Assembly: GCA_903945605.1 (NCBI GenBank)
Contig: CAJAWH010000133.1
Span: 1 to 47,933, forward strand
From: an uncultured Methylococcaceae bacterium
GTDB lineage: Bacteria; Pseudomonadota; Gammaproteobacteria; Methylococcales; Methylomonadaceae
Length of the DNA: 47,933 nt
Reading direction: 5' to 3'
The position numbers and the translations under genes were made by a program. Each line of letters opens with the position of its first letter. The stretch's first letter is position 1. The notes under the pieces are model-generated. The model saw only the letters and a program-made list of their open reading frames with translations, did no database searches and had not been told where the DNA came from. This document shows positions 1 to 47,933 of the stretch, piece by piece.

Positions 1-80
1 GCGGTCAGGTTACAGACCACCAGCAACAACGCTGCGGCGAGCTGGCTGATGGGCTTGGGTCGGGTGCGGTTTTGCTTCAT
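1..80 (-). CDS. N-terminal fragment of an exported protein (cut by window edge)
   Basis: Only the first 26 codons are visible, reading leftward from an ATG at 80-78 with GAGG six bases upstream. The peptide begins MKQNRTRPK and continues into an Ala/Leu/Val-rich stretch ending near VVCNLT. A basic N-terminus followed by a hydrophobic core is a typical Sec signal or first membrane segment. The function cannot be told. It lies on the same strand as the UPF0114, K+ channel and pga genes, but 177 bp separate it from the nearest one, so it probably has its own promoter. Confidence 0.5.
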   Translation of the reverse strand, partial: MKQNRTRPKPISQLAAALLLVVCNLT

Positions 81-257
81 GGTTGGCCTCAAATATTTAT
101 TAAATACAGTGGGTTTGCCCTAACAGGCAGGGTTATTTAACTTATACGATCGGAAAATGTCAAGCATTGCTTGTCGGGTTACGCCCTCTAGGGTGCAAGC
201 ACTACGCTTTTATGCCCCCGAGGATAAACCCGACGACCTCCAAGGCTTACGGCAAGG

Positions 258-824
258 CTAGTGCGTTTTCTTGGGATTCATACTTTCAGCCATGACTTTG
301 CTGGTCCATGCCAAGGCAATGACCGAAAGCAGGAAAACGGCGTGGATAATGCATTGCCACATAGCCACATGGGTGGAAACCTTTTCTATGTCAATAAAGG
401 TTTTCAGCAAATGGATGGAGGAAATGCCTATCAAGGCCATTGCCAGCTTGACCTTCATGATATTCGGGTTGGAATGGCTAAGCCATTCCGGGCAGTCGGG
501 ATGGTCGTCCACCCGCAACCGCGACACAAACATTTCATAGCCTGCAATGATAATCATAATCAGCAGGTTGGAGATCATCACGACGTCGATCAAGCCCAAG
601 ATCAGGATAACAGCATCGTTATCGGTCATATTGGGTGCCAAAAATATTTCAATCAGCTCCAAAAAAAACCGATAGACGTAGTAGCACTGGCCAATAATCA
701 GGCCGACATAAAGGGGGGCTTGTAGCCATCGGCTAAAGAATATCAGGTTGGCCAACTGCTGCCTTGCTGCATTGCCCTGTTCTGCCAAATCAGGTTGGTT
801 ATTTTGCATATTGTTGGGTGTCAT
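258..824 (-). CDS. UPF0114 (YqhA-like) inner membrane protein
   Basis: This 188-aa protein has about four hydrophobic helices, roughly residues 34-57, 68-95, 126-143 and 155-172. The pattern LVDVVMISNLLIMIIIAGYE-like in the second helix and the following 'MFVSRL' are hallmarks of the YqhA/TIGR00645 family, a small integral membrane family without an established biochemical role. The start is ATG at 824 with GGAAAT upstream. It follows the K+ channel gene on the same strand after 46 bp, so co-transcription with the channel is possible. Family assignment is from recognisable sequence; function is unknown. Confidence 0.8.
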   Translation of the reverse strand: MTPNNMQNNQPDLAEQGNAARQQLANLIFFSRWLQAPLYVGLIIGQCYYVYRFFLELIEIFLAPNMTDNDAVILILGLIDVVMISNLLIMIIIAGYEMFVSRLRVDDHPDCPEWLSHSNPNIMKVKLAMALIGISSIHLLKTFIDIEKVSTHVAMWQCIIHAVFLLSVIALAWTSKVMAESMNPKKTH

Positions 825-870
825 GATGTCATTTCCTTGTCATTCTATAATAGAGGAAAGCATAGCCGGT

Positions 871-1707
871 TCAAGGGTGTTCACTGTGCCGGGTTGGTGG
901 AAGGTCGGACATTAGCGGCTGACCGCATTGCTTACAGACCTGTGTCGCTGGGCTATCCGTGCCTGCTTCTATAATCACCGCCGTCACGATAGCCATTGGC
1001 AAGGCAAAAACCCCTATGCCGAACACAAAGACCAAGCCCGAGAACAACCGCCCCAACGGGGTTTGCGGGATCATGTCGCCATAACCCACTGTGGTCAGGC
1101 TTTCGATAGCCCACCACAAGGTGGCCGGAATATCGGTAAATACGGTGGGCTGGGCTTGGTGTTCCAGCTGATAAACCACGGCGGATGAGGCGTAAAGGCA
1201 AATGACCATTAAGGTGATGGCGACAATAATCAGCTCTTTTCTTTGTTGTAGCCCGCCCATAATGCGCTGCAAACAGGCGGCAAAATTGTCCAGATGCAAC
1301 ACCCTTAACAGCCTGACAATACGCGCCATACGCAGGAAGCGCAGGTCAAACGATGTCCAAGCGGTAGCTATCACTAACAGGTCAAGGATCGCCAAAGGGC
1401 TCAGTGCGTAGCGCAATCGGCCTATCAGAGGGGCTGCATAGCGGTTTTGTTCTACGCAAACCCACAGCCTGGCCAGATATTCCACTACAAAAACGGACGT
1501 TGATAAGGTTTCAAAACCAACAAAAATTTTTTGATAGCCATGCCACAGCCACGGCACTGTCGCCAAGGCCACACACAACGCATTGCTAAAAATCAAAAAA
1601 GCCAAAAAATAATTGACATAACGCGCCACCTTATTTTGCGGGGATGGCTTATGTAAAATATTAAACAGTTTGGCTCTTAAATGGTTCATTTGGTTCATTT
1701 GGCTCAT
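871..1707 (-). CDS. Voltage-gated potassium channel (6TM ion transporter)
   Basis: From the ATG at 1707 the protein is 278 aa. It has six predicted transmembrane segments. S4 carries arginines every third residue (RFLRMARIVRLLR, about residues 123-135), which is a voltage sensor, and the pore loop contains the K+ selectivity filter TTVGYGD (about 205-211). The C-terminus has a CKQC pair that could bind a metal. The reading frame is open to 1773, but that would overlap the end of pgaD by 53 bp. The ATG at 1707, or those at 1698 and 1689 in the MSQMNQMNH repeat, is more likely. It lies just downstream of pgaD, so it may be read with the pga operon. Role: K+ flux across the inner membrane. Confidence 0.85.
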   Translation of the reverse strand: MSQMNQMNHLRAKLFNILHKPSPQNKVARYVNYFLAFLIFSNALCVALATVPWLWHGYQKIFVGFETLSTSVFVVEYLARLWVCVEQNRYAAPLIGRLRYALSPLAILDLLVIATAWTSFDLRFLRMARIVRLLRVLHLDNFAACLQRIMGGLQQRKELIIVAITLMVICLYASSAVVYQLEHQAQPTVFTDIPATLWWAIESLTTVGYGDMIPQTPLGRLFSGLVFVFGIGVFALPMAIVTAVIIEAGTDSPATQVCKQCGQPLMSDLPPTRHSEHP

Positions 1708-1720
1708 TTGGGCAACACCC

Positions 1721-2170
1721 TTAGTGGCTTGCCAGGGTCTCTGCCATTGCGGTGATCTGCCCCGCTTCATCAAAGCTTACCGTGACCACTTTGGCTGACC
1801 TGCTTTGCTGTAGCTGCTCTTGGCTAATCTGGAAGGCGGCGCATAATCCAGCCTCATCAACCAGCACGTGGTGGCTGGGCAATAGGGCCGGTTTCCACCA
1901 TGAGGTGAATAGTGTCCATAAAAACCAGGCCAAGGCAATACTGGCAATAATTAAACCGTACATTTGCAGCAATTCCAGCAAAGTCTTGTAACCGCCAAAC
2001 CAGCGGATTTCCGTTGACAGATGCTTGAACCCTAGCAACCAACCCGCCAAAGTGAGCAGTGGCAGTAAAAAATATAGCCACAACAGCCAACTGATGGCGG
2101 CAATGCAAAAGGCACTGATTTTTTGTCTGCGGCTTTGTAAGTGTGGCGCGATGATAATTTTATTAATCAT
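1721..2170 (-). CDS. pgaD: Poly-beta-1,6-N-acetylglucosamine biosynthesis protein PgaD
   Basis: This small 149-aa protein has two transmembrane segments (about residues 20-46 and 71-92) and a short soluble C-terminal tail, as in PgaD/HmsS. In the family, PgaD sits in the inner membrane with PgaC and is required for polymerisation; the pair is activated by cyclic-di-GMP. The start ATG at 2170 overlaps the pgaC stop at 2167-2169 (ATGA), indicating translational coupling. PgaD diverges strongly in sequence, so the call rests on size, topology and position directly after pgaC. Confidence 0.75.
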   Translation of the reverse strand: MINKIIIAPHLQSRRQKISAFCIAAISWLLWLYFLLPLLTLAGWLLGFKHLSTEIRWFGGYKTLLELLQMYGLIIASIALAWFLWTLFTSWWKPALLPSHHVLVDEAGLCAAFQISQEQLQQSRSAKVVTVSFDEAGQITAMAETLASH

Positions 2171-3507
2171 TGCCCTTTTATCCCTCTGTCAACTGTTACC
2201 CAGACCGCCCGTTGCCCACGTTTTTTTCTGACCGCTTTAACAAAGCCGTTAACGGCAGTGCCAATGTTGATGAGCCAATACACCATGGGGTACCAGATCA
2301 TCCAGTAATAATATTTTTGCCCGGCGCGTTGTTCGTAACGCGCATCAATGGCCAAACTGACTGCAAATTGGAACAGGCAGGTGATGCACAACAGCATACT
2401 GGTCCAGTGCGGGCTAAAATCATCCAATGTTTGCTGTGGGCTACCCAGCAGTAACTGGAAGGCCGCCGCCACAATCAGCAATACCACAATAAATGACCAC
2501 AACAAGCTGATGCTACATTCCAAATACAGTGGCCACAAGCGCAATGCGTTACGTGTGAACAGGTGGCTAAAATAACGCCCTAAAACCTCTACGCCACCTT
2601 GCGCCCAGCGGCTGCGTTGCTTCCATAGGCCGCCCAAGGTTTCCGGCATCAGCACCCAGCACAGTGCGTTGGTTTCAAAATGGATGTTCCAACCCGCCAG
2701 TTGCAGTTTCCAGCTGATGTCAATATCCTCCGTGATCATGTCGGGGCTCCAATAGCCCACATCATGCAATGCAGAACGCCGGAACGCGCCAATCACCCCG
2801 GAAATGGTGAAAATACGCCCATAGGTGCGTTGCGCCCGCTTGATCATGCCGACAATGGCCGAAAACTCGCCCACTTGAATCCTACCCAGCAGGGTGGAGC
2901 GGTTGCGGATACGTGGATTGCCGGTCACCGCACCGACATGCGGGTGGCCAATAAAATGGCGCATCATCCAGGTCACCGCTTGGCTGTCGAGCAAGGCATC
3001 CCCGTCAATGCACACCAAAAACTCGCTGTTCGCCAACAAGGCGGCGGTTCGTAAAGCCATTGCCTTGCCTTGGTTGCTGGCAAGATTGACCACGCGCACT
3101 TTACCGTATTGCTGTGCCAACTCTTCTAAAATCGCCAGCGTGTTGTCTTTGCTGCCGTCATTGATGGCAATAATTTCATAATGCGGGTAATCCTGTTGCA
3201 ACAGCTGTTCAATGGTCTCCCGTGCGTTTTCACCTTCATTGAAACAGGGGATCAAAATAGAAACGGGGGGATATTCTGATAGGGCTGGGGGTATGCCTGC
3301 AAAAATATTGTCCCGCCATTCCCAACGCAGAAAATATAGGATGCCGCCGATCATCCACACATAAGTCATTAACAGCGGATAATAAAAGACAAACCACGAC
3401 AGCCATTCACCTAGAGTTTGCCAAGGGGCTTCCTCCAGCCATTCTTGCCAAATGAACCACTCGTCAATTAGCCACTGTACGAACGGGTAAAATTGCGACT
3501 GCAACAT
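2167..3507 (-). CDS. pgaC: Poly-beta-1,6-N-acetyl-D-glucosamine synthase PgaC (GT2)
   Basis: A processive family-2 glycosyltransferase of about 446 aa. N-terminal membrane segments (about 38-62) are followed by a GT-A domain with the nucleotide-binding 'INDGS' (about 115-119), the metal-binding CIDGD (about 166-170), the catalytic-base motif ITEDID (about 258-263) and the processive-synthase motif QRSRW (about 297-301). C-terminal membrane helices lie near 330-350, 369-385 and 400-420. It polymerises UDP-GlcNAc into poly-beta-1,6-GlcNAc biofilm polysaccharide at the inner membrane. The frame extends to TTG 3516 and GTG 3513, immediately after the pgaB stop; ATG 3507 is the conventional choice, but the GTG is also possible. 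It is flanked by pgaB and pgaD. Confidence 0.92.
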   Translation of the reverse strand: MLQSQFYPFVQWLIDEWFIWQEWLEEAPWQTLGEWLSWFVFYYPLLMTYVWMIGGILYFLRWEWRDNIFAGIPPALSEYPPVSILIPCFNEGENARETIEQLLQQDYPHYEIIAINDGSKDNTLAILEELAQQYGKVRVVNLASNQGKAMALRTAALLANSEFLVCIDGDALLDSQAVTWMMRHFIGHPHVGAVTGNPRIRNRSTLLGRIQVGEFSAIVGMIKRAQRTYGRIFTISGVIGAFRRSALHDVGYWSPDMITEDIDISWKLQLAGWNIHFETNALCWVLMPETLGGLWKQRSRWAQGGVEVLGRYFSHLFTRNALRLWPLYLECSISLLWSFIVVLLIVAAAFQLLLGSPQQTLDDFSPHWTSMLLCITCLFQFAVSLAIDARYEQRAGQKYYYWMIWYPMVYWLINIGTAVNGFVKAVRKKRGQRAVWVTVDRGIKGQ

Positions 3508-3516
3508 AGGCACCAA

Positions 3517-5448
3517 TCAATTGTCCGTGACCACAACAGGGAAATGTTTCTGCAATGCTTTTAAATCGGGCTGGTTTTCAAACACATTGTCAGGGTAATA
3601 GCCAATATGTATCGCGCCCAGTTTTTTTAACAGCTCCAACTGGCCCACAAAGGTGGCGGTGGGGATTTTTTGTTGCTTGGCCCAATCCACCGCCTGCAAT
3701 TCAAAAACCATTTTTTTCAGGCCGTCGGGGTAGCTTGCTGTTTTGGCAACCAAATCATGCAACCATTGCTCGGGGTTTTCGGCCTTTTCCATAAATGGCA
3801 TGGCCTCAACCGCCACATAATCATAATGATCCAAAAACACCTTGAACGACTGGGCGAACCAGTCTTCACTATCAGGCTCCAGCAAGGGCAGTGCGTAAAA
3901 ATTGCGGGCAGTTTTAATGGCGGGGCGGTAATAACGCACCTTATTCGCCAAACTATCGGTAAATTCCGCCAGTAGTGCCGTTTTATGCCGCGCCCATTGC
4001 ATCCGCAAGGTGTCGGACTGGTGCAACTGTTCAAAATCACTGGGCAAGCCCCAAACCTGATGGCTGAAAGCCATCGCGATATCTGACACATCTTCATAAT
4101 CCGACAAAATGCCGTCGTCATGGAACAGCAGGCCATCAAAACTGCAATACTTGGCCAAATCTTCATAGATTTCGCTGATATATTGCCGTGCCGCCGGATT
4201 AAACGGCGACAAACGGGTGTAGCTATGGCGCGACAACTGCGGTTTGCCGTCACGCCACTCCTTAACATACCATTTCAGCGGCACATCGGTTTTATAAGCC
4301 ATAATGGGCAGCCAAGCATACACCCGCACCCGAGCGCGGGTTTTCAGTTGCCAAGCCACCCGGTTGAACAAATCCCTGCGTACCGGCAAATGCCGATTGG
4401 GGAAATACAATTGGTCGGCGTTGCCATCGCCATCGGGGTCAGAATAAGCCTGCAAAAAAACCGTGTTGGCACCGCTTTCTAAGGTGCGTTCAACCACCAA
4501 ATCCAAATTGTGTTCGGTCTGCTCTTCGTCCGGGTCAAAAATGTAGTCCAAATCAATATGGGCCACCCGCAAAGCACGGGACAGACGTTGCTTGGTGATA
4601 ATTTGGCTTAGCCGTTCCGCATCGGGGTTGTCGTCGATAATCAAGCGTTTCATCGCCGGTAAATCGGCGAGGGTGTTTTGCCCATCATGCAGCCCCATGG
4701 TGAGGCCCAACCCCGCCATGCTGGCGGCGTCTAGGGCAATGTCATTGTATTCACCATAAGGCCAGGCCATGACCCGTGGGCGTTTGCCCATGTTCTGAAA
4801 AATAAAGTCGGCACTTTTACCCACTTGGGCAAAAATCCGTTGCCGATAGGCATCATCCTTTTCATACTCGTCATATTCGCTATCATACAAGCGGCTAGTG
4901 ACGGCACTTTGTTCATTACCTTGTGGGTTGGCCGTGACACCATGGTGCAAGTCGTAAGTATGTGAGGCTATTTCCACAAGACCGGATGCCGCCACTTCGC
5001 GCACTTGATCCCAAGTCATTAATGGTGTTGTCGGCTTGTCTTTCACTTGCCCGCCCTCCATCCACGAGCCGACCAAGGCTAGCGTCGCCGGATAGTGGTA
5101 TTTTTTTAACAGCGGGAAAACGCGTGTGTAAAAGCTTTGGTAGCCATCATCGAAAGTCAGCATAATGGCGTTATCCGGCAAGTTCTTTGCCCCTGCGGCG
5201 GCATCCACCAGGTCTTGAACGCTAATCAGCTGATAATGATTTTTCTTTAGCCAAGCCAGATGGGCCTCAAAATTGTGTTGTGACAAGGCTTGATGGTCGG
5301 GTGGGTCGAGTGCATCCAAGTTGACTTTATCATCAACAATATCATGATAATTGAGGATTAAAAAACGCTGGCCCGGAAGCTCTTTGGCCAACAATGCCGG
5401 GCAATGGAGCAGCAGGAAAAATAACGCCAGAAACCTTGTGTTAAGCAT
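3517..5448 (-). CDS. pgaB: Poly-beta-1,6-N-acetyl-D-glucosamine N-deacetylase PgaB
   Basis: A two-domain periplasmic enzyme of 643 aa. A signal peptide (about 1-21, ending ALLA-KE) precedes a NodB-type carbohydrate esterase 4 domain with the motif NYHDI (33-37), the catalytic TFDDGY (98-103) and the metal-binding HTYDLHH (163-169). A C-terminal glycoside-hydrolase-like PgaB domain follows from about residue 290. It partly deacetylates the polymer so it can be exported. The start was set at ATG 5448 because a clean signal peptide begins there; the frame is open to 5529. The E. coli lipobox cysteine is not evident, so this copy may be soluble rather than a lipoprotein. pgaC follows without a gap. 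The porin gene pgaA, normally upstream, is absent: the next gene upstream is divergent fetA. Confidence 0.92.
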   Translation of the reverse strand: MLNTRFLALFFLLLHCPALLAKELPGQRFLILNYHDIVDDKVNLDALDPPDHQALSQHNFEAHLAWLKKNHYQLISVQDLVDAAAGAKNLPDNAIMLTFDDGYQSFYTRVFPLLKKYHYPATLALVGSWMEGGQVKDKPTTPLMTWDQVREVAASGLVEIASHTYDLHHGVTANPQGNEQSAVTSRLYDSEYDEYEKDDAYRQRIFAQVGKSADFIFQNMGKRPRVMAWPYGEYNDIALDAASMAGLGLTMGLHDGQNTLADLPAMKRLIIDDNPDAERLSQIITKQRLSRALRVAHIDLDYIFDPDEEQTEHNLDLVVERTLESGANTVFLQAYSDPDGDGNADQLYFPNRHLPVRRDLFNRVAWQLKTRARVRVYAWLPIMAYKTDVPLKWYVKEWRDGKPQLSRHSYTRLSPFNPAARQYISEIYEDLAKYCSFDGLLFHDDGILSDYEDVSDIAMAFSHQVWGLPSDFEQLHQSDTLRMQWARHKTALLAEFTDSLANKVRYYRPAIKTARNFYALPLLEPDSEDWFAQSFKVFLDHYDYVAVEAMPFMEKAENPEQWLHDLVAKTASYPDGLKKMVFELQAVDWAKQQKIPTATFVGQLELLKKLGAIHIGYYPDNVFENQPDLKALQKHFPVVVTDN

Positions 5449-5670
5449 GGTAAAAAATGATGAGGGAAACCTAGGCATATTGTAACAACAATTGCCGGTG
5501 ACCATGGTGCGAGTCTGTTTGACCAGCAATTCCTATTATGAAGAAAATGCCCTAAAGTGATGCCCGCACACCGACCAAGTGATTGCTTGGCAGCATGTCA
5601 TAGGCTGTTATTTTGTGACAAATGACAGATTAAACCCACTACCCCTTTTTCCACTGACAACTTCCAAACC

Positions 5671-6348
5671 ATGCCGGATATTATCCAATTCAATCAAGTG
5701 ACGGTTATTGCCGGGCAAAACAAAACCCTTTTGTCCGACATAACGTTCACTCTCCAAACGGGGGCAAAACTGGCCTTATGCGGCAAATCAGGGGCGGGCA
5801 AAAGCACGGTGTTAAAAACCTTGCTGGGCTTGCATCCCCTCGCCAGCGGCTCTGTCCATTTTAATGGTCGCCCATTAAATGCCAGCACAATAGCTGCCAT
5901 CCGCAGCCAAGCCGCGTATATCGGCCAGGAACCGGTGTTGGCGGCGGACACGGTGCACGAAGCCCTGTTGTTGCCGTTTCAGTTCAAAGCCCGGCGCAGC
6001 CATAAACCGACCGAAGCGCAAATTGATGCGGTGCTGGCACGCTTGTATCTGCCCCAAGCCATTTTAGGGCAAGCCTGTGGCCAAATTTCCGGTGGTGAAA
6101 AACAGCGGATTGCCTTGGCGCGTGGCCTGTTGTTAGGCAACACACTATTTTTGCTGGATGAAGTGACCAGCGCCCTCGATCCGGAAAGCAAACAAGCTGT
6201 GCTTAAGGTGTTTGCCGACCCCAGCCTAACGGTGTTGTCAGTGACCCATGATGCCGATTGGTTGGCCCAATGCAGTCGGGTTTTGGAGTTTGAAGCGGGC
6301 CGCATCATTATGGACACCCGTAAGGACAGCCACCATGACCACACTTGA
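5671..6348 (+). CDS. fetA: Iron-export ABC transporter ATP-binding protein FetA
   Basis: This 225-aa ABC ATPase has Walker A GKSGAGKS (38-45), signature ISGGEKQR (139-146), Walker B LFLLDE (159-164) and the H-switch in SVTHDAD near 193. Its pairing with a YbbM/FetB membrane protein identifies it as FetA (YbbL), which with FetB exports iron in E. coli and improves resistance to oxidative stress. The start ATG at 5671 has no clear Shine-Dalgarno sequence. The stop overlaps the fetB start by 14 bp, so the two are translationally coupled. Substrate is inferred from the family only; the neighbouring nif operon is iron-intensive, but no functional link is shown. Confidence 0.85.
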   Translation: MPDIIQFNQVTVIAGQNKTLLSDITFTLQTGAKLALCGKSGAGKSTVLKTLLGLHPLASGSVHFNGRPLNASTIAAIRSQAAYIGQEPVLAADTVHEALLLPFQFKARRSHKPTEAQIDAVLARLYLPQAILGQACGQISGGEKQRIALARGLLLGNTLFLLDEVTSALDPESKQAVLKVFADPSLTVLSVTHDADWLAQCSRVLEFEAGRIIMDTRKDSHHDHT

Positions 6349-7126
6349 TATTGCCTGGCCGCAAATGGCGGTGCTGTATGGCCTTTGCCTGTTGCCTTGG
6401 TTGCTGCTTGGGTTGGCGGGATTGCGCCTCAACAAAACCATTGCCATCAGCATCGTGCGTATGAGTGTGCAATTGGGGCTGGTTGGGGTTTACCTGAAAA
6501 CGCTGTTCAACCTTAATGATCCGTGGCTGAATGGCTTATGGATTTTGCTGATGCTGGTGGTTGCCGATGTTAGCATCCTGCAACGGGCCGGGCTCAAAAT
6601 ACGCTATTTTATGCTGTGTACTTTTACAGCCATTGCCTTCAGCACGGTATTTGCAACTGGCTATTTGGTGGTGTTGGTCATCCGCCCCGCCAGTTATTTC
6701 GATGCCCATTATATCGTCCCCTTGGCGGGCATGATGCTGGGCAACAGCTTACAAGGCAATGTGATTGCTTTGGAGCGGTTTTATGCCAGCTTGCGTAAAA
6801 ATGACAGCGAATACCTTACCTTTTTGCTGTTAGGGGCAACCCACTGGGAAGCGGTGCGGCCTTATTTCCGCATGGCCATCACCGCCGCCATTAGCCCCAC
6901 TCTGGCAGGTATGGCGACTATGGGGCTGGTGTCTTTGCCGGGCATGATGACCGGACAAATTTTAGGCGGCAGTGAGCCGTGGTTGGCGGTGAAGTATCAA
7001 ATTGCCATCATGATCTGTCTTTTTGCCAGCACCACGCTGGCTTGTATCATCAATTTAAAGCTCAGTTTAAAAATCGCTTTCAATAGCTATGATGTGTTAA
7101 AAGAAGAGGTGATGAAAACGCCCTGA
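6335..7126 (+). CDS. fetB: Iron-export ABC transporter permease FetB (UPF0014)
   Basis: A hydrophobic 263-aa protein with about seven membrane segments. It contains the family-typical stretches IVRMSVQLGLVG, PLAGMMLGNS and GLVSLPGMMTGQILGG of the UPF0014/YbbM family. The open frame extends back to 6248, but ATG 6335 is chosen because AAGGACA lies seven bases upstream and the protein then starts just before the first membrane helix. It overlaps fetA by 14 bp. Together FetA and FetB should form an inner-membrane exporter for iron or a related metal. A short convergent hairpin follows before the nif operon end. Confidence 0.85.
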   Translation: MTTLDIAWPQMAVLYGLCLLPWLLLGLAGLRLNKTIAISIVRMSVQLGLVGVYLKTLFNLNDPWLNGLWILLMLVVADVSILQRAGLKIRYFMLCTFTAIAFSTVFATGYLVVLVIRPASYFDAHYIVPLAGMMLGNSLQGNVIALERFYASLRKNDSEYLTFLLLGATHWEAVRPYFRMAITAAISPTLAGMATMGLVSLPGMMTGQILGGSEPWLAVKYQIAIMICLFASTTLACIINLKLSLKIAFNSYDVLKEEVMKTP

Positions 7127-7129
7127 TCT

Positions 7130-7155
7130 TTTGGGCAATGCCCATGCCGCCCAAA
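7130..7155. terminator. Hairpin between convergent fetB and nif operon
   Basis: TTTGGGC (7130-7136) pairs with GCCCAAA (7149-7155) around a 12-nt loop. It fills the 29-bp space between the fetB stop and the stop of the minus-strand NifY/NafY-type gene, so it may act as a two-way terminator. No long T-tract follows. Confidence 0.4.
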
Positions 7156-7869
7156 TCAACAGCCCGCATCGTGACTAAAGCGCACCCGCTCCTCCGCCGA
7201 ACGGCCTAGGGCTTTGGCAAACCACGGTGGCGGGGCGGCAAACACGCTTTGGAATTCTTTTAGCTGGTCAACCGCTTCCACCACGTCCGGCACTTTAATC
7301 GGGTATATGTCGGCACGGATGACTTTTGCCGCTGCCGGGCCGCCGATGGATTGCACGAACAGCACATGACAGTCTTTTATCAGATTGGCACGGAACAGGT
7401 TGCGGTCTTCCGCTTCGTCAGCTTCAAGGGTGGAGCGGATGTCAATCAAGCGATAATCGGTTGCCGATAATTGGTAAACCAGAAAACGGATGCATGAGCC
7501 AAAATGGCCATTGACCAACGCACCGCTGTTGGAACCAATGGCGACACGTATCGATTCCGGCAGGTCACTGTCTTTGTACGGCTGTATTTCCGGCAAATCT
7601 TCGTCTTCGGCTTCATCGCCCCACAGATAGCGCACTGCCAGTTTGATATTGGCAAGGCCAATACCGATGTCTTCGCCGTCTTCTTCGCCATCCAAACTAC
7701 CCAAGCCGGTTTTTAAATTGGTGACGGTGATGGATTTAAGTTTTTCATCATCCAATGGCGAGCCGACCCGCTCGTGTAAGATGCCCAATAACTTGGGGAT
7801 GTCCACGCCCGGCAACATGCGGCTGGCGAGGGCGATACGTAAGGCAAGTTCGCGGGGTAATGCGTCCAT
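7156..7869 (-). CDS. NifY/NafY-family FeMo-cofactor-binding protein (paralogue in the nifUS operon)
   Basis: This 237-aa protein starts at ATG 7869, where AGGAG lies six bases upstream; the 16 extra codons to 7917 lack such a site. The N-terminal domain (PRELALRIALASRMLPGVD, 5-23) matches the NifY/NafY helical domain. The C-terminal half (about 107-215) is a NifX-type dinitrogenase Fe-Mo cofactor-binding domain with the conserved VNGHFGSC segment (H122); the histidine of this segment binds cofactor in A. vinelandii NafY. The family escorts FeMo-co and stabilises apo-dinitrogenase. It is last in the iscA-nifUS operon. A second member lies at 26140-26844 with the same architecture but distinct sequence. 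This copy has an acidic insertion (about 57-95) the other lacks. Confidence 0.85.
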   Translation of the reverse strand: MDALPRELALRIALASRMLPGVDIPKLLGILHERVGSPLDDEKLKSITVTNLKTGLGSLDGEEDGEDIGIGLANIKLAVRYLWGDEAEDEDLPEIQPYKDSDLPESIRVAIGSNSGALVNGHFGSCIRFLVYQLSATDYRLIDIRSTLEADEAEDRNLFRANLIKDCHVLFVQSIGGPAAAKVIRADIYPIKVPDVVEAVDQLKEFQSVFAAPPPWFAKALGRSAEERVRFSHDAGC

Positions 7870-7962
7870 ATTAACTCCTGGTTGTGCCGGTTTAAGCGGC
7901 GTGTTCATTTGCGGCAAAGCGGGGGGCTACGTTTGTCAAATTGCTTGCGTCTGCCTAACCCT

Positions 7963-8271
7963 TCATGCGCCCTGATACTGTTCTTTCCAACTGGCGTAAC
8001 CGCCTGCCAAGCTGTACACTTCTTGAAAACCAAAATCGCTAAAAAATTCTGCCAAGTGTTCGCTGGCATGTCCGTAATAGCAATAAATCAACAGGCTGCG
8101 ACTTTTGTCGCCGCGCTTGACCAGTGATTCTTTAAGTCCTTCGTGAACATGCAAGGCCTCTTCAACATGCCCTGCCTTATAGTCTTTCAGGTCACGGCAA
8201 TCCAAAATCAACGGATTATTGGTTTTTATCAAGCTTTCTGAATCGGCAACAGTGATGGTTTTAAATTTCAT
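7963..8271 (-). CDS. Rhodanese-domain sulfurtransferase in the nif operon
   Basis: A single-domain rhodanese of 102 aa, GlpE-like in size. It contains ILDCRD (22-27), the active-site loop CYYGHAS with Cys64, and the C-terminal GGYASWK. Rhodaneses carry sulfur as a persulfide on this cysteine. Start ATG 8271 has AGGA upstream. It is placed between the AAA+ ATPase and the NifY/NafY-type gene in a NifA/sigma-54 operon that also makes NifS and NifU. A role in sulfur delivery or trafficking for nitrogenase clusters is therefore a reasonable inference, but not shown. Confidence 0.85.
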   Translation of the reverse strand: MKFKTITVADSESLIKTNNPLILDCRDLKDYKAGHVEEALHVHEGLKESLVKRGDKSRSLLIYCYYGHASEHLAEFFSDFGFQEVYSLAGGYASWKEQYQGA

Positions 8272-8280
8272 AGTCCTATT

Positions 8281-8300
8281 AATGACATGGCTATGTCATT
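8281..8300. other. Perfect inverted repeat upstream of the rhodanese gene
   Basis: AATGACAT (8281-8288) and ATGTCATT (8293-8300) form a perfect 8-bp palindrome with a 4-nt loop, ten bases upstream of the rhodanese ATG and just before its ribosome-binding site. It could be an RNA hairpin modulating translation or a protein-binding dyad. No partner is known. Confidence 0.45.
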
Positions 8301-8345
8301 CCTCAATGGCTAGTTTGCACATGTATCAAATCTGTTAGGTATCTG

Positions 8346-10040
8346 TCAGCCCGCCAGTTCCATACCCCGGAACACCGAACAACGCTTGAACACTTCGAGG
8401 GTCGGCAAGGCATTTTTATGTTGGCAATATTTGGCGACCAACTTGGACAAGCCTTTAATGTCCCGTCCGGTGGCTTCGGGGAAAACCTCCACCAATTGAC
8501 CAATTAATCCTGCATCAATATCCAGTCCGAATTGCCTGATCATGACTTGCCAAATCTTGCCCCGCGCGCCGCTGTCCGGTGGGTAATATTTGATTAAGGC
8601 GATGCAACGGGAAACAATGGCTTCGTCTATGTCATCAACACGGTTGGTGGTTAAAAACAGCAAACCGTTGAAATATTCCAATACCCGCAAAAACACCCCG
8701 ACCACTGCGTTCATGGTGATGTTGTTGTCGCGGCGTTTAATGTATACATCGGCTTCATCAATCAGCATCACCGCCCCCCAGCGTTGGGCGCGGGTCAGCA
8801 CTTCTTTGAGGATTTTTTCCATTTCCGCCACATTCAGGCCCAATTGCCCGGAATGGACGCGGTACAAAGGCCGCCGGATGATTTCCGAATACACTTCAGC
8901 GGTCAATGTCTTGCCGACTCCGGCAGGGCCCGCGCACAACACTGTGGTGCCGCCGGACTTACCGGCAACAATATCATCCATCAGCACATCCATTTCGGCG
9001 GTCAGAATGTCTATCAAATCTATCTGTTCTGCACGCAAAATCAGTTTCTGCTTAAGTTCCGGCTGGTATTGGTAGGGCTGGATATCATTGACATGCACCC
9101 ATAAATGATGGTGCAGTTCCAGATGGAACATCAATAAATAGCCGTGTACGGGCAGTTCGGTAAATAAGCCTTTCGGGATTTCTGCTTGGGAGGCTTCCGC
9201 TTCCAGTTCAATTTTGCTGTCGTAGCGGGTGCTTTTGGCGGCCTTGCGTAAATATTTGGCAAGGATGTCGCCGGTGGTGTCCACGCTAAATGCCCGCTCG
9301 CCCAAGATACTTTCATCACACACCAGACGGGCATTGCCGCCGTCGGAGGACAGCACCACCAAGTCTTTTTTGACCCAATCGGTATTGCGGTGCGTGGCGC
9401 TCGGGTCTTCTGCAAAAAAACCGGTGCCTTTGCCCAAAAATTGGGCGCCCGATTGACCGCACCAGTCAAAATAACGGCCGGTGGCATCATCATAGGTGGC
9501 CATCAGTTCCGGTGTTTCTTTCAGATAGCCTTTGTCCAAAAAGATTTCCGTGACTGTCTTATTGACGATGTCACGGGCCCGGACCGTCAAGGTATTAATG
9601 GCAATCTTGCCTTTGGCACTGGCTTTCAGTTCCAGCGTGACGCGCCCCGTTTCTTCATCGCCCGCCGCCGTATAATCAAGGCGGGTGACCAAATAGGCTA
9701 TCGGCTTGCCAGTGGCATTGGCTTGGAATAGCCAGCCGCGCAACCCGTTATTGACCAGATAACGGGCTATGGCAGGTAGCAGCATCTCCAAATCGTCTTC
9801 TTCAAAGCGCACCGTGTCATCGTGCATTGCCTGTTGCAGCGTGGACAATTGCGCGGCTTGGCCTTGTAGCCCACCGTCTTTTTGATACAGCCATTGCAAA
9901 TAATTGACTTCGCTGGTGGACAGATAGCGAAAGGGCACATCAGCCTTATTGCCAAAGCGCAACTGGTCTTGCAATTTTGCCAGCCGTGGGAATGCCTTGA
10001 CCAAGGCTTCCACATGCTGGCGTTCTATTTGTAGCTTCAT
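8346..10040 (-). CDS. AAA+ ATPase of the nif operon, function unknown
   Basis: This 564-aa protein has a large N-terminal region (about 1-340) that I cannot assign and a C-terminal AAA+ module. The module shows Walker A GPAGVGKT (371-378), Walker B MLIDEAD (425-431), sensor-1 TTN (464-466), a candidate arginine finger in SRC (R478) and sensor-2 GRD (525-527). It has one AAA domain and no protease, DNA-binding or sigma-54-activation (GAFTGA) motif, so it looks like a remodelling ATPase of the classic AAA clade. Start ATG 10040. It lies between a 191-aa unknown and a rhodanese in the iscA-nifUS operon. Chaperoning or activating nitrogenase or an assembly protein, by analogy with the Rubisco-activating AAA+ proteins, is inference. 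Confidence 0.85.
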   Translation of the reverse strand: MKLQIERQHVEALVKAFPRLAKLQDQLRFGNKADVPFRYLSTSEVNYLQWLYQKDGGLQGQAAQLSTLQQAMHDDTVRFEEDDLEMLLPAIARYLVNNGLRGWLFQANATGKPIAYLVTRLDYTAAGDEETGRVTLELKASAKGKIAINTLTVRARDIVNKTVTEIFLDKGYLKETPELMATYDDATGRYFDWCGQSGAQFLGKGTGFFAEDPSATHRNTDWVKKDLVVLSSDGGNARLVCDESILGERAFSVDTTGDILAKYLRKAAKSTRYDSKIELEAEASQAEIPKGLFTELPVHGYLLMFHLELHHHLWVHVNDIQPYQYQPELKQKLILRAEQIDLIDILTAEMDVLMDDIVAGKSGGTTVLCAGPAGVGKTLTAEVYSEIIRRPLYRVHSGQLGLNVAEMEKILKEVLTRAQRWGAVMLIDEADVYIKRRDNNITMNAVVGVFLRVLEYFNGLLFLTTNRVDDIDEAIVSRCIALIKYYPPDSGARGKIWQVMIRQFGLDIDAGLIGQLVEVFPEATGRDIKGLSKLVAKYCQHKNALPTLEVFKRCSVFRGMELAG

Positions 10041-10114
10041 GGCGATCCCTTTGTCATGACCAAAACCGATTATCAGGGCGCAATAAAGCCGGTTGTTTAG
10101 CTAGGCGACACGGC

Positions 10115-10690
10115 CTAAATCGCGCCAACCGATGCTTCTTTAACCACTACAATAGTATTGGCTTCTGCTTGCTCATAAGAGACCAATTCGCCTTTGGCTT
10201 TGTAAGACTTGGCGGCGGCATAAGCAATACTGACCTTATCTTCAGCGGATTGGTTTTTCAGCTCATGTTTTTCAATGTACAGTTCTTCCAAAAACTCATT
10301 CCAGACCAAGCCATCTTTGAAGGGCAATAATTTGTATACCACCCCCGCCAATTCGACCTGCATAGCTTTAGCTATATTTTCAATATAAAGCAATGCAATG
10401 CAGCCTTCTGCCAAATCAGCACCGTATTTTTCGACAAACATCGGCAATAATTCCAGTTTGGGCAGCAAACCATTGAGAAAAACTATTTTGTCATTTTCAA
10501 TAATGAAGGCGGAATGCACCAACAACGCTTCGGGTGGTTTGCGGTCATTCGGGTTGGATGAGCTTTCGCATTTTTCACCTTCTTTTAGCACCAAATCACC
10601 ACGATAGGCATATACGCCTTTAGTGCTGGTTTCGCCATTGACGAGGGTGACGGTCAATAAGCCTTTGGCTTGGTAATCTGCTAATAGCAT
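10115..10690 (-). CDS. Conserved-looking 191-aa protein of the nif operon, unknown
   Basis: A soluble acidic protein without signal peptide or membrane helix. Start ATG 10690 has GGAG seven bases upstream. The N-terminal part (about 1-75) looks beta-rich (LLTVTLVNGETS, GVYAYRGDLVLKEG). The middle and C-terminal parts are predominantly helical, ending in a hydrophobic strand (NTIVVVKEA). There are two cysteines (in KCESS and EGCIAL) but no cluster-binding spacing. I do not recognise a family. It lies 70 bp after nifS and 74 bp before the AAA+ ATPase gene, so it is the natural candidate partner, adaptor or substrate of that ATPase. Confidence 0.8.
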   Translation of the reverse strand: MLLADYQAKGLLTVTLVNGETSTKGVYAYRGDLVLKEGEKCESSSNPNDRKPPEALLVHSAFIIENDKIVFLNGLLPKLELLPMFVEKYGADLAEGCIALLYIENIAKAMQVELAGVVYKLLPFKDGLVWNEFLEELYIEKHELKNQSAEDKVSIAYAAAKSYKAKGELVSYEQAEANTIVVVKEASVGAI

Positions 10691-10760
10691 TAGGGTTCTC
10701 CATGGGTTCGGTAAAAAATTTTTAGGTTCAAAAATAGGCTACGGCTTGCTGTACCGATAC

Positions 10761-11972
10761 TTAGGCATAAGTGGGCTTAAACGCCTGTTCAGGGTTGACC
10801 ACAGGACCATCGCCTTCCCAATAAGGCGACAACTTACGCAGGGTTGCCACAACCCCCGGCATCACTTTCAACACCTCGTCGACCTCGTGCATTGAGTTAT
10901 AACGCGAAAATGAGAAGCGGATGGTGCCATGTGCGGCGGTATACGGTATGTCCATTGCCCGCATGACGTGCGAAGGCTCCAGCGAACCGGAGGTGCAGGC
11001 CGACCCACTGGATGCTGCAATGCCGGCCTTGTTGAGCAGCATTAAAATGGCTTCGCCTTCGATGTATTCAAAGGCAATATCGGTGGTGTTCGGCAAACGG
11101 TTGTACAGATCGCCAGTGACGAAACAATGCGGGATTTGCTCGATGATGCCACGCTCCAAACGGTCGCGCATGGCTTTGACTTGGGTGTTCTCGTATTCGA
11201 TATGCGCCAGTGCCAATTCACAGGCCTTGCCCAAGCCGACGATGGAAGCGGTGTTTTCGGTGCCGGCACGCCGACCCCGTTCTTGATGCCCGCCGCGCAG
11301 CAATGGGCGGTAACGGGTGCCACGGCGCAGGTACAATACGCCGATACCTTTGGGGGCATGTAGCTTGTGACCGGACAAAGACAACATGTCAATTTTGGTG
11401 TCCTGCAACATCATCGGTATTTTACCGACCGCCTGCACAGCATCGGTATGGAACATCACCCCTGCATCATGTGCCAGTTGCGCCAGTTCTTGCACCGGAA
11501 AAATCGTGCCCGTTTCGTTATTGGCCCACATCACGGACACTATCGCCACTTGATCGGACAGCAGTTTTTTGTATGATTCCACATTCAAACGCCCAGCTTT
11601 GTCCACCGGCATCCGGTGGATAGTGTAGCCGTCTTTCTCCAAGGCATCGCAAAGGCTGAGGATTGCCGGATGCTCCACGGTGGTGGTGATGATTTCTTTT
11701 TTGTTGGGCTGGGCTTTAATGGCGGACAGGATTGCGGTGGAATTGGATTCGGTGCCGCAAGAGGTAAAGATAATTTCAGAATCATGTTCCGCGCCAATCA
11801 GTTCCTGCACTTGCTGGCGGGCGCGTTTAATCCCTCTCGCCACACCGTCGGCGAATTTGTGGATGGAAGACGGGTTGCCGTATTGTTCAAGAAAATACGG
11901 GATCATCACATCAACCACGGCGTGATCGACCTTGGTGGTGGCGTTATTGTCCAGATAGATGTCGCTCATCAT
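10761..11972 (-). CDS. nifS: Cysteine desulfurase NifS
   Basis: A PLP-dependent cysteine desulfurase of 403 aa with family-typical length. Visible residues include the cofactor-stacking His101 (VEHPA), Asp177 and Gln180 (HTDAVQ), the Schiff-base lysine Lys203 in [12 protein letters not shown], and the catalytic persulfide Cys326 in [10 protein letters not shown]. It removes sulfur from cysteine and passes it to NifU for Fe-S cluster assembly destined for nitrogenase. The start ATG 11972 overlaps the nifU stop (ATGA), so the two are translationally coupled. The active-site loop [15 protein letters not shown] is of the NifS/IscS class I type. Placement next to nifU supports NifS over IscS. Confidence 0.95.
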
Positions 11973-12874
11973 GCCACCTCAATATTGACCAGCTTTTTCA
12001 TTTCCGATGCCGGGACGACTTTAATAAACTCGCCCATCACCTCCATCAGCCGTTGTTGTATGCCTGCAATGGTCATAGCCGCCATTTGGCAACCGTTACA
12101 GGCCCCTGTCATATTGACGTAAGCAGTATTGCCCATCACCTCGACCAATTCAACATCACCACCATCCGCCATCAGTGCAGGCCGTAACGATTCCAGCACC
12201 TCTTCAATTTTTTTGATGCGTTGCAAGTTGGTCAATGGGCCTTTCACTTCGGCAACAGCAGGTTTTTTGGTGACTGCCGGGGCTTCGGGGTCGAATTTTT
12301 CGCCTTTTTCCGCCAGCACTTTTTCCAAAATGGCCTCAATGTCTTCATGACAAGACGCACAACCGCCGCCCGCTTTAGTGAAATTAGTGACATCTTCCAC
12401 GGTGCGTAGCTTGTTGGCCCAAACCATCTCTTCAATCATCACGGCATCAATGGCAAAGCATTTGCATATCAACGCGCCTTCTTCATGGTCGTCCGCCCAT
12501 TCTTCACCGCGATAATTGGCAATGGCGGCTTGCAAGGCTTCGCGCCCCATCACTGAGCAATGCATTTTTTCTGGCGGCAACCCTTCCAGTTGGTCGGCAA
12601 TGTCTTGGTTAGTGACTTTTAGGGCATCGTCAATAGTCATACCTTTGATGATTTCTGTCAGTACTGACGATGAGGCAATCGCTGAGCCGCAACCAAAAGT
12701 TTGAAAGCCTGCATCCAGTATCACTTCGCTGTCATCATCGACTTTTAAGGTCAGGCGTAATGCGTCACCGCAACTGATAGAACCGACTTCACCAATGGCA
12801 TTTGCATCAGGCACCGCACCAGCGTTTTTCGGGTTAAAAAAATGTTCTTTTACTTTGTCTGAATAATCCCACAT
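11969..12874 (-). CDS. nifU: Fe-S cluster scaffold NifU (three-domain)
   Basis: This 301-aa protein has the full nif-type architecture. The N-terminal IscU-like domain has cluster ligands Cys35, Cys62 and Cys106. The central [2Fe-2S] Bfd-like domain has Cys137, Cys139, Cys172 and Cys175. The C-terminal Nfu domain carries CNGC (Cys259 and Cys262). It builds transient [4Fe-4S] clusters with sulfur from NifS and delivers them to NifH and to cofactor-assembly proteins. It is preceded by iscA-nif after 116 bp and overlaps nifS by 4 bp. Transcription is expected from the sigma-54 promoter at 13389-13404. Confidence 0.97.
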
Positions 12875-12990
12875 GGTGGTGTCCTCGGAATTGGCTTAAT
12901 GGGCTGGTTGGGTTAGGCAAGTGCGGTAACCCACTAGGGTGGTCAATGTTCGGCTATGCAGTTTGTTGCACGGTTGCTGGCCCATCGTTA

Positions 12991-13347
12991 TCAGGAACAG
13001 GTTTTAGTGCCCGTGCCGCTTGGGTTAGGGTTAAATGATGAGCCGCAAGCGCAGCTTTTTGCCGCATTGGGGTTGCTGAACTTAAAACCTGACCCGTCTA
13101 TGCTGTCGAGAAAATCAATCGACATGCCATCCAACATCGGCAGACTGACCGGATCGACAAATACTTTCACTGCACCGCAATCAATCACCGTATCATCAGC
13201 GGTATTTAACGCTTCCAGCTTCAGGCCGTATTGGTAGCCGGAACAACCACCATCGGTCACTTCAATCCGCAGCCCTGCTGAGGGCGTTTCTGAGCTGGCA
13301 ATAAAGCGCCCAACTGCGCTAATGGCTTTTTCTGTCAAGGTAATCAT
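12991..13347 (-). CDS. Nif-associated A-type Fe-S carrier (IscA/HesB family)
   Basis: A 118-aa HesB/IscA-family protein. Conserved ligands are Cys35 in DGGCSGYQY and the CAC pair of KSCACGSSF (about 98-100). The tail after the last cysteine is slightly longer than usual and ends in another cysteine. A-type carriers accept clusters from scaffold proteins and pass them to apo-enzymes. An equivalent gene, iscA-nif, precedes nifU in Azotobacter vinelandii, and the same order is seen here. Start ATG 13347 has a strong AGGAG. It is the first gene after the NifA/sigma-54 promoter of this operon. Confidence 0.92.
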   Translation of the reverse strand: MITLTEKAISAVGRFIASSETPSAGLRIEVTDGGCSGYQYGLKLEALNTADDTVIDCGAVKVFVDPVSLPMLDGMSIDFLDSIDGSGFKFSNPNAAKSCACGSSFNPNPSGTGTKTCS

Positions 13348-13388
13348 GGAAGGCTCCTAAATATGGCATTGTTCTTGTAACCTGATAA

Positions 13389-13404
13389 TGCAACCTGTGT
13401 GCCA
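13389..13404 (-). promoter_or_regulatory. Sigma-54 (-24/-12) promoter of the iscA-nifU-nifS operon
   Basis: On the minus strand TGGCAC (13404-13399), five bases, then TTGC (13393-13390) gives an exact TGGCAC-N5-TTGC match to the RpoN consensus, with 10 bp between GG and GC. The predicted transcription start near 13378 leaves about 30 nt before the iscA ATG. Confidence 0.9.
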
Positions 13405-13421
13405 GCACATAATTATTTATT

Positions 13422-13434
13422 TAAGATACTGAAT
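13422..13434 (-). promoter_or_regulatory. IHF-like element between NifA site and -24 box
   Basis: ATTCAGTATCTTA on the minus strand matches the IHF consensus WATCAANNNNTTR with two differences, in a very AT-rich stretch. It sits 18 bp upstream of the -24 box. Ten of its eleven core bases (TCAGTATYTTA) recur at the same place in the nifH promoter. Confidence 0.5.
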
Positions 13435-13462
13435 TAAATTAATTTATTTTGTATTTATATTG

Positions 13463-13478
13463 TGTCGGGAAGCTCACA
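13463..13478. promoter_or_regulatory. NifA upstream activator sequence
   Basis: TGT (13463-13465), ten bases, ACA (13476-13478): an exact TGT-N10-ACA NifA-binding motif, about 59 bp upstream of the -24 box of the iscA-nifUS promoter. It lies between iscA and divergent nifZ. Confidence 0.85.
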
Positions 13479-13539
13479 AAGCAACAATCATTCAGGGTTT
13501 GTCAGGTTTCCTACAAAACCCAATAGCCAGGAGATGAAG

Positions 13540-13812
13540 ATGAGAGTGGAAGATTTGGATATAGGCGACACAGTTTACGCGGCAACCACCATTACTGATG
13601 ATGGTTCCATACCGGGCGGCGTGGTAGGCGAAATATTGGCGGAAGCGGGTACCCGTGGGGTTATCACCCTGATAGGCCACATTGAAGAACAGCCCGAACG
13701 CAGCGTTTATCTGGTCCGGTTTGAAGATAAGGATTTAAATCTGGGCAATCCTATAGGGTGCTGGGTGGAAGATTTGATGGTTGAACCCAAGCTAGTTGTT
13801 GGGATAGGGTAG
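13540..13812 (+). CDS. nifZ: Nitrogenase maturation protein NifZ
   Basis: A 90-aa protein with the compact NifZ fold signature: GDTVYA near the start, DDGSIPGG (20-27), AGTRGVI (36-42), GHIEE, YLVRFED (57-63) and PIGCW (71-75). NifZ helps form the second P-cluster pair in the NifDK protein, acting with NifW and chaperones. ATG 13540 is chosen because AGGAG lies six bases upstream; upstream in-frame codons to 13462 overlap the NifA site. It is divergent from the iscA-nifUS operon and alone on this strand. No -24/-12 element could be found for it, so its promoter is unclear. Confidence 0.88.
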   Translation: MRVEDLDIGDTVYAATTITDDGSIPGGVVGEILAEAGTRGVITLIGHIEEQPERSVYLVRFEDKDLNLGNPIGCWVEDLMVEPKLVVGIG

Positions 13813-13875
13813 TGAAGTGGAACTGGGTATATATGAAAATGTTTAACTCATTTATTAATATCAATTAGTTGCGGT

Positions 13876-15483
13876 TTAGTCATCGGCGCCGATATTAAAA
13901 AAGCTCAGCCGCTTTTGCCAGATTTTGTCCACGGGCCGCATAGGTAGCATAAATAACACAGAAACTTTTAGGCCGCCAAATTGCGACACACCCAACACCA
14001 AATCCGCGCCATGGATTGAGGCAATCCGTTCAACAATAGAAAAGCCCAGGCCAGTGCCTTGTGCTTTGTTGGCGGTTTCCACGCAACGATGAAAGCGTTT
14101 TAAAGAGTTTTCGTACTGGTCGGGCGCAATACCGGGGCCAGAATCTTCCACGCTCAGTTGCAAATGGTTGGCTTTGCTGCCGATGCTAATCAGGATATTG
14201 CCTCTTGCAGGGGTGTATTTAATGGCATTATCAACAATATTCCTGATTAAAATGGCAATCAGCGGCGCGTTGATGACTACCGGCTTTACCCCCTCCTCTT
14301 CGGCAAATTCCATATTGATGCGTTTTTTGTGTGCTTCGGGCTCCAGTTCGGCAATCACTTTGACCACCTCAGGCCCCAAGGCAGTACTTTCTTTGGCCAA
14401 GTATTCGGTGCTGGATTCAATCCTTGAAAAAATCAGCAGTTGTTGCACCAGATAAGTCATGCGGTTGACGGCCTGCTCAATACGCTTTAACGCCTGTTTG
14501 CGGGTATCGTTGTCATGGGTGCGCAGAGCCACTTGCGCTTGGGTCAGCAAGCCCGCCAGCGGTGTCCGCAATTCATGGGCAGCATCGGCGGTAAAACGGC
14601 GTTCATGTTCAAAAGCTTCTTCAAGCTGTATGAACAGATTGTTGATTTCATTCACCATCGGCACGATTTCATTGGGCAATTTACGCAGTGAAAGCGGCTT
14701 CAGATAACTGGCTTCGCGTCTGGCTAAAGATTTTTCCAGCCGGTTCAACGGTTTTAAAGAAACCCCAACAATCACCCAAATGACAATACCTAAAATAGGC
14801 AAACCCACCAAAAATTGGAACACCAACTGCAAAGAAATTTCATCAGTCAGTTCAGCGCGTATTTCTTGCTTTTGACCGACATGGACAATAATGTCACCCG
14901 TGGAGTTGGCAATACTGAACACGTGCCAAAAATGGCCGTCAATGGTGGTTTTGCTGAAGCCGTTGTCGGCTTCCGAAAAAGCAAACTTAGGCGCACTCTC
15001 CGATCGCAGCAACAAGCCATCTTTTTTCGACCATAATTGGAAGGCAATCTTACGTTCGTATTTATGCCCTAAAGAATTGGCCCTCAGCAAATCATCAAAC
15101 ACTTGCCATAGGCGATTATTGGCGTTGACCTGATCGAAGCCCAGCACGGAGAAATTGGGTGATTTTTTGGCCGGCTGCAATAAAATGTCGCCGTTGGGCC
15201 AAAGCTGGGGTTCGCTGCTGATTTTAAATTTGTGCCTTAAGCCATAAATATGCAGGTTTTTGTCGGCTTGCTCCAAATTCCAGTGCGTGGTGAAAGCCCC
15301 TTCCCGTAGCAGGCTTTCCACAAACGACAACAGAACCTTGGCGGATTGCGCCAGTTCCGCATCAAATAAGTTGGCGACCTCGTCGCGTATGCCTTTGTAA
15401 CTGACGTAAGCGGAAATGCCCCAGATCACCATTGAGGCGGAAAGCAGGCTAACCAGTAACAGTTGTCTAAGCGAATAGTTCAT
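13876..15483 (-). CDS. Sensor histidine kinase, QseC-like
   Basis: A 535-aa inner-membrane kinase. Two transmembrane helices (about 7-29 and 218-243) bracket a periplasmic sensor domain of some 190 residues. A HAMP-like linker is followed by the HisKA phosphoacceptor motif AAHELRTPL (His303), then HATPase motifs: N-box IVDNAIKYT, G1 VEDSGPGIA and G2 GTGLGF. Phosphotransfer to the regulator upstream in the same operon is expected. Start ATG 15483 overlaps the regulator stop by 4 bp. The signal is unknown. The nearest divergent gene is nifZ, and no nif-type promoter element precedes this pair, so no link to nitrogen fixation is claimed. Confidence 0.92.
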   Translation of the reverse strand: MNYSLRQLLLVSLLSASMVIWGISAYVSYKGIRDEVANLFDAELAQSAKVLLSFVESLLREGAFTTHWNLEQADKNLHIYGLRHKFKISSEPQLWPNGDILLQPAKKSPNFSVLGFDQVNANNRLWQVFDDLLRANSLGHKYERKIAFQLWSKKDGLLLRSESAPKFAFSEADNGFSKTTIDGHFWHVFSIANSTGDIIVHVGQKQEIRAELTDEISLQLVFQFLVGLPILGIVIWVIVGVSLKPLNRLEKSLARREASYLKPLSLRKLPNEIVPMVNEINNLFIQLEEAFEHERRFTADAAHELRTPLAGLLTQAQVALRTHDNDTRKQALKRIEQAVNRMTYLVQQLLIFSRIESSTEYLAKESTALGPEVVKVIAELEPEAHKKRINMEFAEEEGVKPVVINAPLIAILIRNIVDNAIKYTPARGNILISIGSKANHLQLSVEDSGPGIAPDQYENSLKRFHRCVETANKAQGTGLGFSIVERIASIHGADLVLGVSQFGGLKVSVLFMLPMRPVDKIWQKRLSFFNIGADD

Positions 15484-16148
15484 GCTTCATCTTCATTGTC
15501 GACCACATAGCCCACTCCGCGTACGGTTCTGATCAATCCGGCATCAAGCTTTTTGCGGAGATGATGGATGTGCACCTCAACCGTGTTGCTTTCAATATCA
15601 GAATTCCATGAGTACAAAGCCTCTTCCAGACGCGCCCGCGAAACCACCTTGCCAATATTGCTCATCAAGAAACTGAGGATTTCAAACTCTTTTTGGGACA
15701 AGTCAACTTTTTCGCCCTGCCAGGTGACTTGATGTGCGGCAGGGTCCAGGACAATGCCACGGTGTTCGATAGTGGGTGCGCTGCGGCCTTCATTACGCCG
15801 TGCCAAGGCCCGTAGCCTGGCACACACCTCGTCCAACTCAAACGGCTTAATGACAAAATCATCCGCACCGCTATCCAGTCCCATGACCCGGTCGGGAATG
15901 GTGTCACGCGCAGTCAGCACCATCACCGGGGTTTCATTTTTGCGGCTTCTTAAGGCTTTTAACAGGCTGATGCCATTCATGTCCGGCAGGTTCCAGTCCA
16001 GCACGATCAAATCATAACTGTTGACCTTTAACGCCTCGTCAGCCATGCGGCCGTTGGTCAGCCAATCCACCGCATAGCCTTCCATGGTCAGCCCCGCCAC
16101 CAAGCCGTCACCAAGAATTTCATCATCCTCCACCAATAACAGGCGCAT
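15480..16148 (-). CDS. OmpR-family response regulator, QseB-like
   Basis: A 222-aa two-domain regulator. The receiver domain has the acidic pocket EDD (7-9), phosphoacceptor Asp51 in VLDWNLPD, and Lys101 in VIKPFE. The C-terminal winged-helix DNA-binding domain (about 125-220) contains the typical LSQKEFEILSFLM and VEVHIHHLRKKL segments. It is paired with the downstream histidine kinase by a 4-bp overlap. QseB/PmrA-type regulators act as DNA-binding transcription factors; the target genes here are unknown. The gene upstream, a Fae homologue on the same strand 57 bp away, could be co-transcribed, so a link to C1 stress is conceivable. Confidence 0.92.
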   Translation of the reverse strand: MRLLLVEDDEILGDGLVAGLTMEGYAVDWLTNGRMADEALKVNSYDLIVLDWNLPDMNGISLLKALRSRKNETPVMVLTARDTIPDRVMGLDSGADDFVIKPFELDEVCARLRALARRNEGRSAPTIEHRGIVLDPAAHQVTWQGEKVDLSQKEFEILSFLMSNIGKVVSRARLEEALYSWNSDIESNTVEVHIHHLRKKLDAGLIRTVRGVGYVVDNEDEA

Positions 16149-16205
16149 CAGAACGCCCTGCCATTACTGCAAAAAAGCATCATTAACTGCGGCGGGCCAG
16201 CCATA

Positions 16206-16757
16206 TCACCACTGCGATTCGCCAGTTTCAGGATCATACATTTCGTGGGCTATTGTGTGGCGGTTGGCAATCAGCTCCTCAATGCTTGGGGAATTGCCCA
16301 TGGCACGGACAAGGGCCAATTTCATTGCTTCATAGTTGGTGCGGTACAAGTCTTTACGGTCAACATCTGGGTTAGCCGCGCAATCCGGTGCAATCCACAC
16401 CATGACAATCAGACATAAATCATTGGCCAAATCGGCGGGTATCACGCCCTCAATCACGCTATCCAGCACCGCATCGGCAATGGCCGATTGCACTGGGCCG
16501 CCCAGCAAATTGACATAAGCCGTCGATTTAATGGTCACTTTCGGTACCATCAGGGTTGCCGGACGCACTTGTTGGTTGCAGGCACGCATGGCAAACATAC
16601 GGGTGTGGCCTTCAGTCTGCCCCATCAGGTTGGCAAAGGCATGACCTGCCGGCCCATTGATGCTGCCAATAAGAATTTCCAACATGGCATCAGTGCCTTG
16701 GTCGGCACTGGAAAATACGGTGGCTTCACCGGTTCTGAAGCCTATGAGATCGGACAT
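16206..16757 (-). CDS. Formaldehyde-activating enzyme homologue lacking the catalytic histidine
   Basis: A 183-aa Fae-family protein. It matches Fae across its length: GEATVF (10-15), LEILIG (26-31), the EGHT segment (49-52), TLMVPKVTIK (68-77) and SVIEGVIPAD (100-109). Fae condenses formaldehyde with tetrahydromethanopterin. In genuine Fae the segment reads AHxDLIIG, with the histidine proposed as the catalytic acid/base; here it reads AMLEILIG, with Met25 in that place and Glu27 replacing Asp. This is therefore probably a divergent paralogue (Fae2/Fae3 type) with another role, such as formaldehyde or pterin sensing or binding. Start ATG 16757 has GGAGTG upstream. It precedes the two-component system genes on the same strand. 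Confidence 0.85.
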   Translation of the reverse strand: MSDLIGFRTGEATVFSSADQGTDAMLEILIGSINGPAGHAFANLMGQTEGHTRMFAMRACNQQVRPATLMVPKVTIKSTAYVNLLGGPVQSAIADAVLDSVIEGVIPADLANDLCLIVMVWIAPDCAANPDVDRKDLYRTNYEAMKLALVRAMGNSPSIEELIANRHTIAHEMYDPETGESQW

Positions 16758-16975
16758 GGCAACACTCCAAATTTGTTGATAAAAGAATTGGCATTCTATG
16801 ACGGATAGCGGGCAACCGGCAATAGCATTATCAAATGCTGGCCGGTCTGCTGATTATGCACCACCGAAGCCTAGTAAGGCTTGTGCTAAAATGCTGTTTG
16901 CAAAATTTGTTTCAGCCATTTGGCCAGTTGTCGGCTATTGGCCATACGCACCCCAGCGCTTGCATAGAGACTTTG

Positions 16976-18079
16976 ATGAAAAAAATCCTGATGATCACCT
17001 TGGCTTGCCTTGCCTTGTCCCCTATTGGCCATGTTTTTGCCAAAGGTGTCGATTTGCCTATCCGTCTGGCTTATCCGTTATTGGCAAAAGCGTTGGTTGG
17101 CCTGTTCTATACCAGTGAAGGGCACAGCGCCGAATTATGGCATGACCAACAGCATTGCAGTCATTTAAGGCTTGCAGACCCACGCATCAGCCAGCAAAGT
17201 GGGCAACTACGCATTTTAAACAACGTCAACGCCCATATTGGTGCAATGTTGGGTGGTCATTGTGTGGCTTTGATGCAATGGCATGGGACGCTGGAAACCT
17301 TACAAAAACCCACGCTGAGCAAAGACCGCTTAGTGCTTAGCCTGCCGGTGACCCAAGCCACCACTTACGACCAACAAGGCCACGCGCTAAAAATCGACCA
17401 GCTGGAAGCATTGCTGGACCGGCAAGCCAAGCCTTGGCTAGCCCAGTTGCAAATAAACCTTAACCAAGCGCGGGGCAATATTATCCAGACAATAGCCCCT
17501 TACCTGCCGCCCGAACGCGTGCCGGTATTGACAAGCGCAGTGGAATCGCTGGTTTTCACCCAGGTAGAGACCAACAGCACCGGTATTGTTATGGGCGTAA
17601 ATTTTAAAGTGCCCAAAACCGTGGCTGCATTGACTCCCGAAGCCCCTTTGACAGGGGTCGAGCTGGCGCAGTGGCAGAAACTTTGGGACAAATGGCATGA
17701 ATCCTATCTGCAAGCTATCAGTCACACGCCCCCAGATCGCCTGTCACCAGCATTGCAAAGTGCTTTGATTGATCAATTGGCCCGCGCCCAGAGTGCTTTC
17801 CAGGCTGGACTTGCCCAATATAATCCAGGTCAAGCGGATCCGGTACGGGTATTTTTTAGCGATGCTTGGCAACAACTGTCACCATTATTGAGCAATGCCA
17901 CCGATGGCTTGCCGGAATTGGACAGCTTGCATGCCCTTAGTTTGATTGCCGCCACCGACTTGTTGTATGCACTGGAAAGCCGTATGACCCCATTTGGCCT
18001 AAGCCTTTCATCAGACAGCTTAAGAAGGCTGGCACGAACCCTGCTTTCCAAAGACCAGCACGCAGCGGCGAAAATATAA
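16976..18079 (+). CDS. Exported protein of unknown function
   Basis: From ATG 16976 the product is 367 aa with a clear Sec signal peptide (MKKILMITLACLALSP, cleavage near VFA-KG at residue 23). The open frame extends to 16835, but the signal peptide fixes this start. The mature protein has two cysteines (in QQHCSH and GGHCVAL) about 40 residues apart that could form a disulfide, and a mixed alpha/beta composition with no repeat or membrane helix. I recognise no family. It is isolated, divergent from the Fae homologue and followed after 120 bp by the SNF2 helicase gene on the same strand. Confidence 0.75.
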   Translation: MKKILMITLACLALSPIGHVFAKGVDLPIRLAYPLLAKALVGLFYTSEGHSAELWHDQQHCSHLRLADPRISQQSGQLRILNNVNAHIGAMLGGHCVALMQWHGTLETLQKPTLSKDRLVLSLPVTQATTYDQQGHALKIDQLEALLDRQAKPWLAQLQINLNQARGNIIQTIAPYLPPERVPVLTSAVESLVFTQVETNSTGIVMGVNFKVPKTVAALTPEAPLTGVELAQWQKLWDKWHESYLQAISHTPPDRLSPALQSALIDQLARAQSAFQAGLAQYNPGQADPVRVFFSDAWQQLSPLLSNATDGLPELDSLHALSLIAATDLLYALESRMTPFGLSLSSDSLRRLARTLLSKDQHAAAKI

Positions 18080-18199
18080 TTGTCCCTGCACTCCCGCGAT
18101 CTGGCTATCGAAAGCAAGCCACCCAACCTTGGGCGATGCCTGATCCGTCTTATAACAATCGATGCATCCTAAAATTTAGTCGAAAACTAACTTACCGGC

Positions 18200-21100
18200 A
18201 TGACCCAACCTAAAAAACTTTTCAATACCGACATACGCGAAGAATGTGGTGACCGTGCTTTTGAGCATGGCAAACGCTATTATAATGAGGGCTTAGTGCT
18301 CAATTTGGCCATCAAAAGCGAAGGCACTTTATTTACCCAAATCAACGCCACAGTCAATGGCAGCGCCAGCACACCCTATAAGCAAAACATCCGCATTATA
18401 TGGCGGCCTGATCTTAGCTCGGCAGAAATTGAAGGCAGCTGCTCATGTCCAGTAGGCTACAATTGCAAACATGTCGTCGCTGTTTGCCTCAAATACCAAC
18501 ACGCTTTACAGGTATCACAAGCGCCCGGCTTGGACATGCAGTGCCTCGATTGGCTGACCGGATTCCATATTGCGCCAACACAGCCGAACACCACTTACCA
18601 AGAATTCATTGCTTACATTCTAAAACCCACCCAAAAACCGCAAGAGCTTGCCATTGAGTTCCTGATCACCAAGCCCAAAAAAACCGGTGGCCTCAGCAAA
18701 GGCCGTAAGACCACGCTGATCAACCTACGCTACAGCTACTCCTACATCACCTATATTCAGCCGCAAGACGAAGAGATTGCCAAACTACTGACGGCTTTCC
18801 TGTCCCCGTCGGGGGCGGTCAGTTTTTCCGGCAGCACCGGCTATATCGCCTTAAAAAAACTGCTGGAAACAGGCCGCTTATATTGGCAAGACTGTGAAGG
18901 CAAACCGCTAAAACAGGATGTCCCACGGCCTCTACAATACGACTGGCGGGAAACAACCGAAGGCAATTACTGTTTGGATGTCACCACCGAACCGCCCGCC
19001 CTGCTGCTGTTGACAGACCCTGTGTATTATCTCGACAGTGGAAAAGGCCAGATAGGGCTGGTCGAAATGGGGCGCATAACCCCCGCGCAATTGCAAAAAT
19101 TATTGTCCGCCCCGCCCGTGCCCAAGCATTATGCGGACGAATTTAGCCACCGGCTTACTGTGACAGTACCGGAACTGCATTTGCCCACACCCAAGCCAGT
19201 GACCCTGACCGACATTGATGGTGTGGCGGCCACCCCCTCCCTGCTTTTGTCAGGGGTATTGATGCACGGCAAACATTACCAGCATGTTATTGCCGTCAGG
19301 TTTCGCTATGGCGAATGGTTATGTCCGGTAACACAAGAAACCATCCATATCATCAAAAGTGAAGGCGGACTGATACGGCTGCACCGCGATATCCATTCCG
19401 AACAACAGGCCATCCAGCAACTACAGGCGTTTGGCTTTAGCCCGTTGCCCGAATCAGGCTTTAATGCCGACACTTTACTTTTGTATAGCCCCGGCGATAG
19501 CAACGGCGGTGACAATATCAGCCATTGGGCCCATTTTTTGCAGGACATCTTGCCCGAGCTAGAAACCGAAGGCTGGTTGGTGGGGCAAGACGATAACTTT
19601 TTGCTTAATTTCCAAAGCGTCCAGCATTGGGATGCCGAGATTAGCGACAGCCAAAATGACTGGTTTGAAATGAGTTTCAACATCACCATTGAGGGCAAGC
19701 CTTATCCCTTATTGCCGCTGATTATGCCTGTGCTGGAACGCTATAATGCCGATAACTTGCCGGAACGGCTTAATATTGCCTTGGGTAATCACCAGTATGT
19801 CAACCTGCCCAGTGACAAACTCAAGCCTTTCCTTGATATTTTGTACGAACTGTTTAATAGCCACAATGATTTTCAAGGAGATTCATTGCGCCTATCGCGT
19901 TTCAATGCCGCCAGCCTTGCTGACTTGGAAATGCACAACTATGGCCTGTTTTCCATCAATGGTGGCGAAGCGCTCAGGGAATTGGGGCGCAAACTAAAAA
20001 ACTTCTCCGGCATAGCCCATGTTGATTTGCCCGCCAACCTCAATGCCGAATTGCGCCAATACCAACAGCAGGGGTTGGACTGGCTGCAATTTCTGCGCGA
20101 ATACCAGTTTGGCGGCATTCTGGCTGATGATATGGGCTTGGGTAAGACCCTGCAAACGTTGGCCCATTTGCTGGTCGAGCTGCAACAAGGCCGCATGACC
20201 AAACCGTGCCTGATTATTGCCCCCACCAGCCTGATGAGCAACTGGCGACGCGAAGCCCATCGCTTCACCCCTGACATAAAAGTGCTTATCCTGCAAGGCA
20301 GCGAGCGTAAGCAGCTTTTCCACACCATCAAAGACCACCATATAGTTTTGACCACTTATCCATTGCTGCCCCGTGATGAAGACATACTGCTAGAACAGGA
20401 TTACCATTACCTGATTTTGGATGAGGCCCAATCCATAAAAAACCCCTTGTGCAAAGCCGCGCAAGTGGTGCGTCAAATCAAAACCCAGCACCGCCTATGC
20501 CTCACCGGCACACCCATGGAAAACCACTTGGGCGAACTATGGGCGCAGTTCGATTTTCTGATGCCGGGTTTTTTGGGCAATAACGCACATTTTAAAAAAC
20601 GCTACCGCACACCTATAGAAGTGCATGGCGACGACCAGCAGCGCAGCAGCTTGTCAAACCGGGTTGCCCCGTTTATGTTGCGCCGCCGTAAACAAGATGT
20701 GGTCACTGAATTGCCGCCGAAAACTGAAATTATCCGGTCTGTGCCATTGCACCCCAAACAAGCCGCTTTGTACGAAAGCATCCGCCTGACCATGGAGGAA
20801 AAAATTCGCCAGGCCATTGCCCAAAAAGGTTTGGCGCGTAGCCATATCACCATCTTGGATGCCCTGTTAAAACTACGGCAAACCTGTTGCGACCCCCGCA
20901 CCCTATCGCTTAAAGAAGCACAAAAAGTCAATGAATCCGCCAAACTTGATTTGCTCATGGAGATATTGCCGGAACAGCTAGAAGAAGGCCGGCGTATTTT
21001 ATTGTTTTCACAATTCACCCGCATGTTGGCCTTGATTGAAGCTGAACTGAAAAGCCGTAACATTGGCTACAGCAAACTGACCGGACAAACCCGCAAACGT

Positions 21101-21451
21101 GACGAAGCCATAGACTTGTTCAAAAGCGGGGCGGTTGATGTGTTCTTGATCAGCCTAAAAGCGGGCGGCGTGGGCCTCAACTTGACCGAAGCGGACACCG
21201 TCATCATTTACGACCCTTGGTGGAATCCCGCCACCGAAAACCAAGCCACCGACCGCAGCCACCGTATTGGCCAAGATAAGCCGGTGTTTGTCTATAAGCT
21301 GATTACTGAAAATACTGTAGAAGAAAAAATTCTCGCCATGCAAGAACGCAAGCGTGATCTGGCGGACAGCATCTACCAAGACGGCAACAGCCAAGAAGGC
21401 ATTAAATTGACAGCAGACGACCTGACCGCCTTGTTTGAACCTTTGACGTGA
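18200..21451 (+). CDS. SWIM zinc-finger SNF2-family helicase
   Basis: A large 1083-aa protein. An N-terminal SWIM zinc finger CSCPVGYNCKH (Cys81, Cys83, Cys89, His91) is followed by about 500 residues of bacterial SNF2-associated region. The SF2 ATPase core has motif I DDMGLGKT (near 640), motif II LDEAQ (near 735), motif III LTGTPMEN and, in the helicase C domain, LISLKAGGVGLNLTEAD and DRSHRIGQ. Such proteins are ATP-driven DNA translocases thought to remodel protein-DNA complexes. The DEAQ form of motif II differs from the DEAH common in eukaryotic SNF2. No restriction or modification gene is adjacent, so defence context is not supported. Confidence 0.93.
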   Translation: MTQPKKLFNTDIREECGDRAFEHGKRYYNEGLVLNLAIKSEGTLFTQINATVNGSASTPYKQNIRIIWRPDLSSAEIEGSCSCPVGYNCKHVVAVCLKYQHALQVSQAPGLDMQCLDWLTGFHIAPTQPNTTYQEFIAYILKPTQKPQELAIEFLITKPKKTGGLSKGRKTTLINLRYSYSYITYIQPQDEEIAKLLTAFLSPSGAVSFSGSTGYIALKKLLETGRLYWQDCEGKPLKQDVPRPLQYDWRETTEGNYCLDVTTEPPALLLLTDPVYYLDSGKGQIGLVEMGRITPAQLQKLLSAPPVPKHYADEFSHRLTVTVPELHLPTPKPVTLTDIDGVAATPSLLLSGVLMHGKHYQHVIAVRFRYGEWLCPVTQETIHIIKSEGGLIRLHRDIHSEQQAIQQLQAFGFSPLPESGFNADTLLLYSPGDSNGGDNISHWAHFLQDILPELETEGWLVGQDDNFLLNFQSVQHWDAEISDSQNDWFEMSFNITIEGKPYPLLPLIMPVLERYNADNLPERLNIALGNHQYVNLPSDKLKPFLDILYELFNSHNDFQGDSLRLSRFNAASLADLEMHNYGLFSINGGEALRELGRKLKNFSGIAHVDLPANLNAELRQYQQQGLDWLQFLREYQFGGILADDMGLGKTLQTLAHLLVELQQGRMTKPCLIIAPTSLMSNWRREAHRFTPDIKVLILQGSERKQLFHTIKDHHIVLTTYPLLPRDEDILLEQDYHYLILDEAQSIKNPLCKAAQVVRQIKTQHRLCLTGTPMENHLGELWAQFDFLMPGFLGNNAHFKKRYRTPIEVHGDDQQRSSLSNRVAPFMLRRRKQDVVTELPPKTEIIRSVPLHPKQAALYESIRLTMEEKIRQAIAQKGLARSHITILDALLKLRQTCCDPRTLSLKEAQKVNESAKLDLLMEILPEQLEEGRRILLFSQFTRMLALIEAELKSRNIGYSKLTGQTRKRDEAIDLFKSGAVDVFLISLKAGGVGLNLTEADTVIIYDPWWNPATENQATDRSHRIGQDKPVFVYKLITENTVEEKILAMQERKRDLADSIYQDGNSQEGIKLTADDLTALFEPLT

Positions 21452-21654
21452 CCGCTATGTTATCCGGCAAAATTTGCCCGCAGTACAGAGGGGGCAGGAG
21501 CGGCCATTGATGCCGACACCCCCCCTTAAACCTAACAGGCCCAAGCAACACTATCGCCCCTTTATGACCCGCCGATAGTTGGATACAATTTTTGATTTAA
21601 CAACCACATAAATTTCAGCACGACGTTGAACCTGCCTCTATAAACCATCAGATA

Positions 21655-23427
21655 ATGCTAAACATAATTCAGCACATAGTCATGCCCAATCTTACCTTTG
21701 GCGCACCAGAAAACATGTATGCCAGGACTTTTAACCGTAAAGTGCTTGTGCTTTTAAGTGATAAGAGGCTAATTTTCAAAGCCGGTGGGGAAGCTCAGTT
21801 CGATACTTTTTTTAATAGCTTAAGCGTAGGCGTTTGGAAAAAGCACTGTAACTTACAAGACCTTCATCTGGTCATCCAAGGCAGCGGAAGATTTCTTCTG
21901 CGTTGTGGGCTAAACCGTATCGGCATCCCCCCAAGATGGGTTTATGACCAAATTATTGATTTACAAGAAGATAAAGACACCATTGTGGGGCTCAATTGTT
22001 GGCAACAACTGGTGGATGGCATGTTGTTTTTTAATCTCGTCGCATTAGGGGATGGCGTAGTTACTGGCGGTTATTATGCAACCACAACGCCCCCTGTCAA
22101 TCCGATCAAACTGGGTATTGTGATCACCCATTTTAACCGCAAGCAATATGTATTGCCTGCCATTACCCGTGTACGCGAACAATTACTGGACGACCCCCGC
22201 TATCAAGATAATATCGGCCTCACCGTTATTGATAACTCACAAAACATCAGCAGAGACGAGGCCCAAGGCATCACTCTAATTCCCAATAACAACCTCGGTG
22301 GCTCCGGCGGCTTTACTCGGGGCTTGCTGCACCTAAAAGACGAAGGTTCATTTACCCATTGCCTGTTCATGGATGACGATGCCTCCTGCGAAGTGGAATC
22401 TATCCGGCGCTGTTACCATCTGCTTCAATTCGCGGTAACCGAACGGTTTGCCGTTTCTGGTGTGCTGATGCGGGAACTGGAACCTTATCGGTTGCATGAA
22501 AAGGGCGGGGCTTTTGCCAAAGGTGGGCGGCCTCTTAAAGAAGGGCTGGATTTACAACTGGTTGACCATCTTCTGTACGCCGAAGTGGAGGACATTAAGA
22601 CAGATTACGGTGCGTGGTGGTTTTTTGCATTTAATATTAACGAGGTGCAGAACCTTGCCTTTCCTTTCTTTGTGCGGGGAGATGACATTCAATTTAGTAT
22701 GCAAAACGATTTTTCAATTTGCACCCTCAATGGTGTTGGTTGCTGGGGGGATGATTTCTGGTACAAAGAAAGCCCACTGACAAGATATCTCAGTACCCGG
22801 TCAAACCTTTTGTTGATGCTGGTATTTGGCAAAGTTGAACGCCCCGCCCTGTTAAAAGCTATCTGTAAAGTGTTTTTTGACTCGCTGTATTCTTATAACT
22901 ACGCATCAGCCAAAGCGGCAAGGCTGGCGTTACAACACTTTTGTCTTGGCCCACAATTCTGGCTGGACAACATGGATATGGGGCTTATCCGCACGGAGAT
23001 TGCCGGATTTGCCGGGCCAGAAAAACTGGAACAAATCAACAAGGCAGGTTTGAATATCAAACACCCTAAAAATCCTCATAAAAAGGAAAAAAAATTACAT
23101 AAATTTTTACGGAATATCACCCTTAACGGAATATTGCTGCCTTCTTTTATGCTAAAAAACAAAATAATGCTGCAGCCTAAGCATTATAAGGCATCATTTA
23201 AAGACATATTCCTTTATAAGAAAGTCTTGTATGAATACGAGCCAACTGGGCAAGGTTACTTTGCCGTACAGGACAAAAAACAGTTCTTTGCCGAGTACTT
23301 TGCTTTTATCCAACAACTGTTTTTGTTCGCCAAACGGTACGATGCCATTCAGCAGGAATATCAAAAGGCCATGCAGGAAATGACCAGTGAAGCATTTTGG
23401 CGGGATATTTACCGCGACAAAAAATAA
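21655..23427 (+). CDS. GlfT2-like family 2 glycosyltransferase
   Basis: A 590-aa protein. An N-terminal beta-rich domain (about 1-155) precedes a GT-A domain beginning LGIVITHFNRK. It has the donor-loop motif NNNLGGSGGF (about 216-225), a DDD metal-binding triad in LFMDDDAS (about 239-246), and a later AWWFFAF segment (near 318-324). The N-terminal sandwich followed by GGSGG and DDD is characteristic of galactofuranosyltransferases related to mycobacterial GlfT2, which extend galactan using UDP-galactofuranose. Acceptor and donor here are unproved. The C-terminal region (about 470-590) is helical and lysine-rich. There is no signal peptide. No glf (UDP-galactopyranose mutase) gene or polysaccharide locus is adjacent, so it stands alone. 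Confidence 0.8.
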   Translation: MLNIIQHIVMPNLTFGAPENMYARTFNRKVLVLLSDKRLIFKAGGEAQFDTFFNSLSVGVWKKHCNLQDLHLVIQGSGRFLLRCGLNRIGIPPRWVYDQIIDLQEDKDTIVGLNCWQQLVDGMLFFNLVALGDGVVTGGYYATTTPPVNPIKLGIVITHFNRKQYVLPAITRVREQLLDDPRYQDNIGLTVIDNSQNISRDEAQGITLIPNNNLGGSGGFTRGLLHLKDEGSFTHCLFMDDDASCEVESIRRCYHLLQFAVTERFAVSGVLMRELEPYRLHEKGGAFAKGGRPLKEGLDLQLVDHLLYAEVEDIKTDYGAWWFFAFNINEVQNLAFPFFVRGDDIQFSMQNDFSICTLNGVGCWGDDFWYKESPLTRYLSTRSNLLLMLVFGKVERPALLKAICKVFFDSLYSYNYASAKAARLALQHFCLGPQFWLDNMDMGLIRTEIAGFAGPEKLEQINKAGLNIKHPKNPHKKEKKLHKFLRNITLNGILLPSFMLKNKIMLQPKHYKASFKDIFLYKKVLYEYEPTGQGYFAVQDKKQFFAEYFAFIQQLFLFAKRYDAIQQEYQKAMQEMTSEAFWRDIYRDKK

Positions 23428-23477
23428 GCGAATAGGATTAGCAATCGGCGTAGGGTCATTATCAAACCGTATTGAAA

Positions 23478-23506
23478 TGGGGCGGGGCATTTAGAACCCG
23501 CCCCCA
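23478..23506. terminator. GC-rich hairpin at the convergent glycosyltransferase/nif11 ends
   Basis: TGGGGCGGG (23478-23486) pairs with CCCGCCCCCA (23497-23506), with one bulged C. It lies between two converging stops (23427 and 23517). On the minus strand a short TTTCAAT follows. It probably ends the long nifH operon and the glycosyltransferase gene. Confidence 0.6.
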
Positions 23507-23516
23507 TAGCAAAGCA

Positions 23517-23735
23517 TCAAACCCGCAATAATGCCTTAGCCATACGTTCGGACAATTGTTCTTCAACAAATTGTGGTTCGTTGGGCGGGTACAGTTCCAC
23601 TTCATCCAGTTCGAAACCGTATTCTTTGCCTAGGGTTATCAGTTCCCTGATTTTCTGTACAGCCAGCAGTTTTTCTTTCAGTTCAGGGTCTGTTTTGGCC
23701 TGTTCGGAAAAAGCTTTGATTTGGGCGATAGCCAT
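23517..23735 (-). CDS. Nif11-type small protein at the end of the nifH operon
   Basis: A 72-aa protein starting at ATG 23735 with AGGAG eight bases upstream; the frame extends to 23825 without a better start. The sequence MAIAQIKAFSEQAKTD with a following PELKEKLLA resembles the Nif11 domain, a helical family found in nitrogen-fixation loci and as leader domain of some RiPP precursors. It lacks a Gly-Gly or Gly-Ala cleavage site and a cysteine-rich core, so it does not look like a RiPP precursor. It is last in the nif cluster, separated from the previous gene by a palindromic repeat. Function unknown. Confidence 0.65.
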   Translation of the reverse strand: MAIAQIKAFSEQAKTDPELKEKLLAVQKIRELITLGKEYGFELDEVELYPPNEPQFVEEQLSERMAKALLRV

Positions 23736-23836
23736 GATGTTGCTCCTTTGTTTAGTGCTTTGCGGGTTGGTTGGCAAAGCGATTAGTGAAAAATTAATGT
23801 TGGCTGATGTTATGCACAGAGCCATTTGTTTCAGGC

Positions 23837-23882
23837 GGGGCTTCGACTACGCTCAGCCAACGTGCGGCTAAGCTCAGCCGAA
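23837..23882. repeat. Palindromic intergenic repeat, copy 1
   Basis: GGGGCTTCGACTACGCTCAG at 23837 and onward, then GGCTAAGCTCAGCCGAAG to 23882, form an imperfect inverted repeat (14 of 18 positions in the core) around AACGTGC. The left arm is nearly the same as that of the repeat at 45161-45246 (shared GGGGCTTCG, CT and CTCAGCCAAC). It lies between the 327-aa gene and nif11. Confidence 0.7.
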
Positions 23883-23965
23883 GTGCTGCGTAGCATCAGT
23901 TATTTAGCACTTAGCCTGATAGCGGGCATGGGCCTCCCCTACCCAGTCAGTCCCTTTGCGTAATT

Positions 23966-24949
23966 TCAGATGCTATACGGTGATGCAATCCAATCGTTCA
24001 GTATGGCTGCATCCCGTTCCGGCAAATACGAAAATTCCCCGCTCAAATCTTTGTAAACGGCAACGCCGCAATGGGCTGTTACGCCTATGCCTTTGAGCAG
24101 GTAAAAATACCAAGCCATCGGATAACCGGCTTGGCGGTCAAAACGGGTCAGCAGGTTGTGCAGTGGCAGCCCTTTTTTGCCCTGCAGGTCGTCTAATTGT
24201 GCAATGTTCTTGGTTTGGGTGTTGATCAGTTCCACGTTGATTTGCTGTTCGCCAAAACGACCGGTATGGCGGAACGGGCGGACAATCCAATCTTCCGAAA
24301 GGGCTTTTTTTTGTCCTGCACTACTACGGTTCCAATCATCCATAAAGCGTTGTACCGGATGCCGGTCGGGATGATGCCCATTGAGTTCCGCCATAAACAC
24401 TGCCACGTCGGTTTTGCGCCGATAGGCATAACGTGCCGTGCCGATATTAAAGGGATCGATACATTCTGGGTCGAGCGGATCGATGAACTCTTCCAAATCT
24501 TCCGGTGGTTGCTTGGGATTGACCAGCAAGCGGTCGGACACTTCACGGATTTTGTCGATGTCCAGTTGGATGAAATCTTCCGCCCCGGCTCCGGTTTGAA
24601 TAACAAAATGCAAGGTGTTGCCGGTTTGCCGCGTGGCGATCAGTTGCTGTGCTTGGGTGTGGTCAATCAGTGCTTGTAAGTCTTTGCCGCAACCAATGTA
24701 GGTGCGTTCGGCCCATTCCACCAAATCATTGGCGATGCGGTTGCCGTGCATATCCACAATACCACCCAACCGATACCATTCGCTGCCGGTGCGTGCCAAA
24801 CGCACCGGATAGTCAGGGATTAGGGCTTGAATTTTGGCCAGCAACGCTTCATTGCCAGCTGCCGGTACGGTGGTTTTGCACAGTTTGGCCAATTGCTGGC
24901 CGTCCAAGGCCGTGGTACTGGCGCAGGGTTGTATAGATGAGCTTGTCAT
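23966..24949 (-). CDS. Nif-cluster protein of 327 aa, unknown
   Basis: A soluble 327-aa protein with no signal or membrane helix. The start ATG 24949 overlaps the LRV gene stop (TAATG), so it is translationally coupled to it. Visible features: RTGSEWYRLGGIVDMHG (53-69), an acidic central stretch (PPEDLEEFIDPLDPECIDP, about 148-166), and an aromatic C-terminus (YPMAWYFYLLKGIGV). There are four cysteines with no cluster-binding spacing. I do not recognise a family. Position in a NifA-driven transcript next to an Fe-S repeat protein suggests a nitrogenase-related role only by context. Confidence 0.8.
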   Translation of the reverse strand: MTSSSIQPCASTTALDGQQLAKLCKTTVPAAGNEALLAKIQALIPDYPVRLARTGSEWYRLGGIVDMHGNRIANDLVEWAERTYIGCGKDLQALIDHTQAQQLIATRQTGNTLHFVIQTGAGAEDFIQLDIDKIREVSDRLLVNPKQPPEDLEEFIDPLDPECIDPFNIGTARYAYRRKTDVAVFMAELNGHHPDRHPVQRFMDDWNRSSAGQKKALSEDWIVRPFRHTGRFGEQQINVELINTQTKNIAQLDDLQGKKGLPLHNLLTRFDRQAGYPMAWYFYLLKGIGVTAHCGVAVYKDLSGEFSYLPERDAAILNDWIASPYSI

Positions 24950-25722
24950 TAGCGGATGTCCGGTGTCTGTAGGGGGCTGGCGAGACGTGCCACAACCGCG
25001 GCTTGCACGTCCGGTTCTGGATCATCAGGAAAGTCGCGTAGCGCGTCGGCAGGCACACGTTGCACAGCAGTGTAACGCACCACCCAATCAGGGTCGTGCA
25101 ATAAGGCAACGGCTTCCTCGGGGTCAATACGCTCGGCAATAATCCGGCGCACTTCGGGCGCTTCGTCATGTGCCATTAAAGCTAAGCTAACATCCGGCAA
25201 ACGTTCGGCGACGATTTTACGCACCGCCATGTCGGGGTCGCGGATTAAACGGAACAGACGGCCTTGCGGTAATCGTCGGGCGACGGTGAGGCGCACGATA
25301 TAGTCGGCATCATCTGCCAGTTGTTCCAGTTGCTCGGCTGGGATGCGGTCTGCCACGGTCATGCGCACTTCACGGTCAGTGTCGTTGATGAGCGTGCCCA
25401 GTTGCGTGGCAGGCAAGCGGTAGGCCACAGCGCGGCGCACCACTTCGTCTTCATCGTTGACCAACTCCAATAGGGCTTTTTGCGGCGCGTAACGCACCGC
25501 AATAGCCCGCCGCTCCCAGAACGGGTCATGCAGATAATGTTCTGCGTAGGCGGGGTTAATGCGCAAGAAACGGTCTATTTGCCGCCCGCTGGTGGCGGTG
25601 ATGCAGGTGTCGCCGGGCATACAGCGCCCCATCAGCAAGGTTTTGCCGCGAAAGGGACACTGGCTACAATCGGCAATGGGCAGGGTGACAGTGTTGTCTT
25701 GAAAATTGTCTTGAACGGACAT
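24949..25722 (-). CDS. Leucine-rich-repeat-variant (LRV) protein with N-terminal [4Fe-4S] motif
   Basis: A 257-aa protein. The N-terminal segment has four cysteines (Cys19, Cys22, Cys34, Cys40) spaced C-x2-C-x11-C-x5-C. About eight repeats of some 24 residues follow from residue 65, of the form (D/E)xxxxVRRxVAxRLPxxxLxxLxxD. This matches the Azotobacter vinelandii LRV protein, whose crystal structure shows a repeat superhelix and which carries a [4Fe-4S] cluster at the N-terminus; its function is unknown. The curved repeat surface is a likely protein- or nucleic-acid-binding face. It lies between the DUF6129-like gene and the 327-aa gene in the nifH operon. Confidence 0.9.
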   Translation of the reverse strand: MSVQDNFQDNTVTLPIADCSQCPFRGKTLLMGRCMPGDTCITATSGRQIDRFLRINPAYAEHYLHDPFWERRAIAVRYAPQKALLELVNDEDEVVRRAVAYRLPATQLGTLINDTDREVRMTVADRIPAEQLEQLADDADYIVRLTVARRLPQGRLFRLIRDPDMAVRKIVAERLPDVSLALMAHDEAPEVRRIIAERIDPEEAVALLHDPDWVVRYTAVQRVPADALRDFPDDPEPDVQAAVVARLASPLQTPDIR

Positions 25723-25734
25723 AGCTAATTCCGT

Positions 25735-26001
25735 TTATTCAGGGATAATTTCAGCAACAACAACACCTGTTGCGTTTGCCAAATCGGAGGTCAAACACAG
25801 GCAATGCTCGCGCCCATCGATCAGGTACAGGTTAAAGGCTTCCTGTTCCAGTATGGGTGTATGGTTGGGCAGGTCGTCATCCATACAATAGGTGAAGTGC
25901 ATGGGGGGGTGGCTTTGCCTAAGCAAGGATACCGTTTCATCACTTAAGCCCGCTTGGTTGACGGTGTTTGCTATTGCTTGGAGTTGTTCGTTGGTTATCA
26001 T
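25735..26001 (-). CDS. Small nif-cluster protein (DUF6129-like)
   Basis: An 88-aa protein starting at ATG 26001 (AGAGGAATTAGG upstream); the in-frame extension to 26085 has no such site. The sequence shows a helical N-terminus (TNEQLQAIANTVNQAGL) followed by RQSHPPMHFTYCMDDD and a beta-rich end (FNLYLIDGREHCLCLTSD). Histidines and three cysteines are present but in no known metal-binding spacing. I believe this is the family labelled DUF6129 and found near nif genes, but that name is from memory. It is followed by the LRV gene after 12 bp. Confidence 0.7.
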   Translation of the reverse strand: MITNEQLQAIANTVNQAGLSDETVSLLRQSHPPMHFTYCMDDDLPNHTPILEQEAFNLYLIDGREHCLCLTSDLANATGVVVAEIIPE

Positions 26002-26098
26002 CCTAATTCCTCTTAATTGTTTCAATGCCAAACCTAAAACAAAAAACGGCTGTAACGATAGTCGGGGTTTAAAAGGTTTGTCCAATGACCAATACCAT

Positions 26099-26129
26099 TA
26101 CGGTGGGCAAAACACTGCTGCCCACCGTA
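26099..26129. other. Strong intercistronic hairpin between nifY and the DUF6129-like gene
   Basis: TACGGTGGGCA (26099-26109) pairs perfectly with TGCCCACCGTA (26119-26129) around a 9-nt loop. It lies eleven bases after the nifY stop on the transcribed strand. No T-tract follows on the minus strand, so it is more likely an mRNA-stabilising or processing element, or a leaky terminator, than a full terminator. Confidence 0.65.
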
Positions 26130-26139
26130 TCGATACGTA

Positions 26140-26844
26140 TTAACCCATTGCTTCCCGCTCAAACTTAAAGCGGTCAGGTGCTTCAATGCCCATGGCCTTT
26201 GCCAACCAAGGCGGAGGTGAGCCAGCCATTACGCCCTGCAATTGCCCGATAACATCGGCAAGGCTGGCAATAGCTTCCAAACGCATGGGATGAATGCCCA
26301 GCCGGACGATTTTTGCCGCCGCCGGCCCGCCCACGGATGCCACATACACCACTTTGCAATCCTGTAGCTGTTCGGCGCGGTAGACGTTTTTATCGTCCAC
26401 CACCAAGCCTTCAGGAATGTCGGCGGTGCGGATGTCGATCAGGCGGGCAGCTTCGGCATTGACTTGATAAACCATAAACCACGCACAATTGCCAAAATGT
26501 CCGTTGACATTAATGGCATCGTCGCTGGCACAGGCAATCCGCACCGAATTGGGCAGGTCGCCGTCTTGGTAGGCTTGTGTGTCGGGCAAGACTTTGTCCG
26601 GCGCGTTGTTGCTGAGGATTTTTAAAGCCTGTTGCAAAATACCGCTATCGACATGGGCCAATGCGCCGCCATTAGCTTTACGGAAGGTCTCCAAAGCAAT
26701 ACTGGCCACTTTGCTTTCGGTCATCGGAGCATCAACGCATTCGGACAATACCGCCAGCAGCCCTTTGCTATCCACATCCGGCAAGGTACGGGCCGCCAAG
26801 GCGATACGCAAGGCCAGTTCCCGTGACAGCACGTTGGCAGCCAT
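26140..26844 (-). CDS. nifY: NifY/NafY-family protein in the nifHDKT operon
   Basis: A 234-aa protein with an N-terminal helical NafY-type domain (SRELALRIALAARTLPDVD, 7-25) and a C-terminal NifX-type cofactor-binding domain (about 98-215). The latter holds the conserved VNGHFGNC segment (His116) and ASVGGPAAAKIV. Members bind FeMo-cofactor and apo-dinitrogenase during maturation. The place after nifHDKT is that of nifY in A. vinelandii, which supports the symbol. It is a paralogue of the protein at 7156-7869: N-terminal helix, the SVRIA or SIRVA strand, NGHFG and GGPAAAK are shared, and both end in PPPW(L/F)AKA. A ferredoxin gene ends four bases upstream. Confidence 0.88.
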   Translation of the reverse strand: MAANVLSRELALRIALAARTLPDVDSKGLLAVLSECVDAPMTESKVASIALETFRKANGGALAHVDSGILQQALKILSNNAPDKVLPDTQAYQDGDLPNSVRIACASDDAINVNGHFGNCAWFMVYQVNAEAARLIDIRTADIPEGLVVDDKNVYRAEQLQDCKVVYVASVGGPAAAKIVRLGIHPMRLEAIASLADVIGQLQGVMAGSPPPWLAKAMGIEAPDRFKFEREAMG

Positions 26845-26848
26845 GGCC

Positions 26849-27049
26849 TTATGCCTCTAGTGGTAGGATGCAGTTGTCAATCGGACACACTTTGACGCAT
26901 TGTGGCACATCAAAATCACCTTCACATTCGGTGCAAGTGCGCTTGTCGATTTTAAAGACAATAGCACCTTCGGTAATGGATTGGGTAGGACACACAGGTT
27001 CGCAGTCACCACAGGAAATGCAGTCTGCTTCAACAATATATAAGGCCAT
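26849..27049 (-). CDS. 2[4Fe-4S] ferredoxin, nif-associated
   Basis: A 66-aa ferredoxin. The first cluster motif is CISCGDCEPVC (Cys10, Cys13, Cys16, Cys20). The second has Cys39, Cys42, Cys51 and Cys55 with the CTECEGDFDVPQC spacing (C-x2-C-x8-C-x3-C) typical of FdxN/FdI-like nif ferredoxins. A ninth cysteine is at 60. These small low-potential proteins donate electrons to cofactor biosynthesis or to NifH. The gene overlaps the nifT stop by one base and is followed four bases later by nifY, so it is firmly in the operon. Confidence 0.92.
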   Translation of the reverse strand: MALYIVEADCISCGDCEPVCPTQSITEGAIVFKIDKRTCTECEGDFDVPQCVKVCPIDNCILPLEA

Positions 27050-27273
27050 TAATCTTCTCCTGAATCTACACGTTTGGCACGCAGGGTAATGGGGAAATCG
27101 GGCGGTGCAATAGGTTCAAAAAAATATTTTGAACCGTCGGCCAAAACCACTTCACCGCCCCATTTGTCGGCGGTGTCAAATTCGACCGATTCCGCCACTT
27201 CTTCCAAGTCTTTTTTCGGCACATAGAAGATCAATTTGCCTTCCGGGTTTTTTTTCAACATGACGCTAGGCAT
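27049..27273 (-). CDS. nifT: Putative nitrogen fixation protein NifT
   Basis: A 74-aa protein starting at ATG 27273 with AGGAG nine bases upstream; the ten extra codons to 27303 are unlikely. It has the NifT/FixU features: LIFYVPKKDLEE, DKWGGEVVLADG and a C-terminal LRAKRV. NifT is a small conserved protein encoded after nifK in many diazotrophs; its loss gives little phenotype and its role is not known. It is separated from nifK by a strong hairpin. Confidence 0.93.
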   Translation of the reverse strand: MPSVMLKKNPEGKLIFYVPKKDLEEVAESVEFDTADKWGGEVVLADGSKYFFEPIAPPDFPITLRAKRVDSGED

Positions 27274-27309
27274 TTTTGGTTCTCCTGAGTGGGTTGGGGG
27301 CAAAACAGA

Positions 27310-27339
27310 ACCCTGCCCCCCATGGCTGGGGGGCAGGGT
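27310..27339. terminator. Perfect 12-bp hairpin directly after nifK
   Basis: ACCCTGCCCCCC (27310-27321) pairs with GGGGGGCAGGGT (27328-27339) around a 6-nt loop, beginning five bases after the nifK stop. On the minus strand the tail is TCTGTTTTG, a weak T-tract. It probably terminates part of the nifHDK transcripts, or protects their 3' end, while letting some read into nifT. Confidence 0.75.
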
Positions 27340-27344
27340 GTTTT

Positions 27345-28916
27345 TTAGCGGACTAAGTCGTAGTTATAATCCGTGGTGCCCATGCCTCGGGTCTCCTTGT
27401 CCAGTTGCTCCAATACCGCATTGACCAAGGTGGTCAGCATGTATATGGCACCTTCATAGCCCAAAGTGGTCATGCGGTGCAAATGGTGGCGGTCGAAAAT
27501 GGGGAAACCGATGCGGATCAATGGCACTTCGTCCGCTTCACCTTTATATAAGGTGTCACGTTGGATAAATTTGCCATAAGAATTGCCGATCATGAAATCC
27601 GGTTTGTTGGTGAACATCAGCGAGCGGAAATGCCACAAGTCTTTGCCAGCATGGATTTGGGTGTTTATGCCATAGGGCGATTCTGAACAGATTTTTTCCA
27701 TCGCTTTCACCCAGCGTTTGTTGGCATGGTTGCATAATACGTCAGAAGGTTCTGCACCCAATTCCAACAAGAATTTGGTCATGCCCATGACAAAATCAGC
27801 GTCACCGTACAGCGCGAATTTTTTGCCATGCAGCCAAGCGTGCGAGTCAGTGATCATATCCACCAAGCGTCCACGTTCCAATTCCAACGAGGCAGGTATG
27901 GCTTTTCCGGTCAGTTTGGAGATGGTCATCAAAAACTCATCCGTCCATTGCAGGCCCATTGGGATATTGATGGCGGTGGCAGGTTGATGCCAAATGTTTT
28001 GGACAAACTTTTTGGTTTTTTCCAACTGCCAAGGTTGCAGCAAAAGGGTGTCAATGGCATTAGGGGCATCTTTAACTTCGGCTTGGGTGGTGCCGCCAGC
28101 GTACATACGGAAGGTGCCGTCAGCAGGGGTGTCCAAAACTTCAGAAGGGTCGCTCAATAAAGAGTATTCCACGCCCATTTCTTTCATCATACGGTGCATG
28201 ACCCGGAAATTGCCCAAATAAGTTTCAAAACCGGGCACCAAATTGATTTTGCCATTGGAACCCACGGCTTTGCCTTCCATGTGGTTCAAGGTAAAGAACT
28301 TTGCCATGCCTTCAAACATATTGTCCCAACCAGTGGTATGGCTACCGACAAAACTGGGGGTATGTGCGTAAGGGGTGGGGAATTCTTGCTCAATATGACC
28401 GGCTTTTTTGGCGTTGTTGATGAACGCGTTCAAGTCGTCACCGATAACCTCCGCCATGCAAGTAGTCGAAACAGCGATGATTTCGGGCTGGTACAAAGCT
28501 TTGGCGTTTTCCAAACCGGCAAACATGTTTTTCTGTCCGCCAAACACCGCGGCATCTTCAGTCATAGAGTCAGATACGCAAGCGATAGGCTCTTTGAAAT
28601 GACGGTTGAAGTAGGTACGGAAGTAAGCGACACAGCCTTGTGAGCCATGCACATAAGGCATAGTTTTTTCAAAGCCCAAGGCACATAAGACTGCCCCAAG
28701 AGGTTGGCAAGCTTTAGCGGGGTTGACAGTCAGGGCTTCGCGGTTAAAGTTAAGTTCTTGGTATTCCTTGGTAGTTGTCCATTGGAACACTTCATCAATT
28801 TTTTCTTGCTCATGACGCTCTTCATAAGCATTACGTTTGTTGGCCAGATTTTCCTTGTAATCATCATTTCTGAATAAAGGGTAGCTGGGTTGGATGTTAT
28901 CGACTTCTTGGCTCAT
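27345..28916 (-). CDS. nifK: Nitrogenase MoFe protein beta subunit NifK
   Basis: This 523-aa protein has the same length as A. vinelandii NifK. The P-cluster ligands are present at identical positions: Cys70 (NPAKACQP), Cys95 (GSQGCVAY) and Cys153 (STTCMAE), with Ser188 expected nearby. NifK forms the alpha2-beta2 MoFe protein with NifD and shares the P-cluster that passes electrons to FeMo-cofactor. The presence of intact ligands argues for a functional Mo enzyme and against a vnf/anf version. It lies 151 bp after nifD, a gap holding a hairpin. Start ATG 28916 has AGGAGA upstream. Confidence 0.98.
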   Translation of the reverse strand: MSQEVDNIQPSYPLFRNDDYKENLANKRNAYEERHEQEKIDEVFQWTTTKEYQELNFNREALTVNPAKACQPLGAVLCALGFEKTMPYVHGSQGCVAYFRTYFNRHFKEPIACVSDSMTEDAAVFGGQKNMFAGLENAKALYQPEIIAVSTTCMAEVIGDDLNAFINNAKKAGHIEQEFPTPYAHTPSFVGSHTTGWDNMFEGMAKFFTLNHMEGKAVGSNGKINLVPGFETYLGNFRVMHRMMKEMGVEYSLLSDPSEVLDTPADGTFRMYAGGTTQAEVKDAPNAIDTLLLQPWQLEKTKKFVQNIWHQPATAINIPMGLQWTDEFLMTISKLTGKAIPASLELERGRLVDMITDSHAWLHGKKFALYGDADFVMGMTKFLLELGAEPSDVLCNHANKRWVKAMEKICSESPYGINTQIHAGKDLWHFRSLMFTNKPDFMIGNSYGKFIQRDTLYKGEADEVPLIRIGFPIFDRHHLHRMTTLGYEGAIYMLTTLVNAVLEQLDKETRGMGTTDYNYDLVR

Positions 28917-28999
28917 GGTAATCTCCTACGCGCCACTAATCTGTGGACGACGTGTTTGAAGTGGGTTGGAGTGTGCCGAAAAGGCATTGCTGGCACAGT

Positions 29000-29030
29000 C
29001 CCCAACAATTGGCAATTGGGTTTGTTGGGG
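29000..29030. other. Intercistronic hairpin between nifD and nifK
   Basis: CCCCAACA (29000-29007) pairs with TGTTGGGG (29023-29030). A second inverted pair, TGTGCC/GGCACA, lies beside it at about 28971-28996. Both are in the 151-bp nifD-nifK gap and would form in the mRNA. Confidence 0.5.
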
Positions 29031-29067
29031 TTCCTGTCGTCACCCCAACCTACGGATTTAGCGACCC

Positions 29068-30546
29068 TTATGCGGCAACTTTAACCGCATCGCTACTGGC
29101 ATCGGTTTTCCACGGTGCTTTCACTTGTTTCCAGCAAGGGTTGTTGATGGTCATGTCCATATCGCGGGCGAAAATGGCGAAACCGTCATAACCGTGATAA
29201 GGGCCTGAATAATCCCAAGAGTGCATTTGCCGGAAAGGCACGCCCATTTTTTGGAAAATGTATTTTTCTTTAATGCCTGAGCCGATCAAATCGGGTTGTA
29301 CACGTTTGACGAACTCTTCAAACTCATAACCGGTGACATCGTCATATAACAACGTGGCATTGCCCATTTCTTTGATAGTACGGTCGTAATCGTCGTTGTG
29401 GCCGAACTCGTAGCCTGTGCCGACCACTTCCATGCCCAAATCTTCATAAGCGCCGATAACGTGGCGAGGACGTAAGCCGCCGATATACAGCATCACGCGT
29501 TTGCCTTCCAAACGGGGTTTGTATTTGGCGATAACCGCTTCGTATTCGGCCTGATATTTGGCAATAACCTTTTCCGCACCGGCTTGGATGGTTTCATCAA
29601 AATGCGAGGCAATCCGGCGCAATGATTCGGCAATCTTGGTGGGGCCAAAGAAGTTATACTCAATCCAGGGGATTTTGTATTTTTCTTCCATGTGCCGGGC
29701 AATATAATTCATTGAACGGTAGCAATGGATCAAGTTCAGTTTGACTTTAGGGGTGTTTTCAATTTCCGCCAAAGTGCCGTCGCCAGACCATTGCGCCACG
29801 ACGCGCAGGCCCATTTCTTCCAACAAGGTGCGTGATGCCCAGGCATCGCCGCCAATGTTGTAATCGCCAATCACCGCCACGTCATAAGGTGTGGTAGGGA
29901 AGCTGTCATCACCATCACGGTTGCCCAGCACCCAGTCACGGATAGCATCATTGGCGATATGATGGCCTAGGGATTGCGATACGCCACGGAAACCTTCGCA
30001 ACGGACAGGCACAACAGGTTTGCCGATTTCCTTGTTGCCTTTTTTGGCCACCGCTTCAATGTCGTCACCAATCAAGCCAATGGGGCATTCGGATTGGATA
30101 CTGATACCTTTGTGCAGCGGGAACAAGCCTTCAATTTCGGTGATGATTTTGGCCAGCTTTTTGTCGCCGCCAAATACGATGTCTTTTTCAGTGAAATCTG
30201 AAGTGAAGTTCATCGTGCCGAAGGTGTTGACACCGGTGGTGCCCACATAATAGTTACGGCGACCGGCGCGGGAATATTGGCCGCAGCCGACCGGGCCGTG
30301 GGAAATATGGATCATGTCCTTGATCGGGCCCCAAACCACACCTTTAGAACCGGCATAAGCGCAACCACGGATGGTCATAACGCCCGGCAAGGATTTGCGG
30401 TTGGAGGTGATGCATTTGTTGGATTTTTCGAGCGATTGATCGTTGACCGCCAAATGCTTGGCGCGGTCTTTTTTGGCCTGTTCGGGATAAATTTCCAGAA
30501 CTTCCTGAATCAACGCTTCGGTTTCTTCTCGGGTTAAAGCTGCCAT
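29068..30546 (-). CDS. nifD: Nitrogenase MoFe protein alpha subunit NifD
   Basis: This 492-aa protein keeps A. vinelandii numbering. P-cluster ligands are Cys62 (RGCAYAG), Cys88 (GPVGCGQYS) and Cys154 (SECPIG). FeMo-cofactor ligands are Cys275 (LIHCYRS) and His442 (RQMHSWD). Substrate-pocket residues Val70 and His195 (SLGHH) are also present. It reduces N2 at FeMo-cofactor within the MoFe protein. Start ATG 30546 has AGGAGAAC upstream. It follows nifH after 143 bp containing a strong hairpin. No stop, frameshift or missing ligand is seen. Confidence 0.98.
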
Positions 30547-30652
30547 GAGTGTTCTCCTGCTGATGTCATGGATAATCTTCCATAGACACGGTTTGAGGAT
30601 GAAAACATAGGATGAGCGACAATAGGTTGCCCATCACTAGCCATTGGGTTGA

Positions 30653-30676
30653 ATGGGCCAGGCTTGCCTGGCCCAT
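30653..30676. other. Strong hairpin between nifH and nifD
   Basis: ATGGGCCAGGC (30653-30663) and GCCTGGCCCAT (30666-30676) are exact inverse complements around TT. The stem begins about 14 bases after the nifH stop. A second hairpin, CAATCGC (30681-30687) with GCGATTG (30694-30700), overlaps the stop itself. Hairpins at this place protect nifH mRNA in other diazotrophs and give excess NifH over NifDK. Confidence 0.75.
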
Positions 30677-30689
30677 CGTGCAATCGCTA

Positions 30690-31679
<990 letters not shown>

Positions 31680-31728
31680 TTATAGCCGGAATAGGCCGCG
31701 TTGGCTTCCTAACATTTGGCGGTGTGGT

Positions 31729-31744
31729 TGTGGGCTTACTGACA
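31729..31744. promoter_or_regulatory. NifA upstream activator sequence for nifH
   Basis: TGT (31729-31731), ten bases, ACA (31742-31744): an exact NifA-binding motif, about 97 bp upstream of the -24 box, the usual distance for nifH promoters. Confidence 0.88.
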
Positions 31745-32001
31745 GTAGGGGCTTTTAATTGCTGCCATTCCCTGAGCGAGGCCGAGGGCAATTGCAACTA
31801 AGCGTGGAGCATTGGCAACCCATTGGATTATGGCTGTGCATGGTTTTGGTATCGCGCCGCACGATGGCACGGCGCTGTCAGGCTTTTGCTTAAGCAAGCT
31901 GGTAGCCTTGGACTGGACGGCAGCATCTGGTTTAGCACCCACAAACGCGAAATGGCGCTAAAAATTGACCACAGCGCCGCCGCTTATTTTAGATCGTGGA
32001 T
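31745..32001. other. Intergenic stretch without a supported gene
   Basis: A frame from TTG 31823 to 32083 (plus) and another on the minus strand are open, but neither has a ribosome-binding site, an ATG start or a recognisable domain, and the plus frame overlaps the small gene at 32002. The base composition is coding-like (GC-rich, no A/T tracts), so a decayed gene is possible. I see no tRNA or repeat. Confidence 0.35.
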
Positions 32002-32193
32002 TCAAGCCGCTTGTGCAACTATTTTCATTAAGAAAACGTTTGCAGAAGCGTCCTGCTTCGGATGCTTGGCTTTGCGGCGATAGTGGCTTTTGTCATCGAA
32101 AACTTGCGCCTTATTGAACTGGCAAGCAAATTTAGCCACCGGATTGTGCCGGGCAATGGCATCTTGTTGGCATTGATTTTTACGTTTTTTCAT
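32002..32193 (-). CDS. Small basic protein, possibly ArfA-like
   Basis: A 63-aa very basic protein starting at ATG 32193 with AGAGGT upstream. The core reads DAIARHNPVAKFACQFNK, then FDDKSHYRRKAKH. The NAI...P...K...(S)Y.RK.KH pattern resembles ArfA, the alternative ribosome-rescue factor, and also a small uncharacterised gammaproteobacterial family; I cannot decide between them. A 5-bp stem (GAAGC/GCTTC) followed by T-rich sequence lies inside the coding region near codon 50, reminiscent of the internal terminators of arfA genes, but it is weak. It is divergent from mnmG with a 61-bp gap. Confidence 0.6.
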   Translation of the reverse strand: MKKRKNQCQQDAIARHNPVAKFACQFNKAQVFDDKSHYRRKAKHPKQDASANVFLMKIVAQAA

Positions 32194-32254
32194 GGATAAC
32201 CTCTTATAATATGCAAAAGTATTAATATAGCACCACTAAGAGTACAAACAGCTT

Positions 32255-34150
32255 GTGAAATTCAAAAAAAACTTTGATGTTATTGTCGTCGGTGGCGGTC
32301 ATGCCGGCACTGAAGCGGCTTTGGCGGCTGCCCGTGCGGGCGCAACCACCCTATTGCTCAGCCAAAATATCGAGACGCTTGGGCAAATGAGCTGCAATCC
32401 AGCCATCGGCGGCATTGGCAAGGGGCATTTGGTCAAAGAAATTGACGCGCTAGGCGGCATTATGGCCAAAGCCATAGATGTGGGCGGCATCCAGTTCCGC
32501 ACGCTCAACGCCAGCAAAGGCCCCGCAGTTAGAGCTACCCGCGCCCAAGCAGACCGGCAACTGTACAAAAAAGCCGTGCGTCACGCATTGGAAAACCAGC
32601 CCAACTTGGCCTTGTTCCAGCAGACCGTTGCCGATTTGATTGTTGAAAATGATCAGGTGATAGGCGTTAAAACACAAATGGGCTTAGCCTTCCATGCCCG
32701 CGCCGTGGTATTGACAGCAGGCACTTTTTTGGCAGGCAAAATCCATATCGGTTTGGAAAATTACAGCGGCGGGCGGGCGGGTGATCCGGCCTCGGTCGCC
32801 TTGGCGGAACGGTTACGGGACATGCCCTTCCGTATCGACCGCCTGAAAACCGGCACGCCGCCGCGTATTGACGGACGCACCATCAATTTCAGCAAACTGC
32901 AAGTGCAGCAGGGCGACACCCCTGTGCCGGTGTTTTCGTTCATGGGCACACCCGAACAACATCCTCGGCAAATCCCCTGCCACATTACCCGCACCACCGC
33001 ACAAACCCACGACATCATCCGCGCCGGACTCGACCGTTCGCCGTTGTATTCTGGCGTGATTGAAGGTATTGGCCCGCGTTACTGCCCGTCCATAGAAGAT
33101 AAGATCGTGCGTTTTGCCGACCGTGATTCGCACCAGATTTTTATTGAACCGGAAGGCTTGGACACCCACGAAATTTATCCCAATGGCATCTCCACCAGCT
33201 TGCCGTTTGATGTGCAGTACGACTTTGTGCGCTCCATGCCGGGCTTTGAAAATGCCGAAATCATCCGCCCAGGCTATGCCATTGAATATGACTTTTTCGA
33301 CCCGCGTGACTTAAAAATGTCGCTGGAAACCAAGTGTATGGGCGGGCTGTTTTTTGCCGGACAAATCAATGGCACCACCGGCTACGAAGAAGCCGCCGCG
33401 CAAGGGCTGATTGCCGGTGTCAACGCGGCGCGGCTTGTGCAAGGGCTGGACAGCTGGAGTCCGGCGCGGGACCAAGCCTATATTGGCGTGATGATCGATG
33501 ACCTGATCACCCGTGGCACCCAGGAGCCGTACCGCATGTTCACCAGCCGTGCCGAATATCGTTTGTCATTGCGCGAAGACAATGCCGACCTGCGCCTCAC
33601 CGAAGCAGGCCGTAAACTCGGCTTGGTCGATGATGCCCGCTGGCAAGCCTTTGAGAGCAAGCGCGAAGCCATTGCCCGCCTACAAGAAAACCTTAAAAAA
33701 CAATGGATACGTGCCGATAGCGAAGCCGCACACCAAGTTGCGGGCATTTGGGGCAAGCCGCTGCTTAAAGAAGCCAGCCTAATGGAATTGTTGCGTCGCC
33801 CCGAGGTGGATATTAAGCGCCTGTTGGATTTTTTGCCGGCCCGCGAAGATATGCCGTCTGCCGAAGACGCACCTATCCAGCAGCAAGCAGTGGAACAAGT
33901 TGAAATACAAGCCAAATACGCCGGTTATCTGGTCAGGCAACAAAGCGAAATCGACAAGGCGCTGCGCTACGACCATTTGCGTTTGCCGGAACAGTTTGAC
34001 TATACCAGCGTGCCGGGCTTATCCAATGAAGTCAGCCAAAAACTATCCGCGCAACGGCCCGAGACACTAGGCCAAGCCTCGCGCATCCCGGGCATGACAC
34101 CCGCAGCCGTGTCGCTGCTATTAGTCCACTTAAAAAAGAAAAGCGCCTGA
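32255..34150 (+). CDS. mnmG: tRNA uridine-5-carboxymethylaminomethyl(34) synthesis enzyme MnmG (GidA)
   Basis: This 631-aa FAD enzyme starts at GTG 32255. The N-terminal FAD-binding motif is [12 protein letters not shown] (11-22). The GidA signatures [10 protein letters not shown], and [21 protein letters not shown] near 365-385, are clear. The C-terminal helical domain ends with the typical tRNA-binding region ([18 protein letters not shown]). With MnmE it modifies wobble U34 of several tRNAs. It overlaps rsmG by one base, followed by parA and parB: the classical gammaproteobacterial gid-par arrangement near the origin of replication. Upstream, TATAAT at 32205-32210 may be a -10 box. Confidence 0.97.
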
Positions 34151-34800
34151 TGAAGACTGCCCGTGCTATTCTGGAAACTGGCTTGGCGGACTTAAACATA
34201 CCGGCAAGCCCAGAACAAATCCAACAATTGACCGATTTTATTGCCTTAATAGAAAAGTGGAACAAGGCTTATAACCTCACCGCCATTCGTCAGCGCGAAG
34301 AAATGGTGCGCCTGCATTTGCTGGACAGTTTGGCAATAGCACCGTTTATTGATGGCAATCGGATTATCGACATTGGCACAGGGGCCGGCCTGCCCGGTAT
34401 TCCGCTCGCCATTGTCATGCCAGACAGGCAATTTGTGCTGTTGGACAGCAATGCCAAAAAAACCCGCTTTGTCCAGCAAGCCATTTTGGAACTGAAGCTT
34501 AATAATGCCAGTATTTGTCATGACCGCGCCGAATTGTACCAACCGGAACAGGCCTTCGATGCCGTGCTGACCCGCGCCTTTGCCAGCTTAGCGGACATTG
34601 TTAAGCTCACTGGGCATTTATTGGCGGAAGGTGGTTCGTTATGGGCCATGAAAAGCCAACAGCTTGAGGCCGAAATGGCGGCATTGGCGGCCTGGCATAT
34701 CACGACTGACATTATACCGATCACACTGCCGGGCACCGATGTACAGAGGTGCTTGGTCAAAATGAAATTACCAATAGAGGAGCGGTTGTGGGAAAAATAA
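34150..34800 (+). CDS. rsmG: 16S rRNA (guanine527-N7) methyltransferase RsmG (GidB)
   Basis: A 216-aa SAM-dependent methyltransferase with motif I DIGTGAGLPGIPLAI (about 74-88), the following VLLDSN acidic end and the conserved TRAFASL segment. It methylates N7 of G527 in 16S rRNA, the base whose loss of methylation gives low-level streptomycin resistance. Start ATG 34150 shares one base with the mnmG stop (TGATG). The end overlaps the parA start by 13 bp. Length and motifs are normal for the family. Confidence 0.95.
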   Translation: MKTARAILETGLADLNIPASPEQIQQLTDFIALIEKWNKAYNLTAIRQREEMVRLHLLDSLAIAPFIDGNRIIDIGTGAGLPGIPLAIVMPDRQFVLLDSNAKKTRFVQQAILELKLNNASICHDRAELYQPEQAFDAVLTRAFASLADIVKLTGHLLAEGGSLWAMKSQQLEAEMAALAAWHITTDIIPITLPGTDVQRCLVKMKLPIEERLWEK

Positions 34801-35561
34801 TTGCCATTACCAACCAAAAAGGCGGCGTGGGCAAAACCACCACCAGTGTCAACTTGGCGGCCTCTTTAGCGGCTGCCCAGCGCAAAGTGCTGCTTATCGA
34901 CCTTGACCCGCAAGGCAATGCGGCAATGGGTTGCGGGGTTGATAAAGAAGCTGTCGACCATTCCAGCTACGACTTGCTAATGGGCAACGTACCCGCTATC
35001 CAAGCGGTCATTAACCTGCCAGAATTTGCTTTTGCCATCATACCCGGCAATGCCGACCTGACCGCCGCTGAAGTGGAACTGATCCACAGCGAGCGTAAAG
35101 AACAACGTTTGGCAGATGCGTTGTTAAGCATCCGGTCGGAATATGACTATATTTTGATTGATTGCCCGCCATCGTTGAACATGCTCACCTTAAATGCCAT
35201 GGTGGCGGCACACAGCCTGTTGATCCCCATGCAGTGCGAATATTACGCTCTGGAGGGCATTTCCGCCTTAATGGCCACACTGAAAAATATCCAACAAACC
35301 GTCAACCCCGATTTGCATCTTGAAGGTATTTTACGCACCCTATTCGATGACCGTAACCGCCTGACCAAAGATGTCTCAGAACAACTGATCCGCTATTTTG
35401 GCGAGCAAGTGTTTATGACCTGCATCCCGCGTAATATCCGCTTGGCAGAAGCACCCAGCCACGGTTTGCCGGTATTAAGTTACGACAAATCATCACGCGG
35501 TGCCCAAGCCTACATTAGCCTTGCCGAAGAAATGATCAAAAAAGAAAGAAACATTGCATGA
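34788..35561 (+). CDS. parA: Chromosome partitioning ATPase ParA (Soj)
   Basis: A 257-aa Walker-type ATPase. GTG 34788 is chosen as start because AGAGGAG lies five bases upstream and the protein then begins MGKIIAITNQKGGVGKT; the deviant Walker A is KGGVGKTT (11-18). DLDPQGN and LIDCPPSLN (Walker B) follow. ParA forms DNA-bound ATP dimers that are stripped by ParB, moving the origin region. It lies in the mnmG-rsmG-parA-(92 aa)-parB operon. The reading frame is open to 34749, which is not needed. Confidence 0.95.
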   Translation: MGKIIAITNQKGGVGKTTTSVNLAASLAAAQRKVLLIDLDPQGNAAMGCGVDKEAVDHSSYDLLMGNVPAIQAVINLPEFAFAIIPGNADLTAAEVELIHSERKEQRLADALLSIRSEYDYILIDCPPSLNMLTLNAMVAAHSLLIPMQCEYYALEGISALMATLKNIQQTVNPDLHLEGILRTLFDDRNRLTKDVSEQLIRYFGEQVFMTCIPRNIRLAEAPSHGLPVLSYDKSSRGAQAYISLAEEMIKKERNIA

Positions 35562-35836
35562 ACCCAAAAAAACGAGGATTGGGCAAGGGGCTTGAAGCGT
35601 TGTTGGCACACACTCATTTAGAAGACAGCGGCAGCCTGGGTTTGTCAACAGCAAGCAGCAGCGAAGACTCGACCAACAACCAACAAGCTGCCATCCAGGC
35701 ACAAGCACTGAAGCAAGCGCTGCATCAGGAGCATCAGTGCCTCTTGGCAGAAGCAGAAGCATTGCTGGCATTAATTGAAGCATTTGAAATGGTCATCCGC
35801 GCCGATATGTCCGACGATAGCCCGGCAGCAGATTAA
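35558..35836 (+). CDS. 92-aa protein with ParB-like N-terminal motif only
   Basis: The start ATG 35558 overlaps the parA stop (ATGA). Residues 1-16 read MNPKKRGLGKGLEALL, almost the same as the ParB N-terminus encoded just downstream (MSVQKRGLGRGLDALL). In ParB this basic N-terminal peptide stimulates ParA ATP hydrolysis. The rest has no ParB nuclease/CTPase domain, no helix-turn-helix and no dimer domain; instead there is a Ser/Thr/Gln-rich linker (25-45) and a long amphipathic, probably coiled-coil helix (about 46-85). It may be a dedicated ParA ATPase activator, competitor or decoy. A decayed partial parB duplicate is the alternative, but the clean reading frame and coupling argue against it. 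Confidence 0.8.
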   Translation: MNPKKRGLGKGLEALLAHTHLEDSGSLGLSTASSSEDSTNNQQAAIQAQALKQALHQEHQCLLAEAEALLALIEAFEMVIRADMSDDSPAAD

Positions 35837-35867
35837 CAGAAATCCTGTAACATCAAGTAAAAACCCA

Positions 35868-36722
35868 ATGTCCGTACAAAAACGAGGTTTAGGTCGCGGC
35901 TTAGACGCGCTATTAGGCGATGTCGGTCAACGCGATGAAAAACAGCAGCCATTGGCACATAGTTTGCCTATAGAATACTTGCAACGCGGCAAATATCAGC
36001 CGCGCCGTGACATAGACCCCGAGAAATTGCAGGAATTGGCCGATTCCATCAAGGCACAAGGCATTATCCAGCCCATCGTGGTGCGTAAAATAGGCCAAGA
36101 CCGCTACGAAATTATTGCCGGGGAACGCCGCTGGCGTGCCGCACAACTGGCCGCATTGGCACAAGTGCCAGTAGTCATTAAAGAATTGGATGACCGCACC
36201 GCGATGGCGGTGGCTCTGATTGAAAACATCCAGCGCGAAGACCTCAACCCGCTGGAAGAAGCCGAAGCGCTCAAACGGTTGCTGGCAGAATTTGCCATGA
36301 CCCACCAACAAATTGCTGAAGCAGTGGGCAAATCACGCACCACTATCACCAATCTGTTACGTCTGATGGAATTGCATCCCGACGTAAAAAAAATGCTGCT
36401 GGGCAAACAACTGGAACTGGGCCATGCCAAAGTGTTGCTGGCGCTAGACCCAGAAAAACAATTGGAGGCCGCCCAAAAAATTATCAAAGCCGGCATGACC
36501 GTCCGCGCTGCCGAACAATTGATAAAAACCCTGCAACAGCCACCCCGCCCAAGCAGTGCCGCCACAACCACTGACAACGACACACTGCGCTTGCAACAAA
36601 CCCTTAGCGCCAAATTGGGGGCAAAAGTGGTGATCGTCCATAAAGGTAACGGTAGCGGTAAACTGGTGATCAATTATGCTGGCTTGGAAGAGCTGGACGG
36701 CATTATTGAGAAATTGGGTTAG
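35868..36722 (+). CDS. parB: Chromosome partitioning protein ParB (Spo0J)
   Basis: From ATG 35868 the protein is 284 aa. It has the N-terminal ParA-contact motif QKRGLGRGLDALL (4-16), the ParB/Srx CTPase domain with GERRWRAAQL (about 86-95) and ALIENIQREDLNPLEEA, a helix-turn-helix (MTHQQIAEAVGKSRTTITNLLRL) and a C-terminal dimerisation helix. It binds parS near the origin and stimulates ParA. The frame is open to 35775 but overlaps the preceding gene; ATG 35868 gives a normal ParB N-terminus. I did not find an obvious parS palindrome (TGTTNCACGTGAAACA-like) inside the window. Confidence 0.95.
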   Translation: MSVQKRGLGRGLDALLGDVGQRDEKQQPLAHSLPIEYLQRGKYQPRRDIDPEKLQELADSIKAQGIIQPIVVRKIGQDRYEIIAGERRWRAAQLAALAQVPVVIKELDDRTAMAVALIENIQREDLNPLEEAEALKRLLAEFAMTHQQIAEAVGKSRTTITNLLRLMELHPDVKKMLLGKQLELGHAKVLLALDPEKQLEAAQKIIKAGMTVRAAEQLIKTLQQPPRPSSAATTTDNDTLRLQQTLSAKLGAKVVIVHKGNGSGKLVINYAGLEELDGIIEKLG

Positions 36723-37073
36723 TTTGGACAATGTGGCGCGTTGCCTCAGCTGATAAGGGCATGTAGTTGGTTTTGTTGGGAGCATTGCTTGCCTGTCCAC
36801 AGGCTATTATCTGTGCCAGCGTTGAAAAAACCAGTCATTATCAGAAGCTGATATAATATTATTTTTTTATTTTAAATCAATCAGATAAGAACAACCATGC
36901 TTTTTGGTCGTTATGGAACTGGTCTGTGTGCTGCACAATGACTGTACATATTCACTAAGTCATTGCCAGTAAACCGTTTATTATTGATTTATGTTTCCTA
37001 TGATGTCTGCCGCCATTAATAATGGCTGGCGTTGATTTTCTTACGGGCCTATTGACTGGGTATACCCTTAGCC
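36723..37073. other. 351-bp intergenic region with promoter, no gene
   Basis: Apart from the promoter at 36849-36857 this gap between parB and the outer-membrane factor holds an A/T-rich tract (36851-36886) and an imperfect inverted repeat AACAACC/GGTCGTT at about 36891-36913. A 14-codon frame starts at ATG 36898 but has no clear ribosome-binding site. I see no tRNA or known sRNA. Confidence 0.5.
36849..36857 (+). promoter_or_regulatory. Extended -10 sigma-70 promoter element
   Basis: TGATATAAT is a perfect extended -10 box (TGN-TATAAT). No good -35 lies 17 bp upstream, as is usual for extended -10 promoters. It would start transcription near 36864, about 210 nt before the outer-membrane-factor gene, leaving a long leader. 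Confidence 0.45.
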
Positions 37074-38675
37074 ATGATTCCAAACATGTTCCATAAAAAT
37101 ACCAGCATTGCTTTGGCTGTCAGCCTCGCCTTGAGTGGCTGTATGTTAGGGCCTGATTTTAAGCGTCCGCTCGCGCCCAAGTTAACCAACTATGGACAGT
37201 CTAACGCCAATGCGCCTGCCTCTGCACTAGCCCAAGGCGGCTCAAGCCCGTCACTATTGCCCGGCAAGGATATTCCGGGCTTATGGTGGGGCTTGTTCCG
37301 TTCGCCAAAATTGAATGCGTTAATCCAACAGGGACTGCGGCACAGCCCTGATTTACAAGCGGCGCAAGCGGCGCTGGCGGCGACCCAAGAAAGTGCCTTT
37401 GCCCAAAAAGGCGCGTTGCTACCGACACTGGATGCCAGTTTTTCCGATAACCGACAAAAAACATCGGGGGCGTTGTTTGGTAATCCCGGTTATAGCGGGT
37501 CTTTATTCACGCTTTATAATGCTTCGGTGCAAGTGTCCTATACCTTGGATTTTTTTGGGGCCATTCGGCGGCAAATTGAGTCCTTGAATGCCCAGGCGGA
37601 ATACCAACGCTTTTTGCTGGAAGGGGCATTTTTGTCCTTGGCAGGGAATATTGTGACCACCGCCATACAAGAAGCCTCGCTTAGGGAGCAGATTGCCGCC
37701 ACCGAAGCGATGATAGCCAGCCAAACCCGCCAACTGGAACTTATTAAGCAGCAAGCGCAATTAGGCAGTGCGGCTCGTTCGGCTGTTCTGGCGCAGCAAG
37801 CGGCATTGGCGCAAAGCCAAACGCAATTGCCGCCGTTGCAACAGCAGTTGGCGCAAAGCCGTCATCAATTGAGCTTGTTGGTGGGTGATCTTCCGCACCA
37901 AGCACCCGCCGCGCAATTTACGTTGGCTGATTTGCAGGCACCGGAACAATTGCCGATCAGTTTGCCTAGCCAGTTGGTGGAACACCGCCCTGATATCCGT
38001 GCGCAAGAGAGCATGTTACATGCCTCAACCGCCCAAATTGGCGTGTTGACCGCTAGTGTGTTCCCCAATTTTGCCCTGACCGCCAGTTCCAGCACCATAG
38101 CCACCGATGCCACCAACATGTTCGTGCCGAGCAGCTATATTTGGAGTGCGGGCGGCAAAGTGTTGCAGCCTATATTTCATGGCGGGCAATTCACCCATGC
38201 CCGAAGTTCTGCGATTGCCACTTACGAGCAAGTTGCCGCGCAATATAAAAGCACGGTGCTAAAAGCGTTCCATGATGTGGCTGACACGCTCAGTGCTTTG
38301 GATCATGATGCGGCGGAGCTGGAGGCGCAAAGCCACGCCAAACAAACCGCCCGCGAAAGCTTGTCGTTATTGCAAGCGCAATACGGGGTGGGGGCGGCCA
38401 GTTATTTGCAAGTGCTGGATGCCGAGCGACTGTACCAACAATCCCAGTTGGGGCATATCAAGGCCCAAGCGGCCCGTCTGGCGGATAGCGCGGCATTGCT
38501 GCAAGCGTTAGGCGGTGGTTGGTGGCACCGTGCCGATTTGTCCAAAACTATCCGCGCCCCCAAAACGCCGGAAAAAACCACATTACAGCAAGATATTGGT
38601 TGTTTTATTCATGCTTGCATTGATCAAGGCAATTCAATAGATACCCCTGCAACTCAACAGGAAAACAACAAATGA
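37074..38675 (+). CDS. NodT-family outer-membrane efflux lipoprotein
   Basis: This 533-aa TolC-like protein has a lipoprotein signal with lipobox LSGC (acylated Cys23) followed by the family-typical GPDFKRP. Two repeated outer-membrane efflux (OEP) regions, rich in Ala/Gln coiled-coil helices, lie at about 80-290 and 295-490. It should form the outer-membrane exit channel of a tripartite efflux system. The start could be ATG 37074 or ATG 37086; no good ribosome-binding site is seen. The stop overlaps the membrane-fusion gene start (38672). The C-terminal tail (about 480-533) is longer than usual. No RND pump gene accompanies it. Confidence 0.9.
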   Translation: MIPNMFHKNTSIALAVSLALSGCMLGPDFKRPLAPKLTNYGQSNANAPASALAQGGSSPSLLPGKDIPGLWWGLFRSPKLNALIQQGLRHSPDLQAAQAALAATQESAFAQKGALLPTLDASFSDNRQKTSGALFGNPGYSGSLFTLYNASVQVSYTLDFFGAIRRQIESLNAQAEYQRFLLEGAFLSLAGNIVTTAIQEASLREQIAATEAMIASQTRQLELIKQQAQLGSAARSAVLAQQAALAQSQTQLPPLQQQLAQSRHQLSLLVGDLPHQAPAAQFTLADLQAPEQLPISLPSQLVEHRPDIRAQESMLHASTAQIGVLTASVFPNFALTASSSTIATDATNMFVPSSYIWSAGGKVLQPIFHGGQFTHARSSAIATYEQVAAQYKSTVLKAFHDVADTLSALDHDAAELEAQSHAKQTARESLSLLQAQYGVGAASYLQVLDAERLYQQSQLGHIKAQAARLADSAALLQALGGGWWHRADLSKTIRAPKTPEKTTLQQDIGCFIHACIDQGNSIDTPATQQENNK

Positions 38676-39802
38676 TGATGCGGATGTTCATTATGCTTGT
38701 GCTGGTCAGCTTGGTGCTGGGCGGCATTTTTGGCTTTATCAGTTTTAAAGGCCGCATGATCAAGCAATACATGATGGCTGGGGGCGAACCGTTGCAGACG
38801 GTGTCCACTTTGGTGGCAAGCCAACAAGATTGGTTGCCGCAATTGGAAGCGGTCGGCAGTTTACGGGCCTTACAAGGAGTGGATTTGACTTCTGAATTGC
38901 CGGGCATTGTTGCTGAGATTTATTTTCAGCAAGGAAAGTCCGTCAAGGCTGGTGAGCCGTTGCTACAATTACGCAGTTATGATGACCAAGCCCGCTTAAA
39001 AGCGTTGACCGCCACGGCAAAGTTGGCACAGCTGACCTATCAGCGCAGCCAGGCCCAATTTAATGTCAAGGCCATCAGCCAGCAAACATTGGACAACGAC
39101 AAGGCCAATTTGGATATTGCCCTAGCCAATGTTGCTGCACAGCAAGCATTACTGGACAAAAAACTAATCCGCGCACCATTTGACGGTCAGCTAGGGGTGC
39201 GGGCCATTGATGTCGGGCAATACTTGCTGGCTGGCACCGCCATCACCACGTTACAGGCATTGGACAACTTGTTTGTGGATTTTCTAATGCCACAACAGGC
39301 GCTATCCAGTGTGGCGATAGGACAACCGGTTGAGGTAAAAACCGATGCTTATGCGGGACAAGCATTTACGGGGGTAATTTCTGTCATCAATCCCAAAATT
39401 GATTTAAATACCCGCAATGTGCAAATCCGGGCCACATTAAAAAATCCGGGCCACAAGCTATTGCCGGGCATGTATGCAAAAGTGCTGGTCAACACCGGTG
39501 CAGCACAAGCCTTTATCACCTTGCCACGCACGGCAATCAGTTTTAGCCCTTATGGTGCGACGGTTTATCTTGTCAAAGACAACGGCAAGGATGACAAAGG
39601 CAATGGCAAGTTGATGGCTAAGCAAGCGTTTGTCACCACTGGGGCAAGCCGTGGCGACCAGATTGCTGTCACCCAAGGCGTGCATGTAGGCGACCAGGTG
39701 GTGACCTCAGGCCAAGTCAAGCTGCATAACGGCTCGCCAGTGCGTATCAATAACAGCGTGCAACCCAGCAACGAATCCAATCCCAAACCGATTGACCAAT
39801 AA
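38672..39802 (+). CDS. RND-type membrane fusion protein (HlyD/AcrA family)
   Basis: A 376-aa periplasmic adaptor with an N-terminal membrane anchor (about 3-25). It has a biotinyl-lipoyl half motif (VDLTSELPGIVAEIYFQQGKSVKAGEPLL, about 70-98), a coiled-coil hairpin (about 105-165) and the return lipoyl half (IRAPFDGQLGVRAIDVGQYL). Beta-barrel and membrane-proximal domains end near 355. It bridges an inner-membrane pump to the outer-membrane factor. It overlaps the NodT gene by 4 bp, so the two are made together. The next gene is bioF, not an RND permease; the pump must be encoded elsewhere or the pair serves another transporter. Confidence 0.92.
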   Translation: MMMRMFIMLVLVSLVLGGIFGFISFKGRMIKQYMMAGGEPLQTVSTLVASQQDWLPQLEAVGSLRALQGVDLTSELPGIVAEIYFQQGKSVKAGEPLLQLRSYDDQARLKALTATAKLAQLTYQRSQAQFNVKAISQQTLDNDKANLDIALANVAAQQALLDKKLIRAPFDGQLGVRAIDVGQYLLAGTAITTLQALDNLFVDFLMPQQALSSVAIGQPVEVKTDAYAGQAFTGVISVINPKIDLNTRNVQIRATLKNPGHKLLPGMYAKVLVNTGAAQAFITLPRTAISFSPYGATVYLVKDNGKDDKGNGKLMAKQAFVTTGASRGDQIAVTQGVHVGDQVVTSGQVKLHNGSPVRINNSVQPSNESNPKPIDQ

Positions 39803-39850
39803 CTTGGGCGTTCGGTTTTTCTTATCGGCCTATTTTTTCACGCTTTGATC

Positions 39851-41020
39851 ATGCCTTTCCCGCAACTGACCGATAAGCTCCATGCGCTGGAAGCACAAGG
39901 GCTGTACCGTCAGCGCCACCCCATTGATTCCCCGCAGGGTATTTTTTTGCAACGGGAAGGCCATGCGGTGCTTAATTTTTGCAGCAATGATTATTTGGCA
40001 TTAGCCAACCATCCGGCAGTAGTGAAGGCTTTTAAAGAGGCGGTTGACACGCAGGGGGTCGGCAGTGGTTCGGCGCATTTGATTTGCGGGCATCATAGCG
40101 AGCATCATGCGTTGGAAGAAGAATTGGCGGCATTTACCGGACGTACACGAGCGTTGTTGTTTTCCACCGGTTATATGGCCAATGTCGGGGTTATCAATGC
40201 CTTGGTCGGGCGTGGTGATGCGGTTTTTGAAGACCGCCTTAACCACGCGTCCTTATTGGATGGGGGATTGTTTTCGGGGGCTGTTTTTAAACGCTATGCC
40301 CATACTGACATCCTACAACTCGATAAACTTTTGGCAACGGCTGCCGGTAATAAAGCAATTTGCAATAAGCTGGTGGTGACCGATGGCGTATTTAGTATGG
40401 ATGGCGATTGGGCGCCATTGCCGGATTTGGCCACCGTGGCAAAAAAACATGATGCCTGGTTGATGGTCGATGATGCACATGGCTTGGGGGTGTTTGGTGC
40501 AACGGGTGGCGGGCTATTGCAGCAACACGGCTTGAACCAGGACGATGTGCCCGTGTTAATGGCCACCTTGGGTAAAAGTTTAGGGACGTTTGGGGCTTTT
40601 GTGGCCGGTTCGGAGGCATTGATTGAGATGCTTATCCAAACAGCCAGAACCTATCTGTACACCACCGCTATGCCGCCTGCCATTGCCGCTGCCACCCGTG
40701 CCAGTCTACGTATTGTCATTACAGAAAGCTGGCGGCGCGATAAATTGGCCGATTTGGTGACGCGTTTCCGTGCCGGAGCCGTGCAACTGGGCTTGCCCTT
40801 GTTACCTTCTGCATCGCCCATACAACCCATTATGGTGGGTGACAACCAGCAAGCGCTCGCTATGAGCAGTGTCTTGTTAAGCAAGGGTTTTCTGGTGAGT
40901 GCGATACGTCCGCCGACGGTGGCCCAAGGTACGGCGCGTTTGCGGGTGACTTTTTCGGCAGCGCATGAGGCACACCATGTTGATCAATTGCTGGAGGCGT
41001 TGCAAGGTATGGCGCAATGA
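39851..41020 (+). CDS. bioF: 8-amino-7-oxononanoate synthase BioF
   Basis: A 389-aa PLP enzyme of the alpha-oxoamine synthase family. It has GSGSAHLICGHHSEHHALE (about 73-91), VDDAHGLGVFG (about 204-214) and the PLP-lysine motif TLGKSLGTFG (Lys near 242). It condenses pimeloyl-ACP with alanine to make KAPA in biotin synthesis. ATG 39851 is used rather than the TTG two codons upstream. The stop overlaps bioH (ATGA). bioB is not in this window. Confidence 0.95.
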   Translation: MPFPQLTDKLHALEAQGLYRQRHPIDSPQGIFLQREGHAVLNFCSNDYLALANHPAVVKAFKEAVDTQGVGSGSAHLICGHHSEHHALEEELAAFTGRTRALLFSTGYMANVGVINALVGRGDAVFEDRLNHASLLDGGLFSGAVFKRYAHTDILQLDKLLATAAGNKAICNKLVVTDGVFSMDGDWAPLPDLATVAKKHDAWLMVDDAHGLGVFGATGGGLLQQHGLNQDDVPVLMATLGKSLGTFGAFVAGSEALIEMLIQTARTYLYTTAMPPAIAAATRASLRIVITESWRRDKLADLVTRFRAGAVQLGLPLLPSASPIQPIMVGDNQQALAMSSVLLSKGFLVSAIRPPTVAQGTARLRVTFSAAHEAHHVDQLLEALQGMAQ

Positions 41021-41802
41021 GGCTCAATTACCATGTCTATGGTGTAGGAAAGCCTATTGTTTTACTGCATGGTTGGGCAATGCACAGCGGTATTTGGGGG
41101 AATTTTGCCCAGCAATTGGCGCAAAGCCACCGCGTCATTTGTGTCGATTTGCCCGGGCATGGGCAGAGTTCGGCATTGGAGTCTTTTGAACTGGCTGCTA
41201 TCAGTGCAGCATTGGCGCGTACAATAGCCAATGAGCCCGCTTGTTGGTTAGGCTGGTCATTGGGTGCAACCGTGGCACTGGATTTTGCCAGCCGCTACCC
41301 TGAGCGGGTCAGTTCATTAGCGCTGCTATCGGGCAACCCATGTTTCTGCCTTCCCCCCTCAGCTTCTTTAACGGCTGTCTGGCCAGCAATGAACAGCCAA
41401 GTTTTGCAGCAATTCGCCGAACAGTTGCGCAACAATGCGCAAGCCACTTTATTGCGTTTTTTGGCCCTGCAAGTGCTGGGGTCAGACCACTACAAAAAAG
41501 TATTGGCGGAACTGAAACAAGCCACGACCGCCTGCCCCCCTCCTAATGCAGCAACCTTGGCGGGCGGTTTGGCTATTTTAAAGCAGTCTGATTTACGGCC
41601 GGCACTGGCGGATTTGGCGTTACCGGTCATGGCCATTTTGGGCGGGCGTGACACCTTGGTGCCCGTTGCAGTGGGCGAGATGATGCGGCAAATACAGCCG
41701 TTGCTACAATTGCAGGTATTGGACAAGGCCGCCCACGCGCCATTTTTGTCGCACCCAGAGGCCGTGTTGGCACTGGTCAGCGATTTTTTGGTCAAAGCTT
41801 AA
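41017..41802 (+). CDS. bioH: Pimeloyl-ACP methyl ester esterase BioH
   Basis: A 261-aa alpha/beta hydrolase. The oxyanion-hole motif LLHGWAM (16-22), the nucleophile elbow GWSLGA (Ser81), and the C-terminal aspartate (GGRDTLVPV) and histidine (DKAAHAPF) complete the triad. BioH removes the methyl group from pimeloyl-ACP methyl ester, ending the disguised fatty-acid elongation started by BioC. It lies between bioF and bioC with coupled start (ATGA) and stop (TAATG). Confidence 0.95.
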   Translation: MRLNYHVYGVGKPIVLLHGWAMHSGIWGNFAQQLAQSHRVICVDLPGHGQSSALESFELAAISAALARTIANEPACWLGWSLGATVALDFASRYPERVSSLALLSGNPCFCLPPSASLTAVWPAMNSQVLQQFAEQLRNNAQATLLRFLALQVLGSDHYKKVLAELKQATTACPPPNAATLAGGLAILKQSDLRPALADLALPVMAILGGRDTLVPVAVGEMMRQIQPLLQLQVLDKAAHAPFLSHPEAVLALVSDFLVKA

Positions 41803-42590
41803 TGGGCGTTATAGATAAGGCTAAGGTGCGGCGTTCTTTTGCCGCTGCCGCCATCACTTATGACCAAGCCGCACAGTTGCAGCGGGATGTGGGCTACGCA
41901 TTACTGCAGCCAATTGGAGCGTTGGCGTTACAGGGACGGGTGATAGATTTGGGTTGCGGCACGGGTTTCTTAAGTGGCGAACTGCTGACGCGTGGTTGCT
42001 GTAAAGCAACCGATTTGCTCGCCGTAGATATTGCTTTGCCTATGGTGGAAGCTTCGCGCGTTAAATTGGCTGGGCCATGCCAACCCCATTATCTGTGTGC
42101 CGATGCAGAACAGTTACCTTTTGCCGATAACAGCATACAGCATATTTTTTCAAATTTGGCGTTGCAATGGTGTCGCCAATTGGCATTTGCGGCTATGGAG
42201 TGCCAGCGCGTGTTAAGCCCCGGCGGGCAGCTACACTTCACCACATTTGGCCCTAAGACCTTGCACGAGCTTAAAGCGGCTTGGCAGACTGTTGATGATT
42301 ACCAGCATGTCATCGATTTTTATCGCGGAGCTGACATCCGGACGATTTTGCAGCAAGCCGGATTGACTGATATTGGCGTACAATCGCAGACACACATCAA
42401 TTATTACCCATCAGTACAGGCATTGCTACAAGAATTAAAGGACTTGGGGGCACAGACGGTGTCTGCACGAAGCCCGCATGTTACAGGCAAAGCGCGTTGG
42501 CAAGCATTGCTGTCGGCCTACCGTGCAGATAAGCACAGCGGCTTAATTCCTGCCAGTTTTGAAATTATTACGGTTCGGGCAACGGCATGA
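41802..42590 (+). CDS. bioC: Malonyl-ACP O-methyltransferase BioC
   Basis: A 262-aa SAM-dependent methyltransferase. Motif I is VIDLGCGTGFLSGEL (about 47-61), followed by DADAEQLPFADNSI-like motif II and NLALQWC. The N-terminus (KAKVRRSFAAAAITYDQAAQLQ) is typical of BioC. It methylates malonyl-ACP so that fatty-acid enzymes can build the pimeloyl chain. Coupled to bioH and bioD by one- and four-base overlaps. Confidence 0.95.
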   Translation: MGVIDKAKVRRSFAAAAITYDQAAQLQRDVGYALLQPIGALALQGRVIDLGCGTGFLSGELLTRGCCKATDLLAVDIALPMVEASRVKLAGPCQPHYLCADAEQLPFADNSIQHIFSNLALQWCRQLAFAAMECQRVLSPGGQLHFTTFGPKTLHELKAAWQTVDDYQHVIDFYRGADIRTILQQAGLTDIGVQSQTHINYYPSVQALLQELKDLGAQTVSARSPHVTGKARWQALLSAYRADKHSGLIPASFEIITVRATA

Positions 42591-43282
42591 CCGGCGGTTT
42601 TTTTATCACCGGCACCGATACCGGCGTTGGCAAAACCTGTACGGCTATCGCACTCATGCACGCCTTACAGCGGCAAGGAAAAACGGTATTGGCAATGAAG
42701 CCGGTGGCGGCGGGTTGCTTGATGCAAGAGGGGGGGCTGAAAAATGACGATGCCTTGGCACTGCAATCCCATGCCTCATTGCCACTGCCGTACCCGTTGA
42801 TCAACCCCTACGCCTATGCAGAGCCGGTGTCGCCGCATATTGCCGGCGCCCACAACCCAGTGCAGTTGGCGGTGGTCACCCGGCAGTTTGCATTGCTTAA
42901 AAGCCAGTCCGATTGCGTGCTGGTGGAGGGGGCGGGGGGCTGGTTCTCACCCATCAATAGCGGGCAAAGCAATGCTGATTTGGCGGCGGCGTTGACGCTG
43001 CCGGTTATTTTGGTGGTAGCCATACGCTTGGGATGCATCAATCACGCACGGCTCAGCCAATTGGCTATTAACCAATCGGGATTGCCGCTGGTGGGTTGGA
43101 TAGCCGTCTGTACCGAGCCTAATATGTCCTATCAGCAAGATAATATTGCTTTTATCGGCGCCTGCTTGGCTGTGCCATTATTGGGCATTTTCCCTTATTT
43201 ATCAGTGGTTGATTTTGATTTTTTGGCCAATCAATTGGATATTTCCGCGTTGGGTATTGGCTGTCCTCCGTCAATTAGTTGA
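42587..43282 (+). CDS. bioD: Dethiobiotin synthetase BioD
   Basis: A 231-aa P-loop enzyme. ATP-binding motif GTDTGVGKT (9-17), MKPVAAGC (catalytic lysine near 37) and VEGAGGWFSP (about 109-118) are standard. It closes the ureido ring of dethiobiotin from DAPA and CO2. It is last in bioFHCD, with a 4-bp overlap with bioC. bioA and bioB are absent here. Confidence 0.95.
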   Translation: MTGGFFITGTDTGVGKTCTAIALMHALQRQGKTVLAMKPVAAGCLMQEGGLKNDDALALQSHASLPLPYPLINPYAYAEPVSPHIAGAHNPVQLAVVTRQFALLKSQSDCVLVEGAGGWFSPINSGQSNADLAAALTLPVILVVAIRLGCINHARLSQLAINQSGLPLVGWIAVCTEPNMSYQQDNIAFIGACLAVPLLGIFPYLSVVDFDFLANQLDISALGIGCPPSIS

Positions 43283-43296
43283 GCCTTGCCAACTTC

Positions 43297-43305
43297 TGCT
43301 ATAGA
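43297..43305 (+). promoter_or_regulatory. Extended -10 promoter for the multicopper oxidase
   Basis: TGCTATAGA fits an extended -10 box. The predicted leader of about 65 nt contains a hairpin, CAGCC (43342-43346) with GGCTG (43354-43358), just upstream of AGGAGG at 43367-43372. Confidence 0.45.
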
Positions 43306-43376
43306 ATCGACTCAAACCACACAACCTGTGTGTTAAAAAAACAGCCCGTCAGAGGCTGCCCCTATGAGGAGGATTT

Positions 43377-45092
43377 ATGTCTGTTATTGAAAAGATTTCC
43401 CGCCGCCGTTTTCTCAACTATAGTGCCGCCAGTGTGTTGGCGGTGGCGGGAACGCCACGGCTTCTGCAAGCTATGCAAGGCATGTCCGCCATGCCGAGAT
43501 TAACGCCCCGTAAAGCGTCGCCCAACTTTAAGGCCGATGTCGAGTTGGAGCTGTTTGCCCAAGCTGCCACCGTACCCATTCTGGCAGGACAAGCCACAGC
43601 GGTTCTGCAATACACCGCTAAGCTGGTGCACGGCCCCAAAGATACCTTGACCACTATCCCATCTTCCTACCTCGGCCCGATCATCCGTTTGCAAAAAGGC
43701 CAGAAAGTCAGGATACGTTTCCACAATGGCCTTGCCGAACCGTCTGTCACCCATTGGCATGGCTTGCATGTGCCTGCCGAGATGGATGGTCACCCGTTGT
43801 ATGCGATCGGTGCCGGCGAAACCTTGGTGTATGAGTTTGAAGTGCTGAACCGCGCCGGTATGAATATCTACCACCCGCACCCGCACGAAGCCACTGCCAA
43901 GCAGGTTTATCATGGGTTGGCCGGTGCATTGTTGGTCAATGACACCGAAGAAGCGGCTTTAGGACTGCCTTCTGGCGAGCATGAAATACCGATTGTCATT
44001 CAAGACCGATTGTTTGACAGCCAAAACCAGCTGGTCTATGTACGCAACATGCATGACCGCATGTTGGGTTTTTATGGCGATCATATCTTGGTCAATGGCC
44101 AGGCCAATTATCAAGTAAAGGTTGCTAGCCGCGCCTACCGCTTACGGGTGATGAACGGCTCGAACGCTCGCATTTATAAGCTAGGCTGGGATGATGGCAC
44201 ACCGATCACTGTCATAGGTACGGATGGTGGCTTATTAGAAGCACCCCATACACTGCCGTATGTCATGCTGGCACCGGGCGAACGGCTGGATATTTGGGCC
44301 GATTTCAGCGGTCGTGAGCTGGGTTCGCAACTGGTTATGCGCAGCTTGGCATTTTCTGGGGCACTGCCAAAAATGGGCATGATGATGCAGCATGGTGGCC
44401 TGCCGATGGGCAGCGAATACCCTATTTTTACCGTTACAGTTAACCAGAAAACCAGCGACAGCCCCAAATTGCCCGGCCAATTGTCCACTTTTACACGCTA
44501 TAAAACCAGCGATACCGCCAACCCAGAAAAACCCGTGCCAATCGGCATTTCTGAAGGCCCGATGAGCATGTTGTTGAACGGCCGCCCTTATGCCTATAAC
44601 GAACCGCAAGATTTTGAGCGCATTAAGCTAGGCAGCATTCAACTGATGGAGATATTCCATGCCCACGGCGGTGGTCACAGTATGGGCAGCGGCGATACCA
44701 CCGAAAGCACTGAGGATGCGGACGAGCAGCATAGCATGATGGGTGGTATGGGCGGTCGGCATGGCAGAATGGGGATGGGGGGGATGCGGCATGGTAATAT
44801 GGGTGGCATGATGGGTATGGGCATGATGATGAGCATGGCTCATCCTATCCATTTGCATGGGCAACAGTTCCAGATCATAAGCCGCAGTGTGGGTGATGAT
44901 GCCGGAGAAGCTTATGCCAGTGTCCGCGAAGGCTTTATCGACACCGGCCTTAAAGACACCGTGTTGGTCATGCCGGGCGAGAAAGTGCGTATCATCAAGC
45001 CGTTCCAAGATTTCAAAGGCTTGTTTATGTACCATTGCCATAATCTTGAACATGAAGATATGGGCATGATGCGGGAGTTTTTGGTTGGATAG
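43377..45092 (+). CDS. Tat-exported multicopper oxidase with Met/His-rich insertion
   Basis: A 571-aa three-cupredoxin oxidase. The N-terminus has the twin-arginine motif SRRRFLNY (8-15), so the folded enzyme is exported to the periplasm. Copper motifs are HWH (126-128), HPHPH (166-170), HPIHLHG (489-495) and HCHNLEHEDMGM (553-564), giving type-1 ligands His489, Cys554, His559 and axial Met564. Between the LMEIF strand and HPIHLHG lies a 57-residue insert (about 429-487) with some 20 Met and 7 His; similar Met-rich loops in CueO bind Cu(I). Substrate is probably Cu(I) or another metal, in copper tolerance. A strong AGGAGG precedes ATG 43377. Confidence 0.93.
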   Translation: MSVIEKISRRRFLNYSAASVLAVAGTPRLLQAMQGMSAMPRLTPRKASPNFKADVELELFAQAATVPILAGQATAVLQYTAKLVHGPKDTLTTIPSSYLGPIIRLQKGQKVRIRFHNGLAEPSVTHWHGLHVPAEMDGHPLYAIGAGETLVYEFEVLNRAGMNIYHPHPHEATAKQVYHGLAGALLVNDTEEAALGLPSGEHEIPIVIQDRLFDSQNQLVYVRNMHDRMLGFYGDHILVNGQANYQVKVASRAYRLRVMNGSNARIYKLGWDDGTPITVIGTDGGLLEAPHTLPYVMLAPGERLDIWADFSGRELGSQLVMRSLAFSGALPKMGMMMQHGGLPMGSEYPIFTVTVNQKTSDSPKLPGQLSTFTRYKTSDTANPEKPVPIGISEGPMSMLLNGRPYAYNEPQDFERIKLGSIQLMEIFHAHGGGHSMGSGDTTESTEDADEQHSMMGGMGGRHGRMGMGGMRHGNMGGMMGMGMMMSMAHPIHLHGQQFQIISRSVGDDAGEAYASVREGFIDTGLKDTVLVMPGEKVRIIKPFQDFKGLFMYHCHNLEHEDMGMMREFLVG

Positions 45093-45160
45093 GCAGTAAG
45101 TTATGTAATGGTTAAATGGGCTTTTAAATAAAACAGCTTGACTTAACATTGAGTTGCTAA

Positions 45161-45246
45161 GGGGGCTTCGGCTAGGCTCAGCCAACACCGTTTGATTGCT
45201 AAGTGTAGCCAAAACACCTTGGCTGAGCCTAGTAGCCGAAGCCCCC
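45161..45246. repeat. Long palindromic intergenic repeat, copy 2
   Basis: Left arm 45161-45185 (GGGGGCTTCGGCTAGGCTCA and five more bases) is complementary to right arm 45219-45246 except for a 3-base bulge in the right arm, with a 33-nt loop. It sits between the converging multicopper oxidase and ettA genes and could end both transcripts. The arm is related to the repeat at 23837. Confidence 0.8.
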
Positions 45247-45254
45247 AGTTAAAC

Positions 45255-46922
45255 CTAAGCCGTCAGTTTTTTGTATTTAAGCCGTTTAGGGTTGTCAGCA
45301 TCGCTGCCCAGGCGGCGGTGGCGGTCGGCTTCGTAATCTTCGTAATTGCCTTCAAACCAAACCACTTGGCTATCGCCTTCAAAAGCCAAGATATGGGTGG
45401 CGATACGGTCCAAAAACCAGCGGTCATGCGAAATGACCACCGCGCAACCGGGAAAGGCCAATAAGGCATCTTCCAGGGCGCGCAAGGTTTCCACGTCCAA
45501 ATCGTTGGTGGGTTCGTCAAGCAACAGCACGTTGCCACCACTTTTCAGCAGTTTTGCCAAATGCACACGGTTGCGCTCGCCGCCGGACAAGTTGCCGATG
45601 ATTTTTTGTTGGTCGCCGCCTTTAAAATTAAAACGCCCTAGGTAAGCCCGTGATGGGGTTTCGTATTTGCCAACGGTGATCACGTCCAAACCATCGGACA
45701 CTTCTTCCCAAACTGTTTTGCGGGCATCCATATCATCACGCAACTGGTCAACGTAGGCTATTTGTACCGTTTGGCCCAGTGCCATTGTGCCGGAATCGGG
45801 TTGTTCCAAACCCGCCATCATGCGGAATAACGTGGTTTTACCGGCACCGTTCGGGCCGATAATGCCAACAATGCCGCCAGGGGGTAGTTTAAAACTTAAA
45901 TTGTTGATCAACAAACGCTCACCAAAGGCTTTGCTGATGTTGTCGGCTTCGATCACCACATCGCCCAGACGTGGCCCAGGCGGAATGTAAATTTCTTGGG
46001 TTTCGTTGCGTTGTTGCACTTCCACCGAGGCCAATTCTTCAAATTTTGCCAAACGCGCTTTACTTTTGGCGTGGCGGCCTTTAGGATTGGAGCGCACCCA
46101 TTCCAGCTCTTGTTTCATGGCTTTTTGGCGGTTGCTTTCCTGTTTTTCTTCAATCAACAGGCGGTTGCTTTTTTGCTCTAGCCAACTGGAGTAATTGCCT
46201 TCCCACGGGATGCCGGAGCCACGATCCAGTTCTAAAATCCAACCCGCCACGTTATCCAGGAAATATCTATCATGAGTGACTGCCACCACGGTACCGGCAT
46301 AGTCATGCAGAAACCTCTCCAGCCAAGCGACGGATTCGGCGTCCAAATGGTTAGTAGGTTCGTCCAACAGCAGCATGTCGGGATTGGACAGCAACAGGCG
46401 GCATAAGGCAACCCGGCGTTTTTCGCCACCCGACAGCTTAGTGACATCAGCATCCCAGTCCGGTAAGCGCAAGGCATCCGCCGCCACTTCCAATTTGCGG
46501 TCTAAATTATGACCATCACAGGCACTGATAATATCTTCCAGACGCGCTTGGTCTGCCGCCAGTTTGTCAAAATCGGCATCTTCAGCGGCATAAGCAGCAT
46601 AGACTTCATCCAGTTGTTGTAACGCCAGTTTGACCTCAGCAACGGCTTCTTCCACATTGCCGCGCACGGTTTTGTTCGGATCCAGTTGTGGTTCTTGCGC
46701 CAGGTAGCCGATATTGATGCCTTTCAACGGAATGGCCTCGCCTTCTATCTCTTTGTCCAAACCTGCCATAATTTTTAGCAGGGTGGATTTACCGGAGCCG
46801 TTCAAGCCTAGCACGCCTATTTTTGCGCCTGGGAAAAACGACAGGGAGATGTCTTTAAGGATGTATTTTTTGGGTGGGATGATTTTTCCGACCCGGTTCA
46901 TGGAATAAATGTATTGCGCCAT
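45255..46922 (-). CDS. ettA: Energy-dependent translational throttle protein EttA (ABC-F)
   Basis: This 555-aa protein is the same length as E. coli EttA. It has two ABC domains, with Walker [10 protein letters not shown] (39-47) and GPNGAGKTT (near 357-365), and signatures LSGGEKRR and LSGGERNR. Both are followed by [10 protein letters not shown] or [10 protein letters not shown]. The linker has the P-site tRNA-interaction motif ([21 protein letters not shown]). There is no membrane domain. EttA binds the ribosomal E site and gates the first peptide-bond step according to the ATP/ADP ratio. Start ATG 46922. Confidence 0.97.
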
Positions 46923-47186
46923 AGTGTTTTGCCACCCCTCGTGTTGGCTTTTTGGAGAATAATTACAAATAATGATAACCCGCTAAAGCCTATTATGGCA
47001 TGTTTGGGGCAAGTGAAAAGTTGTCTGTCCGCAATGTATCTGTGTTGAGAGGCCGTTTTCACCTATCATATCTTTTGAAAACTCAAAAAAGCCAAGGGCT
47101 TTGCCGGTTGCCCCAACCTTGGAAAAGTTGCCGGTTATTGGCAATTAACAGAAAATGTCTGCTTAACTTTAGGCTGTAATAAAAAA

Positions 47187-47699
47187 CTATTTTTTCACCG
47201 ATGCCGAAAATCCGGCGTTGTTGATGGCTTTAAGAACGGAAGCTTCATTAAAGTTACCTTTCACAAGGCACGATCTTTTGCTAATGGAGGCTGTTTGAAC
47301 GCCAACAACAGATTTAACCGCTTCTTCTATTGCTGCAGAACATCCACCACAGCAATTATGAAAACCGACAAATTCTGCATTTGATGATTTTCCCTCCATT
47401 GATGCAGTTTTTATTGCAACTTGATTGTTGTCGCTTTTTCCATAAAATCCGGCGTTAGCAACCGCATCTACTGCGGCTTGTACGACTGTATCGTCGTTAG
47501 CAGAAATGGCAACGCTATAGGTATCGCGGTCTACGCTTACGTTGGCGCCTTTGACGCCAAGCACAGCATGTTCAATCGCTTCTTGGCAAGTCACACAGCA
47601 GATATGAACGTCGCTCAGAGTAAGCTTAGTCACAGCAAATGCTGCATTAGATAATAAATACAAAGTGACCAAGATGAAACTTCTTAAATTTTTGCTCAT
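47187..47699 (-). CDS. Exported tandem HMA-like metal-binding protein
   Basis: A 170-aa protein with a Sec signal peptide (about 1-22, AAFA-VT) and two HMA-like beta-alpha-beta-beta-alpha-beta modules (about 25-90 and 107-168). Instead of the usual MxCxxC, each has a doubled first cysteine: HICCVTCQEAI (Cys34, Cys35, Cys38) and HNCCGGCSAAI (Cys116, Cys117, Cys120). A further cysteine (144) is in KRSCLV. It probably binds Cu or another soft metal in the periplasm. Start ATG 47699 has GGAG upstream. It is two genes from the multicopper oxidase, so a metal-handling link is plausible but not shown. Confidence 0.8.
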   Translation of the reverse strand: MSKNLRSFILVTLYLLSNAAFAVTKLTLSDVHICCVTCQEAIEHAVLGVKGANVSVDRDTYSVAISANDDTVVQAAVDAVANAGFYGKSDNNQVAIKTASMEGKSSNAEFVGFHNCCGGCSAAIEEAVKSVVGVQTASISKRSCLVKGNFNEASVLKAINNAGFSASVKK

Positions 47700-47897
47700 T
47701 GATTATCTCCAATTGATTTTAAAAATGAATGGGTCAAGTGTTAAACCCCTTTCAATAGCAGCACATAATCAAGGTATGGTGTTTTTATTTAAACCTGAAT
47801 CCGTGACATTAAATCACAAGAATGCCTCTATACGCATGATTTAAAAGGCATAATTTAGTAAAATAGGCTCAATATCTTTTCACCCATTGAGTGAGCC

Positions 47898-47933
47898 ATG
47901 AAACATTTTATCCTTGGACAATCCGAAACGGAA
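47898..47933 (+). CDS. Gene start cut by the window edge
   Basis: An ATG at 47898 opens 12 codons (MKHFILGQSETE) to the window end. GTGAG lies just upstream. It is divergent from the HMA-like gene, with 198 bp between them. Too little is visible to name it. Confidence 0.35.
   Translation, partial: MKHFILGQSETE

Follow-up and report, generated by a model that had tools for sequence, protein, structure and literature searches.

The window, by which we mean the whole stretch of DNA that was analysed (47,933 nucleotides), is contig C133. The genome to which it belongs measures 2.88 Mb and carries nifHDK, nifU, nifS and a gene for a formaldehyde-activating enzyme. A gene run on the minus strand of the window, in the order iscA-nifU-nifS-191aa-AAA-rhodanese-NafY/NifY type, is preceded by a NifA/sigma-54 promoter before the IscA-type gene. 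The genes and sites of this run are the following.

7156-7917, minus strand: protein with DIMCO_N and Nitro_FeMo-Co domains (by Pfam), in the same gene run as the AAA gene
7963-8271, minus strand: single-domain, GlpE-like rhodanese (profile match), in the same gene run as the AAA gene
8346-10040, minus strand: AAA+ ATPase of 564 aa, with an N-terminal domain at about 1-340 and an AAA core at about 360-560; member of a diazotroph-specific clade
10115-10690, minus strand: ORF of the nif-linked 191-aa protein, with no family match
10761-11972, minus strand: NifS cysteine desulfurase (TIGR03402, 632 bits)
11969-12874, minus strand: NifU scaffold (TIGR02000, 468 bits)
12991-13347, minus strand: IscA-type protein (profile match), first gene of the run
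13389-13404, minus strand: sigma-54 -24/-12 promoter TGGCACACAGGTTGCA, with one departure from TGGCACG-N4-TTGCW
13463-13478, no strand assigned: NifA upstream activator sequence, TGT-N10-ACA
13500-13515, no strand assigned: second NifA upstream activator sequence, TGT-N10-ACA

The domain layout of the protein encoded at 7156-7917 is of the NafY/NifY type. By ORF coordinates, gaps of 70-74 bp are found around the 191-aa and AAA genes and 45 bp precede the last gene, while nifS and nifU overlap and the spacing between nifU and iscA is 116 bp. The ORF list and the Pfam and NCBIfam searches confirm the initial annotation in its placement of the 564-aa and 191-aa ORFs between nifS and the rhodanese/NifY-type pair. 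The NifA/RpoN promoter that it had ascribed to the transcript stands as a sigma-54 site, accompanied by two NifA sites, so that the operon carries the regulon signature of TGT-N10-ACA plus -24/-12; the sigma-54 site departs at one position from the consensus, however, and it heads the IscA-type gene rather than nifS. Promoter-like and terminator-like sites in the stretch showed no excess over shuffled sequence.

Other features of the window may be recorded here. A second sigma-54 site (31617-31632, minus strand) with a NifA upstream activator sequence (31729-31744) lies upstream of nifH. Between the two nif blocks, positions 13876-16757 are occupied by a QseBC/PmrAB-like two-component pair and the gene for the formaldehyde-activating enzyme. 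Inside the nifHDK cluster, an LRV/HEAT-repeat protein with an LRV_FeS domain (24949-25722, minus strand) adjoins a 327-aa protein (23966-24949, minus strand) that has no Pfam or NCBIfam match and recurs in six clustered loci, the window counted.

The AAA protein matches the Pfam AAA family (PF00004) over residues 367-479 with 58.7 bits against a cut-off of 21.2, and it is accordingly a classical AAA ATPase. The Walker A (GPAGVGKT, residues 371-378) and Walker B (MLIDEAD, residues 425-431) motifs are intact, as had been annotated, and K377, T378, D428, E429, N466 and R478 are invariant in 61 aligned members of the AAA clade. N466 is presumably the sensor asparagine and R478 a candidate arginine finger; the arginine motif 'SRC' is reminiscent of clamp loaders. 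Inspection by eye did not reveal the aromatic residue that is usual in the pore loop, and a strict threading model is weakened accordingly. The N-terminal segment of approximately 340 residues was rightly described as unassigned, in that no Pfam family exceeds its cut-off within residues 1-340, and it is conserved across the members. No protease domain was found in the protein by Pfam search.

Among proteins of solved structure, those related to the AAA core by sequence are VCP-like proteins, Rix7, Cdc48 and proteasome Rpt. The fold search is in agreement; its matches in the PDB cover only the AAA part of the model, with TM-scores that are mostly low. In the structure model the N-terminal domain is of fair confidence and the AAA core is poorly modelled. 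The closest named relatives of the protein come from an uncultured Methylococcaceae bin (96% identity) and from Methylovulum miyakonense HT12 (91%), so that the window probably derives from a methanotroph of the Gammaproteobacteria. Several named families were considered for it and set aside. For CbbQ/NorQ (MoxR), the AAA_5 profile scored 15.2 bits where the cut-off is 22, and at E<1 no family for the CbbQ C-terminus appeared. The scores for the Rubisco activase CbbX (TIGR02880, 11.4 bits against 459.25) and for IteA, an ATPase of anti-phage defence (31 against 510 bits), fell far below their thresholds. Neither a ClpX profile nor its zinc-binding domain was returned at E<1 from Pfam or NCBIfam, which sets aside ClpX, ClpX2 included.

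The distribution of the AAA gene follows that of nifD closely. Among 101 relatives it is found in 40 genomes and nifD in 48, with both present in 38 (Fisher p about 4e-16). Carriers in this set are defined by a full or large match to the AAA family of at least 285 bits; they include a genome with a 150-aa fragment containing a stop (G001), one with the gene in two pieces (G015) and one with a single internal stop (G031), whereas a 64-aa remnant with a stop (G042) was not counted. The two carriers lacking nifD (G013 and G023) are represented by genomes that are 76-77% complete. Within the window's genus, 14 of the 20 genomes have both genes, three have neither, two have nifD only and one has the AAA gene only. 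Sorted by identity, 20 of the 40 carriers have a window-like copy (at least 77%); in the other 20 the copy is less similar (67-71%), and no genome showed both kinds.

Wider draws gave the same picture. All nine full-length carriers in a set of 370 class-level genomes fall within the 37 that have nifD, a tenth profile match being limited to the AAA half in a genome without nifD. In the family of G350 (42 genomes) all four carriers are among 14 nifD genomes, and in the family of the Zoogloea locus (247 genomes) all 30 full-length carriers are among 110; three further genomes of the latter draw have matches to the AAA half only, none of them with nifD at the threshold used. Over these four draws, which overlap by a few genomes, 81 of 83 carriers have nifD, and the gene is on this measure specific to diazotrophs. 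A set of 338 genomes from the phylum yielded, outside the class, three intact full-length copies (G784, G787 and G844) and one broken (G836), and three further matches in the set span the AAA half only. Copies broken by internal stops were seen in G001, G031, G776 and G836. Finally, 33 named genomes with the AAA gene were picked by us from 80 loci, mostly outside the window's clade, and include Ferrovum, Sulfuriferula, Dechloromonas, Azomonas, Thiothrix and Thiobacillus; nifD scores above the cut-off in 29 of them, lies at a contig edge in one, is replaced by a match of NifE strength only in one and is missing from two, both of which are drafts. The initial annotation had proposed a profile search for co-occurrence with nif genes as a check on its assignment; this search, now carried out, did not return frequent occurrence of the AAA gene without them.

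The converse relationship is looser. Genomes that have nifD without the AAA gene number 10 of 48 among the relatives, 28 of 37 in the class, 10 of 14 in the family of G350 and 80 of 110 in the Zoogloea family. The AAA gene is thus not a core nif gene, and its absence from many nifD genomes indicates that it is dispensable for carrying nif.

Regulation of the AAA gene was examined directly upstream of the gene and at the heads of its operons. Directly upstream, 35 of 110 cases show a NifA site and a -24/-12 element that are correctly ordered and spaced (24 of these with at most two departures). Shuffled sequences gave this result 9 times in 2200, and the other ORFs of these loci 6 times in 559; 110 of 118 entries were kept after identical proteins and loci with fewer than 300 upstream bases had been dropped. 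For nifH the same test was positive in 10 of 15 cases, the window's own nifH being among the five missed. At operon heads the promoter pair occurs in 35 of 89 AAA loci (13 of 31 in the window's clade and 22 of 58 elsewhere) versus 9 of 712 control genes, with AAA upstream regions read to 600 bases and all others to 500; the remaining 54 of the 89 heads have no pair by the rule used. A further 11 of 100 loci had been left out of the operon-head test where the ORF caller missed the AAA frame. Outside nif clusters, the AAA gene has NifA/sigma-54 promoters of its own. In several Methylococcaceae loci (L121-L124 and L130-L132), such a promoter stands before the 191-aa gene, with the AAA gene behind it.

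A tree of 121 rows separates 116 clade members from five paralogues along a long branch with a support of 99, by a quick method in which support is SH-aLRT only and the program warns of long branches. The paralogues (G242, G566, G970 and others) have the same arrangement of N-domain and AAA core at 36-39% identity. The two groups share 95 conserved positions; another 34, conserved to at least 98% within the nif clade, occur in none of the five paralogues. Both paralogue genomes for which nifD status was determined (G242 and G566) are without nifD. Copies from Methylococcales are scattered in the tree, next to those of beta- and other gammaproteobacteria, and this placement suggests that the AAA gene may have been transferred among diazotrophs.

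The surroundings of the gene vary with lineage. Within 4 kb of it, the 31 loci of the window's clade have a nif gene in 26 cases, a NafY/NifY-type gene in 19, a rhodanese in 16 and an ankyrin protein in 15; the 49 other loci have a recognised nif gene in four, a glutathione S-transferase (GST) in 14, a CCG iron-sulfur protein in nine and DUF6156 in eight. Neighbour names in these counts are from Pfam, and the neighbouring genes are annotated in part. In several genomes of the Zoogloea family the AAA gene adjoins nifHDK or nifEN. A GST gene lies beside or near it across distant lineages (L137, L139, L143, L149, L162, L175, L180, L183, L252 and L255). Separately, a 124-aa protein without a Pfam match (L067:11715-12089, minus strand, and relatives) recurs in the nif regions of related methanotrophs, its cluster comprising 28 ORFs with overlapping loci counted.

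The 191-aa protein had been paired with the AAA protein as a functional unit, a claim that is not supported. The protein matches no Pfam or NCBIfam family at E<1, and its structure model, although confident (mean pLDDT 92), finds no convincing counterpart in the PDB or BFVD (best E 0.024 and 0.023, respectively). Counts for the gene cover the 101 relatives and the loci already collected. It is present in 47 of the 101 relatives, 45 of these with nifD, and so in 45 of 48 nifD genomes and in 38 of 40 AAA genomes; it is also found in eight of the ten nifD genomes that have no AAA gene. It lies within 4 kb of the AAA gene in 27 of 31 loci of the window's clade and in 3 of 49 others. Both its occurrence without the AAA gene and the small number of loci outside the window's clade at which the two lie close together lead us to reject an obligate two-gene module. 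In several genomes, distant homologues (about 25-35% identity) are located no more than a few kb from nifHDK. The 191-aa gene represents a distinct nif-linked family; in the window's lineage it shares a transcript with the AAA gene, and the two proteins may or may not work together. In some methanotrophs (L129, L131, L071 and L094) a SIR2-like gene is divergent from nifH and is followed by the 191-aa gene.

A probable counterpart of the AAA gene is found in Azoarcus sp. BH72. Sections of one report on this strain (PMC3916325) describe azo3791 as a 'conserved hypothetical ATPase' outside the nif cluster and count it among eight BH72 genes for which an RpoN site and a NifA site are both predicted. 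These sections give it no gene name and do not study it further. It appears there in lists of genes that are modulated during N2 fixation and under NifA control, which do not give the direction, and hoxB is azo3807, 16 numbers away (PMC3916325). In G559, a single-contig genome from the Zoogloea-family draw that we infer to be a close Azoarcus relative, the AAA gene is flanked by [NiFe] hydrogenase structural genes on one side and hyp genes on the other, and a sigma-54 element (-68) and a NifA site (-157) stand upstream of it. A second ORF that by eye resembles a hydrogenase small subunit comes 13th to 15th from the AAA gene and is followed by a second large subunit; its position is hoxB-like, compared with 16 by the BH72 numbering. 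This gene order suggests that azo3791 is the orthologue of the AAA gene. By position and description, azo3791 is probably the counterpart of the window's AAA gene, differing from it in that it stands among hydrogenase genes and not in a nif operon. The gene is not named in the main text of the BH72 Tn-Seq paper, as far as the sections available to us extend, and among open-licence papers it was found in PMC3916325 only.

The AAA gene co-occurs with nifD in five genome sets, has its own NifA/sigma-54 promoters outside nif clusters and has a probable counterpart under NifA control; together these lend strong support to the earlier view of it as a dedicated nitrogen-fixation gene. The role that the initial annotation proposed for it, in remodelling a nitrogenase component, is plausible. 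No description of the family was found in the open-access literature, and the gene is not named in the portions available to us of PMC8467165, PMC9769520, PMC2820453, PMC10623323 and PMC7154130. The diazotroph-specific AAA subfamily is real and, as far as literature searches reach, undescribed.

Sequence analysis shows the family to be nearly restricted to nif genomes, to have its own NifA-type promoters in many genomes and intact ATPase motifs, to be set apart from its paralogues and to be absent from some diazotrophs. A complete classical core joined to a conserved N-terminal domain of no known family would fit an ATP-driven remodeller with a nif-specific client. We therefore favour, at a probability of about 0.5, an accessory member of the NifA/sigma-54 regulon that remodels such a client, likely a complex for the assembly or maintenance of nitrogenase. 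The AAA protein would be made together with nitrogenase and would form a ring, its N-terminal domain recognising the client and ATP being spent to pull this apart or reshape it. The likeliest clients would be carriers of the NafY/NifY/NifX type on apo-NifDK or NifEN, or MoFe protein whose cofactor has failed or been damaged. In the window's clade, linkage to genes for rhodanese and NafY/NifY-type proteins is indicative of cofactor handling, and the accessory distribution is indicative of a part in yield or maintenance, not in an essential step; the protein would increase the amount of active nitrogenase or prolong its activity without being required for it. In a more specific form, offered with low probability, the protein would be a nitrogenase activase, namely a NifA-induced AAA ring that uses ATP to free MoFe protein or NifEN of failed cofactor or of NafY/NifY-type carriers; it would be present in some Pseudomonadota diazotrophs and would have spread among them independently of the nif cluster.

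Foremost among the alternatives, though on balance improbable, is Nif-specific quality control, in which the AAA protein would extract or unfold Nif proteins (NifDK, NifB and NifEN) that are oxygen-damaged, surplus or aggregated and pass them on to general proteases or to refolding, much as is proposed for ClpX2 of Azotobacter vinelandii. The accessory nature of the gene is consistent with this, as is the character of the best solved relatives of its core (VCP-like, Rix7, Cdc48 and Rpt), which are remodelling ATPases and unfoldases. Precedent exists in the control of NifB and NifEN levels by ClpX in Azotobacter vinelandii and in the NifA-controlled clpX and clpP of BH72, as described in sections of PMC3916325; the same BH72 genes, however, mean that a NifA-controlled clpXP is already in place in that strain (PMC3916325), and the AAA protein has no protease domain.

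Appreciably less probable, in our estimate, is that the AAA protein helps an accessory enzyme of the nif regulon, such as an uptake [NiFe] hydrogenase, the GST or the CCG iron-sulfur protein, instead of nitrogenase. Hydrogenase structural genes are indeed close to the AAA gene in L072, L121, L229 and L236, and the neighbours counted above outside the window's clade (GST, CCG iron-sulfur protein and DUF6156, with GST also at L252 and L255) point the same way. However, none of these candidates is close to the AAA gene at more than a minority of loci (for hydrogenase structural genes, 4 of 144 searched, not all of which carry the AAA gene), and in the window and several Zoogloea-family genomes the AAA gene is among nif assembly or structural genes. 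That a general-use ATPase is passively riding in nif operons is largely refuted, for although paralogues of the same layout outside the clade (L237 and L238) occur in the nifD-less genomes G566 and G242, the nifD co-occurrence and the operon-head promoter counts reject a simple passenger, clade members being nearly confined to nif genomes at many loci and having NifA/sigma-54 promoters at many of them.

Assembly and upkeep of nitrogenase are a main hurdle in moving nitrogen fixation to new hosts. Near-exclusive to diazotrophs, provided with NifA-type promoters at unrelated places and missing from some diazotrophs, the AAA family looks like an unrecognised factor for nitrogenase performance or protection.

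The idea of a dedicated ATPase serving one large enzyme is shared with CbbQ/NorQ and CbbX, although by profile the AAA protein of the window belongs to a different family. ClpX2, which works with ClpP, likewise represents a different AAA+ family. In A. vinelandii it is, according to sections of PMC3916325, an AAA+ ATPase tied to nitrogen fixation, as is proposed here for the AAA protein. From the classical AAA ATPases the protein is distinguished by an N-terminal domain without a known family and by having no protease domain, whereas the AAA core, by sequence and by fold, is a feature that it shares with the VCP/Cdc48-like proteins, proteasome Rpt/PAN and FtsH.
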